This document shows, piece after piece, positions 1 to 52,329 of a stretch of 52,329 nt of DNA. A model generated the notes under the pieces. The model did no database searches, had not been told where the DNA came from, and was given only the letters and a program-made list of their open reading frames with translations. Positions within the stretch are counted from its first letter, which is position 1, and the number at the start of each line of letters is the position of its first letter. Both the position numbers and the translations under genes were made by a program. This DNA is from Gemmatimonadota bacterium (GTDB lineage: Bacteria; Gemmatimonadota; Gemmatimonadetes; Longimicrobiales; Gaopeijiaceae): contig SKNW01000044.1 of NCBI GenBank assembly GCA_007120305.1, forward strand, positions 1 to 52,329, in the 5' to 3' direction.

Positions 1-23
1 AGGGGTAGGGCTCACCACGGGAC

Positions 24-1745
24 TCAGAAGAGGTGGGTGAGGCGAACAAAGAAGTTCACGCCCCGGTCCCGGCGGTTGAGCGGCCACGCCCAGTAGACCC
101 CAAGGGGGCCGACGAAGACCCCGACGCCCATGTCGGCCCGAAGGGGGGCGTCGGTGCGGGGTCCCATTCCGATCCCGCCCTCCGGGTCCTCGTAGCTCCA
201 CCCGCGGCCGGCTCCCACGAACACGCTCCAGGCGGGCTGAAGGGTCAGGAGGGAAGCCATTTCCCACTCCGGCCGGTCGGCGCCGGGGCTCCACGAAAAG
301 GGAAGTCTCCCTTCGAACTCCAGGCGGGCGAGCGCCACACCGTCGCAGCCATAGGCCGGAAAGACGGCCTGCGGTGTCGGACCTTCCCCGCTCCCGTCCA
401 GTTCACTGGCTGGAACGATGGCCTCGGCCCGGGCAGCGCAATCGAGCGCGAACCGGGGGTGTCCGGGGAGCGTCCCTTCCCCTCCGAGGGTTCGCTGGTG
501 CTGGGGGGGCAGGGGGGTGCGGTTCAGGGATCCGGACACCAGGACTCGGGCGTTCAACCGGGCCTCGGGCCCCAGACGGGCATACCGCCGAAGGTCCAGG
601 TGCCCGTCGGTGGCCAGCGGAAACTCCACCGCCCCGGCAACGACGGAAGCCGGAAGCCGGGGGGTTCCGCCCACCTGGCGCCGGAGCTGACCCTCGATCC
701 ACCAGCCATCGGAGGGATCGAAGGGGTCATCCCGGTTGTCCAGGAGGAGGCTGAAGGCCAGGGTGCGCAGGGCCCCTTCGGCCACGACCGGCTGGGGGCG
801 CCATGGCCGGTCCGCACTCCCCAGCGTCCACGGATCGCCGGGAAGGACCGAGGCGTGATCCTCCTCCTGGTACTCGAACCGGGGGCGCAGCGGGAGATCC
901 AGCGGACTTCCTTCCAGGTAGAAGGACCATCCCTCCCGTGCGTAGTGGTCCCTCAGGTCCCGCCGCAGGAAGAAGGTGGAAAGACCCGACTCCAGGTTCG
1001 ACAGTTGCCGGCTTTCGATGGGCGAGATGCGCCGATGGACCCGAAAACCCATGAGGGCTTCTCCCCGCCCCCCGACGGACTGCTCCACCCGGACGCTGTG
1101 GCCCAGGTTGTCTCGGTCGAGCTCCAGCCCCGAGGCTGACCGCCAGATTCCCGCCGCATCCACCCGAAGCGGGTTCCGGCTCCGCGTCTCCAGCGATGCC
1201 CCCGCCTCCACGGGAAATCCCTCCACCCGGTTGTAGGCTCCCGCCGCACGAAGGAGGGGGCGGAGCTCGGCGATGCCGAAGTCGGCCACGAGGAATCCCG
1301 GGAGCTCCGGCACCGTGGTGGGCTCGGCCTCGATGCGGTCGCCCCGGATTCGGTAGCGGAGGGGAACCGGGTCGAGTCGGAGGGTCCCCCCGACCCAGGA
1401 CTCTCCCCCACCACCCTGGATGGATCCTCCGACCACCGTGACGCTGCCTTCCACCCTTCCACCGGGCTCCACGCGCAGATCCCCGTTCACCACCACCAGG
1501 TCTCCGGCGATGGTCCCCCCCAGAAGGAGGGCTCCCCCGAGGACGCCCACCGAGGCTTCCACCCGGCTTCCGGCGGGGATTCGACCGCCTCCGGCCATGC
1601 GCAGGGTTCCGGGATCGTTCAGGAATCGGAAGATCTCGGCACGGGCTTCCCGGGGAGGGCCGTCTCCTCCCCCGGGCGCCTGGGCCAGGACGGACCAGGG
1701 CGACGCGGCAAGCAGAATGACCAGGAAGAGAGGGAGGGAGCGCAT
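24..1745 (-). CDS. Outer-membrane protein: bactofilin-like beta-helix segment plus Omp85-type barrel
   Basis: 573 aa. An N-terminal signal peptide (hydrophobic residues about 4-20, ending in an Ala-Gln-Ala site) points to export. Residues about 40-110 are glycine- and valine-rich, with short strands resembling the polymer-forming/bactofilin beta-helix. The rest looks like an outer-membrane beta-barrel: a DNRDDPFDPSDGWW-type motif typical of Omp85/surface-antigen (D15) barrels, alternating hydrophobic strands and a terminal Phe. The ATG at 1745 was chosen because it begins the signal peptide; the frame extends upstream only into the regulator gene. It starts 4 bases after the response-regulator stop, so it is probably co-transcribed with the two-component pair. 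The barrel call is solid; the substrate or assembly role is unknown. No POTRA domains are evident. Confidence 0.75.
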   Translation of the reverse strand: MRSLPLFLVILLAASPWSVLAQAPGGGDGPPREARAEIFRFLNDPGTLRMAGGGRIPAGSRVEASVGVLGGALLLGGTIAGDLVVVNGDLRVEPGGRVEGSVTVVGGSIQGGGGESWVGGTLRLDPVPLRYRIRGDRIEAEPTTVPELPGFLVADFGIAELRPLLRAAGAYNRVEGFPVEAGASLETRSRNPLRVDAAGIWRSASGLELDRDNLGHSVRVEQSVGGRGEALMGFRVHRRISPIESRQLSNLESGLSTFFLRRDLRDHYAREGWSFYLEGSPLDLPLRPRFEYQEEDHASVLPGDPWTLGSADRPWRPQPVVAEGALRTLAFSLLLDNRDDPFDPSDGWWIEGQLRRQVGGTPRLPASVVAGAVEFPLATDGHLDLRRYARLGPEARLNARVLVSGSLNRTPLPPQHQRTLGGEGTLPGHPRFALDCAARAEAIVPASELDGSGEGPTPQAVFPAYGCDGVALARLEFEGRLPFSWSPGADRPEWEMASLLTLQPAWSVFVGAGRGWSYEDPEGGIGMGPRTDAPLRADMGVGVFVGPLGVYWAWPLNRRDRGVNFFVRLTHLF

Positions 1746-1749
1746 CGGA

Positions 1750-3201
1750 TCAGGTCTCCGGCGGGGAGGGGAGAGTTGTCGGGTTCGAGGCGGGCTCGGA
1801 TTGGCCCGCCTCGGGGTCCTCGTCTTCCAGGATCCCCAGACGGCGCATTCTGCGGTAGAGGTTCGCCCGGTCTGTCTGGAGGATCCGGGCGGCTTCGGCC
1901 ACGTTGCCCTCGGCCGCCCTGAGGGCCCCCTCGAGCTGGAGCCGCTCGAAGTCGTCCAGGCGCTCCCGAAGCGAGCGAGGGTCCGACACGCGAAAACGTC
2001 CGTTGGCCGCGTCATCGCCCGTGGTGGAGCCCGGCGCTCCTCCCCCGGGCAGAAGAAGGGTGCGGACCCCCCGGGCGTCCACGGGACTTCCCGGATGCAG
2101 GATGGCCACCCGCTCCACGAGGTTCAGGAGTTCCCGGACGTTGCCGGGCCAGCCATGCTCCCGGAGCACCTGGATGGCTTCGGGGCTCCACTCCGGAGAG
2201 GGAAGGCCCTGCTGGGCGCGAAGGCGCTCCCGTGCATGCTCCAGAAGGGCGGGGATGTCGGAAATTCGCTCCCGGAGCGCGGGCATGCGAAGCGGAACGA
2301 CGTCCAGCCGGAAAAGCAGGTCTTCGCGGAAGCGCCCCGCCCGAACCTCGGTCTGGAGGTCCTGGTTGGTGGCCGCGATGAGCCGGACGTCCACCTGGAT
2401 GGGTTCGGACCCCCCGACCCGCTGGATGGATCCTGTTTCCAGGGCCCGCAGGAGCTTGGCCTGTGCCTCGAGACCCAGGTCACCCACCTCGTCCAGGAAG
2501 AGCGTGCCCTGGTGCGCCAGTTCGAACCGCCCTCGCCGCCGCTCCGTGGCCCCGGTGAACGCGCCCCGCTCGTGCCCGAACATCTCGCTTTCCACCAGAT
2601 CGCGGGGGATGGCGGCGGAGTTGACCCGGATGAAGGGGCCGCCAACCCGGGGGGAGAGGGCATGGAGGGCCGATGCGGCCAGCTCCTTCCCGGTACCGCT
2701 CTCGCCCGTGATCAGAACCCGGGCTTCGGAGGGGCCAGCTCGCCGGATGATCTCTCGCGTTCGCTCCATCTCGGGGCTTGCTCCGACGAGCCGGGCTCCG
2801 GCGGCCCGCTCCTCGGTCAGGGCGCGCGAGAGGTCCCTGGCTCGACCGATCTCCAGGGCTCCGCGGAGGGTGACGAGGACCGCCTCTGGCGTGAGGGGCT
2901 TCTCCAGGAAGTGGAAGGCTCCTCGGCGCGTGGCCTCCATGGCATCCCCGAGCGAGGCCTCCCCACTCATCATGATGATCGGGGTGCCCGGACCCGATGC
3001 CAGGAGCTCCGGTAGGAGGTCCAGCCCGGACTCTCCCGGGAAGACGAGGTCCAGGAGCACGGCCTCGGGCCGGGTCTCCTTCATGATCCGAAGTGCTTCC
3101 TTCCCGTGGGACGCCTCGGCCACGGTGTAGCCTTCGGACTCGAGCAGCGCGCGAAGCATGCGCCGCAGGTTCCCCTCGTCGTCCACCAGGAGGATCGTCA
3201 T
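1750..3201 (-). CDS. NtrC-family sigma-54-dependent response regulator
   Basis: 483 aa with the full three-domain layout. The receiver domain (about 1-115) has acidic residues D7 and D8, phospho-acceptor D51 and K101. The AAA+ sigma-54 interaction domain has Walker A GESGTGKE at 166-173, the GAFTGA loop that contacts sigma-54 at about 213-218, and Walker B LFLDEV at about 234-239. A Fis-type helix-turn-helix lies at about 425-462. The intact GAFTGA loop indicates a functional sigma-54 activator. The start overlaps the kinase stop by 4 bases, giving translational coupling with the cognate sensor. The signal and targets are unknown; the downstream outer-membrane protein gene is a plausible operon-mate. 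A short Pro/Glu/Ser-rich tail follows the HTH. Confidence 0.95.
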   Translation of the reverse strand: MTILLVDDEGNLRRMLRALLESEGYTVAEASHGKEALRIMKETRPEAVLLDLVFPGESGLDLLPELLASGPGTPIIMMSGEASLGDAMEATRRGAFHFLEKPLTPEAVLVTLRGALEIGRARDLSRALTEERAAGARLVGASPEMERTREIIRRAGPSEARVLITGESGTGKELAASALHALSPRVGGPFIRVNSAAIPRDLVESEMFGHERGAFTGATERRRGRFELAHQGTLFLDEVGDLGLEAQAKLLRALETGSIQRVGGSEPIQVDVRLIAATNQDLQTEVRAGRFREDLLFRLDVVPLRMPALRERISDIPALLEHARERLRAQQGLPSPEWSPEAIQVLREHGWPGNVRELLNLVERVAILHPGSPVDARGVRTLLLPGGGAPGSTTGDDAANGRFRVSDPRSLRERLDDFERLQLEGALRAAEGNVAEAARILQTDRANLYRRMRRLGILEDEDPEAGQSEPASNPTTLPSPPET

Positions 3202-4481
3202 TTCGTCGGCTCGGGTTCGGGCTCGGGTTCGGGCTCGGGTTCAGGCTCGGGCTCGGGCATGAGGGGGAGGAGGACCTGGAACTCGGCGCCCCCCCCGGGG
3301 CGGTTCCTGGCTGAAACGGAGCCGCCGTGGGCCTCCAGCACCTGCCGCACCAGGGGGAGCCCCAGCCCCGTTCCCCGTCGCTTGGTCGTGAAGTCCGGCT
3401 CCCAGATCAGGTTCTCTGACCCGGGCGGGAGACCGGGGCCCCGGTCCAGTACCGTGAGGTGGGCCTGGGCAGCGTGAAGCTCCAGGACGAGCTCCACGGG
3501 AGGCCGATGGGCCTGCCCCGGGGATGCCTGGGCATCGAGGGCGTTGGCCACCAGATTGCGCACTGCCCGCTCCAGGGCCACGGGGTGACCCTCGACAAAT
3601 ACCTCCCGGTCCGGAACCTTCACCTCCAGGAGCTGGCGCTCCGGGTCCAGGCGACGACCGAGGTGCACCAGCAGCTCCCCCAGCTCCACCGGCGACGGGG
3701 GGCCGTCGGGAGGCCGGCCAAACTGGGCGAAGGATCGAGAGAGCTCATCGAGTCGGGCGATCTCTTCCAGGAGCACCTCACCGGCCTGCGCCGCTGCGGG
3801 GTCCGGGGAGGCCGCCGCCGTTCGGGCGGCCATCTGCATGGGCGTAAGCGGGTTCTTCAGGTCGTGGGCGATTCTTCGGGTCATCTCGCTCCAGCTTCGA
3901 TTCCGAGCCTCCCGGAGTTCCCTGGCCCTCCCCGCGGCCAGTTCCTCCTCCATGGCGCGCAGGCCCCTCCGGAGCTCCCGCACCTCCCGGATCTCGCCGG
4001 TCTCCCGTTCCAGGTCCGGAGCAGGAAGCGGTTCTCCTCTTCCCAGGGCTTCGGTCCAGGTCACGATCTCGCGGACCGGCCGGGACAGGCCCCGCGAGAC
4101 CTGCTTCGCGGACCAGAGGGAGAGGCCAGCAGCGAGGAGGAAGAGACCGCCGGCCACGGCGGGGAGGAGGAAGAGGACCCGCTCGCCGAGAAAGGCATAG
4201 AGTCGGGAAAACCGCAGCGACTCCGACAGCTGGGCCCGGTGTCGGTCCGCCGCTGCCCGCAGTTCCGGATCGGCGGCCGGATCGGCCATGACCTGATCCA
4301 GGAGGAGCTGGCCGGACTCGGCTACCTCGTCCCAGGGCCCGGCACTCCCGGTTCCCACCACCAGCTCCCGGAACGCCAGGCTCCCGCCCACCAGCAGGAG
4401 TCCGGTCGGAACCGCTGCGGTGAGAAAGAGGGCCACGAAGAGACGCCCTCGAAGGGACCGGAAGTTGGGACGACGGAGCAT
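3198..4481 (-). CDS. NtrY-like membrane sensor histidine kinase with (Glu-Pro)n tail
   Basis: 427 aa. Two transmembrane segments (about 14-34 and 102-124) flank a short periplasmic stretch of roughly 65 residues. A HAMP-like linker follows, then an H-box with H206 in an AHDLKNPLTP context, an N-box (VRNLVANALDAQ) and a G-box (GTGLGL). It should phosphorylate the NtrC-type regulator it overlaps by 4 bases. The last about 18 residues are a perfect Glu-Pro dipeptide run encoded by a hexanucleotide repeat, which is unusual for a kinase. The small periplasmic loop gives no hint of ligand. The stimulus cannot be inferred from sequence. Confidence 0.93.
   Translation of the reverse strand: MLRRPNFRSLRGRLFVALFLTAAVPTGLLLVGGSLAFRELVVGTGSAGPWDEVAESGQLLLDQVMADPAADPELRAAADRHRAQLSESLRFSRLYAFLGERVLFLLPAVAGGLFLLAAGLSLWSAKQVSRGLSRPVREIVTWTEALGRGEPLPAPDLERETGEIREVRELRRGLRAMEEELAAGRARELREARNRSWSEMTRRIAHDLKNPLTPMQMAARTAAASPDPAAAQAGEVLLEEIARLDELSRSFAQFGRPPDGPPSPVELGELLVHLGRRLDPERQLLEVKVPDREVFVEGHPVALERAVRNLVANALDAQASPGQAHRPPVELVLELHAAQAHLTVLDRGPGLPPGSENLIWEPDFTTKRRGTGLGLPLVRQVLEAHGGSVSARNRPGGGAEFQVLLPLMPEPEPEPEPEPEPEPEPTK
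3208..3257 (-). repeat. Hexanucleotide repeat encoding Glu-Pro dipeptides
   Basis: About eight tandem copies of a 6-base unit (GAGCCC/GAACCC on the coding strand) form the 3' end of the kinase gene. Because the unit is a multiple of three, copy-number change would lengthen or shorten the tail without shifting frame. Third-position differences between units suggest the array is not very recent. Confidence 0.85.
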
Positions 4482-4596
4482 GAGGGGAAGCTCCCATGGC
4501 CGGGCGGCAACGGCAAGGCGCGTCCGGGGCCTGCGGGTCTGGAGCCCGGGCTCGGGCCCCAGCCGGAAATCGGGTGTCCGTCGTCGTCGGGAGGGG

Positions 4597-5802
4597 TCAG
4601 GGAGAGTCCGCGGCGCCTTCCCCTATCCGGGCCGCGGCGATCCGGGCCCCGGCAATGTTTCGTGACACCGGACCCACTTCCAGCTCGGCCAGTGCGCCCA
4701 TCACGTAGAGCCCTGAAGCCCACCGCAGGCCCGGATCCGGGATGGGATGGCCGCACGGCGCCGTGCGGAGACCCAACGCGTCCGCAGCTCGAGGGAGCCA
4801 GGGGGTCCCGGGAGGCGCGTTGTCCCATCCCGTCGCCAGGAGGACAGCCTGCACCTCCACCCGGTGGGAGCCATGGTGGCCCTGGGTCAGATGGAGGATG
4901 CCACGGCCGGGTTGGAGGCAATCCACGCCCACCACCACCCCGGTGCACAGCGTGATCTCACCCCGGACAGCGGCCGCACGGAGGGCACCGGCCACCTCCT
5001 CCGGGATGGAGCCACCGCTCCGTGCCGCCTGGATCTGCTCCCGCCGCTCTCGGGGGCAGCGCCTTCGATGGAACTCCCGGAGATACTTCGGGCCCAGCCA
5101 TCCGGGCGCGGAATCGAAGGCCTGGATCCGAAGTCCATGTCGCGAGACGAGGACGACGCGGCTCCCCTCGCGAAGAAGGCGAAGGGCTACCTGCGCGGCG
5201 GAGATCCCCCCACCCAGGACGGCCACGCTGGCGTCCCTGCCCGGGGGGGACTGGAGGAGTCGGTCCACACCGGCTTCGAGTTCGAAGAGGTGCCTCACGG
5301 GTACTCCCCCGTCCCGAAGCTGGCGGGACCAGGGGGGCTCGGGGGCGGGTGCGGGTGCGCCGAGGGACAGGACAACGCGTCGAGCTTCGATGCCACCCTG
5401 CTCCGTGTCGATCCGGTAGCCGCCGCGGATCCGGTCAAGTCCCTGGGCCTGCCCCCTCACGCGCAGGTCCGCCACTCCCGTCTCGGAGATCCTGTCGCGG
5501 GCATGGGCCTGGAAGAGCTCCAGCGAGGGGCGTCGGTACCGCCCGTGATAGTAGCGCCTCGCGCGTGCCCTGCGGCGCCCGGCAAACCGGAACAGATCGT
5601 AGGGGTCGAGGCCGATATGATGGACTCCCGGAGAGCGCAGGAAGGACATCCCCGTGCGGCCGGTGAGGGTCGTCCACCGGTCCAGAGGCTCCTCCCAGGG
5701 ATCCAGCACCCGGATGGCCGCTTCTCGCACACCGGCCTCCCGCAGGACCATGGACAGGTGCGTTCCATGGATTCCTCCGCCGACAATCAGCCAGTCCAGC
5801 AC
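4597..5802 (-). CDS. FAD/NAD(P)-binding oxidoreductase, lysine-hydroxylase/YpdA-like fold
   Basis: 401 aa. An N-terminal dinucleotide-binding motif (LIVGGGIHG, about 5-13) is followed by a second nucleotide-binding motif (VAVLGGGISAAQVA) near residue 196. The two-Rossmann layout fits flavin monooxygenases of the SidA/IucD type and related pyridine-nucleotide oxidoreductases. The start is a GTG at 5802, immediately before the first beta-strand. It lies 37 bases downstream of rpmG and 115 bases upstream of the kinase, on the same strand. No substrate can be assigned. It is distinct from the second flavoprotein at 45528-46592. Confidence 0.8.
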   Translation of the reverse strand: MLDWLIVGGGIHGTHLSMVLREAGVREAAIRVLDPWEEPLDRWTTLTGRTGMSFLRSPGVHHIGLDPYDLFRFAGRRRARARRYYHGRYRRPSLELFQAHARDRISETGVADLRVRGQAQGLDRIRGGYRIDTEQGGIEARRVVLSLGAPAPAPEPPWSRQLRDGGVPVRHLFELEAGVDRLLQSPPGRDASVAVLGGGISAAQVALRLLREGSRVVLVSRHGLRIQAFDSAPGWLGPKYLREFHRRRCPRERREQIQAARSGGSIPEEVAGALRAAAVRGEITLCTGVVVGVDCLQPGRGILHLTQGHHGSHRVEVQAVLLATGWDNAPPGTPWLPRAADALGLRTAPCGHPIPDPGLRWASGLYVMGALAELEVGPVSRNIAGARIAAARIGEGAADSP

Positions 5803-5839
5803 CGAGCCCGAGCCCCTGTGCCCTCGTTCCAGTTCCGGG

Positions 5840-6001
5840 TCACTTCTCCTCGCGGTAGAGGACGTGCCGCCGAACCACCGGATCGAAGCGCCGGAGTTCC
5901 ATCCGGCCGGGGGTATTGCGCTTGTTCTTCGTGGTGGAGAACCGGTGTGGACTCTCCGTGCTGGACATCTTGATGGTGACGCGACTTCCGGCCTTGGCCA
6001 T
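5840..6001 (-). CDS. rpmG: 50S ribosomal protein L33
   Basis: A 53-aa gene. It begins MAKAGSRVTIKM, contains the conserved STTKNKRNTPGRMELRRFDP core, and ends in an L33-style basic tail (RRHVLYREEK). It lacks the CxxC pairs of zinc-binding L33, so it is the C-minus, zinc-independent form. L33 is a small basic protein of the large ribosomal subunit near the E site. It sits between an ABC permease gene and a flavoprotein gene, not beside secE/nusG or a tRNA as in many genomes. Confidence 0.93.
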   Translation of the reverse strand: MAKAGSRVTIKMSSTESPHRFSTTKNKRNTPGRMELRRFDPVVRRHVLYREEK

Positions 6002-6106
6002 GAGTAGGCCTTCGTGTGAGGGAGATGGATGTGGTGACGTCTGCCGCGGAAGGGTTGCGGGTCCGGCTTGTCCGGAAAGGCTCCGGTGGATGTCGAGGGG
6101 AGAAAA

Positions 6107-7546
6107 CTACGGCGTCCACCGCCGGTCCCCCCCGTCCCTCAGGAGCCCGAGAGCGGAGCCCAGCGCCCCCCCGGCGAAGAGAAGGAGGCCAAGAAGTCCC
6201 GGAAGGACGGCGGCCCAGACCTCCCGGTCCCCTTCCTCGTCGAACCTCCATGAAGGCAGACGGTCCAGGTCCTCCGGGGCCAGCCTCCGGTTTCCGTAGA
6301 TGAGGGGCTCGAAGAAGGCCACCCATTCAGCGTGGAAGGCTTCGATTTCCCCCTCGAACCGCTCCATCCGCCCATCCCCCGTTCCGGCCAGCTCCACCAG
6401 GGCCTCGTAGGTCAGAATGGTGGGGGAAAGCCATCGGAAGGTCTGGATCCACTCCCGCTGAGCCTCCAGTCTCTCCCGGTAGCGGGCCCGGACGGGCGCC
6501 AGGCGGGACCGGACTTCCTGGTTCACGGCGAAGGCCCGGGTCTGGAAGTCCACCGCATCCACGGACCCTTCGGGGAGGAGTTCCGGGTGGTCGTCGAAAT
6601 ACTGGGCCAGAACCGCAGAGGCCTGTTCCTGGACCTGGCGCACCTCCTCTCTCTCCAGGGCCACCAGCTCTGCCCGGGAGGGGACGGGGTGAACGAGGGC
6701 CGCCGTGATCTGCACGCCTGCGGGGATGAGGACCACGAACACCAGCCAGAGGAAGGCGAGGGCCACGGCGTTGCGCGACGAATCCCGGCCTGTGACGTTC
6801 ACCACCGCGGCAAGACCCATCCAGAAGGCCAGGTATCCGCCCACGATCGCCGCCCAGAGGAAGAATCGGTCCGGGGTCAAGCCGCCTCCCAGGAGAACGA
6901 AGGCCAGGCCGCCAGCCCCCGCGGTCAGGAGGAAGAGGAGCCCCCAGCGAGCCGCCAGTTTCGCGAGGGTCAGGCGTCGGGCGGAGATGGGCTGGGAGAG
7001 CAGGAGGCCCAGGGTTCCCTGCTCCCGCTCCCGAGAAAGCAGGTCGAAGGAGAGGGCCAGCGCCAGCAGGGGGAGGAGAAAGGTCACCACGAAGGCCAGA
7101 TCCAGGGGCCCGGACAGAAGGTGGACGGGGTTCTCGATCTCCTCCCGCGTGCTCCGGGGATCGGCGCCATCCAGAAGGACGGGCACGACCGGTGGAAACA
7201 GGTCCGACTGACCGACGGCGGAGGCCTGAAAGGAGGTGGGGGGAAGAACGGCGTAGCGTTGGCCCCGCCCCCGCCCCGCCACGTAGGGCCGCGTCGGATC
7301 CTGGAAAGCGGAAGGGGACGCATTCCCGGCGTGCACCTCCTCCATGGCGGCGCGGAGGAGGATGTAGCGCTCGGCTTCCTCCGCCACGGCTGTGGCCACC
7401 TGTCCCCGGTGGGCCTCAGTGGCCCGGGCCCCCACATGGACGGCGTATCCGCTCAGCAGGACCACGGCAACAGCGGAGATCCAGACGATGCGGTCGGCGA
7501 AAAGGCCTCTGACCTCGTGGGTGAGGATACGACGCATGGGGGCCAT
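6107..7546 (-). CDS. ABC-2 type transporter permease (DUF3526-like)
   Basis: 479 aa. An N-terminal membrane segment (about 20-40) is followed by a large periplasmic-type region, a cluster of about five hydrophobic helices (about 150-290), a soluble stretch of some 160 residues and a final helix. This is the arrangement of ABC-2 permeases with a DUF3526-like insert. The signature SFDLLSREREQGTLGLLLSQP after the second helix is typical of ABC-2 exporters. It starts 4 bases after the stop of the second permease, so the two should form a heterodimer driven by the ATPase at 8990. The substrate is unknown. Confidence 0.87.
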   Translation of the reverse strand: MAPMRRILTHEVRGLFADRIVWISAVAVVLLSGYAVHVGARATEAHRGQVATAVAEEAERYILLRAAMEEVHAGNASPSAFQDPTRPYVAGRGRGQRYAVLPPTSFQASAVGQSDLFPPVVPVLLDGADPRSTREEIENPVHLLSGPLDLAFVVTFLLPLLALALSFDLLSREREQGTLGLLLSQPISARRLTLAKLAARWGLLFLLTAGAGGLAFVLLGGGLTPDRFFLWAAIVGGYLAFWMGLAAVVNVTGRDSSRNAVALAFLWLVFVVLIPAGVQITAALVHPVPSRAELVALEREEVRQVQEQASAVLAQYFDDHPELLPEGSVDAVDFQTRAFAVNQEVRSRLAPVRARYRERLEAQREWIQTFRWLSPTILTYEALVELAGTGDGRMERFEGEIEAFHAEWVAFFEPLIYGNRRLAPEDLDRLPSWRFDEEGDREVWAAVLPGLLGLLLFAGGALGSALGLLRDGGDRRWTP

Positions 7547-7550
7547 GGTC

Positions 7551-8975
7551 TCAGGCCCTCCGCGCCACGGCCGTCGCCCCGACCCTGGTCAGGATGGCTC
7601 CAAGGAGGAGCCAGACCAGGAGACCGGCCGCCGCTGTTCCCTGCCCTGCCAGGGACCACCGGATCCCTGGCCCCTGGTATTCGAATTCGGGCACCCTGGC
7701 CCAGAGCGACCCGTCGGCGATATAGGTCTCTCCGAAGCGCGAGTTCGCCATGATGTCTTCGTTGAGAATCCGCTGAATGAGGCGCCGATGCTCCTCGGCG
7801 GCGCCGGCGTAGCGCTCGTGGTGGGCAGGATCGGTCCCGGTGAGGGCCATGGAGAGACTTCGCACAGAGAGGTGGGGGGCCAGGAGGCCCAGCCGCCGGT
7901 GCAGCTCGAGCTGCTCTTCCACCCGCCGGCCCAGCGCCCCGAAGCGCCGATCGAAGACCAGATTGGCAAAGTCCTCTCCGGACTGGAGGGAGAGGCCGGC
8001 GAAGTTGAAGGGAAGCTCGGCGGGATCCGCCACGTCATGGGCGGCGAGGACACTGTCCCGGAGGATCTGCTGACGCAGCTCCCGGGGTGGATGGGCGTCG
8101 AAGCCCTGCGAAAGGTCGGCCTGGATCCCAGCCTGGAACTCCAGGCTGGAGGGAAGGGGCACCTGGCTTCGGGCTACGTCGGAGGCGATGCGGGGAGCCA
8201 GAAGCCCGTTCCCGATCCAGAAGCAGAGGAGGAGGGCCAGCGCGGTCCGGGAAGAAGAAGCCAGCGCCGACACCCCGATGGCCAGAGCCGTGAAGATTCC
8301 GAAGTAGGCCAGGTAGGTTGCCAGGAGGAGGATGTACCGGAGCCCCTCATCACCGGTGGCTCCTCCCCCTGGTCCCGCCATCAGGAGGGCCAGAGCCCCC
8401 ACGGCCGCAGCCGGAACCAGGAGGATCGCCAGGGCCGCTCCGACTCCCAGGACCTTGCCGGTGGCGAGGCGCCGGGGATTCACTCCCACGCTCAGGAGCT
8501 GGCGGAGCGTTCCCTGCTCGCGCTCTCCGGCGAAGCTTCGGAAGGCGAGGAGCAGGATGAGGAGGGGCACCAGGAGCTGGAGGGTGCTGGCTGCGGTAAG
8601 GTCGGCGAACCGAGCCAGGGCCGGGGTGTCCTGAACGGCCCGGTTTTCGAAGGGGTTCTGGTAGTGGGACTCCAGCCAGGTGGATACCCCCATGTACGGG
8701 TCGACCCCCCGATCCACGAAGGAAAGGGAGGAGACGGGGCGGAACACGTAGATCCCGTAGTGGGCCGCCGAGTGAGGGTTCTTGTCCCCCTGCTCCAGCC
8801 ACTGGGCCCAGCTCATGGCCTGGGCGGAGGCGTGGGCTCGCTCCACCTCCTTTCGGTGAGCGAACCCTGCGGCCAGGGAGAGGAAGAGGAGGAGCCCCAC
8901 CAGCGCCGCACCCCAGCGGAACCGGCCATCCCGCACGGTTTCCCGAACCTCCTTTCGAACGATCGCTCGCAGCAT
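7551..8975 (-). CDS. ABC-2 type transporter permease, paralogue of the downstream permease
   Basis: 474 aa. The start is the ATG at 8975, where the protein begins with MLRAIVRKEVRETVRDGRFRW, typical of ABC-2 permeases; the longer frame runs back into the ATPase gene. It has an N-terminal helix (about 23-40), the ABC-2 motif FAGEREQGTLRQLLSVG in the middle, several helices (about 160-280) and a C-terminal helix (about 450-468). The layout matches the 6107-7546 protein, which points to duplication. The start is 14 bases from the ATPase stop, consistent with one transcript. Confidence 0.88.
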   Translation of the reverse strand: MLRAIVRKEVRETVRDGRFRWGAALVGLLLFLSLAAGFAHRKEVERAHASAQAMSWAQWLEQGDKNPHSAAHYGIYVFRPVSSLSFVDRGVDPYMGVSTWLESHYQNPFENRAVQDTPALARFADLTAASTLQLLVPLLILLLAFRSFAGEREQGTLRQLLSVGVNPRRLATGKVLGVGAALAILLVPAAAVGALALLMAGPGGGATGDEGLRYILLLATYLAYFGIFTALAIGVSALASSSRTALALLLCFWIGNGLLAPRIASDVARSQVPLPSSLEFQAGIQADLSQGFDAHPPRELRQQILRDSVLAAHDVADPAELPFNFAGLSLQSGEDFANLVFDRRFGALGRRVEEQLELHRRLGLLAPHLSVRSLSMALTGTDPAHHERYAGAAEEHRRLIQRILNEDIMANSRFGETYIADGSLWARVPEFEYQGPGIRWSLAGQGTAAAGLLVWLLLGAILTRVGATAVARRA

Positions 8976-8989
8976 GGTGGATGCTCCTC

Positions 8990-9694
8990 TCAGTCGTGCA
9001 TGTGATCGAGGTAGATTCGCTCGAGGTCGGCATGACCCAGCGTCGATGGATCCAGCTCCGCCCGCAGGAGTCCTCGGCGCATGATTCCAACGCGGGACCC
9101 CAGCTCCTTGGCCCGGAAGAGGTCGTGGGTCGCCATGAGGATGGCCACCCCATCCCCCCGGAGTTGCTGCAGGAGCCCCGAAAACTCGTTGGACGCCTCG
9201 GGGTCGAGTCCCGAAGTGGGCTCGTCCAGGAGCAGGGCCCGGGCACGCTTCGCCAGGGCGATGGCGATCCCCACTTTCTGCCTCATTCCCTTGGAGTAGG
9301 TGGAGACGCGCTGGGCATGGGCGTCGGCCTGCAGGCCGCTGCGGAGCAGAAACGCCTCCAGCTCCTTCCGGGAGTAGTGCTCGTGCCCTGCCAGGGCGGC
9401 GAAGTACTCGAGATTCTCCAGCGCCGAGAGGTGGGGATAGAGCATGACCTGCTCGGGGATGTAGGCCAGGACCTTCTTGGTCTCCAGAGGTGCCTTTGTG
9501 ACGTCCACTCCGTCCACCGTGGCGCGCCCGGATGATGGCTGGATGAAGTTCAGAAAAAGGCGGATCGTGGTGCTCTTCCCCGCGCCGTTGGCCCCGAGGA
9601 GGCAATAGATCTCGCCAGGGTTCACCTCGAGATTCAGGTCGGAGAGGGCGGTGGAGCCTTCGTACCGCTTGGACAGATTCTCGGCCTTCAGCAT
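8990..9694 (-). CDS. ABC transporter ATP-binding protein
   Basis: 234 aa, a complete ABC ATPase: Walker A GANGAGKST at about residue 36, signature YSKGMRQKVGIA at about 134, Walker B ALLLDEPTSGLDP, then the H-loop in MATHD. The ATG at 9694 gives the usual MLKAENLSKRY opening. It is the first gene of the exporter operon, followed by two permeases. A candidate sigma-70 promoter lies about 100 bases upstream. ATP hydrolysis here would drive the ABC-2 permease pair; no accessory membrane-fusion gene is present nearby. Confidence 0.95.
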   Translation of the reverse strand: MLKAENLSKRYEGSTALSDLNLEVNPGEIYCLLGANGAGKSTTIRLFLNFIQPSSGRATVDGVDVTKAPLETKKVLAYIPEQVMLYPHLSALENLEYFAALAGHEHYSRKELEAFLLRSGLQADAHAQRVSTYSKGMRQKVGIAIALAKRARALLLDEPTSGLDPEASNEFSGLLQQLRGDGVAILMATHDLFRAKELGSRVGIMRRGLLRAELDPSTLGHADLERIYLDHMHD

Positions 9695-9797
9695 GGGGTG
9701 ATCCTTGGCGGACTCGTGGGGGATCGTGGCATCGTCCTGGCACCGGCATGCCACTCGGCTTCCGGGGCGAGCCGGGAAGCACGTCGAGGACCACACG

Positions 9798-9826
9798 ATA
9801 ATGCGTTACCATTACCGCCCACGCAA
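9798..9826 (-). promoter_or_regulatory. Candidate sigma-70 promoter for the ABC exporter
   Basis: Read on the minus strand, TTGCGT (9826-9821) and CATTAT (9803-9798) are separated by exactly 17 bases, placing transcription start near 9791. The -35 lies in one arm of an 8-16-8 inverted repeat (CCACGCAA/TTGCGTGG, 9819-9850) that could be an operator. The rest of the 9695-9919 gap shows nothing else. Confidence 0.45.
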
Positions 9827-9919
9827 GGCGTGGCTCCGGGCGTTGCGTGGCCCCCAAGGAATCCGGGCTGCATGCTCTTCATCTGGGGAGATTCTCACAA
9901 CGGTCCGAGACCGGCGGGG

Positions 9920-11713
9920 TCAGCCGCAGGCAGCGGCCGGGCGCAGGCAGGAGGGACAGAATCGCCACTCCCTCTGCAACCGGGTGCCGCAGCGACACTC
10001 GGGATCGCCGACCTGCCCGCACGCCGGGCATCCGCGGGCCCACCCCGGCAGCTCTCCCCCGCACCGCGTACAGGGAGGCCGGCTCCCCGGGTCCCGATGA
10101 AGGACCCGGGCCACTTCGTGGGGGGTGGTGACACCTTCCGCAACCTTGCGCCGGGCGTCGGCGGCCATGGAGCCCATTCCCCCCTCTCGGGCCTTGCGGC
10201 GAAGGATCTCGGTGCCCGCACCGCGCATTACCTCGTCCCGGAGCCCTTCGCTCATGACCAGGAGTTCAAACACGCCGGTGCGCCCCCGGTAGCCCTCGTG
10301 GCAGTCCGGGCATCCCCGGGGCTGGCCTCCACATCGGCCGCAGCGGACGCGTACCAGGCGCTGGGCCACGATGCCCGCGAGCCCCCCCGCCACGAGGTGC
10401 GGCGCCACGCCCATCTGGAGGAGGCGGGTGATGCCCCCGGGAGCGTCGGTGGTGTGGAGGGTCGAGAGGACGAGGTGTCCGGTGACGGCGGCGGCCATGG
10501 CAATCTCCGCCGTCTCCCGGTCCCGAATCTCCCCCACCATGATGACATCCGGGTCCTGCCGGAGGACGGCCCGGAGCGCGGACGGGAAGGTGAGCCCGGC
10601 CCGGGGGTGGACCTGCACCTGGTTCACTCCCGGCACCCGGTACTCGATGGGGTCCTCGAGCGTCACCACGTTCTGTCGGGTCCGATCCACCTCGGCCAGG
10701 GCTCCGAACAGGGTGGAGCTCTTGCCGCTTCCGGTGGGCCCGGCCGCCAGGACCACGCCCCGTCCCATCCGAAGCAGCGTCCGCAGACGCGTCAGGTCAT
10801 CGGGGGCAAAGCCCAGCGCCTCGAGCCCCGAAGGCACCTGGGCGGGGTCGAGGATGCGAAGAACCGCCTTCTCTCCTCCTTCCACCGGGAGGGTCGAGAC
10901 CCGGACACTCAGACTCCGGCCAGCATCCTGAACCCGGAATCCACCGTCCTGGGGTCGGCGGCGTACCGAGATGTCCATCCCGGCCACCACCTTGATGCGG
11001 GAGAGGACGAGCGCCTGATCTCCAGGAGGCACCAGGGACACCTGCCGCAGGATTCCGTCCACCCGGGCCCGGATCTCGAGGCCCGCTTCCGTGGGCTCCA
11101 CGTGGAGATCGCTGGCTCCCAGCGTCATGGCCTCCCGCAGGAGGCGATCCACGAGCTGTACCATCGGAGCGTCCGCCACCAGGGCGTCCACCACCGGGGC
11201 GTCCACGACCCGTTCGCCCTCCGGGTCCCGGAGGGGTGCGGGCCTCTGGGCATCGCCCTGGAACTCGGCGTCGTACGCGCGACGGATGGCCTGCCGGAGG
11301 GCAGCGGGGGGTGCCACCACGACGGTCACGCGTCGACCTGTGTGAAACTGGAGATCGTCCACCGCCGCCAGGTCGAGGGGGTCCACCATGGCTACCCGGA
11401 TCCCCCGGGGGGCGAGGGACAGGGGAAGGACCGACCGGCGGAGGGCGAGGCCGGAGGGGACAGCGGCCAGCGCCTGGGGATCGGGCTCCAGGGGGGGCGG
11501 CTGGTAGCCCAGCCCGAGCTGCAGGGCCAGCGCCTCGGCCACGGACTCCTCGCTTACGAGACCCAGCCGGATCAGCAGGTCGCCCAGGCGTTCACCGGTT
11601 CGCCGCTGGGCCTCCAGTGCCTGCGCCAGCGACGGCTCCGAGAGGGCGCCGGCCTCGACGAGAAGTTTCCCGAGAAGCCGGGAGGAGCGGGGGGACGGGG
11701 GCGGGGTGCTCAT
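9920..11713 (-). CDS. GspE/PilB-type secretion or pilus ATPase with C-terminal zinc ribbons
   Basis: 597 aa. The N-terminal MshEN/GspE-N domain (about 10-150) is followed by the secretion ATPase core. Walker A is GPTGSGKSS near residue 325, followed by Asp box, Walker B (DVIMVGEIRD) and His box. A tetracysteine motif (CGRCGGQPRGCPDC, about 454-468) is typical of GspE/PilB. Beyond about 545 there is an added tail with CxxC, CxxC, CxC and CxxC pairs, resembling double zinc ribbons, which family members normally lack. The protein would power a type II secretion system or type IV pilus, but no other secretion genes are nearby. The frame is closed by a normal stop, so the tail is genuine coding sequence. 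Confidence 0.92.
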   Translation of the reverse strand: MSTPPPSPRSSRLLGKLLVEAGALSEPSLAQALEAQRRTGERLGDLLIRLGLVSEESVAEALALQLGLGYQPPPLEPDPQALAAVPSGLALRRSVLPLSLAPRGIRVAMVDPLDLAAVDDLQFHTGRRVTVVVAPPAALRQAIRRAYDAEFQGDAQRPAPLRDPEGERVVDAPVVDALVADAPMVQLVDRLLREAMTLGASDLHVEPTEAGLEIRARVDGILRQVSLVPPGDQALVLSRIKVVAGMDISVRRRPQDGGFRVQDAGRSLSVRVSTLPVEGGEKAVLRILDPAQVPSGLEALGFAPDDLTRLRTLLRMGRGVVLAAGPTGSGKSSTLFGALAEVDRTRQNVVTLEDPIEYRVPGVNQVQVHPRAGLTFPSALRAVLRQDPDVIMVGEIRDRETAEIAMAAAVTGHLVLSTLHTTDAPGGITRLLQMGVAPHLVAGGLAGIVAQRLVRVRCGRCGGQPRGCPDCHEGYRGRTGVFELLVMSEGLRDEVMRGAGTEILRRKAREGGMGSMAADARRKVAEGVTTPHEVARVLHRDPGSRPPCTRCGGELPGWARGCPACGQVGDPECRCGTRLQREWRFCPSCLRPAAACG

Positions 11714-11811
11714 GACCCCTCACACTCTTCAGACGCTGCGGGCGCCGCCATGGAAACCCGGGACGCCGGTCACGACGCCTGACTCGCAGGGGTCATGGGG
11801 TCGCAGGGTGA

Positions 11812-12042
11812 GGGGGCCTCCCTGACGCCAGCACGGGCGCCGAGGACTCTTCCTTCTTCAACGGCCTTCTACGTCTTCCCGGGGGGCTGGCCGAGGGACT
11901 GACCGTGGAGGAGGCGCCACCCCACCACACGCCCGAGTTCCGGATCAACGAGGACGTGCTCCTCACCGGCGTGCGGACCCACGCCTACTTCGTCGTGGAC
12001 TACCTGGCGGGGGAAGGCCGGGAGCGTGTCGGGGGAAGATGA
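11812..12042 (+). pseudogene. Relic 3' end of an M20-family amidohydrolase/peptidase gene
   Basis: This open stretch encodes 76 residues and has no start codon; an in-frame TGA lies at 11809. It contains GAEDSSFF, matching the G-[AS]-E-D-F-x-F metal-site region of M20D amidohydrolases. Further on come EEAPPHHTPEFRINEDVL and TGVRTHAYFVVDYLAG, which match the family's C-terminal 'HSPxFxxDExALxxGVRA...LDYL' ending. About 300 N-terminal residues are missing; upstream is the antisense ATPase gene. It overlaps the 3' tail of the gene on the minus strand by 43 bases. I read it as a deletion remnant rather than a live gene. Confidence 0.65.
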
Positions 12043-13070
12043 GCCTGGCCCTGTCCTGAGGTCTTCCCGACGCCAAGCGCCCGGAGGAGCGCCGGGGTCA
12101 CCGCCATGAGGTCGTGCACCCCGGCCATGGGTTCCTCGCGGGAGCCGGCCACACCCTGCCCGGCGGCCGCCGTCCCCCGTTCCATGGCACCGGCCTCGGG
12201 ACCCCCCGCGCGGATGACGAACCCCAGCGCCGGGTTCCGGGTGTGGCCCCTGCGCACGTCCTCGATGTTTCCATGGTCGCTGCATCCCACGATCCACGAG
12301 GGCCCCGACGCTTCCAGGAGGCCACCCAGAAAGGCGTCGACCCGCTCCAGCGCACGAACACTTCCTTCCATTCCGCCGCGGTGGCCGGCATGGTCGGTGT
12401 GGTAGTGGGCGAACAGTGTCAGCGCAGCTTCCCGGGCGATCCCGGCCAGGGTCCTCCCCGCTCCCTCGGCCGTCACATCAGGGAGATCGGTACGCCCGGT
12501 GTAGCGCTTCCAGCCATCGTTCAGGATCTCGGAGGCTACGGCCTCGCCGCGGAGCAGGGACTCCAGATCCCTGGAGAGAACCCCGGCCGAGAGGGCGGCC
12601 AGTGGGGGCACGGCGTGGCGTCGACTGGGGAGGGTGCCGGGCCACCCTGCGGGGTAGGCGTTGGCGAAGGTCACCCGGACTCCGCCGTGGCACGCCCGGA
12701 CCAGGAGGTTCTCCTCCTGGAGGAGGGGGCGAAGGCGAACCGGCGGCCAGGGCCCGAAGTGGCCCCCGAAGAGGGCCGGTGCGTTCCGGCCCGTGAAGAG
12801 GGCGATCTGGCCGGTGCCGCTCTGCGGAAGCCCGTCGACCCCGAGGGCGGCATCCAGCGGAAAGGCCCTTCCGGATGGACCCGAGGGGGCGGGGTCATCC
12901 AGCGACGGAAGGCTTCCGCCCAAGGCCGAGGCGAGGTGGGGAAGCCGTGCCCGGAAGAAGGGGTTCACCTCCGGGTCTGCCGGTCCGATCCCGACGCCGT
13001 CGAGGAAAAGAAGGAGAACAGGGAGAGGCCGGAGCAGGTCCCCGGAAGCCGCCTCCTGTGGCGGGGTCAC
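12000..13070 (-). CDS. Alkaline-phosphatase-superfamily metalloenzyme (iPGM/phosphopentomutase-like)
   Basis: 356 aa. A metal-binding LLLFLDGVGIG start, GLPQSGTGQIALFTG (candidate Ser/Thr nucleophile region, about residue 82), HYHTDHAGHRG and C-terminal SDHGNIED...GHTRNP motifs match the metalloenzyme domain shared by cofactor-independent phosphoglycerate mutase and phosphopentomutase. It is shorter than true iPGM (about 510 aa), so the substrate is open. Its start overlaps the preceding 184-aa gene by 4 bases. The last about 15 residues read through sequence that, on the other strand, is the M20 relic, suggesting the original stop was replaced at the rearrangement junction. Confidence 0.8.
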   Translation of the reverse strand: MTPPQEAASGDLLRPLPVLLLFLDGVGIGPADPEVNPFFRARLPHLASALGGSLPSLDDPAPSGPSGRAFPLDAALGVDGLPQSGTGQIALFTGRNAPALFGGHFGPWPPVRLRPLLQEENLLVRACHGGVRVTFANAYPAGWPGTLPSRRHAVPPLAALSAGVLSRDLESLLRGEAVASEILNDGWKRYTGRTDLPDVTAEGAGRTLAGIAREAALTLFAHYHTDHAGHRGGMEGSVRALERVDAFLGGLLEASGPSWIVGCSDHGNIEDVRRGHTRNPALGFVIRAGGPEAGAMERGTAAAGQGVAGSREEPMAGVHDLMAVTPALLRALGVGKTSGQGQAHLPPTRSRPSPAR

Positions 13071-13621
13071 CCCCCGGAACGAAGATCCAGGGTGACCCGT
13101 GCCGCCACGTGCCCGAGATCGGCCCGCTCCCGGACCGCTTCGCGAATCCGCGGCTCGATCTTCCCGTAGGCCGCCATCACCCCGTCGCGAAGCTCCTCGC
13201 GGAGGATCCGGAGGGCGTTGGCGTCGGGGCGGGAGGACTGGGTGACCTTCCGGATCTCCTCGAACCGGGTGGGGAGGATCTCGAAGGGGGTCATCCCCGT
13301 GTCGTCGTCACGGTCGTGGTCCAGCCAGTGGATGGCGACCGCAACGTCGCCCCGGGCCTTCAGCCCGCTGATGTCGCCCACGGCCTGAAATCGCTCGGCG
13401 AGGCGGCGCATTTCCACGGCCCCCGCGGTGGCCACGTAGGCCCTCTCGACGACGGCGAAGATCCGCCGGACACGTTCCGCCTGCGTCGCGTCAGATCCAA
13501 GCGGCTCCGTATCCAGAACCCGGGCCGAGGCTTCGCGGACAAAGCCGAGTCCGCCGTCGTCTCGCGTCCGGGACCGGTCGATGGAGTCGAGGATTCGGTC
13601 CGGATTCGTGCGGAAGCTCAT
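13067..13621 (-). CDS. Uncharacterised protein, 184 aa
   Basis: I do not recognise the family. The protein is soluble, mostly helical and rich in Arg, Asp and Glu, with no signal peptide or membrane segment. The ATG at 13621 has a good ribosome-binding site (AGGAG about 8 bases upstream); the longer frame upstream has arginine/glycine-rich composition typical of a non-coding shadow. The stop overlaps the metalloenzyme start (ATGA), so the two are translationally coupled and probably work together. Confidence 0.75.
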   Translation of the reverse strand: MSFRTNPDRILDSIDRSRTRDDGGLGFVREASARVLDTEPLGSDATQAERVRRIFAVVERAYVATAGAVEMRRLAERFQAVGDISGLKARGDVAVAIHWLDHDRDDDTGMTPFEILPTRFEEIRKVTQSSRPDANALRILREELRDGVMAAYGKIEPRIREAVRERADLGHVAARVTLDLRSGG

Positions 13622-13713
13622 GAAGTGACTCCTGGGCTGGCGGGTCGGATCGCGTTCGCAGCGTCGGAACGCGGGCATAGGCGGGCGCGGAGATCGCCTA
13701 CCCCGCCGTGGCC

Positions 13714-13733
13714 CGGAGGGGCGAACCCCTCCG
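13714..13733. other. Hairpin in the divergent 13622-13941 gap
   Basis: A perfect 8-base stem (CGGAGGGG/CCCCTCCG) encloses a CGAA loop. It sits between the divergent starts at 13621 (minus) and 13942 (plus). No T-run follows on either side, so it is not a classical intrinsic terminator. A second shorter inverted repeat (CCGGCC/GGCCGG) lies some 30 bases further on. I see no convincing promoter or coding sequence in the rest of this 320-base gap. Confidence 0.45.
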
Positions 13734-13941
13734 CACCGGACGATAACGGGCGCCTCCCGGCCGGACCAGAGGCCGGATGACAGGGGCAGGCAGGCAACGG
13801 CTGCACCTTCGCGGCGGCGGCGACCGATGGGTAACCGGCGGTCAACCACCTTGCGGAACACCGGCCCCGAGGGGAAGATCCATGGTGCGAACGCCCCCCC
13901 GCCCCGCCGGCCATCCCTGGGCCTTGAACCCTGCGTCCTCC

Positions 13942-15048
13942 ATGTCTTTCGACGATTCCTTCGACCCCCTCCCCCCATCGCCCCTCCCGACCCCCCTCTC
14001 CCTGCGGTGGTTCGGCGACGGGCTGGAGATCCCCCCCGCCTCGATGCGGGGGCGGGACCTGGAGCATCTGGAGCTTCTCTATCAGGCCCTCACGGGCTGC
14101 TACGAAGCGTGGCTGGAAGGGCGTCCGGATCCCGACTGGGCGGCTCTTGCCGACCGGGTCCGGGCCTTCGGTGAACCTCCCCTGCGCACCGCCCTGGAGG
14201 CACTGGGCGAGGCAACCCTGGGCGAGGCCGACGTTCCCCCCCTTCTTCGCCGGGCCTTCCATGACCTCAGGGGTGGGGCCTTCTTCGCCCTTCGTCTCTA
14301 CGGCGTTCTCCTGGCCGACGAGGAGCCATCGGAGGAGCTGGTGCAGCCGGCGGTCTTCCTGGCGAGGGACCAGGCCAAGCTGGTCCGGAGCCTGGTTCCA
14401 TTCATGGACCCCGAGGGCTACCGGAAGGACCGGGAGGAGCGAGCCCACGGGATGCGGGAGCTCGTGGACAAGTGGAGTGGCTTCCACTTCCCTCCCGCGG
14501 AGTCGGGGCCGCCCGCCGCGGGCTTGGGGCCGCCCCCCGGGGGCTCGGGGCCGCCCTCCGGGGAGTCGGCCCAGGTCATCGCGCCCGTCGTGGTCGAGGT
14601 CACCACCCGGTGGAGGGGGGAGCTTGCCGCCCGCTGCCTCGAAGCCGCCGCCCTGGACCGGGTCATCTACAATCTCGTGAACAACGCGGCCCGGTTCACC
14701 ACCGATGGCCGAGTCCAGCTCCTCGTGGAAGCCGTGAGCCATGCCACGGTTCGCATTGCGGTGCGCAATTCACTGGGGTCCGATGATGCCGACTGGATCG
14801 CCTCCCAGACAGAGGGCCGGACGGCGGCGCTCTATCTTGGAGGATCGACCCGGGGGGGGACGGGACTGGGGCTTCAGTCCGCAGCCGTGGTCGTCGCCCG
14901 GGCCTGGGGGCAGGTGACCCCGGAGGAGGCGGTGGAATCCGGCGTCGTGGGGGCGCACGTCAGGGACGGGGTCTTCACGAGCTGGTTCTTCTGGCCGGCC
15001 TACCTGGTGGACGAACACGGCCCGCTTTCCACGCCGGAGGCCTCGTGA
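13942..15048 (+). CDS. Histidine-kinase-like protein with HATPase domain and Gly-Pro repeat linker
   Basis: 368 aa, soluble. A possible H-box (FHDLRGGAFFALRLYGVL, about 109-126) is followed by helices, then a Gly/Pro linker (about 188-208). The C-terminal HATPase_c domain has an N-box (LDRVIYNLVNNAARF) and G-box (GGTGLGL). No transmembrane or receiver domain is present, so it may be a cytoplasmic kinase or a phosphotransfer/ATPase relative. The ATG at 13942 gives a plausible N-terminus; an in-frame ATG at 13882 has a better Shine-Dalgarno (GGGGAAG) and cannot be excluded. The stop overlaps the next gene's GTG start, so translation is coupled. No cognate regulator is adjacent. Confidence 0.78.
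   Translation: MSFDDSFDPLPPSPLPTPLSLRWFGDGLEIPPASMRGRDLEHLELLYQALTGCYEAWLEGRPDPDWAALADRVRAFGEPPLRTALEALGEATLGEADVPPLLRRAFHDLRGGAFFALRLYGVLLADEEPSEELVQPAVFLARDQAKLVRSLVPFMDPEGYRKDREERAHGMRELVDKWSGFHFPPAESGPPAAGLGPPPGGSGPPSGESAQVIAPVVVEVTTRWRGELAARCLEAAALDRVIYNLVNNAARFTTDGRVQLLVEAVSHATVRIAVRNSLGSDDADWIASQTEGRTAALYLGGSTRGGTGLGLQSAAVVVARAWGQVTPEEAVESGVVGAHVRDGVFTSWFFWPAYLVDEHGPLSTPEAS
14503..14565 (+). repeat. Three in-frame 21-base tandem repeats inside the kinase-like gene
   Basis: Three consecutive 21-base units (14503-14523, 14524-14544, 14545-14565) encode SGPPAAG, LGPPPGG and SGPPSGE. They form a flexible Gly/Pro linker between the helical H-box region and the ATPase domain. Units differ at several positions but keep a GGGGCCGCCC-type core. 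Confidence 0.8.
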
Positions 15049-15755
15049 AGGGAGAAGAGGAGGCCGGCGCCGACCCGTCGGGACCTCTTTCCCGGCTCGT
15101 TCGGGTCTTTCTCTCGCCCGTCGACCTCTTCGCCGAGCTCCGCGCGCATCCCCGGAGCCTGGGGGCCCTGGTCCTCGGTGTCGTGTTCTCCGCGGTAGCG
15201 GCGGCGCTGATCCCGATCGAACTCTGGGAGGCGGGCCTCCGGGCCCAGATCGAGGCCAGCGGGGCCGAACTCCCCGCCGACACCACGATGCTGGCGCGGG
15301 TGGGATGGATCTCGGCCGTCTTCGTGGGCGTGGTCGCCTGGCCCCTGCTTGCCCTCCTCACCACGGGGGTCTACGGCGTCGTGTTCCTCCTTGCCCTCGG
15401 GTACGAAGGGTCCTTTCGCATCCTGCTGTCGGTAGTGGCCCACGCGCTCCTCGTGGTGGCGGTGGGCGCCCTGGTCCTCGTTCCCCTCCGGATTCTGGCG
15501 GGGGATGCGAACCTGACGCTTTCGGTGGCCACCCTCCTTCCCTTTCTTGCGGACGGCTTCCTTCTTCGGTTCGCGGGGCTTCTGGATCTCTTCAACCTCT
15601 GGGCCTACGTGCTCATCGGCGTGGGGGCGGCCGTCATGGACGGTCGCCGCAGCCCCGCTGCCGGCGTGGCCGTCTCCCTGGGCGTGGCCCTGATCCTTTC
15701 GCTCCTCCTGGCAGCCGTCTCCGGCATGGGCGGCGTCGGAAGCCCCGGGGCATGA
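15045..15755 (+). CDS. YIP1-family integral membrane protein
   Basis: 236 aa with about five hydrophobic helices (roughly 37-62, 85-118, 125-150, 160-190, 205-228). It has the SPVDLFAELRAHPRS-type lead-in seen before the first helix of bacterial Yip1-domain proteins. Start is GTG at 15045, overlapping the previous stop (GTGA); its own stop overlaps the csaA start (ATGA). Bacterial YIP1 proteins have no well-defined function. The tight coupling suggests a membrane partner for the neighbouring soluble proteins. Confidence 0.75.
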   Translation: MKGEEEAGADPSGPLSRLVRVFLSPVDLFAELRAHPRSLGALVLGVVFSAVAAALIPIELWEAGLRAQIEASGAELPADTTMLARVGWISAVFVGVVAWPLLALLTTGVYGVVFLLALGYEGSFRILLSVVAHALLVVAVGALVLVPLRILAGDANLTLSVATLLPFLADGFLLRFAGLLDLFNLWAYVLIGVGAAVMDGRRSPAAGVAVSLGVALILSLLLAAVSGMGGVGSPGA

Positions 15756-16144
15756 CCGCGGGACCGGAGAAGGAGCCTTCGGCGGAGCCCGGATCCGAGC
15801 CGGTGTCGCTCGAGGACTTCCATCGCCTCCGCATCCTGGCGGGCCGGATCGTGGATGCGTCTCCCCTGACCGAAGCCCGGAATCCGGCACTCCGGCTTCG
15901 CATCGACTTCGGTCCAGACGTCGGTGTCCTCGGGTCCTCCGCCCAGGTGACCCGCCGCTACACGGCCGAGGCGCTGGTGGGAACCCGGGTGCTGGCACTC
16001 GTGAACCTGCCCCCTCTCCGAGTAGCCGGCTTCCGAAGCGAGTGCCTTGTCCTGGGCCTCGTGAACCCGGAGGACCCGGGAGACGTGGTGCTCGTCCGCC
16101 CCGACGATGCGACGGATGGGGGCGTTGGCTGGCGCCTGGGCTGA
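15752..16144 (+). CDS. csaA: CsaA-like tRNA-binding-domain protein (putative chaperone)
   Basis: 130 aa. After a 20-residue acidic leader, the protein is a single EMAP-II/Trbp111-type OB fold: DFHRLRILAGRIVDASPLTEARNPALRLRIDFG, then SSAQVTRRYTAEALVGTRVLALVNLPPLRVAGFRSECLVLG. These match CsaA and related stand-alone tRNA-binding domains (about 110 aa), which dimerise and have been linked to tRNA binding or secretion chaperoning. The ATG overlaps the YIP1 stop by 4 bases. It is the last gene of this three-gene unit and is followed at once by a GC hairpin. Confidence 0.88.
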   Translation: MTAGPEKEPSAEPGSEPVSLEDFHRLRILAGRIVDASPLTEARNPALRLRIDFGPDVGVLGSSAQVTRRYTAEALVGTRVLALVNLPPLRVAGFRSECLVLGLVNPEDPGDVVLVRPDDATDGGVGWRLG

Positions 16145-16150
16145 CGCCAA

Positions 16151-16169
16151 CCCCCCGAGGAGCGGGGGG
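16151..16169 (+). terminator. GC hairpin after csaA, possible terminator
   Basis: A six-base C/G stem (CCCCCC/GGGGGG) with a 7-base loop starts 7 bases after the csaA stop. There is no T-run, so it would be a weak or factor-assisted terminator. It separates the kinase/YIP1/csaA unit from the Trm112/oxidase cluster. Confidence 0.4.
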
Positions 16170-16334
16170 GGCGCGGGTCCGGGAGCGCGGGTCGTGAAGG
16201 TTCGAAGATCTTCCGGGCAGCGGAGCCCCTCATGTCTCGCGTGGGCATGCAAATGATGCTAGATTCTGCCGTCTTGCATACAAAACGGCCTGGCAGGAAC
16301 CCGCGTCCCGAGTGGGGGGCGTGCGGGCCCGAAC

Positions 16335-16352
16335 TGTCAACCCCGGTTGACA
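16335..16352. promoter_or_regulatory. Perfect palindrome upstream of the oxidase cluster (candidate operator)
   Basis: TGTCAACC and GGTTGACA form a perfect 8-2-8 inverted repeat ending 18 bases before the Trm112-like start codon. This is the size and symmetry of a dimeric regulator site. It lies between the csaA hairpin and the first gene of a cluster containing the terminal oxidase. I found no convincing -10/-35 pair in the rest of the 226-base gap; the TTGACA half-site has no matching -10 downstream. Confidence 0.5.
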
Positions 16353-16370
16353 CCGCTGGGGGGTAATGAG

Positions 16371-16628
16371 ATGGTCCATCCCGATCTCCTCGACATTCTG
16401 GTTTGCCCGGAGACCAGGTCTCCGGTGCGGCTGGCCGACGCCGATTTGCTGGCGAACGTGAACGAGGCGATCGGCCGCGGGGCGCTCCAGACGCGTGGAG
16501 GGTCCCCGGTTCGAGGCGAGCTGGACGCCGCCCTCGTCCGAGACGACGGTCGTCTCCTCTACCCCATCCGGGACGACATCCCGGTCATGCTCATCGACGA
16601 GGCCATTTCCCTCGACGACCTTTCCTGA
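16371..16628 (+). CDS. Trm112/UPF0434-like small protein
   Basis: 85 aa. LLDILVCPETRSPVRL at the start and GRLLYPIRDDIPVMLIDEAI at the end are the hallmarks of the Trm112/YcaR (UPF0434) family. The middle is longer than in E. coli YcaR, and only one cysteine of the usual CPxC pair is kept, so a zinc site is doubtful. The ATG at 16371 follows a GGGGGGT ribosome-binding stretch; a TTG at 16347 is less likely because it lies within the palindrome. Its role in bacteria is not settled; it may stabilise a methyltransferase. Confidence 0.85.
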   Translation: MVHPDLLDILVCPETRSPVRLADADLLANVNEAIGRGALQTRGGSPVRGELDAALVRDDGRLLYPIRDDIPVMLIDEAISLDDLS

Positions 16629-16706
16629 GTCGACACCCCTCCCCGGCCTGACGCTGTCAGCTCCGGAGGGAGTCGGCCCGCCACGACCACGCCAGGGTTC
16701 TCCATC

Positions 16707-17942
16707 ATGCGCGTGTTCCCGATCTGGAAGTCTACGGTAACGCCACGACTACGTGCGTCCGCAGTCCGCTTCCTCCCGGTGCTCTTCCTCGCTCTGCTCG
16801 CCGGCTGTGCCGGTGAGTTCCCCCAGTCGACCATTGATCCCCGCACCGACTTTGCGGATATCATTCACAGCCTGTACGTGAGCGTCTTCTGGTGGACGAT
16901 GCTCATCCTGGCGGTGGTCTGGGTGGCCCTCACGGTGACCCTCATCCGCTTCCGCGCCAAACCGGGCGACGGAAAGCCGAAGCAGATCCGCGGACACATG
17001 GGCCTGGAGATTGGATGGACGGTGGGGCCGGCCCTCATCGTGGTGGCCATCGCCATCCCGACGATCCAGGCGGTATTCGCCACCCAGCGTCCCATCTCCG
17101 AGGATGCCCTGGTGGTGGAGGTGACCGGTCACCGCTTCTGGTGGGAGTTCCACTACCCGGAACAGGGGGTCACCACGGCCAACGAGCTCTGGCTCCCGGT
17201 GGACCGTGCCGTCACGCTGCGGCTGGGAGCCTCCGACGTGATCCACTCCTTCTGGGTTCCCATGCTGGGTGGGAAGCGGGACCTGAATCCCACGCTGGCG
17301 GTCCGGGAGGGGGAGGAGCCCAAGTACAACTACCTGTACTTCACTCCCAGGGAGACGGGCCTCTACATGGGGCAGTGCGCCGAGTTCTGCGGTGAATCCC
17401 ATGCCTTCATGGCCATGCGGGTGAATGTCGTCTCGGACGCCGAATTCGATGCGTGGACCGCAGGGTGGCTCGAGTCACGCGGGGCGGCCATTCCGGCGGC
17501 ACCGGCCAGGGAAGGTGGCGCCACCGAAGAGGCCGTCCAGGAGGCCGAGGAGGCTGGCGTCACCCTGCAGGCCGCCGCTCCCACGTCGGCGGTGGACCTG
17601 GATCCGCTGGCCGTGCAGGGCCGGGACATCTTCCTGAACCAGGCGACCTGCGGGGCCTGCCATGCCATCCAGGGCACGGCGGCCCAGGGCCGGCTGGCTC
17701 CCGATCTTACCCAGTTCGGGCTTCGCACCAGCCTTGCGTCGGGCATCCTGGAGAACACGCCGGAGAACCTGGCCGCCTGGATCATCGACCCTTGGCGGTT
17801 CAAGCCGGGGGCGAACATGCCAGGCACCCAGTACGCCATGGACTCCCGGATCGTGTCCGGGAACCCGTTTGCGTGGCCGGCCACCGGCCTCGACGATGAA
17901 CAGGTACGCGCCGTGTCCGCCTACCTTCTGAGCCTCAAGTAA
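16707..17942 (+). CDS. ctaC: Cytochrome c oxidase subunit II with fused cytochrome c domain (caa3 type)
   Basis: 411 aa. A lipoprotein-type leader ends in LAGC (C34). Two transmembrane helices (about 61-82 and 112-130) precede the cupredoxin domain with CuA ligands in the CAEFCGESHAFM motif. An alanine/glutamate-rich linker joins this to a C-terminal class I cytochrome c with CGACH haem-binding residues at 315-319 and a distal Met in GANMPGTQY. The fusion defines a caa3-type oxidase that receives electrons directly from a cytochrome c or complex III. It is followed by subunits I, III and IV and the assembly factor CtaG. Confidence 0.97.
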   Translation: MRVFPIWKSTVTPRLRASAVRFLPVLFLALLAGCAGEFPQSTIDPRTDFADIIHSLYVSVFWWTMLILAVVWVALTVTLIRFRAKPGDGKPKQIRGHMGLEIGWTVGPALIVVAIAIPTIQAVFATQRPISEDALVVEVTGHRFWWEFHYPEQGVTTANELWLPVDRAVTLRLGASDVIHSFWVPMLGGKRDLNPTLAVREGEEPKYNYLYFTPRETGLYMGQCAEFCGESHAFMAMRVNVVSDAEFDAWTAGWLESRGAAIPAAPAREGGATEEAVQEAEEAGVTLQAAAPTSAVDLDPLAVQGRDIFLNQATCGACHAIQGTAAQGRLAPDLTQFGLRTSLASGILENTPENLAAWIIDPWRFKPGANMPGTQYAMDSRIVSGNPFAWPATGLDDEQVRAVSAYLLSLK

Positions 17943-17964
17943 CCCGCAGCGAGGAACGAGCTCG

Positions 17965-19803
17965 ATGTCGACGGCAACCATCGAACATGCCCCTGCGGGT
18001 CACGGGGCCCATACCGAGCCTACCGGTCTCTGGAGCTGGATCACGACGGTCGATCACAAGCGGATCGCCATCATGTACTTCCTGGCCGCCACCTTCTTCT
18101 TTTTCGTGGGGGGGGTGGAGGCGCTCCTGATCCGGATCCAGCTCTGGAACCCGGAGCAGGCGGTCTTCTCGGCCGAGTTGTACAACCAGCTCTTCACCAT
18201 GCACGGCACCACCATGGTGTTCCTGGTGGCCATGCCCATGGCGGTGGCCTTCTTCAACTACATCGTCCCGCTCCAGATCGGGGCGAGGGACGTGGCCTTT
18301 CCCCGGTTGAACGCCCTTTCGTTCTGGATCTTCCTCTTCGGAGGGATCTACATCAACCTGGGCTGGTTCATCGGGGCGGCCCCCCACGCCAGCTGGGTCG
18401 GGTACGCCACCCTGACCTCCAATGCCTACTCCCCGGGGCTCAACACCGACTTCTGGTTCATCGGACTCTCGATCATCGGCATCGCCTCCATTGCCGGAGG
18501 GGTGAACTTCATCACCACCATCGTGAACATGCGTGCGCCCGGGATGAAGATGATGCGCATGCCCCTGTTCACCTGGATGACCTTCGTGACGAGCTTCCTG
18601 CTCATCACGGCCATCCCGGTGATCGCGGTGGCCCTGATCTTCCTCGGATTCGACCGCACCTTCGGGTCGGTCTTCTTCGACCCGTCCATGGGGGGAGACC
18701 CGGTTCTCTGGCAGCACCTCTTCTGGATCTTCGGTCATCCGGAGGTCTACATCCTGATCCTCCCCTCCTTCGGCGTGATTTCCGACATCATCCCCACCTT
18801 CTCGAAGAAGCCGCTCTTCGGGTATCCCATCGTCGTGTACGCCGGGATCCTCATCGGCTTCATCGGGTGGGGCGTCTGGAGCCACCACATGTTCACCACG
18901 GGACTCGGCCCCATCGCCGACTCCTTCTTCGTGGCGGCCACGATGATCATCGCCATCCCCACCGGGGTGAAGATCTTCAACTGGATCGCCACCATGTGGG
19001 GGGGCACGATCCGGTTCACCACGGCCATGCTCTTCTGCATCGGCCTCCTGGCCGTCTTCACGGTGGGTGGGCTGTCGGGGATCATGCATGCCGCCGCTCC
19101 CATCACCCTGCAGCAGCATGACTCCTACTTCGTGGTGGCTCACTTCCACTACGTGATCGTGGGAGGGGCCATGATGGGGCTCTGGGCCGGTCTCTACTAC
19201 TGGTTCCCCAAGGTCACGGGCCGCCTCCTCAACGAGACGCTGGGCAAGTGGCATTTCTGGACCACCATGGTGGGCTTCAACCTCACCTTCTTCCCCATGC
19301 ACTTTTCGGGGCTCTACGGCATGCCCCGCCGCATCTACACCTACTCCGCCGACCTCAACGTGGACCTGTTCAACCAGCTTGCCACCATCGGCGCCTTCAT
19401 TTTCGGGATTTCGGCCCTGATCATGGTGTGGAACCTCTGGCACAGTGCACGAAAGGGAGAAAAGGCGGGGGCCAACCCATGGGAAGCGGCTACGCTGGAA
19501 TGGTCGATCCCCTCGCCGCCGCACCACTACAACTTTCCCGAGCTCCCGGTGGTCCGCAGCCGTGAGCCGCTCTGGAACGACGGGGAGCGCGAAGAGGTCC
19601 TGGCCGTCACCATGCTGGAGCCCGAGACCGAGCCGGTGATGCCCGTGCCTTCGTACTGGCCGATCCTGCTGGCCCTCTCCATCACGGTGGCCTGGGCCCT
19701 CGTGATGACCGGGATCTGGTGGGTGATCGTCCTGGGCATCCTCCCGGTCTTCTTCTGCACGCTCATGTGGGCCTTCGAGCCCGCCTTCCCGGAGGGGCAC
19801 TGA
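17965..19803 (+). CDS. ctaD: Cytochrome c oxidase subunit I
   Basis: 612 aa with 12 or more transmembrane helices, the catalytic subunit that reduces oxygen and pumps protons. The CuB/cross-link motif GHPEVYI (His, Glu, Tyr) is intact, as is the His pair in WSHHMFT. The K-channel lysine is present in PTGVKIFNW, and the haem a/a3 histidines in VVAHFHYVIVGG. The GHPEVY glutamate marks an A1-type haem-copper oxidase. The start follows a GAGGA ribosome-binding site and lies 22 bases after subunit II. Confidence 0.98.
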   Translation: MSTATIEHAPAGHGAHTEPTGLWSWITTVDHKRIAIMYFLAATFFFFVGGVEALLIRIQLWNPEQAVFSAELYNQLFTMHGTTMVFLVAMPMAVAFFNYIVPLQIGARDVAFPRLNALSFWIFLFGGIYINLGWFIGAAPHASWVGYATLTSNAYSPGLNTDFWFIGLSIIGIASIAGGVNFITTIVNMRAPGMKMMRMPLFTWMTFVTSFLLITAIPVIAVALIFLGFDRTFGSVFFDPSMGGDPVLWQHLFWIFGHPEVYILILPSFGVISDIIPTFSKKPLFGYPIVVYAGILIGFIGWGVWSHHMFTTGLGPIADSFFVAATMIIAIPTGVKIFNWIATMWGGTIRFTTAMLFCIGLLAVFTVGGLSGIMHAAAPITLQQHDSYFVVAHFHYVIVGGAMMGLWAGLYYWFPKVTGRLLNETLGKWHFWTTMVGFNLTFFPMHFSGLYGMPRRIYTYSADLNVDLFNQLATIGAFIFGISALIMVWNLWHSARKGEKAGANPWEAATLEWSIPSPPHHYNFPELPVVRSREPLWNDGEREEVLAVTMLEPETEPVMPVPSYWPILLALSITVAWALVMTGIWWVIVLGILPVFFCTLMWAFEPAFPEGH

Positions 19804-19804
19804 C

Positions 19805-20422
19805 ATGGCCCAGGCCGTCGCTGCGTCCGCTCATGACGCCCATGACGCCCACGATCCCCACGCCACCAACACGGGGGTCTCCAACTTCAAGCTGGGGTTC
19901 TGGGTATTTCTTGCCTCCGAATGCCTCTTCTTCGGGACCCTGATCTCCACGTACATGGTCTACAAGGGGACGGCGCTCGAAGGGCCCTACCCGGCGGACC
20001 TCTTCGACATCATCAAGACGACGATCTCGACGACGGTTCTTCTCTTCTCGTCGCTGGCCATGGTGCTGGCCCTCCATTACGTGCACGAGGCCCGGAAGAA
20101 CCTGGCGATCCTCTGGCTCTTCGCCGTCATCGCCATGGGCGGGACCTTCCTCGTCATGGAGTACTTCAGCTACATCAAGTACATCGGCTACGGCCTCACC
20201 ATCGGGTCGAGCACCTTCGGGTCGTCGTACTTCGTCCTCACCGGGACCCACAAGGCCCACGTGGCCGTGGGGATGATCTGGATGGCGATCCTGGCCTGGC
20301 GTCTCCACAAAGGGAAGATCCCTCCCTCCAAGTCGGACCAGGTGGAGGTGGCGGGGCTTTACTGGCACTTCGTGGACATCATCTGGATCGTGATCTTCAC
20401 CCTCGTGTACCTGATTCCGTAA
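19805..20422 (+). CDS. ctaE: Cytochrome c oxidase subunit III
   Basis: 205 aa with five hydrophobic helices. Motifs GFWVFLASECLFFGTLIS, TGTHKAHVAVGMIW and VEVAGLYWHFVDIIWIVIFTLVYL are characteristic of subunit III. A His/Asp/Ala-rich leader precedes the first helix. The start lies one base after the subunit I stop. This subunit stabilises the D-channel side of the oxidase. Confidence 0.97.
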   Translation: MAQAVAASAHDAHDAHDPHATNTGVSNFKLGFWVFLASECLFFGTLISTYMVYKGTALEGPYPADLFDIIKTTISTTVLLFSSLAMVLALHYVHEARKNLAILWLFAVIAMGGTFLVMEYFSYIKYIGYGLTIGSSTFGSSYFVLTGTHKAHVAVGMIWMAILAWRLHKGKIPPSKSDQVEVAGLYWHFVDIIWIVIFTLVYLIP

Positions 20423-20432
20423 GGACGCTTTC

Positions 20433-20771
20433 ATGAGCCAGACGACTCCCGTGACAGGTTCCGGATCCGATGCGGCCGGCCACGCCGAGAAGCAGGGCTC
20501 GGTGGCGCTCTACATCTGGATCGGGGCCATTCTCGCCGTCCTGACCTTCGTCGAGGTGGCGGTCTACCTGATCGAGGCCTTCGAGGCTGTGGAGGTCCCG
20601 ATCCTGATCATTCTCTCCACGGTGAAGCTCCTTCTCGTGGTGATGTACTTCATGCACCTGAAGATGGATCACAGGGCCCTGACCTGGCTCTTCCTGTCCG
20701 GGGTCGTCCTGGCCGTCTTCATGGTGAGTGCCCTGGTGGTGCTCTACCACGTGCTTCCCCGGTTCACCTGA
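20433..20771 (+). CDS. ctaF: Cytochrome c oxidase subunit IV (prokaryotic type)
   Basis: 112 aa with three predicted helices (about 27-48, 55-75, 80-105). The motif VKLLLVVMYFMHLKMDHRALTWLF is diagnostic of the bacterial caa3 subunit IV family. It begins 10 bases after the subunit III stop. It is a small accessory subunit. Confidence 0.93.
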   Translation: MSQTTPVTGSGSDAAGHAEKQGSVALYIWIGAILAVLTFVEVAVYLIEAFEAVEVPILIILSTVKLLLVVMYFMHLKMDHRALTWLFLSGVVLAVFMVSALVVLYHVLPRFT

Positions 20772-20786
20772 CGGGAGCGCACGGGG

Positions 20787-20810
20787 TCGGAGCCCAGCCT
20801 GCGGCTCCGA
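20787..20810 (+). other. Intercistronic hairpin between subunit IV and ctaG
   Basis: An 8-base perfect stem (TCGGAGCC/GGCTCCGA) with an 8-base loop lies in the 65-base gap. Without a T-run it is more likely an mRNA-stability or attenuation element than a full terminator; it could reduce ctaG expression relative to the structural subunits. Confidence 0.4.
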
Positions 20811-20836
20811 TGGCGGCCACGTGAGGGCCGTGCCTC

Positions 20837-21667
20837 ATGAATTTCCACGGATTCCAGATCTTCCCGAGCATCCTCATTGGATGCCTCTATCTCCTGGGTG
20901 CGTACTGGCTGGCCACCGGCCCGGCCCGGCGTCGCTTCGGGTGGACGGACGAGGTGCGTCCCGGCCTGGCCCGGGCTTCGGCGTGGGTCGCCGGCGTGCT
21001 CGTCATCTTCTTCTCGCTGAACGGCCCCCTGCACGAATGGGCCGATGGCTACCTCTTCACCGCCCACATGGTGCAGCATCTCCTCCTGATGCTCATCATG
21101 CCTCCCCTGCTGATCTGGGGGCTGCCGCCGGAACTGATCCGGAAGGCCCTCCGGTTCCGGCCCGTTTTCAAGGCCGGCCGCCTGCTGACCCACCCGGTGG
21201 TGGCCTTCGTGGCCTACAACCTGGTGTTCATCTTCTGGCACTTCCCGCAGTGGTACAACCTGGCGCTGATGGACCACACGATCCACATCGTCCAGCACCT
21301 GAGCTTCATGGTGGTGGCGGTGATGATGTGGTGGCCCATCATGGCCCCGGTGAAGGAGCTGGTCCGGATCCCCACCGGTCCCTTCCTCATGGCGTGGATC
21401 TTCCTGTACGGGATTCCGGGGACGGTGGTCTCCGCCCTCATCACTCTGTCCAACGACGTCCTCTACACGTGGTACGCGGCGGCTCCCCGCATCACCGCCC
21501 TGTCGCCCCTCGATGACCAGCGCCTCGGCGGACTGATCATGTGGATTCCGGGGATGCTGGTGTTCTGGGTGGCCATCACCGCCGTCTTCTTCCGCTGGAC
21601 CTCCTACGAGTACCGGAGCTGGAAGGTGGATCCCGAGGCGCTGCCCACGGGCGAGATCGGACCTTGA
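20837..21667 (+). CDS. ctaG: Cytochrome c oxidase assembly factor CtaG (caa3-type)
   Basis: 276 aa with about seven transmembrane helices and conserved histidines: HEWADGYLFTAHMVQHLLLM, FIFWHFPQWYNLALMDHTIHIVQHLSFM. These match the caa3_CtaG family, which is implicated in maturing the oxidase, probably copper insertion. This CtaG is unrelated to the Cox11-type CtaG of proteobacteria. Its location directly after subunit IV supports the call. The stop overlaps a TTG that begins the next gene. Confidence 0.95.
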   Translation: MNFHGFQIFPSILIGCLYLLGAYWLATGPARRRFGWTDEVRPGLARASAWVAGVLVIFFSLNGPLHEWADGYLFTAHMVQHLLLMLIMPPLLIWGLPPELIRKALRFRPVFKAGRLLTHPVVAFVAYNLVFIFWHFPQWYNLALMDHTIHIVQHLSFMVVAVMMWWPIMAPVKELVRIPTGPFLMAWIFLYGIPGTVVSALITLSNDVLYTWYAAAPRITALSPLDDQRLGGLIMWIPGMLVFWVAITAVFFRWTSYEYRSWKVDPEALPTGEIGP

Positions 21668-22458
21668 CCGGGCCGGATGCGGGACGCGGGGTCCTCTGGT
21701 ACCGGCTCGTGCTTCTCTTCGCCATCGCACTCCCCTGGGCAACGCCTCCCGGGGAGGCCATGGCGCAGGAGAGGGACTGGAAGGCCGAGGGCGAACTGGG
21801 TGGGAACCTCTTCTTCGGCAACCGGGAACAGAGCCAGCTCAGCTCCCGGATCCTCGTGGAGCGGGCCGATTCTCTGTTCGAATCCTCGTCGGAGTTCCGC
21901 TTCGCCTACGGCGAGGTCACGGACCGCGACGGCGTCCGCCAGGTGAACCGCCGAAGCTGGTCCGCCGCCGCCTCCCTGGACTTTCGCCCCATGGAGCGAT
22001 ACCGCCCGTTCGTTTCCGGGCGGATGGAATCGGCCTTCGAACGACGCATTGCGCTGCGCTACAACGCGGGCGCCGGGGTGCGCATGAGCTGGGCACGGGA
22101 CCGGCGCAACCGGGTGGACCTTTCGGCCTCCATCCTGGCTGAACGCACGTACGCCCGGGAGGGTGGGCGGGGTACCGAAGAGGACGTGGGGCTGGCCCGC
22201 TGGGCTTCCAGTGTCCGGGTGCGCCGGAGCTACTTCGATGATCGGCTTTCCCTCGACTCCAACAACTCCTACCGGCCCGTCTTCGACTCCTTCGGGAACT
22301 TCACCCTCTCCACCCGGAACGCGGTCTCCTACAACCTCACCGAGGTGGTGGCCCTGCGGGTTGCCGTGATCACCGACTACGATTCCGGCGCGGTGGAACG
22401 AGGGGCCGAGACCAACCGGGACGGCCAGGTTCAGGTCACGGTGGTGGCCCGGTTCTGA
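21664..22458 (+). CDS. DUF481-like outer-membrane beta-barrel protein
   Basis: 264 aa. A signal peptide (hydrophobic core about 14-25, cleavage near AMAQE) is followed by KAEGELGGNLFFGNREQSQLSSRILVERAD. Regular amphipathic strands then end in a C-terminal Phe, as in DUF481 (YdiY-like) barrels. The start is TTG at 21664, overlapping the ctaG stop (TTGA); a GTG 45 bases downstream is an alternative. Its link to the oxidase is positional only. The 3' end overlaps the convergent phzF-like gene by 28 bases. Confidence 0.78.
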   Translation: MTGPDAGRGVLWYRLVLLFAIALPWATPPGEAMAQERDWKAEGELGGNLFFGNREQSQLSSRILVERADSLFESSSEFRFAYGEVTDRDGVRQVNRRSWSAAASLDFRPMERYRPFVSGRMESAFERRIALRYNAGAGVRMSWARDRRNRVDLSASILAERTYAREGGRGTEEDVGLARWASSVRVRRSYFDDRLSLDSNNSYRPVFDSFGNFTLSTRNAVSYNLTEVVALRVAVITDYDSGAVERGAETNRDGQVQVTVVARF

Positions 22459-23318
22459 TCCGGGAGGCGGAGGCTCCCCTCCGCCACGGTGACGGCATGG
22501 CCCAGGAGGTGGACCCGTTCGCCCCGGACCTCGACCCTGAGGCGGCCCTGGCGGGATCCCCCCTGGATGGCTTCCAGCTCCGCCGTGTTCCGTCCATGGA
22601 GACGCAGACTCCACCATGGACCGAGGAGGCAGTGGGCCATTCCCGTGACCGGGTCTTCATCCACCCCGACCCAGGGGCCAAAGAACCGGGAGGCGAAATC
22701 GGCGTCCTGGAGGAGGTGGACGGTCACGGACACCCCCATGACTCCGGCGGGGAGTCCCACCTCGCGAAGGGCCCGCATGTCGGGCGTGAGGTCGGCCAGC
22801 GCGCCTGCGCCTCCCGACGGCAACTCCAGGAGGGCACACCGGGCCCCCGTGGCGTAGCGGACCGGGAGCCCTTCCGGCAATCCGAGGGCGGCGAGCAGAC
22901 CCGGAGGAGGCGGCCCCTCCACCGGGGGGTCGGCAGGGAAGTCCAGACGAAGACGGCCGTCGGCCTCCCGGTGCACCTCCAGGGGCCCCGACTGCGAGGT
23001 AAAGCGAAGCGGGCCCGTGGCACCGGCCTCGAACAGCGCATGCGCCGCGGCCAGGGTGGCATGCCCGCAGAGCGTCACCTCGGTGGCAGGGGTAAACCAG
23101 CGGAGCCGTCGCACGCCGTCCTCCCCGGCCGGGTAGGGAAAGGCCGTCTCCGACAGGTTCATCTCGGCGGCGATGGCCTGAAGGACCGGGTCGGGCAGGG
23201 CCTCCGTCGAGAGGCCGCCCCGGGCCACATCGGCGGGGAGGATGACCGCTGCCGGGTTCCCGGCAAAGGGCTCCGCGCTGAAGGCGTCCACGACCCGGTA
23301 GGGGAGGCCAGGGCTCAT
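22431..23318 (-). CDS. PhzF-family isomerase
   Basis: 295 aa. The opening YRVVDAFSAEPFAGNPAAVI, the NLSETAF motif with the conserved Glu, FTPATEVTLCGHATLAAAH and the C-terminal GxDEDPVTGMAHC motif are typical of PhzF/diaminopimelate-epimerase-fold isomerases. The substrate is unknown because no phenazine genes are present. The ATG overlaps the VWA gene stop by 4 bases (ATGA), so it is translated with that gene. Its tail overlaps the convergent barrel gene. Confidence 0.93.
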   Translation of the reverse strand: MSPGLPYRVVDAFSAEPFAGNPAAVILPADVARGGLSTEALPDPVLQAIAAEMNLSETAFPYPAGEDGVRRLRWFTPATEVTLCGHATLAAAHALFEAGATGPLRFTSQSGPLEVHREADGRLRLDFPADPPVEGPPPPGLLAALGLPEGLPVRYATGARCALLELPSGGAGALADLTPDMRALREVGLPAGVMGVSVTVHLLQDADFASRFFGPWVGVDEDPVTGMAHCLLGPWWSLRLHGRNTAELEAIQGGSRQGRLRVEVRGERVHLLGHAVTVAEGSLRLPDQNRATTVT

Positions 23319-24652
23319 CCCACCCGCCTCCGCTTCCCCTTGAGGAAGTCCATCATGATGTACTGGCCCAGCGTCAGCGTGCTGGTGAAGTAGGCCTTTC
23401 CGCGGGCGATTTCCGAAACCTTCTTCACGAATTGCACGAGGTAGGGATCCTGGGCCAGCATGAACGTATTGATGAGGATCCCCGATTTCCGGCAGGCGGC
23501 CACCTCCCGGTAGGTGGCCTGGAGGATCTTCGGGTCCAGCCCTCCGGAGTTGGTGTAGACGCGCCCATCGGGGAGCGTCATGGCGGACGGCTTGCCGTCG
23601 GTCACCATGATGATCTGCCGCATTTCCTTCCCCTCTGCCTGGAGGATCCGGCGCGCCACCTCGAGCCCCTCGGCGGTGTTCGTGTGGAAGGGCCCGACCT
23701 GGGCGCGACCCAGCCGCGAGAGGGGGATTTCCTGGGCCCGGTCGCCGAAGGTGACCACCCGGAGGGTGTCCCCGGGGTACTGGGTCCGGATCAGGTGCGA
23801 GAGGGCGAGGGCGACCCGCTTGGCGGGAGAGAAGCGGTCCTCCCCGTAGAGGATCATGGAGTGGGAGATGTCCAGCATCAGCACGGTGGCGCACGAGGAC
23901 CGGTACTCGGTCTGGTTCACCATCAGGTCATCGTACTCGAGATCCAGCGGGAGTGACGGCATTACCTGGGACCCCTCCTCGGCGCCCTCCTCCCGCCGTG
24001 CCTCCGCCGCAGCCCGGGCCAGGGCCCGCTTGAGCGTTCCCGGAAGATCCAGGTTCATGGTGTCGCCGAAGGTGTAGGGACGACTCGCTGCGCCCGCCTC
24101 CACCCCGGTGGAAAGCGCAGACGTTTCGTGGGACCCGGCGCCCCCCTGCCCCATGGCCCCCAGAAGTCCCCGGAGGGCCCGGTAGCCCAGGAAGTCCATC
24201 CCCTTGCGGGTAAGGTTGAAGTCGACGGTCTGGGCGGCCTCGCGGGCTTCATCCACCTTGCCCCCCTTCCCCTCGGGGTCGAGTGGCGTCCCGGCGCCGC
24301 CCGCCCCCGACTCGGCGGTAAGAAACCCCTCCTCCACGAGGCGCTCCACGAGATCGTCCAGCATCCGGGCGATGGCGGCGCGCAGATCGGCGTCTCCCTC
24401 GCCCTCTCCTCGCAGTTCCCTGAGCATCTCCGGCGTCAGCTGGCCGGTTTCCAGGAGCGCGCGCAGGATGGCCTCCTTCAGTGCGTCCAGCGATTTCGTA
24501 TCCTCGTCGCCGGACCATCCCCACCACGGGTGGAAGTGGGGGCCACCCGCGAATCCCCCGTCGAGAAGGAAGTCCGAAAGGTGCTCCAGGAGCGCCTCCA
24601 GGTTAAGGGCATCCAGGAAGCCCCCCTTGTACTTCGTGTAGGTGGTGCGCAT
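23315..24652 (-). CDS. von Willebrand factor A domain protein, chelatase/MoxR-partner type
   Basis: 445 aa. The N-terminal half is helical and charged with a Gly-rich stretch. The C-terminal half is a VWA domain with MIDAS motif DISHS (D about 258), followed by the expected Thr and Asp positions ([20 protein letters not shown]). It resembles the VWA proteins that pair with MoxR/ChlI-type AAA+ ATPases, and one is encoded 3.6 kb away at 28287-29765. The ATG at 24652 is preceded by AAGGGA; the longer frame would run through tandem repeats and is rejected. Confidence 0.87.
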
Positions 24653-24672
24653 GGATGGTCCCTTGAGTGCGA

Positions 24673-24736
24673 GGATGACCGCTGGGCAGGACGACCGACG
24701 GAGCGGATGACCGCTGGGGAGGATGACCGACGGAGC
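24673..24736. repeat. Tandem repeat in the VWA/mutY divergent promoter region
   Basis: Two 32-base units (24673-24704 and 24705-24736) differ at two positions, and each is itself a doublet of a 16-base degenerate unit beginning GGATGACCG or GGACGACCG. A fifth partial copy (GGATGA) follows. They occupy most of the 103-base gap between the divergent starts, so they may carry regulator sites. No 15-mer array of CRISPR type is implied. Confidence 0.8.
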
Positions 24737-24755
24737 GGATGATCTATCTTGAGGG

Positions 24756-25895
<1,140 letters not shown>

Positions 25896-25961
25896 TTTGG
25901 CCCAGCTTCCATCCACTTCCCGGCCATTGTCATGACCGGAGCCACGACCGGAGGATCCCCT

Positions 25962-26918
25962 GTGCCGTACCGCATCGTCCTTCCCCTCGACGGGTCCCGC
26001 TTCGGAGAACGGGCGCTTCCCCTGGCCCTCTCCCTGGCCGAGCGCACTGGTGGAGCCCTTGACCTGATCAGCGTGGCCACGCCCATCGCCCAGTCCGTGG
26101 CCGGGCGGGACGATGCGCTGGCGGGCGACGAGTCCCGGGACCGGGGAAAGGTCCTGGCGCGCGAATATCTGGACGAACTCGCCGGCCGGATCCGGTCGGC
26201 CGGCTACGAGGGTTCCCTGGCGCGGGACGTGATCGCTCCCGGGAATGCCGCCCGCTCCATCGTGCGGTACCTGGCCGAAGTAGAGGCGGACCTGGTGGTC
26301 ATGAGCACCCACGGCCGAGGACCCCTCCAGCGCGCCTGGCTGGGAAGTACCGCCGACGGGGTCATCCGGAGGAGTCCCTGTCCGGTGCTTCTGGTTCGCC
26401 CACCGGACGCCGTGGCCGAGGTCGAGCCCGCGGATCGCCCTCCCGTGGACCTTTCAGCGCGCCCCGGCCCCTTCGAGCGCGTCCTTCTTCCCCTCGACGG
26501 TTCCGACGCCGCAGAGCGGGCCTTCGATGCGCTGCCACCCTTCGTGGCCGAGTCGACCACGCTCCACCTTCTCCGGGTTGTTCCCCCCATGGTCCCGGGG
26601 GGGTCTCCCTATCTCCCGCACGCGGTTCAGGAGGCCCAGGATCACGAGCTGGTTCGTCGAGCCGCCGGCGAGTACCTGGATCGTTTCCGGTCGAAGGTGG
26701 AAGCCTCCGGCTACGGCACCGAGACGCAGGTGCTTACGGGTGGGCAGCCGGCGGTTGCAATCCTTCGGACCACCGAGTCGGTGGGAGCCCAGCTCATCGC
26801 CATGTCCACCAGCGGTCGCGGAGGGGCTGCACGCCTCCTGCTGGGCAGCGTGGCCGACAAGGTTGTGCGGGGGGCTCCATGTCCGGTCCTCCTCTCCCGC
26901 ACGCCCGAAGACGCGTAG
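25962..26918 (+). CDS. Tandem universal stress protein (two Usp domains)
   Basis: 318 aa with two Usp domains (about 1-145 and 165-318). Each begins with a hydrophobic strand and LDGS, and ends with an ATP-binding-type G-x2-G-x9-G(S/T) motif (GRGPLQRAWLGST; GRGGAARLLLGSV). I prefer GTG at 25962 because GGAGG sits 7 bases upstream; an ATG at 25932 would add 10 residues. It lies 66 bases after mutY and may share its transcript. It likely binds ATP and acts in stress or growth-arrest survival. Confidence 0.9.
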   Translation: MPYRIVLPLDGSRFGERALPLALSLAERTGGALDLISVATPIAQSVAGRDDALAGDESRDRGKVLAREYLDELAGRIRSAGYEGSLARDVIAPGNAARSIVRYLAEVEADLVVMSTHGRGPLQRAWLGSTADGVIRRSPCPVLLVRPPDAVAEVEPADRPPVDLSARPGPFERVLLPLDGSDAAERAFDALPPFVAESTTLHLLRVVPPMVPGGSPYLPHAVQEAQDHELVRRAAGEYLDRFRSKVEASGYGTETQVLTGGQPAVAILRTTESVGAQLIAMSTSGRGGAARLLLGSVADKVVRGAPCPVLLSRTPEDA

Positions 26919-26961
26919 GGTGTGAGCCGGGATGACGTGATCAGGGATGTACGCCCGTACC

Positions 26962-26976
26962 GGGACGAATCGTCCC
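26962..26976. promoter_or_regulatory. Perfect 7-1-7 palindrome between the two usp genes
   Basis: GGGACGA and TCGTCCC are exact reverse complements around one central base. A second small palindrome (GTAC-GCCC-GTAC) lies just upstream. The site is 43 bases after the first usp stop in a 319-base gap and could be an operator or short hairpin. No coding sequence is apparent in this gap; a sigma-54-like site lies further on. Confidence 0.35.
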
Positions 26977-27156
26977 ATTGAGATCGAGAGTCGGGGACGG
27001 AAGGGGACCGGCGCTGGGGCCGGCTACCCACACCAACCCCTTCGTCGGGGCCGCACATCCACGCCAGGAGGAAGTCAAGCAACGCAAAGCTAAACAGAGA
27101 GTTAGCCTCGCTCTTCGCATTCTTCCAGCTCCCCGCGTCGGCCGCCGGAATCCCGG

Positions 27157-27172
27157 TGGCCGTGTCCTTGCA
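27157..27172 (+). promoter_or_regulatory. Candidate sigma-54 promoter for the second usp gene
   Basis: TGGC and TTGCA are spaced so that GG (27158-27159) and GC (27170-27171) are exactly 10 bases apart, the -24/-12 spacing required by sigma-54. Transcription would start near 27183, about 55 bases before the ATG at 27238. The window encodes an NtrC-type activator, so sigma-54 control is plausible, though not shown to act here. Confidence 0.4.
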
Positions 27173-27237
27173 CCCTCTGAACCTCGAAGGAACCCTTTCC
27201 ACGTTCCCTCCCCTGGTCCCCGGTGCCGGAGTTCTCC

Positions 27238-28164
27238 ATGTATCGCTCAATCCTCCTTCCCCTCGACGGATCTTCCTTCGCGGAAGAAGCTCTCCCCCTG
27301 GCCGCCCGCCTTGCGCAGGGTCAGGATGCCGCGCTGCACCTGGTTCACGTGATCCGTCCGGCGCCGGACGTGGACTTCAAGACCCCCGGCGAAGACCTGG
27401 CCTGGCGAAACCAGGTCAGGGAGGCCGCTTCCTCGGCCCTGGGCGAACTGGCTTCCCGGCTTCGGCGGAGCGGGGTGGCGGCCCACGCCGAGGTACGGGA
27501 GGGTCGGACGGTGGACGCCATCCTGGAAAGCGCGCGGGAGCATGACGCCGACCTCGTGGTTCTCACCACCCATGGCGCGGGCGGCTTCCGCCGATGGTGG
27601 CTTGGGAGTGTGGCCGATACCCTCCTGCGCCTCGGTGACTATCCCCTCCTCCTGGTTCGGCCGTGGGACGATACCTCCGATCGGGAGGCAGGAGAGCCTC
27701 GCTTCCAGACGGTCCTCGTCCCCCTGGACGGGTCCCCGGCTTCGGAGGCCGTTCTCCCCCACGTGCGTTGGCTCAGGGATGCGAAGGAGGCTCGGCTCCT
27801 CCTGGTCCGGGTGGTGCCCTCCCCCCTGGAGGTGGGATCGCTCTACGGGATCCCCTCGGTGCGGATGGAAAGCGAGGCCCACCGCTGGCAGCGGGAAGCG
27901 GCGCGGGCCTACCTGGAGGAGGTGGCCGCCCGGCTGGGGGATGGAGAGGGGGACGTCCCCGCCCCGGATCTCCGGGTCGTGGAGGCTTCGAGTGCTGCCG
28001 AGGGGATCCTTGAGGCGGCCCGGGTGAACGGGGCCGATCTCATCGCCCTCTCCACCGAGGGGCGGTCAGGCTTCGGCCGCACCGTCATCGGAAGTGTGGC
28101 CGACAAGGTCATCCGGGGCGCCGCAGTTCCGGTGCTGGCTGTTCGCCCCGGGCCTTCGCGCTGA
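27238..28164 (+). CDS. Tandem universal stress protein (two Usp domains)
   Basis: 308 aa, the same two-domain layout as the 25962-26918 protein. Domain one begins MYRSILLPLDGSSFAEEALPLA and has GAGGFRRWWLGSV; domain two begins VLVPLDGSPASEAVLP and has GRSGFGRTVIGSVADKVIRG. The ATG at 27238 has GGAG six bases upstream and is preferred over a GTG at 27223. It is probably a paralogue of the first usp gene but has its own 319-base upstream region. Confidence 0.92.
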   Translation: MYRSILLPLDGSSFAEEALPLAARLAQGQDAALHLVHVIRPAPDVDFKTPGEDLAWRNQVREAASSALGELASRLRRSGVAAHAEVREGRTVDAILESAREHDADLVVLTTHGAGGFRRWWLGSVADTLLRLGDYPLLLVRPWDDTSDREAGEPRFQTVLVPLDGSPASEAVLPHVRWLRDAKEARLLLVRVVPSPLEVGSLYGIPSVRMESEAHRWQREAARAYLEEVAARLGDGEGDVPAPDLRVVEASSAAEGILEAARVNGADLIALSTEGRSGFGRTVIGSVADKVIRGAAVPVLAVRPGPSR

Positions 28165-28237
28165 ATCGGCCCCTGACTTCGCGTCCCTCTCCAGCGCCGT
28201 CCTCCCCAGGCTCCGCTCTCCTGCGCGCTCCCCGCGC

Positions 28238-28277
28238 GATCTGCGCGCCCTCCGGGTGATCTGCGCGCCCTCCGCGT
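28238..28277. repeat. Two 20-base direct repeats in the convergent gap
   Basis: Units 28238-28257 and 28258-28277 (GATCTGCGCGCCCTCCGnGT) differ at one position, with degenerate traces of the unit upstream. They lie in the 122-base gap between the ends of the second usp gene and the AAA+ ATPase gene. No clear terminator hairpin is present there. Confidence 0.75.
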
Positions 28278-28286
28278 GAATCGGGC

Positions 28287-29765
28287 TCAGAACTGGGTGG
28301 GGTCGAACCCCTGGAATCCCTTCCCCTGGGCGCCGCCCGCACCACCCGAGCCCTCGTGGGGCGCCCGGATGTAGCGACCCTGGTCCGATCGGGAGATCCG
28401 CTTTCGGGCCACCAGCGCCTCCAGGACCAGTTCGCACGCAGCGGCGCGGCGTCCCGCGCCGGCGGACGGCGTTGCCAGGCCGGTGGAGGCCACGACATCG
28501 AGGAGTCCCGGAACCACCTGGAATCCGCGCACGCAGGCCTCGGCCCCTGCATCGTCCGAGACCTGCAGCGCCCCTCCCTCCTCGAAGTACTCCACCACGT
28601 CTTCCACGTCCACACCCCCGGCCCGGTGTTCGAAGGTTTCGGCGGCGGCCCGGGCCACCAGCTCCCGGGCGATCCGGTCAGCGCCCTGGAGTTCCCCCTC
28701 GTATTCGAGCTCCATCTTCCCCGTGATGGTGGGGAGCGCGGCGTACAGGTCCCCGACCCGGGGTACGGCCCGGTCCTCGCCCAGCCGGAAGGCCCGGCGC
28801 TCGGCATTGGAGATGATCCCCTCCAGCACGGAGATCGGCATCCGCTGGCTCACGCCCGATCGAGGGTCGATCCGCTTGTCGGAGCGGGCGAGAAAGGCGA
28901 CCCGCTCCGCGATTTCGGCCACGAAGTCCGGGACCTCCACGGGGAGCGCATCCCGCTCCGTCCACGCCTCGGCTGCCGTGATGGACATCCCGGTCTCCAC
29001 CGAAGCCGGGTAGTGGGTGCGGATCTCCGCTCCGATCCGATCCTTGAGCGGAGTGATGATCTTGCCGCGGGCAGTGTAGTCCTCCGGGTTGGCCGTGAAG
29101 ACCAGGAAAACATCCAGGGCCAGGCGGATGGGGAATCCCTTGATCTGCACATCCCCTTCCTGGAGGATGTTGAAGAGGCCCACCTGGATCTTGCCGGCCA
29201 GGTCCGGGAGCTCGTTGATGGCGAAGATTCCCCGGTTCGCCCGGGGGAGCAGACCGTAGTGGATGGTCAGCTCATCGGAGAGGAGATGCCCGCCCTTCGC
29301 CGCCTTGATGGGATCCACGTCGCCCAGGATATCCGCAATGGTGACGTCGGGCGTGGCCAGCTTCTCCACGTAGCGGAGTTCCCGCGGGATCCAGGCGATG
29401 GGGGTGGCGTCTCCCTCTGCGGCCACCTGGAGTCGCCCCTCCTTGGAGAGGGGATGGAAGGGGTCATCATTCACCTCGCTCCCGGCCAGCGCCGGGACCT
29501 CGTCGTCGAGAAGCGAGGTGAGCTGACGAAGGATGCGGGTCTTGGCCTGCCCCCGGAGACCCAGGAGAATGAAATCCTGGCGCGCCAGGATGGCGTTCAC
29601 GACCTGGGGCACCACCGTGTCGTCATACCCCTGGATGCCGGGGAAGAGGACCTCACCGGCGCGGAGCTTCCGGACCAGATTGGCGCGCATCTCGGACTTG
29701 ACGGAACGGGGCTGCCACCCTGAAGCACGCAGCTCTCCGAGGGTGGTGGGACGGCGATCGGTCAT
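28287..29765 (-). CDS. AAA+ ATPase, magnesium-chelatase subunit I / MoxR-like
   Basis: 492 aa. Modified Walker A GLRGQAKTR (about 65-75), an extended ChlI-like insert and Walker B-like GIFAINELPDL are followed by FLVFTANPEDYTARGKIITPLKDRIGAEIRTHYP, the sensor-1 region. The C-terminal 150 residues are lid-like helices and an additional Gly-rich tail. Family members remodel targets together with a VWA-domain partner; the candidate partner is at 23315-24652. The ATG at 29765 was chosen over a longer low-complexity extension that would overlap the ETF-QO start region on the other strand. Confidence 0.88.
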   Translation of the reverse strand: MTDRRPTTLGELRASGWQPRSVKSEMRANLVRKLRAGEVLFPGIQGYDDTVVPQVVNAILARQDFILLGLRGQAKTRILRQLTSLLDDEVPALAGSEVNDDPFHPLSKEGRLQVAAEGDATPIAWIPRELRYVEKLATPDVTIADILGDVDPIKAAKGGHLLSDELTIHYGLLPRANRGIFAINELPDLAGKIQVGLFNILQEGDVQIKGFPIRLALDVFLVFTANPEDYTARGKIITPLKDRIGAEIRTHYPASVETGMSITAAEAWTERDALPVEVPDFVAEIAERVAFLARSDKRIDPRSGVSQRMPISVLEGIISNAERRAFRLGEDRAVPRVGDLYAALPTITGKMELEYEGELQGADRIARELVARAAAETFEHRAGGVDVEDVVEYFEEGGALQVSDDAGAEACVRGFQVVPGLLDVVASTGLATPSAGAGRRAAACELVLEALVARKRISRSDQGRYIRAPHEGSGGAGGAQGKGFQGFDPTQF

Positions 29766-29789
29766 GGGGTCTCCAGCCGGACATCCGGG

Positions 29790-29818
29790 GTGACGGGGTG
29801 GGCCGGATCCGCTAGAAT
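29790..29818 (+). promoter_or_regulatory. Candidate sigma-70 promoter for ETF-QO
   Basis: GTGACG and TAGAAT are separated by 17 bases, matching 4 of 6 and 5 of 6 consensus positions. Transcription would start near 29825, leaving a leader of about 120 bases. The leader contains three degenerate copies of CCTCCGACC at about 15-base spacing (29879-29920). Confidence 0.45.
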
Positions 29819-29943
29819 CGAACGGTCTGCGGCCCGGGGAGTGCGGGATACCGCCCGTGTCTCCGGGGGTTCCTTCCCGCTGCCTCCGACCCGCATGCCT
29901 CCGACCTGAACGCCTCCGGAGAAAACCCAGGAGCCTCCCTGAC

Positions 29944-31674
29944 ATGCCTGATCGTCCCGCCGTCCCCGCCCCCGACGAGCCCCGGGGCGTCCCGCCCCAG
30001 GTTCCGCCTCTGCACGGACGCGTCCACCCCCTCTCGGAGCAGCCTCCGCTCCCCAGCGACCAGGTGATCCTGCACGAAGCACCCGACGAGGAGGCCGTTC
30101 CCATGGACGTTCTCTTCGTGGGTGGGGGTCCCGCCGGGCTGGCGGGGGCCATCGAGCTGGCCCGCCTGGTGAAGGCCGACAACGAGGCGGGCGGCGGGCT
30201 CGGCGACATCGAGATCGGGGTCCTGGAAAAGGCGGCGGCCCTGGGGGAGCATTCTCTTTCCGGGGCCGTCCTGAACCCCGGGCCCTTCCGCGAACTCTTC
30301 CCTGATCTGGCGATGGAGGATTTCCCGTTCCGCCGCCCGGTCTCGAGCGAGGCGGTCTACTTCCTTCGCGAAAACGGGGCCACCCGCCTCCCCACGCCTC
30401 CGAGCATGCGGAACCACGGCAACTGGGTCGCCTCCCTGTCGGAGGTGGTCCGCTGGATGGGAGAGCGGGCGGAGGAACTGGGCGTCAACGTCTTTCCCGG
30501 ATTTCCGGTATCGAGCCTCCTGGCCGAGGACCGGCGCGTCGTCGGGGTCCGGACCACGCCCTCCGGCCTCGGCCGCGACGGTGAGCCCGGACCGGGTCAC
30601 GAGCCGGCCATGGATCTCACGGCCCGGGTCACCGTGCTCTCGGAGGGGACCCGGGGACTCCTGACCCAGGCGTGGAACGGCTGGCAGGGGACGACCTCGG
30701 CCAATCCGCAGATCTATGCCCTCGGCGTGAAGGAGCTCTGGGAGACGAAGAAGCCCCTGGACCGGGTCATTCATACCCTGGGCTGGCCTCTTCCGGGGAG
30801 CGCCTTTGGCGGCTCCTGGATGTACCCCATGGAGGACAACCTGGTCTCCCTCGGGCTCGTCGTGGGGCTGGACTACCCCGATGCGCGCCTCGACGTCCAC
30901 GAACTCCTGCAGCGCATGAAGCTCCACCCCCTCTTCCGCGAGATCCTGGAGGGGGGCGAGATGGTGGAGTGGGGCGCAAAGACCATTCCCGAGGGGGGAT
31001 TTCATGCCCTTGCCGACCGGCGCCATGGCGACGGCTGCCTGGTGGTCGGGGACTCCGCCGGATACGTGGACGTGCCTTCCCTCAAGGGGATCCACTACGC
31101 CGCCTACTCGGGTATGCTCGCCGCCCGGGCCATCTTCCGCGCGCTCAAGGCCGACGACACCTCCGAGGCCGGACTCCGCTCGTACACGGAGTCGGTGGAT
31201 CAGTCCTTCATCGTCTCCGACATGAAGAAGACCCGGAACATGCGACTGGCCTTCAAGTCCGGCTTCGTCTCCGGAGGCATGAAGGCGGGGCTCATGACCC
31301 TCACCGGGGGGAGGTTCCCCGGCGGCCGGATCGCCGCGGAGGAAGACGCGGCCGAGCCCCGGGAACTCTCCCCCACGCCCCCTGCGCCCTTCGTTCCCGA
31401 CGGCAAGCTCACCTTCTCCAAGCTGGACGCCGTCTACAAGTCCGGGAATGCCACCCGCGACGACATTCCGTCGCACCTGGTGGTGGGAGAGGACGTGAGC
31501 GCCGAAATGGCCGAGTTCCTCTCCTGCATGTGTCCGGCCGGGGTCTACGAGCGGGATGGCGACCGCCTGGTGGTGAACGCCCCGAACTGCGTCGACTGCA
31601 AGGCCACCGACGTGGTGGGGCCCCGCTGGACACCACGGGAAGGCGGCAGCGGTCCCTCGTACCGAAGAATGTGA
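29944..31674 (+). CDS. Electron transfer flavoprotein-ubiquinone oxidoreductase
   Basis: 576 aa. The N-terminal FAD-binding VLFVGGGPAGLAGAIELA follows a Pro-rich leader of some 50 residues. The middle has GEHSLSGAVLNP and the quinone-site region (SLGLVVGLDYPDARLDVHELLQRMK). The C-terminal ferredoxin-like segment has CMCPAGVYE, NCVDCKATD and REGGSGPSYRRM. Canonical ETF-QO binds a [4Fe-4S] cluster with Cys in CPAGVY and three in NCxxCxxCD; here the third is Thr, and an extra Cys lies two residues before the CPAGVY Cys. The enzyme would pass electrons from ETF to the quinone pool. No etfAB genes are nearby. Confidence 0.95.
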   Translation: MPDRPAVPAPDEPRGVPPQVPPLHGRVHPLSEQPPLPSDQVILHEAPDEEAVPMDVLFVGGGPAGLAGAIELARLVKADNEAGGGLGDIEIGVLEKAAALGEHSLSGAVLNPGPFRELFPDLAMEDFPFRRPVSSEAVYFLRENGATRLPTPPSMRNHGNWVASLSEVVRWMGERAEELGVNVFPGFPVSSLLAEDRRVVGVRTTPSGLGRDGEPGPGHEPAMDLTARVTVLSEGTRGLLTQAWNGWQGTTSANPQIYALGVKELWETKKPLDRVIHTLGWPLPGSAFGGSWMYPMEDNLVSLGLVVGLDYPDARLDVHELLQRMKLHPLFREILEGGEMVEWGAKTIPEGGFHALADRRHGDGCLVVGDSAGYVDVPSLKGIHYAAYSGMLAARAIFRALKADDTSEAGLRSYTESVDQSFIVSDMKKTRNMRLAFKSGFVSGGMKAGLMTLTGGRFPGGRIAAEEDAAEPRELSPTPPAPFVPDGKLTFSKLDAVYKSGNATRDDIPSHLVVGEDVSAEMAEFLSCMCPAGVYERDGDRLVVNAPNCVDCKATDVVGPRWTPREGGSGPSYRRM

Positions 31675-31689
31675 AGCACGGCCTGCGTG

Positions 31690-31800
31690 GGCGGCGCCCG
31701 AGGGCCTGAACGACCTGGATGACCTGGACGGCCTGGTTGACCGGCTTGCCATGGCTGGCCCGTCCAACCTGGCTGGCCTGACTGCCCGCGTGAGCTCATC
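31690..31800. repeat. CCTGG-rich degenerate repeat upstream of the amidohydrolase
   Basis: This gap contains repeated motifs such as GACCTGGATGACCTGGACGGCCTGG with a 9-10 base period, ending about 40 bases before the amidohydrolase start. Translated antisense it gives a collagen-like G-Q-P-G pattern, but no start or signal supports a gene. I see no promoter here; the amidohydrolase may be read from the ETF-QO transcript. Confidence 0.5.
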
Positions 31801-31843
31801 TTTCCCTGGTTTCCCTGCTCCACCCGCGTTTCCGGAGATGCTG

Positions 31844-33460
31844 ATGCGACGCCTCACCCTGGCCCTTGTGGCCGCTTCCGTCACCCTGGGATTCGCCGCC
31901 GGCGCGGTCGCCCAGACGATTCCGGCCCCCGACCGTCAGGCAGGGGAGGGCGACGGCCCCCACGGGCGTCTCATCATCCGCGGGGCCATGGTCATCGACG
32001 GCACGGGCGCCCCGCCCGGGGGCCCCACGGACATCGTGATCGAGGGGAACCGCATCGTGTCGATCCAGTCGGTGGGGTACCCGGGGGTGTCCATCAACGA
32101 GGATTCCCGCCCCGGGGGCGCGGACCGGGAGATCGATGCCCACGGCATGTACGTTCTTCCGGGCTTCATCGACAACCACACCCATGCCGGGGGGGCGCCC
32201 AAGAACCCGGAGCTCTCCTACGCCTACAAGCTATGGCTGGCCCATGGCATCACCACCGTTCGCGGGGTGGCGCTCACGGGGTTCGAGCAGTCCCTTTCCG
32301 AGCAGGCGCGGAGCGCGGCCAACGAGATCGTGGCCCCCCGAATCATCAATTACCAGCGGCCTGGGAGCGGGTGGGACCGGGGCTCCATCGATACGCCCGA
32401 AAAGGGTCGCGAGTGGGTCCGCTGGGCGCACGAGCGGGGCGTGGACGGCATCAAGTTCCACACGCAGGCCATGGAGCCGCGGCTCTTCGGCGCCATCGTG
32501 GACGAGGCGAACCAGGTGGGGATGGGCACCACGGCCCACCTGTCCCAGCCGCGCGTGGCCCAGATGAACGTGCGGGATGCCGCCCGGGCCGGACTCACCG
32601 GGATGACCCACTTCTACGGGCTCTTCGAAAGCCTCCTCCGGGACCACCAGTCCCAGCCCTACCGCCTGGACTACAATTACCAGAACGAGCAGCACCGCTT
32701 CGCCGAGGTGGCCCAGCTCTGGCGCCTCAGCCATGACCGCGGGAGCGAGCCGTGGAACGACCTGGTCCGGGAACTCGTGGACCGGGGATTCTTCATCAAC
32801 CCCACCATGACGATCTACGAGGCCAACCGGGACGTGATGCGGGCCCGGGAGGCCGAATGGCACGACCGCTACACGCTTCCCTCCATGTGGGACTTCTACC
32901 GCCCGAACCGACGGGCGCACGGATCCTACTGGTTCTACTGGGGCACCGAGGAAGAAGCGGAGTGGAGAGCCTTCTACCGCAAGTGGATGGACTTCCTCGC
33001 CGACTTCCACCGGGCCGGCGGGCGGATCACCGCCGGGGCCGACGCCGGCTTCATCTACAAGAACTACGGCTTCGCCTACATCGAGGAACTGGAGCTGCTC
33101 CGCGAGATGGGACTCCATCCCCTGGAAGTGATTCGCGCCGCCACCATGTACGCTGCCCAGGAGATCTGGGAGGTGAAGGGGGAAGAGCCCCCGGTCGGGA
33201 CGCTGGAGCCGGGGAAGCTGGCCGATCTCATCATCGTCGAGGAGAACCCGCTGGCGAACCTGAAGGTGCTCTACGGCACCGGTGCCGTGAAGCTCGACGA
33301 CGAGACGGGCGAGGCCGCCCGGGTCGGGGGCGTCCGCTGGACCATCAAGGACGGCATCGTCTACGACGCCCGGCAGCTCCTCGAGGACGTGGCCCAGATG
33401 GTGCGAGAGCAGAAGGTGGAGCGAGGCATGGCCCCCGATGCGCCGCTTCCGCGGTACTGA
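31844..33460 (+). CDS. Secreted metal-dependent amidohydrolase
   Basis: 538 aa. The second ATG at 31844 has GGAG six bases upstream and opens a clear signal peptide (MRRLTLALVAASVTLGFAAGAVAQ). The mature protein has the amidohydrolase architecture: GAMVIDGTGAPPGGPTDIVIEGNRI, metal-binding GFIDNHTHAGG (HxH), further His and Asp positions, and the C-terminal LEPGKLADLIIVEENPLANL strand. The substrate is not predictable; such exported amidohydrolases often act on cyclic amides or peptides. The start at 31838 would add two residues. Confidence 0.92.
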   Translation: MRRLTLALVAASVTLGFAAGAVAQTIPAPDRQAGEGDGPHGRLIIRGAMVIDGTGAPPGGPTDIVIEGNRIVSIQSVGYPGVSINEDSRPGGADREIDAHGMYVLPGFIDNHTHAGGAPKNPELSYAYKLWLAHGITTVRGVALTGFEQSLSEQARSAANEIVAPRIINYQRPGSGWDRGSIDTPEKGREWVRWAHERGVDGIKFHTQAMEPRLFGAIVDEANQVGMGTTAHLSQPRVAQMNVRDAARAGLTGMTHFYGLFESLLRDHQSQPYRLDYNYQNEQHRFAEVAQLWRLSHDRGSEPWNDLVRELVDRGFFINPTMTIYEANRDVMRAREAEWHDRYTLPSMWDFYRPNRRAHGSYWFYWGTEEEAEWRAFYRKWMDFLADFHRAGGRITAGADAGFIYKNYGFAYIEELELLREMGLHPLEVIRAATMYAAQEIWEVKGEEPPVGTLEPGKLADLIIVEENPLANLKVLYGTGAVKLDDETGEAARVGGVRWTIKDGIVYDARQLLEDVAQMVREQKVERGMAPDAPLPRY

Positions 33461-33482
33461 TCCTCGTGTCCTCGTGGGCGTG

Positions 33483-34700
33483 ATGCGCTGGAGTGGTGTC
33501 GCCGGAGTCCTGGCGGGTGCGGCCCTCGCGGCCTCCTGTACCGACGTCCCGGATGGCTCCGAAGCCCTGGGGATGGCCGGTACTGCGCCCCGCTCGGCGG
33601 TTGTGCTGCCCGGCCCGGACCCGGCACCCGGGGCGGCGACTCCGGTCCGGCCTCCACCTTCGTGGGGCCTGGATTCCGTTCTCCTGGACACGGCCTACGC
33701 CCGGGCAGCGCAGATGCCCCGCCTCTACAGCCTCCTCGTGGCCCGTCACGGCGAGCTGGAGCGGGAGGCCTACTTCAACGGGGCCGGTCCGCGCCGCATC
33801 GCCAACATCAAGTCCGCCTCGAAGGCCGTGGTCTCCACCCTGGTGGGGATCGCCATCGACGAGGGTCACCTGGAAGGGCTGGATCAACCGGTTCTGGATC
33901 TCCTTCCCGAGTATCGGGGCGTGAACGGCGACCCCCGCCTCGAGTCCGTGACCCTCGGTGATCTCCTGGGGATGACGGCCGGACTCCAGTCCACCTCCGG
34001 ACGAAACTACGGGGGATGGGTGGCAAGCCGGGACTGGGTGCGCGATGCCCTTGGTCGCCCCTTTGCCGAGGAGCCGGGGGGCCGGATGGTCTACAGCACG
34101 GGGAATACCCACCTTCTCTCTGCCATCCTGACGCGGGCCACGGGCGAGAGCACCCTGGCCTACGCCCGTCGAGCCCTTTTCCAGCCCCTGGGCATCACCC
34201 TCTCGCCGTGGACGCGGGACCCGCAAGGGATCTACCTGGGGGGCAACGAGATGGGGCTTCTTCCCCGGGAAATGCTGATCTACGGGGAGCTCTACCGCAA
34301 CGAGGGGATCCATGAGGGTCGCCGCCTGGTTGCCTCGGACTGGATCTCCGAGTCCTGGACCCAGCGGGGGACCTCCCGCTTCAACGGTCACGGACATGGA
34401 CTCGGGTGGTGGATCCGGGAGTACGCCGGCTACGACGTCTTCTTCGCCTGGGGGCACGGGGGTCAGTACATCTTTCTCGTGCCCGACCTGGAGCTCACCG
34501 TGGTGACCACGTCGAATCCGGCAGGGGGGCGGTCCGGGGCCCCGACCCGGGCCCTCCACGATCTGCTGGAGCAGGTGCTGATTCCCGCGGCGGAGCTGGG
34601 CGCCTTCCGGGCGCTCGGAGCGCACGGAGATTCCGCTGTCCGGGTGACGCGCTCCCCGACCTACCGCGCCAGCGACGAGCCCGGCTGGCCCCCGGCATAG
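33483..34700 (+). CDS. Beta-lactamase/class C-type serine hydrolase, probable lipoprotein
   Basis: 405 aa. The N-terminus MRWSGVAGVLAGAALAASC fits a lipoprotein leader with Cys19. The PF00144-type fold shows the SxxK nucleophile in KSASKAVVSTLVGIAI, the second motif YSTGNTHLLSAIL and a C-terminal WGHGGQYIFLVPDLELTVVTTSNP with the HGG-type third motif. Family members are esterases, D-amino acid peptidases or 6-aminohexanoate hydrolases; actual beta-lactam resistance is not implied. The 3' end overlaps the convergent transglycosylase gene by 40 bases. Confidence 0.92.
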   Translation: MRWSGVAGVLAGAALAASCTDVPDGSEALGMAGTAPRSAVVLPGPDPAPGAATPVRPPPSWGLDSVLLDTAYARAAQMPRLYSLLVARHGELEREAYFNGAGPRRIANIKSASKAVVSTLVGIAIDEGHLEGLDQPVLDLLPEYRGVNGDPRLESVTLGDLLGMTAGLQSTSGRNYGGWVASRDWVRDALGRPFAEEPGGRMVYSTGNTHLLSAILTRATGESTLAYARRALFQPLGITLSPWTRDPQGIYLGGNEMGLLPREMLIYGELYRNEGIHEGRRLVASDWISESWTQRGTSRFNGHGHGLGWWIREYAGYDVFFAWGHGGQYIFLVPDLELTVVTTSNPAGGRSGAPTRALHDLLEQVLIPAAELGAFRALGAHGDSAVRVTRSPTYRASDEPGWPPA

Positions 34701-36961
34701 GGGCTTCGAGCCACCGCGGCCAGGTACGAGTCTCCCAGGCAGGGCTGGAATCCGGCGCACCCGTAGAGCGCGGTGTAGATCCGGGTGTACTGCTGAACCA
34801 CCTTGACGTAGTGACGGGTCTCCCGGAAGGGAATGTGCTCCATGAACACGTCCCGGTCCCGGTATTCGGGACGCTGCCGCCACTGGTTGATGCGTCCGGG
34901 GCCGGCGTTGTAGGCCGCCAGGGCATCCTCTGCTCGACCGTCGTAGCGTCGGAGCATGGAGGCCAGGTACTGGGTGCCCAGGCGGACGTTGTACTCGGGA
35001 TCCGAGAGACGGGCCTGTTCGTACCGGATCCCCAGGGACCGGGCCACCTCCTGCGCCGTGCCCGGCATGAGCTGCATGAGACCGATGGCGCCGGCTGAAC
35101 TGGAGATGGAGACGTGGAACATGCTCTCCTGCCGGATCAGGCCCGCCACGAAGAAGGGGTCGAGGCCCCGGGCCCGCGCCTCACGGACGATGGCGTCGCG
35201 GTGCGGGAAGGGAAAGACGATGCGGAGGAGGCGGAGGTTCCACGCACCTTCCTCCTGCCGGTGGATCTCCCGACCCAGCACCACCCCCTGGATGGGGAAC
35301 CCCCCGGCGAAGAGGGCCTCGGCAAAGTCGTAGGCCCCGTCACCCCGTCGGAAGAAGTGGTCCTGCAGCCGCTCCAGCTCGTAGATGAAGGATCCCGGGG
35401 TTGGCACCACCTGGTGGAGGCGGAGGCGAGTGAGGGCGCTGCGGAGCTCACCGGCCAGGCCTGGAACCGGCGCGGGCCCCGCGGGAAGCCCCGGTTCCAG
35501 GACCACCGCGCCCAGTCGCTCCCCGGCCAGGATGCCGTAGAAGGACAGGGGATCCTCGCTCCATGCGGCGCGGAGGCGGTCCTGGTAGGCCTCCCGGTCT
35601 CCACGGCGCTGGTGGGAGAGGGCCGCCCAGTAGGCGGCCTGCTGCCGGGGGGCGCTCCGGCGGGCCCCGTCCAGGTAGCGGTCAAAGGTATCCGCGGCCT
35701 CCTCCCAGGCTCCGGCCAGGTACTTTCGCGTGCCATACTGGACGGCCACGAGCTCGCTGGCGGTGGAGCTCACCCCCACCCGGAAGAACTCCCGGAAGAG
35801 TTCGGCGTCCCGGGCCTGGCGACCCGCCTGTACCGAGCGCTCCACCAGGAGGAGAAGCGCGTTTTCGGCCAGGGGATCCGAGGGGCTCTGCCGCGCCAGG
35901 GCGAGAAACGCGGCTTCGGCCTCGGCAGGACGGTCGAGCTGAAGGGCGGCTCGACCGCTCCAGTAGAGAGCGGGACCGGTGTGCTCGGGTTCCACCCCTT
36001 CCACCAGGAGAGGCGCCAGCATGGCCCGGGCATCGGCCGGGCGCCGCAGTTCCACCAGGGCACGGCCCAGCTCGGCCCGGAGGGAGAGTTCGACCTCGCG
36101 AGGAAGAGGAGAATGCCCCTGGGCTGAACGTCCCTGCACCAGGGGGCCCAGGCGTCGGAGGGCAAGGTCCCAGGACCCGGCGGCCAGGAGGGTCTGACCC
36201 ACCCGCAGCTGGTCCTCCAGGCTCCCTTCGTGGATCCGGGTCAGCGCCTCCGCTGCACTCGCGGCGCCGGGGTGCTCGACACCGGCGGCCATGGCCCGGA
36301 GGAGGGCGTCACGGGCGGCCGCCGTGTCCCCCTGGAGCAGGGCCAGTCGCCCCGCCCGAGCCCACGGAGAGGCGGCCTCCTCCACGGACCGGGCCCGAAG
36401 CGCTTCGACCTCGGCCACCTTCCATGCTCCCGCCAGGTCTCCTGCCGCCTCGTAGGCGTCCACGCGGAGGCTCCATCCCCAGCGAGCCACGATCCCCGTG
36501 GCCGGATCCACCGCCTCCAGCGCGGCATCGACGGCCGCCGTGTCCCCCAGCGGGGCCAGGAGTTCGGCCCGCAACAGGGGGCGCCAGTCTTCGGCCACCG
36601 CCAGCTGGGAAACGAGGGCATCGAATCGGTTGATGGCGGCGCGTCGACCCTCCGGCGCCGCCCGCTCGTCCCGAGCGTCGGCCAGGGCCTGGCCCAGTTC
36701 TTCGAGGATCTCGGCTTCCCGGGCCTCATCGGGTCCCCGGCGCCCGAGGTAGAGGGCCACCGGGTCGGGGGTGGGAGCACCAGCTTCGACGGCGTCCGCC
36801 CCTGCCTGCGTCTGCACGGGCATCCCCGGAACCTGGGCTTCCAGCGGCGCACTCTCGGCCCGTTCCGCGCATCCGGCAACGAGGAAGAGCCCCGAGAGCA
36901 GAAGCCCTGAGAGCAGAAGACCCGGGTGCAGACCCGGCCAGGAGCGGGGGATGTGGCGCAT
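34661..36961 (-). CDS. Soluble-type lytic murein transglycosylase lipoprotein (Slt-like)
   Basis: 766 aa. The leader ends in LFLVAGC (lipobox Cys about 31), with an internal doublet LLLSG-LLLSG from a 15-base direct repeat (36893-36922). Residues about 60-560 form a helical, TPR-like superstructure. The C-terminal SLT domain carries the catalytic Glu in LIRQESMF (about 610), SSSAGAIGLMQLMPGTAQEVA and AYNAGPGRI. It cleaves glycan strands of peptidoglycan from the outer-membrane side. The ATG at 36961 is chosen because the upstream extension is low-complexity shadow. Confidence 0.93.
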   Translation of the reverse strand: MRHIPRSWPGLHPGLLLSGLLLSGLFLVAGCAERAESAPLEAQVPGMPVQTQAGADAVEAGAPTPDPVALYLGRRGPDEAREAEILEELGQALADARDERAAPEGRRAAINRFDALVSQLAVAEDWRPLLRAELLAPLGDTAAVDAALEAVDPATGIVARWGWSLRVDAYEAAGDLAGAWKVAEVEALRARSVEEAASPWARAGRLALLQGDTAAARDALLRAMAAGVEHPGAASAAEALTRIHEGSLEDQLRVGQTLLAAGSWDLALRRLGPLVQGRSAQGHSPLPREVELSLRAELGRALVELRRPADARAMLAPLLVEGVEPEHTGPALYWSGRAALQLDRPAEAEAAFLALARQSPSDPLAENALLLLVERSVQAGRQARDAELFREFFRVGVSSTASELVAVQYGTRKYLAGAWEEAADTFDRYLDGARRSAPRQQAAYWAALSHQRRGDREAYQDRLRAAWSEDPLSFYGILAGERLGAVVLEPGLPAGPAPVPGLAGELRSALTRLRLHQVVPTPGSFIYELERLQDHFFRRGDGAYDFAEALFAGGFPIQGVVLGREIHRQEEGAWNLRLLRIVFPFPHRDAIVREARARGLDPFFVAGLIRQESMFHVSISSSAGAIGLMQLMPGTAQEVARSLGIRYEQARLSDPEYNVRLGTQYLASMLRRYDGRAEDALAAYNAGPGRINQWRQRPEYRDRDVFMEHIPFRETRHYVKVVQQYTRIYTALYGCAGFQPCLGDSYLAAVARSPYAGGQPGSSLAR

Positions 36962-37086
36962 GGTGAGGGTCCCCGTGGACGTTGACGAACGGAGGCGGTG
37001 GGGGGGAGCAGCGGCTGCGCGTCTCGTGGATCTTCTCTCGTACCCCGAGACCCCGAAACCGTCGCGGGGGCAGCCTTCGGACCAGA

Positions 37087-38229
37087 CTACGAGGCTCCGT
37101 CCATCAGCGCCACCCGGTCCAGCCACCGAGCCACGTCCGACGTCGAGATGATGCCCAGAAGTTCCCAGTCCCTCGCCACGAGTACGCGCCGGATCTCGTT
37201 GTCCCGCATCTTTTCCAGAACCTGCGTCATCGGCGTCTCGGGCTCCACGAGCACCAGCTGCTCCAGGGGCGTCATGACCTGGCCTGCCACGAGCTCCTTC
37301 CAACGTGCCCGCGGGACATCCTGGAGACCGTTCAGGGTCACCATGCCCACGACCACGTCGTCCTCGACCACGGGAAAGGCGTTGTAGGGGCGCCGAAGGA
37401 GGTAATCGTGGATCAGTTCGTCCACCGTGAGATCCGGCCCCACGGTCTCCGGCCTCGGGCTCATGGCCTCTCCGGCCGTGAGGGGTCCCATGAGCTGGTT
37501 CAGGAGGACCGTCTGGTAGGCGGAGCGGGCGGCCTGGGTGAGAAACCACCCGATGAACACCATCCAGAGCCCCGCGATGAAGGCGCCAGCCGAAAGCAGG
37601 GACCAGATTCCGATGGCGATGATCGCCCATCCCAGGAGCCGGCCCACGCCGGCCGCCACCGCGGTGGCCCGTCGGAGGCTTCCCGTGACCTTCCAGACTG
37701 CGGCCCGAAGGAGCCGGCCCCCGTCGAGGGGGAATCCCGGGAGGAGGTTGAACACCGCGAGCAGGAGGTTCAGGTACCCCAGGGTCTCGGCCGTCACCGT
37801 CACGGCAGATCCCACGTCCCACCGTGTTCCAATCCCGGCCACGAGGTAGAACCCGGCGGCCAGGGCAAAGGAGACGAGGGGACCCATCCCCGCCACGATG
37901 AACTCGTCGCCCGGGCCCCCCGGCTCACTTCGGGTGCGGGCCATGCCTCCGAAGATGAAAAGTGTAATTCCTTCCACTTCCATTCCACGGAAGCGGGCCG
38001 CCACCGCATGGCCCAGCTCATGGAGAAGGAGCGAGGCGAAGAAGAGGAAGGTCCCGGCGACACCCATGGCCAGGTGGCCCAGGCGCGAGACCTCGGGCGC
38101 GTAGGCCGGAAAGAGGGCCCCCGCCAGAGATCCCAGGATCAGGAAGAGAAGGATGAACCAGGAGTAGTCGAGGCGGATTTCCACCCCGGCCAACCGGCCG
38201 ACGGACATGGCGTTCGACGGGGCGCTCAT
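37087..38229 (-). CDS. Site-2-type M50 metalloprotease with CBS domains
   Basis: 380 aa. The zinc motif HELGH lies at 70-74 in the second of about six membrane helices, and the third ligand is in NLLPGFPLDGGRLLRA (DGG). The C-terminal 130 residues contain two CBS motifs (GEAMSPRPETVGPDLTVDEL; GQVMTPLEQLVLVEPETPM). This is the S2P/SpoIVFB-like group with a cytoplasmic CBS pair, which cleaves membrane-embedded substrates and may be tuned by adenine nucleotides. A TAGCTT hexamer ends 6 bases before the ATG with no Shine-Dalgarno, consistent with a leaderless start. Confidence 0.93.
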   Translation of the reverse strand: MSAPSNAMSVGRLAGVEIRLDYSWFILLFLILGSLAGALFPAYAPEVSRLGHLAMGVAGTFLFFASLLLHELGHAVAARFRGMEVEGITLFIFGGMARTRSEPGGPGDEFIVAGMGPLVSFALAAGFYLVAGIGTRWDVGSAVTVTAETLGYLNLLLAVFNLLPGFPLDGGRLLRAAVWKVTGSLRRATAVAAGVGRLLGWAIIAIGIWSLLSAGAFIAGLWMVFIGWFLTQAARSAYQTVLLNQLMGPLTAGEAMSPRPETVGPDLTVDELIHDYLLRRPYNAFPVVEDDVVVGMVTLNGLQDVPRARWKELVAGQVMTPLEQLVLVEPETPMTQVLEKMRDNEIRRVLVARDWELLGIISTSDVARWLDRVALMDGAS

Positions 38230-38350
38230 GCCGGGAAGCTACCCACCCCCGGTCGCGCGGGGTAGTAGATGACGGCACGGTCCTCCGTCAATCTGGCAGG
38301 GATCGCGCGCCAGGTGTGCCGCTCCGGCACGTTCGAGGGGGGTCGGGAGG

Positions 38351-38366
38351 TGGCAGGCTTCGTGCA
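38351..38366 (+). promoter_or_regulatory. Candidate sigma-54 promoter upstream of lon
   Basis: TGGCAG and GTGCA, with GG (38352-38353) and GC (38364-38365) 10 bases apart. The -12 element deviates (GTGC rather than TTGC), so the match is moderate. It lies 78 bases upstream of the lon start in the 214-base gap shared with the M50 gene. Confidence 0.3.
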
Positions 38367-38443
38367 TCCTCTGGCACCCCCCGGGTTCCTGCCCGGCGAA
38401 GGCGTCTGCCCGGCGAACATGCACTCTCAGTCTCCGAGGTCCC

Positions 38444-41080
38444 ATGGGCGAGCGATTCACCCTCCCGATCCTTCCCCTCCGCGACACGGTGGTCTACCCG
38501 GGGGTGGCGGTCCCCATCTCCGCAGGTCGACCGGGCACCGTGGAGGCCGTCCAGGCCGCCATCGACGGGGACCGGCGACTCTTCGCCGTAGCCCAGCGCG
38601 AGAACGTCGACGAACCGAGTCCGGACCTTCTGTACACCGTGGGAACGGTGGTGCGCGTGCTCCAGACCCACCGGGTGCGAGGGGGGATGCAGCTCCTGGT
38701 GCAGGGCGAGGACCGGGCGGAGGCCGTGACCATGGAGTCCGCCGGGACGAGCATGCTGGAGGCCTCCCTCATCCCGCTCCACCGGTTCCCCCCCCGGAAC
38801 CCCGAGGATCCCGCCTTCCAGGCGCTGGACAAGGAGTTGCGGGACCGGGCCGCCGAGCTGGGCACCCGGAGAGGAGTTCCGGCCGAGGCCCTGAACCAGC
38901 TCATCGGCGGGGTGGGAGAGCCCGGCTCTTTTGCCGACCTGGTGGCCTTCTACCTCGACCTGCCTACCGGCGACAAGCAGAAGCTGCTGGAGGTCCTGGA
39001 TGATGAGGAGCGGATGCGTCGGGCGCTGGTGGCCGTGGAGAGGGAGCTGGCCCGTCTGGATGCGCAGGAGGAGATCCAGGCCAAGGTCCAGGAGGAGCTG
39101 GGGGAACGTCAGCGGGAGATGCTCCTCCGGGAGCAGATGAAGCAGATCCAGCGGGAGCTGGGGGACGAAGACGATCGCAAGGAGGTGGAAGATCTCCGGA
39201 AGCGCATCGAGGCCCTGCAGCTGGACCCCGATGCGCGGACCGAGGTGGATCGGGAGCTGAAGCGCCTCGAACGCACCTCCCCCCAGTCCGCCGAGTACCA
39301 GGTCATCCGGACCTTCCTCGAGTGGATCACCGAGCTCCCCTGGTCGGAGCGCACCGACGACAAGATCAACCTGGTCCGTTCGCAGGAGATCCTGAACGAG
39401 GACCATTACGGCCTGGAAGACGTCAAGGACCGGATCATCGAGTTCCTGGCGGTCCGGAAGCTCCAGCTGGAGCGGGCGCCCGAGGCCGAAGACCGGCCGG
39501 AGGACCCGCCCGAAGTCCAGGCCGAGGAATCCGCCCAGGCGTCCGATGACGTCGACGGAGGTTCCGACCCGGAGGCCGAGGAAGCCGAGGAGGCCGAGGA
39601 CGGCGACGGTGAGAAGGGCGGGGACGGCTCCACGACACCCCCGGAAGACGCTGGCGCCACCAACGGCTCCAGCAGCGCGAACGGCTCCGGGGAGGCCGCG
39701 GAGGAGAAGGAGGGGGCCCGGCGCCTGGTGGGGCGCGGCCCCATCCTCCTCTTTGCCGGCCCTCCGGGTGTGGGGAAGACCTCCATCGCCCAGTCCATCG
39801 CCCGCGCGCTGGGGCGCAAGTACGTGCGCATCTCCCTGGGTGGAGCCCGTGACGAAGCCGACATTCGCGGCCACCGGCGCACCTACGTGGGCGCCATGCC
39901 CGGGCGCATCATCCAGGGGATGCGGCAGGTCAAGTCCAAGAACCCGGTGTTCCTGCTGGATGAGGTGGACAAGCTGGGCGTCTCCTTCCAGGGTGACCCG
40001 TCAAGCGCCCTCCTGGAGGTACTGGACCCGGCCCAGAACTCCACCTTCACCGACCACTACCTGGGGATCACCTTCGATCTTTCGGAGGTGCTCTTCATTG
40101 CCACGGCGAACTACGTGGACCGGATTCCGGCTCCTCTGCTGGACCGGATGGAGCGGGTCGACTTCTCCGGGTACACGGAAGCGGAGAAGCTCCAGATTGC
40201 CCATCGATACCTTCTTCCGCGCCAGCGGGAGGAGGCGGGGCTCAAGGAGGAGGAGCTGGAGCTGACCGAGGAGGCCATGTGCTCGATGATCAGCCAGTAC
40301 ACCCGCGAGGCCGGGGTCCGGCAGCTCGAGCGGGAACTGGGAAAGGTGGCGCGGAAGGTGGCCCGGAAGATCGCCGCGGAAGAAGTGACGCAGATGCGCG
40401 TCGGGCCGGACGACGTCCGGGATCTCCTGGGGCGTCCCCGCGTCCACCCCGAGAAGATGCGCCTGGAAGACACCGTGGGCGTCTCCACCGGAATGTTCTA
40501 CACGCCCATGGGCGGAGACATCATGTTCGTGGAGGCCAGCGTGGCGCCGGGTGAGGGTGGGCTGGTCCTCACGGGGCAGCTGGGTGACGTGATGAAGGAA
40601 TCAGGAAGGGCGGCGTGGACCTACGCCAAGTCGCGGCACAGGGAATTCCAGATTCCCCCCGAGCTCATGAAGGGCGTCGAGGTCCACATCCACGTGCCTG
40701 CCGGAGCCATCCCCAAGGATGGCCCCTCGGCGGGCATCACCATGGCCACGAGCCTGGTGTCGGCGCTTTCCGGCCGAAAGGTCCGTCGCAATGTGGCCAT
40801 GACCGGCGAGATGACCCTCACCGGGCGCGTGCTTCCCATCGGCGGGGTCAAGGAGAAGGTGCTGGGCGCCGTTCGGTCCGGGATCTCGGAGATCATCCTC
40901 CCCGCGGACAACGAGGCCGACCTGGAGGATCTCCCGGACGAAGTGCGGGATTCGATGATCTTCCACCTGGTGGAAGTGCTGGACGATGTCCTGGTGCATG
41001 CCCTGGCCGAGGGTCCGGCCAATCCGCCCCGGATCACCCCCACGTCGAAGCGGGGGGTGGACGAGGTCCGGGTCGACTGA
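38444..41080 (+). CDS. lon: ATP-dependent Lon protease with acidic insertion
   Basis: 878 aa. N-terminal LAN domain (about 5-200), coiled region (to about 330), AAA+ module with Walker A GPPGVGKTS at 439-447 and Walker B VFLLDEVDK, and a C-terminal serine-lysine protease domain (PKDGPSAG, Ser762; GGVKEK, Lys803). Between the end of the N-terminal module (FLAVRKL, 334-340) and the Walker A segment there is a roughly 90-residue Glu/Asp/Gly/Ser-rich stretch, where E. coli Lon has only about 10 residues. It degrades misfolded and regulatory proteins. Confidence 0.97.
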   Translation: MGERFTLPILPLRDTVVYPGVAVPISAGRPGTVEAVQAAIDGDRRLFAVAQRENVDEPSPDLLYTVGTVVRVLQTHRVRGGMQLLVQGEDRAEAVTMESAGTSMLEASLIPLHRFPPRNPEDPAFQALDKELRDRAAELGTRRGVPAEALNQLIGGVGEPGSFADLVAFYLDLPTGDKQKLLEVLDDEERMRRALVAVERELARLDAQEEIQAKVQEELGERQREMLLREQMKQIQRELGDEDDRKEVEDLRKRIEALQLDPDARTEVDRELKRLERTSPQSAEYQVIRTFLEWITELPWSERTDDKINLVRSQEILNEDHYGLEDVKDRIIEFLAVRKLQLERAPEAEDRPEDPPEVQAEESAQASDDVDGGSDPEAEEAEEAEDGDGEKGGDGSTTPPEDAGATNGSSSANGSGEAAEEKEGARRLVGRGPILLFAGPPGVGKTSIAQSIARALGRKYVRISLGGARDEADIRGHRRTYVGAMPGRIIQGMRQVKSKNPVFLLDEVDKLGVSFQGDPSSALLEVLDPAQNSTFTDHYLGITFDLSEVLFIATANYVDRIPAPLLDRMERVDFSGYTEAEKLQIAHRYLLPRQREEAGLKEEELELTEEAMCSMISQYTREAGVRQLERELGKVARKVARKIAAEEVTQMRVGPDDVRDLLGRPRVHPEKMRLEDTVGVSTGMFYTPMGGDIMFVEASVAPGEGGLVLTGQLGDVMKESGRAAWTYAKSRHREFQIPPELMKGVEVHIHVPAGAIPKDGPSAGITMATSLVSALSGRKVRRNVAMTGEMTLTGRVLPIGGVKEKVLGAVRSGISEIILPADNEADLEDLPDEVRDSMIFHLVEVLDDVLVHALAEGPANPPRITPTSKRGVDEVRVD

Positions 41081-41117
41081 TCGGCCTGGACCTCGCCCAC
41101 CGCAGCTGGATGCGCCG

Positions 41118-41933
41118 TCAGCTTTCTCCCGCCGGTGGGGCGAAGGCTCCGTCCGGCACGGTCTCCGACGCCAGGACGTGGGAGAAGAAGATGCGGACCT
41201 GGCCGTCGCTGCGCCGATTCATGGCCAGGGAGATCGGTCCGGACTGGATCCAGTCCGTCCAGTCGGAGGCCGATGGCTCGGCGTCCGCCGTGCGGAAGTG
41301 CTCCCACCGCTCCATGAGCCCCGACTCGGGGTGGATCCACGCCCGGTAGAGGTTCTGGGGCGTGAGCCCCACCTCCTCGAACGAGAGCTCCACCTTCTCC
41401 CACCGTACTCCCGTCGCCTCGTCCACCTCCTCGCCGAGGTAGCGGACGTTCACACCGGGATCGGTCCACTTGTACGGCATGATCAGCCAGTAGCCGTCGT
41501 TGATGTGGGCGGAGTAGGCGGATCGGAGGCGGGCGGCGGCCTCGTCGCCGGTGATCTCGGCCCCATCCACCCAGACCCGGCCGGCTTCCGGGTCCGAGGT
41601 GTTGAAGATGGCCACGTACATTCCACCATCCTGGGTGGGGGCTTCCACGCGTGCGGTCCCCTCCCATCGGTCCCAGCGATGGGCCCGGACCAGGGGGTCT
41701 CCTCCGTCCATCCGGTTCACGGCCCAGTCGAACTCCAGGTACCGGGTCCGCTCCCACCCGTGGTCCGGCGCCATGGCGTCCACCATGCGGGTGTGAAGGC
41801 GGGTTGCATCGGTGTCCGCGAACTGGTGATCGCGGATCCCCGGCTCTTCCGCCGCCTGTGGGGTAGACGTAGCTTCCCCGCAGGCGCTCGCGGCCACCAG
41901 GAGGGCCAGCCAGGCTGCACTTCGGCGCATCAT
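41118..41933 (-). CDS. Lipoprotein of unknown function (DUF6503-like)
   Basis: 271 aa. MMRRSAAWLALLVAASAC is a lipoprotein leader with Cys18. The body has Trp/Tyr-rich strands such as YWLIMPYKWTDPGVNVRYLGEE and RWEKVELSFEEVGLTPQNLYRAWIHPESGL, giving a periplasmic beta-sheet protein that resembles DUF6503 proteins; I am moderately sure of that family. The start has AAGGGAGA upstream. It is transcribed divergently from the SirB1-like gene and converges with lon. No enzymatic motif is visible. Confidence 0.7.
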   Translation of the reverse strand: MMRRSAAWLALLVAASACGEATSTPQAAEEPGIRDHQFADTDATRLHTRMVDAMAPDHGWERTRYLEFDWAVNRMDGGDPLVRAHRWDRWEGTARVEAPTQDGGMYVAIFNTSDPEAGRVWVDGAEITGDEAAARLRSAYSAHINDGYWLIMPYKWTDPGVNVRYLGEEVDEATGVRWEKVELSFEEVGLTPQNLYRAWIHPESGLMERWEHFRTADAEPSASDWTDWIQSGPISLAMNRRSDGQVRIFFSHVLASETVPDGAFAPPAGES

Positions 41934-42071
41934 CGGTCTCCCTTGATCGTCCGGATTTCGTCCGGGCGGAACCCTGGCCCCCGGTGGATCCTGAGGCCTG
42001 TGGAATGCCAATGTAGGGCCCCGCACCCAGCGGGGAAACGGTTTCGCGTCTTCCGGCCAGAAGGAGATCCC

Positions 42072-42902
42072 ATGCACCCATCCCCCGGTTCCCCCCGGCA
42101 CCGCTTCGTTGAGGCGGTGGATCGGGCGGATGACCAGGTGGAGCTGGCCCGGGCCGCTCTTCTCGTGGCGTGCGAGGAGTACCCCCAGCTTCCGGTGGAA
42201 CCGTACCTGGCCCGTCTGGACGAGCTGGCCGAGATGGTCCGGGACCGTCTGGACAACGAGACCGCGCCGCTGGTCGTCCTGCAGGAGCTTCTCCAGACCC
42301 TCTTCGTGCGGGTGGGGCTCCAGGGCAACCGCGCGTCGTATTACGATCCTAGGAACTCCTTCCTGAACGATGTCCTGGACCGGAAGCGGGGGATCCCCCT
42401 CACCCTGGGAATCCTTACCCTGGAGGTGGGGTGGCGCCTTGGACTCCCCCTGGCCGGGGTGAACTTCCCGGGCCATTTCCTGGTCCGGTTCGAGGGGGAA
42501 GGCCTCCGCCTCCTGGTAGATCCGTTCGACGGCGGACGGACGCTCTTCGAGGATGAGGCACAATCCCTCCTTGACCGGGCGTACGGGGGGATGGTCCGGG
42601 TTCGACCGGAGTTCCTCCGGACGGCGCGCCGCCGCGACATGCTGGTCCGGCTCCTGACCAACCTGAAGGGGATCTACCTGAACGTTCAGGATGCCCCCCG
42701 GGCACTGGCCGCCGTGGAGCGCATCCTGGTGATCCACCCCATGGCCCAGTCCGAAATCCGCGATCGGGGAACCCTCCTGGCGCGGATGGGTCGCACCGAG
42801 GAGGCCATCGAGCAGCTCGAGTGGTACCTGGGTACCGCGCCGGACGCCTCCGATGCCGAGCGCATCCAGGCCCTGGTCGACGAGCTCCGCGGCCCCCGTT
42901 GA
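42072..42902 (+). CDS. SirB1/transglutaminase-like protein with C-terminal TPR
   Basis: 276 aa. The core YYDPRNSFLNDVLDRKRGIPLTLGILTLEVGWRLGLPLAGVNFPGHFLVRF matches the SirB1/transglutaminase-like family (COG2912). It is followed by a TPR-like C-terminus (LTNLKGIYL...ALAAVERILVIHP...EEAIEQLEWYL). AAGGAGAT lies just before the ATG at 42072, a strong ribosome-binding site. The biochemical role of this family is not established. ygfZ follows after 39 bases and may be co-transcribed. Confidence 0.87.
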   Translation: MHPSPGSPRHRFVEAVDRADDQVELARAALLVACEEYPQLPVEPYLARLDELAEMVRDRLDNETAPLVVLQELLQTLFVRVGLQGNRASYYDPRNSFLNDVLDRKRGIPLTLGILTLEVGWRLGLPLAGVNFPGHFLVRFEGEGLRLLVDPFDGGRTLFEDEAQSLLDRAYGGMVRVRPEFLRTARRRDMLVRLLTNLKGIYLNVQDAPRALAAVERILVIHPMAQSEIRDRGTLLARMGRTEEAIEQLEWYLGTAPDASDAERIQALVDELRGPR

Positions 42903-42941
42903 TCGCTGTTTCCCCCACCGATTTGCACGTCCCCTTCCGCC

Positions 42942-44126
42942 ATGGACCGCATGCCTTCTTCCCCTCCGGACGCCCGGGGTAACCCTCCTGGGAGTGATGA
43001 AACCCCCAGCCGCGCCTACGAAGCCGCCACGGGAGCCCCCGGCCCTGCTCCTGCGTCGTCGCCGGGCGCCGCCGTGTTCGATCGATCCCACCGGGTCCGC
43101 CTCCTCCTGGTGGGGCGGGCACCGGGGCAGATGCTCCACGGCCTCGTGACCGGGACCATCCCGCAGGATCCCGGCCAACAGGATGGCCCATGGCGGGAAG
43201 GTGCAGCTACCCCCAGCCTGGTCCTGACCCCCAAGGGACGCATCCTCACCGACCTTCGGCTCGCCAAGCTGACCGCGGGTCCCGAAGGCGCCTTCTTCCT
43301 GGACCTTCCTCAAGCAGGCTCCGAGCCGCTCCGCGCCCACTTCACCCGCTTCCTTCCTCCCCGGATGGCACGCCCCGTGGATCTCTCGGAGGCGCTCGCG
43401 ATGCTGACGGTGGTGGGTCCGGAAGCCGCCACCGTCCTGGAGTCGGCGCTCGCCTCCGTCGGGGGGGGCGGCCTCCCCGGCCTCGCCGCGATGACGTCGG
43501 GCGAAGTTAGGGTCAGGGGAACCCCGCCCGGCCAGGACGGAGGCTCGGCCGCCGCCCAGGAATTCTCCTTTCTCCTCATGATCCGCAACGACGACGTGGC
43601 GCCTCCGGCCTTCGACGTGGTGGGGAGCCCGTCCGAGGTGGCTGCCATCCGGTCGCATCTGCTGGAGTCGGGCGCCCTTCCGGCGTCGTCGTCGGTCTGG
43701 GACACGCTTCGCATCGAGCGAGGAACCCCGGAGACGGGGGAGGAGCTGGACGAAGGGGTCCTCCCCCCCGAGGCCGGCCTGGAGCGGAGCCACATCGATC
43801 ACGTCAAGGGCTGCTACACCGGCCAGGAGGTCATTGTCCGCATCCGGGACCGCGGGCACGTGAACCGGCATCTTCGGGGCCTCCTTCTGGGAGACCTTCC
43901 GCTGCCGGCGGCCGGCACGCCTCTCTGGATCGATGGCAAGGAAAAGGAGGCAGGGCAGGTGCGGAGCGCCGCCTCGTCCCCGAGGTACGGGCAGGGGATC
44001 GCCCTTGCCTACCTCCGGCGGGAGGTCGAGCCGGGAGACCAGGTTCGCCTCGGGGCTCCGGATGGGCCGGAGATCACGGTGCGTGCCCTGGGCACCGATG
44101 GGTGGGGGGAGGACATGGCTTCCTGA
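42942..44126 (+). CDS. ygfZ: YgfZ/GcvT-fold folate-binding Fe-S cluster assembly factor
   Basis: 394 aa. The diagnostic K-G-C-Y-T-G-Q-E motif lies at 289-296, with LTPKGRILTDLRL upstream and a C-terminal beta-barrel ending in VEPGDQVRLGAPDGPEI. This family aids repair or maturation of certain iron-sulphur enzymes in a folate-dependent way. The first 45 residues are Pro/Ala/Gly-rich and less conserved; a start at 42951 is also possible. Confidence 0.92.
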   Translation: MDRMPSSPPDARGNPPGSDETPSRAYEAATGAPGPAPASSPGAAVFDRSHRVRLLLVGRAPGQMLHGLVTGTIPQDPGQQDGPWREGAATPSLVLTPKGRILTDLRLAKLTAGPEGAFFLDLPQAGSEPLRAHFTRFLPPRMARPVDLSEALAMLTVVGPEAATVLESALASVGGGGLPGLAAMTSGEVRVRGTPPGQDGGSAAAQEFSFLLMIRNDDVAPPAFDVVGSPSEVAAIRSHLLESGALPASSSVWDTLRIERGTPETGEELDEGVLPPEAGLERSHIDHVKGCYTGQEVIVRIRDRGHVNRHLRGLLLGDLPLPAAGTPLWIDGKEKEAGQVRSAASSPRYGQGIALAYLRREVEPGDQVRLGAPDGPEITVRALGTDGWGEDMAS

Positions 44127-44138
44127 CGGGAGCCTGTC

Positions 44139-44144
44139 TATAGT
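44139..44144 (+). promoter_or_regulatory. -10-like hexamer abutting the mgtE start
   Basis: TATAGT ends 5 bases before the mgtE ATG with no Shine-Dalgarno between them, the geometry expected for a leaderless transcript. No good -35 is visible. Confidence 0.4.
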
Positions 44145-44149
44145 TCGGG

Positions 44150-45556
44150 ATGAACTCCGTCCGTACCGACGCCGCCGAGGCGACCGACCTCGTTCCGGGA
44201 CTCCGGGCCGTCCTCCTGACGGGGGATTCCGCGCGCCTGGCAGCCTTGCTTGCGGATCTGCGTCCACAGGCGCTTCTCGGTGTCTGGTACGAGCTCGAAG
44301 CGGAGGAACGGGAGCGCGTTCTCTCGGCCCTCCCGCCGGAGCCGGCGGCAGAGCTCCTGTCGAACCTCTCCTCCGAGGAGCAGCCCGAGATCCTGGAAAG
44401 CATGGCGTCTCTCCAGGTGGCGGAGATGCTGGAGGAGCTTTCCCCCGACGACCTGGCGGATACGCTCCAGGCGCTGGAGGCATACGATCCCGAGCGATCC
44501 CGCGAGGTTCGGGGATTCCTGGATCCGGCTACCCTGGCGGTGGCCGATGCCCTGACCGGGTACGACGAGGAGGAGGCCGGGGGGCTCATGACCCCGGAGT
44601 TCATCTCGGTGCGGGCCACCATGACAGCGGCCCAGGTCCTGACCTTCCTCCGCCGGGCGGCTCCCGACGCCGAGACCATCTACTACCTCTACGTGGTGGA
44701 CGCCGACCAGCGCCTGAAGGGGGTGCTGTCGCTCCGGCAGCTCATCGTGTCCCCGCCGGAGGCCAGGGTCCAGGAGATGATGAGCCCCGACATCATCTCG
44801 ATCCGCACGGACACCGACCAGGAGGAGGTAGCCCGCATCATGGCGGATTACGACCTCTCGGTCCTTCCGGTGCTGGACGACGATGACCGCCTGGTGGGAA
44901 TCATCACCGTGGACGACGTGCTGGACGTGGTGACCGAAGAGGCCACGGAGGACATCCACCGCATGGGTGGTGCGCCCATCGACATCGACTACGTGCGCGC
45001 CAACCCGTTTCTCCTCTTCCGGAAGCGGGCGTCATGGCTGGTCCTGCTGGTGGTGTCGATGACGCTCACCTTCAACGTCATCAACCACTACGAGCACATC
45101 CTCGCGGAGGTGGTGATCCTGGCGGCCTTCATCCCGCTCCTCATCGGGACCGGAGGCAACGTGGGTGCGCAGGTGGCCACCCTGGTGGTCCGGGCCCTGG
45201 CCACCCGGGAGCTGGAGCTCCGCGACTACTTCCGGGTTCTCTGGAAGGAGCTGAAGACGGGGATGCTCCTGGGGCTCGCGTTCGGGCTGTTCATGACCGG
45301 CTACGTCTTCTTCTTCCAGTCCGAACCCCGGATCGCCGTGGCGCTGGGGATCACCATGGTGCTCATTGCCCTGAGCGCCAACCTGGTGGGTGCGAGCCTT
45401 CCCTTCCTCTTCCGCAGGCTCGGCATCGACCCGGCCCTCACCTCCTCGCCTGGGATCACCACGGTCATGGATGTCCTGGGGCTCCTGATCTACTTCCGGG
45501 TGGTCATCTGGGTCCTGGGACCTCTCCTCACCGGGGAAGCGGCTCCGGCTCCCTGA
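44150..45556 (+). CDS. mgtE: Magnesium transporter MgtE
   Basis: 468 aa. The N-terminal superhelical domain (about 20-145) is followed by two CBS domains (about 150-275, including VQEMMSPDIISIRTDTDQEEVARIM) and five transmembrane helices. Signature segments FIPLLIGTGGNVGAQVATLVVRALA and the NPF-like loop preceding the first helix are in place. MgtE is a Mg2+ channel gated by cytoplasmic Mg2+ through the N and CBS domains. Its 3' end overlaps the convergent ypdA by 29 bases. No M-box riboswitch-like leader is possible given the short upstream gap. Confidence 0.97.
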   Translation: MNSVRTDAAEATDLVPGLRAVLLTGDSARLAALLADLRPQALLGVWYELEAEERERVLSALPPEPAAELLSNLSSEEQPEILESMASLQVAEMLEELSPDDLADTLQALEAYDPERSREVRGFLDPATLAVADALTGYDEEEAGGLMTPEFISVRATMTAAQVLTFLRRAAPDAETIYYLYVVDADQRLKGVLSLRQLIVSPPEARVQEMMSPDIISIRTDTDQEEVARIMADYDLSVLPVLDDDDRLVGIITVDDVLDVVTEEATEDIHRMGGAPIDIDYVRANPFLLFRKRASWLVLLVVSMTLTFNVINHYEHILAEVVILAAFIPLLIGTGGNVGAQVATLVVRALATRELELRDYFRVLWKELKTGMLLGLAFGLFMTGYVFFFQSEPRIAVALGITMVLIALSANLVGASLPFLFRRLGIDPALTSSPGITTVMDVLGLLIYFRVVIWVLGPLLTGEAAPAP

Positions 45557-46592
45557 CGGGGGCACCCAGGTCGGCGGGAGCGCCCAGGGCGCGCACGATG
45601 GCTCGGCCGTGCCATCGGCCATTCTCGATGAAGATGCGGTTGGCGTCGTTTCCCGCCGCCAGCACCCCGGCAATGAAGACTCCGGCCACCGGTGTCTCCA
45701 TGGTCTCCGGATCGTGGGCCGGGACGCCGGTCCCGGAGTCGATGGGCACACCCAGCGCCTTCAGGAGCAGAGGGTCCGAGCGCCAGCCGGTGAGCGCCAG
45801 GACGTGGTCGTTTTCCACCGTGACGAGCTGCCCCGTCTCCTCGGAGCGAAGCACCACTTCGTCGGGGCGGATCTCTGCCACGCGGTGTCCCCACCTGGCC
45901 TCGACCTCACCCTTCTCCACCCGGTTCTGGATGTCGGGGAGTACCCAGGGCTTCACGCCCCGGTCGAAGTCGTGGAGAAAGTGGACCAGGGTCACCTGCG
46001 CGCCGGCGCGGAAAAGCTCCAGCGACGCCTCCACCGCAGAGTTGGACCCTCCCACCACGAGGACGCGGCGACGCCAGTACGGGTGGGGCTCCCGGTAGTG
46101 ATGCGAGACCTTCGGCAGCTCCTCGCCGGGCACTCCGAGCCAGTTGGGTTCGTGGAATCCGCCGGTGGCCACCACCACGTGGCGGGCGTGGATCACGTCT
46201 CGCCGTGGATTCCTTCCTCCGGTTCCCCGGTCCCGCACGGTTCGGAGTCGGAAGGCGCCCTTCTCCCCCTCCACGGCCTCCACGTCCTCGTAGAGCCGGG
46301 TGGGGAGTCTGAAGTATTCCACCACCTTCCGGTAATAGGAGAGGGATTCCCGGCGACTGGCGTTCCGCTCTGCCGTCACGAAGGGGAGATCCTCGATCTC
46401 GAGCTTTTCCGGCGTGGAGAAGAACTGCATGTAGTAGGGGTACCCCACGATGGCCGCGCAGAGGGGCCCCCGGTCCACGAGCACCGAGGTGAGCCCGGCC
46501 TTCCGGGCCGCGGCCGCAGCGGCGATGCCGCAGGGTCCGGCACCGATCACGGCCAGATCCACGGAGGTGGAGGAATCGAGGGCGTCGGTCAT
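45528..46592 (-). CDS. ypdA: YpdA-family bacillithiol-disulphide reductase
   Basis: 354 aa. FAD-binding VIGAGPCGIAAAAAARKAG is followed by GYPYYMQFFSTPEKLEIEDLPF and a second NAD(P)-binding motif VLVVGGSNSAVEASLELFRAGA. The C-terminal segment has TPVAGVFIAGVLAAGNDANRIFIENGR. The pattern fits YpdA, the NADPH-dependent flavoprotein that reduces oxidised bacillithiol, rather than thioredoxin reductase (no CxxC). It implies that bacillithiol or a similar thiol is used. A TACGAT hexamer lies 4 bases before the ATG (read on the minus strand). Confidence 0.88.
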   Translation of the reverse strand: MTDALDSSTSVDLAVIGAGPCGIAAAAAARKAGLTSVLVDRGPLCAAIVGYPYYMQFFSTPEKLEIEDLPFVTAERNASRRESLSYYRKVVEYFRLPTRLYEDVEAVEGEKGAFRLRTVRDRGTGGRNPRRDVIHARHVVVATGGFHEPNWLGVPGEELPKVSHHYREPHPYWRRRVLVVGGSNSAVEASLELFRAGAQVTLVHFLHDFDRGVKPWVLPDIQNRVEKGEVEARWGHRVAEIRPDEVVLRSEETGQLVTVENDHVLALTGWRSDPLLLKALGVPIDSGTGVPAHDPETMETPVAGVFIAGVLAAGNDANRIFIENGRWHGRAIVRALGAPADLGAPVREPEPLPR

Positions 46593-46824
46593 GGGGATCG
46601 TATCCAGGTGCAGGCGGACCCGCCGGCGCTGCGCCGAAGGAAGAGGGCGAGGCTGCGGACGCGAAGGGGGGAGCGACTCCCCGTACCTTGAAGCGTGCCT
46701 CCCGTTCCCGAACGTGCCTGCCGGGACGCGCCTTCCCCTCCCCCCATTGCTCCGCTCCCGGACATCTTCGATTCTTCGGATGTCGTCTCCTGCCGACCTC
46801 CCACACCCCATCCCCGAGCCTGCC

Positions 46825-47088
46825 ATGATCCGCCCCGAATCCGAGGCCAGGAAGGCCCTCAACCGGCTCCTTCGGGCCGTGGAGAAGAGCCGCCGCGAGA
46901 TGGATACCCTGGCGGCGTCCATCCAGCACGCCGAGGGGGACGACTTCCCCATGGAGCGATACGACGAGGTGGCCCGGGACCTGGACCGGGTCACCGAATT
47001 CGTGCACGAGGAGGGACGGCGCCTGCAGAACAAGATCCTCCAGGCTGGCGGCCTGGAGCCGGGCCGAGTGCGTCGATCCTCCTCGTGA
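46825..47088 (+). CDS. Small helical protein upstream of the LuxE/LuxC pair
   Basis: 87 aa, unrecognised. It is highly charged and entirely helical in appearance (ESEARKALNRLLRAVEKSRR, then RYDEVARDLDRVTEFVHEEGR), likely a coiled coil. The ATG at 46825 is preferred; an in-frame ATG at 46780 would add 15 Pro-rich residues. Its stop overlaps the luxE-like GTG start (GTGA), so it is translationally coupled to the reductase genes and may be a subunit or regulator. Confidence 0.7.
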   Translation: MIRPESEARKALNRLLRAVEKSRREMDTLAASIQHAEGDDFPMERYDEVARDLDRVTEFVHEEGRRLQNKILQAGGLEPGRVRRSSS

Positions 47089-48314
47089 CGGGCCCTCCCA
47101 TCCCGGGCAGTTCCTCGATCCCGGAGGATCTGGAGTCGGAGGGCGCAGCCCTCCGGGACGCCCTCCTGCTACTCATGGGCCGGAAGGAAGCCGAGGGAGG
47201 AGAGGCGGAAGTCGAGGCCCTCGCCCTCCGCGTCCTCCGCTACCAGGCCCGGGCCAACCCGGTCTACGGTACGCTCCTCCGGAATCGCGGGCTGGATGCC
47301 GGGTCGCTGGAGCACTGGACCCGGTTTCCGCCGGTCCCCGCCCGTGCCTTTCGGGACGCCTCTCCGTACATCGGAGGCGAGGGCGGCAAGGGCGGGGACC
47401 GGGAGGGCGGGAAGCCGCCGGAGGCCGTCTTCCATACATCGGGGACCACGGGAACTCCCGGCGTGCACCGAGTCCGGGACCTGTCCCTCTACCACGCGTC
47501 GCTCCTTCCCCCGGCCCGCCGCCACCTGGGGCTGCGGGAACGGGAGCCGGGGACGGCAATGGAGAGCCGACCTACACGGGTCCTCGCCCTTCTCCCCCCC
47601 CCGGACACCCGTCCCACCTCCTCCCTGGCCCACATGGCTGGGGTCCTCGTCCACCGCTTCGATGACGGCGGTGGGGGATTTCTCCTTTCGGCCGACTGGG
47701 ACCTTGAGGTCGTGCGGGTGGCGGAGGCGCTGGAGCGCGCGCGGGCCGACGGAGTCCCCGTCCTCCTCCTGGCCACCGCCTTCGCCCTGGTCCACTGGCT
47801 CGAGCGCAGCCAGGCGCAGGGCGCGAGCGCGATCCGCCTTCCTCCGGGCTCCCGGATCATGGAAACCGGCGGGTACAAGGGCCGGAGCCGGGAGGTGGAG
47901 CGGCCGGTCCTCTACCATGCGCTCTCCGAAGCACTCGGCGTGCCACCCGAACGAATCGTGAACGAGTACGGAATGACCGAGATGCTTTCGCAATTCTACG
48001 AGCCGGTTCTGGAGGAAGGGGGGCCGGCCGATCCGTCGCTTCGCCGCCACGTGGGGCCGTCGTGGGTGCGGACGCGGGTACTGGACCCGGTAACCCTGGC
48101 TCCCGTCCCCCCGGGGGAGCCTGGCCTGCTCTGCCACCTGGACCTGGCCAACCTCTACTCGGCCGCGCTTCTTCTCACCGAGGACCGGGGCGTGTCGGTC
48201 CCCGGACCAGCGATGGATCACACCCCCGGGTTCCGGGTCCTGGGACGCGGATCCGGGGCCGTTCCACGGGGCTGCTCCCTCTCGCTGGAGGCGTGGATGA
48301 GGGCCAGCCCATGA
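47085..48314 (+). CDS. LuxE-like acyl-protein synthetase
   Basis: 409 aa. FHTSGTTGTPGVHRVRDLSLYHAS is the adenylate-forming loop of LuxE, and ERIVNEYGMTEMLSQFYEP is the family's second hallmark. LuxE activates fatty acids as acyl-AMP and transfers them to a partner, here probably the LuxC-like reductase encoded next (ATGA overlap). GTG start at 47085. The Gly-rich linker (EGGKGGDREGGK) near residue 100 is atypical. Confidence 0.9.
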   Translation: MTGPPIPGSSSIPEDLESEGAALRDALLLLMGRKEAEGGEAEVEALALRVLRYQARANPVYGTLLRNRGLDAGSLEHWTRFPPVPARAFRDASPYIGGEGGKGGDREGGKPPEAVFHTSGTTGTPGVHRVRDLSLYHASLLPPARRHLGLREREPGTAMESRPTRVLALLPPPDTRPTSSLAHMAGVLVHRFDDGGGGFLLSADWDLEVVRVAEALERARADGVPVLLLATAFALVHWLERSQAQGASAIRLPPGSRIMETGGYKGRSREVERPVLYHALSEALGVPPERIVNEYGMTEMLSQFYEPVLEEGGPADPSLRRHVGPSWVRTRVLDPVTLAPVPPGEPGLLCHLDLANLYSAALLLTEDRGVSVPGPAMDHTPGFRVLGRGSGAVPRGCSLSLEAWMRASP

Positions 48315-49705
48315 CGGAGGTATCCGTCCCCGTTCCCCTCCCCGGGGGTCTTGATCCCTGCGTCCTGCCCCCGGGCATGGTCGACCACCAGGCCACCGTC
48401 GGGGGACTCCTGGATCACCTGACAGGCACTGGAGCCGAAGCCCTGCGTGCGCTTGGGTTCCGGACTCGCCTGCAGGTCCTGGCCCGGGCCGGATCCCGGT
48501 TTCTCGACCCGGCGGACCCTCTCCGGCGTGAAGCCCTGGAGCGGCTCCCGGTCGACGCCGATCTGACGGAGCCCGGAGCCCGTCAACTCCTGGACGGCAT
48601 GGCCCGGGACTGGACCCTGGACCGTCTGGCCACGGCCCTCCGCGCCGACTTCCCCGATCCGGACGTGCTGGATGGATTTCGCCCCGGTATCCGGGGAGAT
48701 CGGCTCCGGGTCCTCCCTCCCCGGCTCCTGGTGCAGGTGGGGGCGGGGAACGTGCCCGGAACCGGGGCCACGGCGCTTCTCCGGGGGCTCCTGGTGGGGG
48801 CGCCTACCCTGCTCAAGCCGGGAGCCGGGGACCGGGTGCTTCCCGGGCTCCTGGCCCGTGCCCTCCACGAAGAAAGCGAGGCGCTGGCCCATGGGCTGGC
48901 CGTTGTGGGGTGGAGGGGAGGGAAGGGTGGCGACCTGGAGCAGGCTGCCCTTCGCCGGGCCGACCGGGTCGTGGTCTATGGGGGTCAGGAAGCCGTGGCC
49001 GCCGTCCGTGCCCTCACGGGGCCGCTGACGCCGGTGGTGGTGTACGGCCCCCGGGTGAGTGCGGGGCTGGTCCTGGCCGATGCCACGGGCTCGGACGGGG
49101 TGGTGGCCGATGCGGCGGCGGCGGTGTCCGCCTACGAACAGCGCGGGTGTGTCTCCCCCCACCTGGTCTGGGTTCAGGCCGGAGGGGGGCGATCTCCGGA
49201 GGGCTGGGCCGAGGCGCTGGGGTCGGCCCTGGCCGACGGTGCGCCAGGGGTATCCGCGGCCGTATCGCCAGTGCACGCCATGCGGGTCCTCCGGGATGCG
49301 GCCGAGTTCCGGGCAGCCGCGGGTTCCGGTGACCGTGTATGGGGCGGACCAGCAGATGGCTGGATGGTGCTCTTCGAGGACGAGGCGACGGGCGCGGATC
49401 CCCGCCCGTTCGAGCCCTCCTGCCTGGGGCGTACCGTGCGGGTGCGACCCCTCCCGGATCCCGGCACGCTGGCCTCCGTGCTTGCGCCGATGCGACACGT
49501 GATCCAGAGCGTCGCCCTGGAGGGGGCCGAGCCGGGGCGCACGACCACGGCCCTCCTCCTGGCGAGAGCCGGTGTCACCCGGGTGACGACCTTCCGGGAG
49601 CAGCCCTGGCCACCGGCCTGGTGGAAGCATGACGGGCAGGGACCGCTGGCCGCCCTCGTGCAGTGGGCCACGCTGGAGCCGGCCGACCGGGCGGGCCCCA
49701 GGTGA
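48311..49705 (+). CDS. LuxC-like acyl-CoA/acyl-protein reductase
   Basis: 464 aa. The mid-region VQVGAGNVPGTGATALLRGLLVGAPTLLKPG and the presumed nucleophile Cys280 in AYEQRGCVSPHLVWVQ match LuxC, which reduces an acyl group transferred from LuxE to the aldehyde with NADPH. The product would be a fatty aldehyde, but no luciferase (luxA/luxB), luxD thioesterase or luciferase flavin genes are nearby. The C-terminus follows the family with FREQPWPPAWWKHDGQ. It ends 6 bases from the convergent abrB-like gene. Confidence 0.9.
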   Translation: MTEVSVPVPLPGGLDPCVLPPGMVDHQATVGGLLDHLTGTGAEALRALGFRTRLQVLARAGSRFLDPADPLRREALERLPVDADLTEPGARQLLDGMARDWTLDRLATALRADFPDPDVLDGFRPGIRGDRLRVLPPRLLVQVGAGNVPGTGATALLRGLLVGAPTLLKPGAGDRVLPGLLARALHEESEALAHGLAVVGWRGGKGGDLEQAALRRADRVVVYGGQEAVAAVRALTGPLTPVVVYGPRVSAGLVLADATGSDGVVADAAAAVSAYEQRGCVSPHLVWVQAGGGRSPEGWAEALGSALADGAPGVSAAVSPVHAMRVLRDAAEFRAAAGSGDRVWGGPADGWMVLFEDEATGADPRPFEPSCLGRTVRVRPLPDPGTLASVLAPMRHVIQSVALEGAEPGRTTTALLLARAGVTRVTTFREQPWPPAWWKHDGQGPLAALVQWATLEPADRAGPR

Positions 49706-49711
49706 GGGGGG

Positions 49712-49903
49712 TTATTCCTCGGCCTGCTGCTCCGACCGCCAGACCACCATCTGCCGGTGGCCAGTGGCGTCTTCCTCCACCCGGACGGTCAGGGCGTCCC
49801 CTTCCTCGATGCCGAGGTCGTCGCGCATTTCCTGGGGGATGGTGATGCGGCCGCCGACGCCAACCGTCACTTCGCCGAAATACCGGGTGCGGTAGATGGC
49901 CAT
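49712..49903 (-). CDS. SpoVT/AbrB-domain transcription regulator
   Basis: 63 aa. FGEVTVGVGGRITIPQEMRDDLGIEEGDALTVRVEED is a typical swapped-hairpin AbrB/MazE DNA-binding domain. The C-terminal 20 residues are charged and no effector domain is present. No toxin gene is adjacent, so it is more likely a stand-alone regulator than an antitoxin. Start ATG at 49903 has GAGGAAA upstream, and a candidate promoter is further upstream. Confidence 0.9.
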   Translation of the reverse strand: MAIYRTRYFGEVTVGVGGRITIPQEMRDDLGIEEGDALTVRVEEDATGHRQMVVWRSEQQAEE

Positions 49904-49976
49904 CGAGTTTCCTCGCTCTGGGTCGTGATCCGATCCCTGCCGCGCAGGGCGGAAAGGAAGATGATGGAAGCCTTTC

Positions 49977-50005
49977 AATCTAGGGTGCCCCCTCCCTGCT
50001 GACCA
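49977..50005 (-). promoter_or_regulatory. Candidate promoter for the AbrB-like gene
   Basis: On the minus strand TGGTCA (50005-50000) and TAGATT (49982-49977) are 17 bases apart, each matching 4 of 6 sigma-70 positions. The leader would be about 65 bases. This lies in the 139-base gap before the upstream 95-aa gene, which holds nothing else obvious. Confidence 0.35.
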
Positions 50006-50042
50006 GATGGCGGGGCTTCCTGTCCCCACCCGCCTGCCTGAA

Positions 50043-50330
50043 TCAGGGGAGGAGGGAGCGAAGCATGGCCGCGAAGTGGTGCTCCTCCAGTCGTCGGGCG
50101 CGCTGAACGACCTCGTCGTAGGTGTCCTCGATGAGAAGAGGGATGGTGCGGATCGTGGGCTCCCCTTCGGACCGGTCCACCGGAGAGAAAGCCAGGAGTG
50201 CGCGGTAGCGGTCAGCGCCCCGGGGCGTGTCCTCGAACTCCAGGTAGACCTCCCAGAACCGGCCGTCGTGGCTCACGGTGGCCAGGTGCTGCCCGGCGGA
50301 GGGGCGCTGCTCGGAAGGGGGCTGGGTCAT
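50043..50330 (-). CDS. Uncharacterised protein, 95 aa
   Basis: I do not recognise the family. After a hydrophilic start the sequence has two short beta-strand blocks (FWEVYLEFEDT, YRALLAFSP) followed by helices (TYDEVVQRARRLEEHHFAAMLRSLLP). The ATG at 50330 gives a typical protein start; the longer frame is Arg/Pro-rich shadow. It lies 7 bases downstream of the MscS gene stop, so it is likely co-transcribed with it. Confidence 0.75.
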   Translation of the reverse strand: MTQPPSEQRPSAGQHLATVSHDGRFWEVYLEFEDTPRGADRYRALLAFSPVDRSEGEPTIRTIPLLIEDTYDEVVQRARRLEEHHFAAMLRSLLP

Positions 50331-50337
50331 GGCCGTC

Positions 50338-51456
50338 TCATCGCGGTTCGTCTTCCAGGGGGTCGGCAGGTGCGGGAGGGGGTGCCGAGCCAGGGGCCTG
50401 GGTGGGGGCCTGGGTGGGGGCGTCACTTTCTTCCTCGGTCCGGTCCGGATCCTGGCCCCGGTTCGCATCCCCCCCATCCTCGAATCCCATCTCTCCGCCG
50501 TGGACCAGGCGAATGGGGAAAGGCTCCGTGACCTCGCCCGTGTAGAGCGAGCGATGCGGGAAGGGGATCTCGATCCCCTCGGCGTCGAACCTTGCCTTGA
50601 TTTCCTCGAGCAGCGTGTTCTTCAGGCTGAAGAAGTTCTCCCGGTAGGTCCAGACGGCCAGACGAAGGTCCAGCGAGGATTCACCGTACCCGTCAAAGAA
50701 CACCGTGGGCTCGGGCTCCATCAGCGCCCGGGGGTTCACGCGAGTCACATCCATGAGGACCTCGCGTACCCGGGGGATGTCCTCCTTGTACGCCACGCCC
50801 ACCGTGAGGTCGAGACGCCGGATCGGAAACCGGGTGACGGTGGTCACCTGGCTCTTCACGATGGTCTCGTTGGGGATGCGAATGAACCGGTTGTCGAAGG
50901 TACGGAGCTTCACCGAGAGGGTGTCGATGGAGAGGACCCGGCCCACCGTGTCCCCGACCTGGATCACGTCGTCCACCTCGAAGGGTTTCTCGCCGATCAG
51001 GAAGAATCCCGAGATCACGTTCGAGACCGAGGTCTGGGAGGCGAAGCCCACGGCGATCCCCACCACCCCGGCCGCGCCCAGGAGGGGGGTCAGATTGAAT
51101 CCCACCTCGAGGAGGGCCAGGACCACCAGGAGAAGAAAGCCCGGGTAGAGGATGAACTTCCCAACCACCATGGCCTGCTGGGGCGAGTACTGGCGGGTGA
51201 CCCATTTCTTCACCCAGCGGGTCGTCGCGAAGAGGATGGGGAGCCCCAGGAAGAGCCAGATGGCGGCGCGCAGCCACGCCCCCAGGTCGATGCGCTCGAG
51301 GGTGGTGGCCAGCACCCCGAGGCTCGTGAACCCCAGGTCGGGGTCGGTGCTCTGGACGGCGACCCACGCCAGGAGGCCGGGGGGTGAGAGAAGCCCGGAG
51401 TGTGTGAGGACCCCGGGGGCTGCGAGGAGCCCGGGCGCGTCCAGAACGTCGATCAT
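50338..51456 (-). CDS. Small-conductance mechanosensitive channel (MscS family)
   Basis: 372 aa with about four helices (roughly 55-75, 95-120, 122-150). The pore-helix glycine/alanine pattern GAAGVVGIAVGFASQTSVSNVISGFFLI and the following EKPFEVDDVIQVGDTVGRVLSIDTLSVKLRTFDNRFIRIPNETIVKS are the MscS hallmark. The C-terminus is a long acidic/Pro-rich tail. It vents solutes on hypo-osmotic shock. The ATG at 51456 overlaps the upstream gene stop by 4 bases. Confidence 0.96.
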   Translation of the reverse strand: MIDVLDAPGLLAAPGVLTHSGLLSPPGLLAWVAVQSTDPDLGFTSLGVLATTLERIDLGAWLRAAIWLFLGLPILFATTRWVKKWVTRQYSPQQAMVVGKFILYPGFLLLVVLALLEVGFNLTPLLGAAGVVGIAVGFASQTSVSNVISGFFLIGEKPFEVDDVIQVGDTVGRVLSIDTLSVKLRTFDNRFIRIPNETIVKSQVTTVTRFPIRRLDLTVGVAYKEDIPRVREVLMDVTRVNPRALMEPEPTVFFDGYGESSLDLRLAVWTYRENFFSLKNTLLEEIKARFDAEGIEIPFPHRSLYTGEVTEPFPIRLVHGGEMGFEDGGDANRGQDPDRTEEESDAPTQAPTQAPGSAPPPAPADPLEDEPR

Positions 51457-52329
51457 GGGCTCCCCGTGGCGCTGGACTTCCCCAGCCACCTGCTGAAGGT
51501 CATGGCCCGGATTCCGCGGACCGGTGCGGGGGGCGCCGAGATGCGCACGGGGGACTGCGCCTCCTCCGGGGGACGCCCGCTCATGTCGATCTGGCTCCCC
51601 TCCGCATCCCCGTGGTACCGAACCCTGGATTCGTCCGCCCAGAAGCCCTCCCGGTCGGCGTAGAGGGAAAGATGCTCCACCCGGAGGCAGAGCTTCTCGA
51701 CCCGGAGGTCGCTCCGCGACTGGTTCACCAGGACCATGGGGCAGATCACCAGGTGGGGCTCCAGGAGGTCGTCCGTGACCTGGCGCCGGGCGGTGGTGGG
51801 AAGCCAGGAACACGGCTCCCCCTCGAGGAATCCTCCCCACCAGGTGTCACTCAGTTCCAGCGTCGGGAGGGTCCGGAGGAGCGTCGGCGCCGTGGCAGCG
51901 GGCAGGTCCACCTCGACCCGGATGCGCAGGGGGACGCGGATGAACACGCGGGCTTCGGCCCGGGGGAGAAGCGAGAAGGGTACCTCCGGCTGGACGATGA
52001 GCGGTCGATCCGGAAGGGAAGGGCGAAGCGCGACGGAGGGGGGGCGTGCGTTCGGTTCCCCGGTTCCCGCCGTGGCCGACTCGGTTCCGTGGGCGGGAAT
52101 GGCCCAGCGCGACCAGGCCCGCGCGTCCTCGGGCGGGGCGCCCTCGTCCCCGGAACCCCCCGGATCGGCAACGATGCAGTCGGCCAGGCGGATCTCCCCC
52201 TGCACGAAGCGGAGCCAGAGCTCCCGCGGGCCGATGTTCCGTCGGACCGGCTCTCCGGAGGCGAGGGGGACAATCCCCCAGGGCGCGCGAAGGGGTGACG
52301 TGTCGGATGACGTGTCGGGCGGAGGGCTC
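51453..52329 (-). CDS. DUF432-like protein, 5' end cut by the window edge
   Basis: About 291 residues are visible; the frame continues to the last complete codon at 52328 with no convincing start, so the gene begins outside the window. A GTG near 52205 gives 250 aa, but the upstream in-frame sequence (APWGIVPLASG, NIGPRELWLRFVQGEIRLAD) looks like real coding sequence. The body has PEVPFSLLPRAEARVFIRVP and SRSDLRVEKLCLRVEHLSLYADREGFWADESRVRY, reminiscent of DUF432 proteins. I am moderately sure of the family. The 4-base overlap with mscS indicates coupled translation. Confidence 0.7.
   Translation of the reverse strand, partial: SPPPDTSSDTSPLRAPWGIVPLASGEPVRRNIGPRELWLRFVQGEIRLADCIVADPGGSGDEGAPPEDARAWSRWAIPAHGTESATAGTGEPNARPPSVALRPSLPDRPLIVQPEVPFSLLPRAEARVFIRVPLRIRVEVDLPAATAPTLLRTLPTLELSDTWWGGFLEGEPCSWLPTTARRQVTDDLLEPHLVICPMVLVNQSRSDLRVEKLCLRVEHLSLYADREGFWADESRVRYHGDAEGSQIDMSGRPPEEAQSPVRISAPPAPVRGIRAMTFSRWLGKSSATGSP

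Follow-up and report, generated by a model that had tools for sequence, protein, structure and literature searches.

ETF-QO, through which electrons from fatty acids enter the respiratory chain, is known as a flavoenzyme with a [4Fe-4S] cluster. Arguments on what this cluster does in the relay from ETF to FAD have been based on the form with four cluster Cys, one in a CPAGVY motif and three in NCxxCxxC. FixX, of the bifurcating Fix system, is credited with two [4Fe-4S] motifs (PMC6085437). Mycobacterial EtfD, an ETF:menaquinone oxidoreductase, carries a linear [3Fe-4S] cluster according to another report, which also describes it as not homologous to mammalian ETF-QO and mentions EtfD homologues in Gemmatimonadota (PMC13083937).

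Here we analysed a 52,329-nucleotide stretch of DNA from a Gemmatimonadota bacterium (the window). It makes up a single contig (G000:C77) in a MAG of 2.03 Mb and 75.6% completeness. It encodes a homologue of ETF-QO (Table 1). The frame is open from a GTG at position 29857 and runs without a break; residues are numbered from the first ATG. The gene end reads AEFLSCMCPAGVYERDGDRLVVNAPNCVDCKATDVVGPRWTPREGGSGPSYRRM, with the stop codon at 31672-31674 by sequence and ORF, and the C-terminal tail of the protein is SCMCPAGVYERDGDRLVVNAPNCVDCKATDVVGPRW. Porcine ETF-QO (2gmh) is the closest solved relative in a phmmer search (E 5.3e-94). The quinone-binding domain matches PF21162 with 92.5 bits (cut-off 27.7) and the cluster domain matches PF05187 with 47.4 bits (cut-off 24), the latter a low score by comparison with the 60-183 bits of long four-Cys matches and the single PF05187 match in this genome. 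Upstream lies a divergent gene (28287-30209, minus strand) that by eye resembles a Mg-chelatase/MoxR-type ATPase, its ORF having no Pfam match at E 1e-5; positions 25932-28164 encode two adjoining proteins with two universal-stress-protein domains apiece.

Table 1. Features of the ETF-QO homologue in the window, and loci of the seven-Cys group. Row counts refer to the cleaned set of 185 relatives.
Feature	Position	Strand	Basis or conservation
ETF-QO homologue	29944..31674	+	576 aa from first ATG; Pfam, phmmer, fold match
Quinone-binding domain PF21162, residues 258-348	30715..30987	+	Pfam scan
Fe-S cluster domain PF05187 (Fer4_ETF_QO), residues 487-573	31402..31662	+	Pfam scan, genome search
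N-x-T-R-D segment, residues 502-506	31447..31461	+	new in three-Cys clade
Extra Cys528	31525..31527	+	2/100 three-Cys rows, 0/85 others
Cys530 of CPAGVY, putative cluster ligand 1	31531..31533	+	invariant in 185/185 rows
Cys549, putative cluster ligand 2	31588..31590	+	invariant in 185/185 rows
Cys552, putative cluster ligand 3	31597..31599	+	invariant in 185/185 rows
Thr555 at place of fourth ligand Cys	31606..31608	+	three-Cys rows: T 72/100, I 28/100; others: C 85/85
Seven-Cys loci			L002, L003, L067 and 26 Planctomycetota-sample loci of L196-L223

The cluster motif of the window protein, CPAGVY followed by NCVDCKATD, contains three cluster Cys, with Thr555 in the place of the fourth. In an alignment to the porcine protein (NCVHCKTCDIKDPSQNINW), Thr555 stands opposite the last Cys of NCVHCKTCD, so that an earlier note on this DNA was right to report one canonical cluster Cys as missing. 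The window protein has no Cys past residue 552, and its 40 residues before CPA hold no second, FixX-type Cys set and no Cys except Cys528. It is an ETF-QO by descent that falls outside the four-Cys [4Fe-4S] definition.

An AlphaFold2 model of the window protein, built on a 50-row alignment that included four-Cys relatives and may thus be pulled towards their fold, reached a pLDDT of 90.9 and a pTM of 0.90; within the cluster domain, the blocks that begin with residue 511 score 88-96. Residues 47-576 of the model align to 2gmh_A with a VIA-align Z of 46.5 and an rmsd of 1.9 over 519 residues, in agreement with Foldseek. In the model, the cluster domain keeps the predicted ETF-QO fold despite the loss of one ligand.

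To place the motif among relatives, motifs were read in ETF-QO genes from PF05187 surveys, each a sample of a phylum, and from a protein search. The fourth Cys is absent from 64 of the 66 Gemmatimonadota genomes read (of 242 with a PF05187 match) and present in two. The 64 comprise 59 with the motif NC[VI]DC[KR]ATD, here called D-type, and five with NCVQCGAI, a Q-type motif. Among Actinomycetota, 20 of 21 ETF-QOs lack the fourth Cys, all of them Q-type, and one has it; the other eight of the 29 PF05187 matches in this sample are FixX and not ETF-QO. All 54 genomes read of 102 in the Pseudomonadota sample (G398), with loci drawn from the best-scoring matches together with low-scoring ones, have the fourth Cys, as do 28 of the 31 read of 33 in the Planctomycetota sample (G847); the three without it are from G865, G878 and G847 itself, the last represented by L059.

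The cleaned set, which holds 185 distinct relatives of nearly full length, was obtained by removing duplicates, FixC and FixX loci, fragments (L008, L015, L017, L027 and L131, all three-Cys; L211 and L221, both seven-Cys), rows ending before the motif (L050, L051, L057, L061 and L152) and loci that are not ETF-QO reads (L065 and L153-L155). The fourth Cys is present in 85 of these rows and lacking in 100, of which 72 are D-type and 28 Q-type (NC[VI]QC[GN]AI). The loss is therefore not an error, nor is it peculiar to the window protein. That the window itself comes from an incomplete MAG might have raised the thought of an assembly or annotation artefact, but the frame is unbroken and the motif recurs in many independent genomes, several of them single-contig (such as G158, G199 and G315), and we consider this explanation ruled out for practical purposes.

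The 100 three-Cys proteins share more than a missing ligand. Exactly 24 residues follow CxxC in every one of them, compared with 28 in 79 of the 85 four-Cys rows, and a four-residue deletion therefore accompanies the loss of the Cys. The suggestion of the earlier note that a clade may share the change is thus borne out, in 100 of 185 distinct relatives and together with a fixed deletion. The position of the CKTC Thr (residue 554) is Ala in 100/100 three-Cys rows, that of Asp559 is Gly in 100/100, and that of His551 is Asp in 72 and Gln in 28. Residues 502-506, mostly T-x-H-E-E in canonical rows, have become N-x-T-R-D (N, R and D in 100 and T in 99 of 100 rows), residues that are rare in rows outside the three-Cys group. 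His511 is nearly invariant everywhere (184/185).

In trees built without the cluster columns, the three-Cys rows form one clade with an SH-aLRT support of 100, consisting of a D-type part (support 100) and a Q-type part (99). Its members are nearly all Gemmatimonadota ETF-QOs read, most of those from Actinomycetota and a few from Planctomycetota. Since this clade is recovered without the cluster columns, the sequences argue for a single old loss of the fourth Cys followed by strict conservation rather than decay. FixC proteins form one outgroup clade (SH-aLRT 100), and the window protein lies among the ETF-QOs, apart from FixC. One three-Cys sequence, L147, the upstream part of which reads X, formed an extreme branch outside the clade in the first tree and was dropped thereafter. 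The D-type proteins of L045, L046, L047, L059 and L225 are nested within the Gemmatimonadota clade; the genomes of L045, L047 and L059 are labelled Planctomycetota, that of L046 is labelled "bacterium", and L225 is from the G847 phylum sample. The nested position of the Planctomycetota rows suggests lateral transfer or mis-binning.

What could take the place of the missing ligand? Two candidates among the Cys themselves were considered, one of them the extra Cys proposed in the earlier note. A shift of the third Cys of NCxxCxxC to another position is contradicted by the relatives, because none of the 100 three-Cys rows has a Cys downstream of CxxC. The other candidate was the Cys two residues before Cys530, which would supply the fourth ligand. 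Cys528 is indeed found both in the window protein and in a protein from the same-genus genome G345 (L031; L128, from the same genome, is the same protein and was removed as a duplicate), and in the model it lies within a predicted helix (520-529) directly before Cys530. Yet the other 98 three-Cys proteins, which lack the fourth ligand just as these two do, have to function with no Cys at this position. Conservation of the CM-Cys in relatives had been set beforehand as the test of this idea, and this Cys was found in only two of 100, both from one genus, which speaks against it. These two are also the only three-Cys rows with any Cys in the 40 residues before CPA, and the commonest residue at the position is His (57/100). 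Given its occurrence in a single genus, Cys528 is therefore best seen, from the alignment, as a local oddity and not as a general replacement ligand; as the fourth ligand of the window protein it is very improbable. No further conserved Cys is common to the D-type and Q-type proteins, the best other being residue 166, which is Cys in 66% of D-type proteins only. The side chain of residue 555 offers no shared replacement either, since D-type proteins have Thr there and Q-type proteins have Ile, which cannot be a ligand.

Because the common ancestor had already lost the fourth Cys and none of its descendants shows a general Cys substitute, the cluster is likely to be [3Fe-4S] or a [4Fe-4S] cluster with an open iron. 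Our preferred reading, to which we assign a probability of about 0.5, is that the window protein is a working ETF:quinone oxidoreductase of a monophyletic three-Cys subfamily, with a cluster that is most likely [3Fe-4S] or a [4Fe-4S] cluster with a labile iron. Electrons from acyl-CoA dehydrogenases would pass to ETF, then to the Fe-S cluster, to FAD and probably to menaquinone. The cluster, if present as we infer, would be held by Cys530, Cys549 and Cys552, and in the [4Fe-4S] alternative water or a weak oxygen ligand would bind the fourth iron, which would be readily lost. Aconitase presents the same order of a distant Cys and a CxxC, with one open iron. [3Fe-4S] clusters are usually of fairly high potential.

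Two other readings of the site have to be weighed against this one. Loss of a ligand, together with the four-residue deletion and the changes at His551, Thr554 and Asp559, reshapes the site, and the cluster could be absent or [2Fe-2S], with electrons from ETF moving straight to FAD or through a two-iron centre. However, Cys530, Cys549 and Cys552 are kept in 100/100 three-Cys rows, which would be unexpected without a metal, while the other Cys of these proteins are unconserved, and we regard this reading as improbable. Somewhat better placed, though still unlikely, is a stable [4Fe-4S] cluster that has gained a non-Cys fourth ligand from a residue new to the clade. The candidate is Asp506 of the N-x-T-R-D segment, where Glu is usual in canonical proteins, or else another oxygen ligand; His511, conserved in nearly all rows and so not new to the clade, is a further possible non-Cys ligand. 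Asp506, Arg505 and Asn502 are each found in 100/100 and Thr504 in 99/100 proteins of the three-Cys clade, and from the difference between this segment and the canonical T-x-H-E-E, the branch on which the Cys was lost is also the one on which the segment changed. Some ferredoxins have [4Fe-4S] clusters with an Asp ligand. Against this, two changes on one branch amount to a single event, and the link between them may be due to chance.

In support of the preferred reading, a three-Cys cluster in a working enzyme, an ETF alpha gene adjoins the ETF-QO gene in four D-type loci (L011, L044, L049 and L187) and one Q-type locus (L062), and ETF alpha is present in 12 of 13 genomes tested; no ETF alpha turned up in the MAG of the window itself (75.6% complete). 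UbiG scored over the cut-off in 11/11 genomes of the Pseudomonadota sample and in 0/21 of Gemmatimonadota and Actinomycetota (32 genomes in all), whereas proteins of the futalosine route to menaquinone were found in 0/11 and 14/21, respectively. The 21 genomes comprise 17 in which the three-Cys motif was read, three seven-Cys genomes and one (G017) with its motif unread; for the 17 three-Cys genomes the counts are 0/17 for UbiG and 11/17 for the futalosine route. These distributions indicate that three-Cys enzymes probably serve menaquinone. Menaquinone as the sole cause of the Cys loss was considered, and this explanation is weakened by the seven-Cys genomes G294, G178 and G584, in which UbiG is not over the cut-off and futalosine-route proteins are present, but the four canonical Cys are kept; menaquinone alone is thus not enough to account for the loss. 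Positions 16707-19803 of the window encode two subunits of cytochrome c oxidase, subunit I and a subunit II to which a cytochrome c domain is fused, so the host probably respires oxygen.

A further group of ETF-QOs carries more Cys instead of fewer. The pattern C-x3-C-x7-C-x3-CPA...CxxCxxC is found in 29/29 distinct rows of this group, with three additional invariant Cys at positions -16, -12 and -4 before CPA (29/29). The rows come from the Planctomycetota sample (26), two exceptions among Gemmatimonadota and one actinomycetotal genome. FixX proteins from the same surveys have a similar arrangement of Cys, several of them with an eighth, and by this likeness the seven-Cys ETF-QOs possibly hold a second Fe-S site as in FixX. 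In two FixX-like proteins of Gemmatimonadota family f11 (L145 and L148), the upstream Cys set is gone and Cys like those of CPA...CxxCxxC are kept; here, too, a cluster site may have been lost, in parallel with the ETF-QO case.

In a FixC-rooted tree of the shared flavoprotein part only, the seven-Cys rows form a basal grade, and the four-Cys and the three-Cys rows form one clade each (supports 99 and 100); the base of this tree is poorly resolved and is compatible with a single seven-Cys clade. In the other tree, built without the cluster columns, the seven-Cys rows adjoin the three-Cys clade as its nearest ETF-QO group. Because of the unresolved base and this placement, we put forward only as a tentative suggestion that an ancestral ETF-QO had two clusters, much as if FixC and FixX were joined into a single chain, and that its Fe-S ligands were lost stepwise. 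The seven-Cys group would have kept both sites and the canonical, mitochondrial-type branch one four-Cys site. In the branch of Gemmatimonadota and Actinomycetota the reduction would have continued until three Cys were left, and the native cluster at this site, [3Fe-4S] or one with an open iron, would be tuned for menaquinone. If this were true, the ETF-QO family would be a natural series showing which cluster the relay needs.

A widespread natural form with one ligand missing makes the relay role of the cluster testable without damage to the protein. It may also be relevant to the reduction of low-potential menaquinone by ETF. In Rhodobacter sphaeroides ETF-QO, mutation of the CPAGVY Tyr or the CKTC Thr reportedly lowers the potential of the cluster; if so, Ala554, which is invariant in the three-Cys clade, would be the natural equivalent of the Thr mutant. 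The homology-based annotation "ETF-ubiquinone oxidoreductase, [4Fe-4S]" is probably wrong for the three-Cys branch in both cluster and quinone.

In comparison with known systems, EtfD has the same role as that proposed for three-Cys ETF-QO, but it is a membrane protein with CCG domains, and a Pfam scan found no CCG domain in the window protein. Of the FixC/FixX (EtfCX) pair, FixC has the flavoprotein fold in common (7koe_C, Z 34.6 to the window model), and the CPA...CxxCxxC core is also found in FixX; however, FixC is a separate clade, and the window protein is one polypeptide with three cluster Cys. The seven-Cys group differs from the three-Cys clade in keeping the four canonical Cys and in its three additional invariant ones. 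A search of a collection made up mostly of open-access papers yielded no description of an ETF-QO of the three-Cys or the seven-Cys kind. With canonical porcine ETF-QO, the window protein shares the FAD, quinone-binding and cluster domains, at 37% identity over 519 aligned residues; it differs in Thr at the place of the fourth Cys, Ala554 for Thr, Asp551 for His and Gly559 for Asp, in the four-residue deletion and in the new N-x-T-R-D segment.

Follow-up and report, generated by a model that had tools for sequence, protein, structure and literature searches.

A luciferase-free LuxE-LuxC gene pair preceded by an overlapping small helical protein gene in a Gemmatimonadota genome

Organization of the locus

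The window, that is, the whole stretch of Gemmatimonadota DNA analyzed here (52,329 nucleotides), contains three head-to-tail overlapping reading frames on the same strand, encoding a small protein, a LuxE-like protein and a LuxC-like protein. The features of the locus are as follows:

45528–46592, minus strand: YpdA/thioredoxin-reductase-like FAD oxidoreductase gene (Pyr_redox_3), divergent
46593–46824: divergent intergenic region of 232 bases, from the FAD reductase gene to the small gene
46825–47088, plus strand: small-protein gene, ATG at 46825 and stop at 47086–47088, 87 aa
47085–48314, plus strand: LuxE-like gene, GTG at 47085, 409 aa, predicted acyl-adenylating and acyl-transferring enzyme with a modelled PaaK-type fold
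48311–49705, plus strand: LuxC-like gene, ATG at 48311, 464 aa, predicted NADPH-dependent acyl reductase
49712–49900, minus strand: gene for an AbrB/MazE-type small DNA-binding protein, convergent with the LuxC-like gene

Both overlaps described in an initial annotation of this DNA are borne out by the frames read in the window. The GTG start of the LuxE-like gene overlaps the stop codon of the small gene (GTGA), and the ATG of the LuxC-like gene, at 48311, overlaps the end of the LuxE-like gene, at 48314 (ATGA). The intergenic region upstream is presumed to hold the promoter of the three-gene unit; a search of 46593–46824 for a sigma-70 consensus found none.

The two flanking genes are constant companions of the locus in family f1, the FAD oxidoreductase as neighbor of the small gene and the AbrB/MazE-type protein as neighbor of LuxC, the latter at the same spot in most f1 loci. 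The oxidoreductase lies outside the LuxE-LuxC enzyme, and the AbrB/MazE-type protein is possibly a local regulator. Farther along, positions 50043–50330 (minus strand) encode a 95-aa protein assigned to no Pfam family, and whose place close to the locus is conserved in about 28 cases. Also, a macro-domain (ADP-ribose-binding) gene adjoins LuxC in locus L055 (7259–7822) and again in L060, L119, L129 and L131, of family f1.

The LuxE-like and LuxC-like proteins

The LuxC-like protein matches the Pfam LuxC family PF05893 over its full length (profile positions 10–401 of 401; E 8.7e-48, 163.6 bits against a cut-off of 21), and the LuxE-like protein matches PF04443 (E 3.2e-16, 59.7 bits against a cut-off of 24.9) in the C-terminal half only (profile positions 192–387 of 391). 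Neither protein reaches the NCBIfam equivalogs of luminous bacteria, scoring 39.9 bits against a cut-off of 750 for LuxC (NF052251) and 37 bits against a cut-off of 550 for LuxE (NF052244). Their best sequence matches in the PDB are the two partners of a single entry, 7xc6, with the LuxC-like protein pairing with chain A and the LuxE-like protein with chain E.

The alignments to 7xc6 place the candidate catalytic residues of both proteins. The LuxC-like motif YEQRGCVSP, containing Cys280, aligns with YDQQACFS of chain A, and the LuxE-like motif RGCSL, containing Cys397, aligns with KGCSL in the C-terminal tail of chain E. Of the 100 Gemmatimonadota LuxC rows with a residue at the position of Cys280, 99 have the cysteine, and all 87 LuxE rows have Cys397. 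An adenylation motif, TSGTTG, occupies residues 118–123 of the LuxE-like protein and is present in nearly all Gemmatimonadota rows. The predicted model of this protein (pLDDT 88.8) adopts a PaaK-type adenylating fold according to Foldseek; chain E of 7xc6 is absent from its best 50 Foldseek matches, so that the link between the two comes from sequence.

Since both enzymes retain their catalytic-type cysteines, the most reasonable reading of the pair is that of an acid reductase dependent on ATP and NADPH. The reaction can be predicted from what is established about LuxE-LuxC chemistry. LuxE would use ATP to convert a carboxylic, probably fatty, acid into an acyl-adenylate, from which the acyl group would move to Cys397 and from there to Cys280 of LuxC; LuxC would then reduce the resulting thioester with NADPH, releasing an aldehyde destined for housekeeping use (alcohol, lipid or catabolism) rather than for light. 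Aromatic or short acids may also serve as substrates, being compatible with the sequences. The wax ester synthase family PF03007 has no match in the window genome, nor in the control genomes, which makes this negative uninformative.

A single LuxC and a single LuxE occur in the window genome, which comprises 2.03 Mb in 103 contigs and is 75.6% complete. No match to the luciferase-like family PF00296 was found in this portion of the genome and no luciferase gene near the LuxE-LuxC locus, which agrees with the initial description of a pair without luciferase; luxA and luxB, the hallmark of a bacterial bioluminescence (lux) operon, are absent from the locus. With regard to luxAB genes elsewhere, which that description had named as a finding that would count against it, nine PF00296 proteins occur in two f1 relatives (G001 and G005), none scoring above about 60 bits with LuxA/LuxB, far under the cut-offs of 600/500 bits, and they belong to other LLM families. 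Neither search revealed a hidden luciferase. LuxD only frees the fatty acid, reduction itself being the work of LuxE and LuxC. The absence of luxD, which had been regarded as odd, is therefore no anomaly, as LuxE and LuxC suffice.

Distribution of the pair and of the small gene

The named relatives are Gemmatimonadota MAGs, titled Gemmatimonadales, Longimicrobiales or Gemmatimonadota. LuxC turned up in 89 of the 98 relatives, LuxE in 86. The two genes are adjacent in families f1 and f2; in the f3 loci examined (L135, L136, L137), an S13 D-Ala-D-Ala carboxypeptidase gene and one for a zinc-ribbon membrane protein come between them. In the LuxC tree f1 and f3 each form one well-supported clade, indicating that the pair is old; it is vertically inherited and nearly universal in this order. 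Four loci (L170, L178, L180 and L181) come from records titled Gammaproteobacteria, and carry the Gemmatimonadota locus almost unchanged; these titles are probably wrong. No LuxE was found in the phages searched, and a literature search for LuxE/LuxC or ether lipids in Gemmatimonadota recovered no relevant paper.

LuxE-LuxC pairs usually bear the label 'bioluminescence'. In this order the pair is near-universal, vertically inherited and free of light genes, and so it probably meets a core aldehyde need.

The small gene has a narrower distribution, being present in 60 of the 98 relatives and, by profile search, in 100 of 394 genomes of the phylum, within f1 and f2 only. Its orthologues share 37–86% identity and a set of invariant residues that includes R9, R14, K21, E37, R66, G75 and G76, a pattern of conservation indicating that the small ORF is a real gene rather than a chance frame. 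The predicted structure is an antiparallel two-helix hairpin (residues 4–40 and 43–74, high confidence), in keeping with the 87-aa helical protein of the initial annotation. The tail that follows, KILQAGGLEPGRVRRSSS, is conserved and predicted to be flexible, with KILxxGGLEPGRVRRSS nearly invariant among orthologues. Searches against Pfam (with the single sequence and with 39 members) and NCBIfam yielded no match reaching the cut-off, a sequence profile run against the PDB gave weak coiled-coil matches only (best E 0.097), and Foldseek gave nothing with E ≤ 0.001. VIA-align returned many tied helical hairpins from unrelated proteins, so that the fold is uninformative on function. The small protein constitutes a lineage-restricted, undescribed family and, as a conserved unnamed family of one lineage with an invariant tail, offers a modest but clean target for study.

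Is this protein part of the reductase, as its position suggested to the first annotator? Of 36 named loci that extend 6 kb or more beyond the small gene on its downstream side, 32 have LuxE and LuxC in that stretch. At least 12 other named loci, several of which hardly differ from one another, share the four-base overlap between the small-gene stop and the LuxE start, and the small gene directly adjoins LuxE on several distinct branches of the LuxC tree; both features may be taken as signs of selection for co-translation. Synteny of this kind was the evidence on which the initial proposal was to be judged, and it holds in f1 and fails in f2. In all nine f2 genomes with the small gene, this gene and LuxE-LuxC lie on different contigs, and what follows the small gene is either a D-aminoacylase gene or an AIG2/GGCT-like gene, the latter identified by eye from its sequence, together with NatAB. 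In three f2 loci (L104, L105 and L108) it overlaps or abuts the AIG2/GGCT-like gene, and NatA-NatB ABC transporter genes follow.

The two also part company elsewhere. No small gene was found in f3, though LuxE/LuxC are present, and 27 genomes have LuxC without the small gene while three have the small gene only. G003 (L112), G009 (L111) and G010 (L113) carry the small gene and a D-aminoacylase gene, and neither LuxE nor LuxC; G009 is 96% complete, whereas G003 and G010 are fragmented or incomplete. In G010 the order is small gene, D-aminoacylase, AbrB, NatA, NatB, the Lux pair having disappeared from its usual slot and the remainder being intact. These three loci are useful as natural knock-outs of LuxE-LuxC. 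Co-occurrence of the small gene with LuxE/LuxC is not significant (Fisher p 0.41 in f1, 0.22 in the order). A dedicated subunit should be present or absent together with its enzyme, and the small ORF does not behave in this way; the subunit role proposed initially is not supported, in view of the three genomes without LuxE/LuxC, the separate f2 locus, the f3 pair on its own and the lack of co-occurrence.

The origin of the overlap may be sought in the genes that elsewhere lie between. Many f1 genomes have a D-aminoacylase-like, an FAD amino-acid-oxidase-like or a DUF5916-like gene (the last name read by eye from sequence) between the small gene and LuxE-LuxC. Where the D-aminoacylase orthologue separates the small gene from the Lux pair it shows 60–75% identity, and in the window genome (76% complete) it is missing, with paralogues of only ~40% present. 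The overlap therefore most likely arose from gene loss, a copy in the missing part of the genome being possible. Loss of the intervening D-aminoacylase-like gene in this sub-lineage would have left the small gene on a shared transcript and translationally coupled to LuxE.

The small protein is probably a neighbor rather than a part of the reductase, its independence at the biochemical level being inferred. Taking both lines together, we consider it likely, by a fair margin of confidence, that the locus encodes a two-component LuxE-LuxC acid reductase supplying a housekeeping aldehyde, next to an independent small protein that is not a subunit of it.

Other readings were weighed against this one. 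The small hairpin protein could be a lineage-specific scaffold or regulator whose helices dock on LuxE or LuxC while its tail gates acyl transfer, a version of the initial proposal stripped of the carrier function. The closeness of the small gene to LuxE-LuxC in most f1 genomes, the recurrent four-base overlap with LuxE and a strongly conserved tail resembling a binding motif would all fit such a role. It is nevertheless unlikely in view of the genomes in which the small gene stands without a Lux pair, its separate locus in f2, the f3 pair without the small gene, the lack of statistical co-occurrence and the frequent intervention of a D-aminoacylase, FAD oxidase or DUF5916-like gene.

Equally doubtful is an N-acyl-D-amino-acid salvage module, in which the D-aminoacylase would free an acid and a D-amino acid, LuxE-LuxC would reduce the acid and the DAO-type FAD oxidase would handle the amino acid, the window retaining only the reductase part. 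Several f1 genomes do show the order small gene, D-aminoacylase-like Amidohydro_3, DAO-type FAD oxidase, LuxE, LuxC, and the plasmid pairs of Pantoea and Azospirillum adjoin M20-type hydrolases, SDRs and ABC transporters. However, the substrates are a guess based on family names, the neighbor genes vary, the window genome lacks the D-aminoacylase orthologue, and f3 has the S13 D-Ala-D-Ala carboxypeptidase between LuxE and LuxC instead. As a context of LuxE-LuxC the module is plausible but unproven.

Improbable, too, is that the small protein acts as a lineage-specific adaptor whose GGLEPGRVRR tail couples LuxE-LuxC, or elsewhere D-aminoacylase or NatAB, to a shared partner; LuxE-LuxC reductases would then have their first described accessory protein. 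The acyl-carrier-like partner of the initial annotation, which would hold the acyl chain on its way from LuxE to LuxC, agrees with the small protein in size and helical content only and was rejected as extremely improbable: no serine that could bear a phosphopantetheine arm is conserved in 26 or 39 aligned rows, the predicted fold is a two-helix hairpin instead of the four-helix ACP bundle, and no Pfam family, PP-binding included, matches above its cut-off.

Comparison with known systems

The LuxE-LuxC pair, favored above as a housekeeping acid reductase, shares with the Photobacterium LuxC-LuxE complex (7xc6) its Pfam families, the two catalytic cysteines, set in corresponding motifs, and the predicted PaaK-type fold of LuxE. 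It differs from the luminous lux systems in having no luxA, luxB or luxD, in the gene order, with E preceding C, and in its low sequence similarity. The acid-to-aldehyde conversion with ATP and NADPH via a thioester, inferred here, is also that of the carboxylic acid reductases; those are single chains with a phosphopantetheine carrier domain, whereas here there are two proteins and no carrier.

Closer parallels are found among pairs without luciferase. Homologues of luxE and luxC occur without luciferase in flagellar glycosylation islands of Aeromonas group II (PMC7874193) and of Enterobacteriaceae (PMC4875605), where ACP, FabG, AMP-ligase and glycosyltransferase genes surround them; the pair described here adjoins no such gene, and no polysaccharide genes were seen. 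Plasmids of Pantoea, Azospirillum, Priestia and Lactiplantibacillus carry a LuxE-like gene next to a LuxC-like gene, ordered as here and without luxAB, the best matches showing 36–37% identity for LuxE and 30–34% for LuxC. Downstream of the plasmid pairs come an SDR gene, an ABC transporter or permease gene, or both, while neither an SDR nor a transporter gene is adjacent in the window. As these plasmid pairs and the published islands all lack luxAB, the luciferase-free LuxE-LuxC pair is a known and common kind, already published, and the pair described here is an ordinary member of it.
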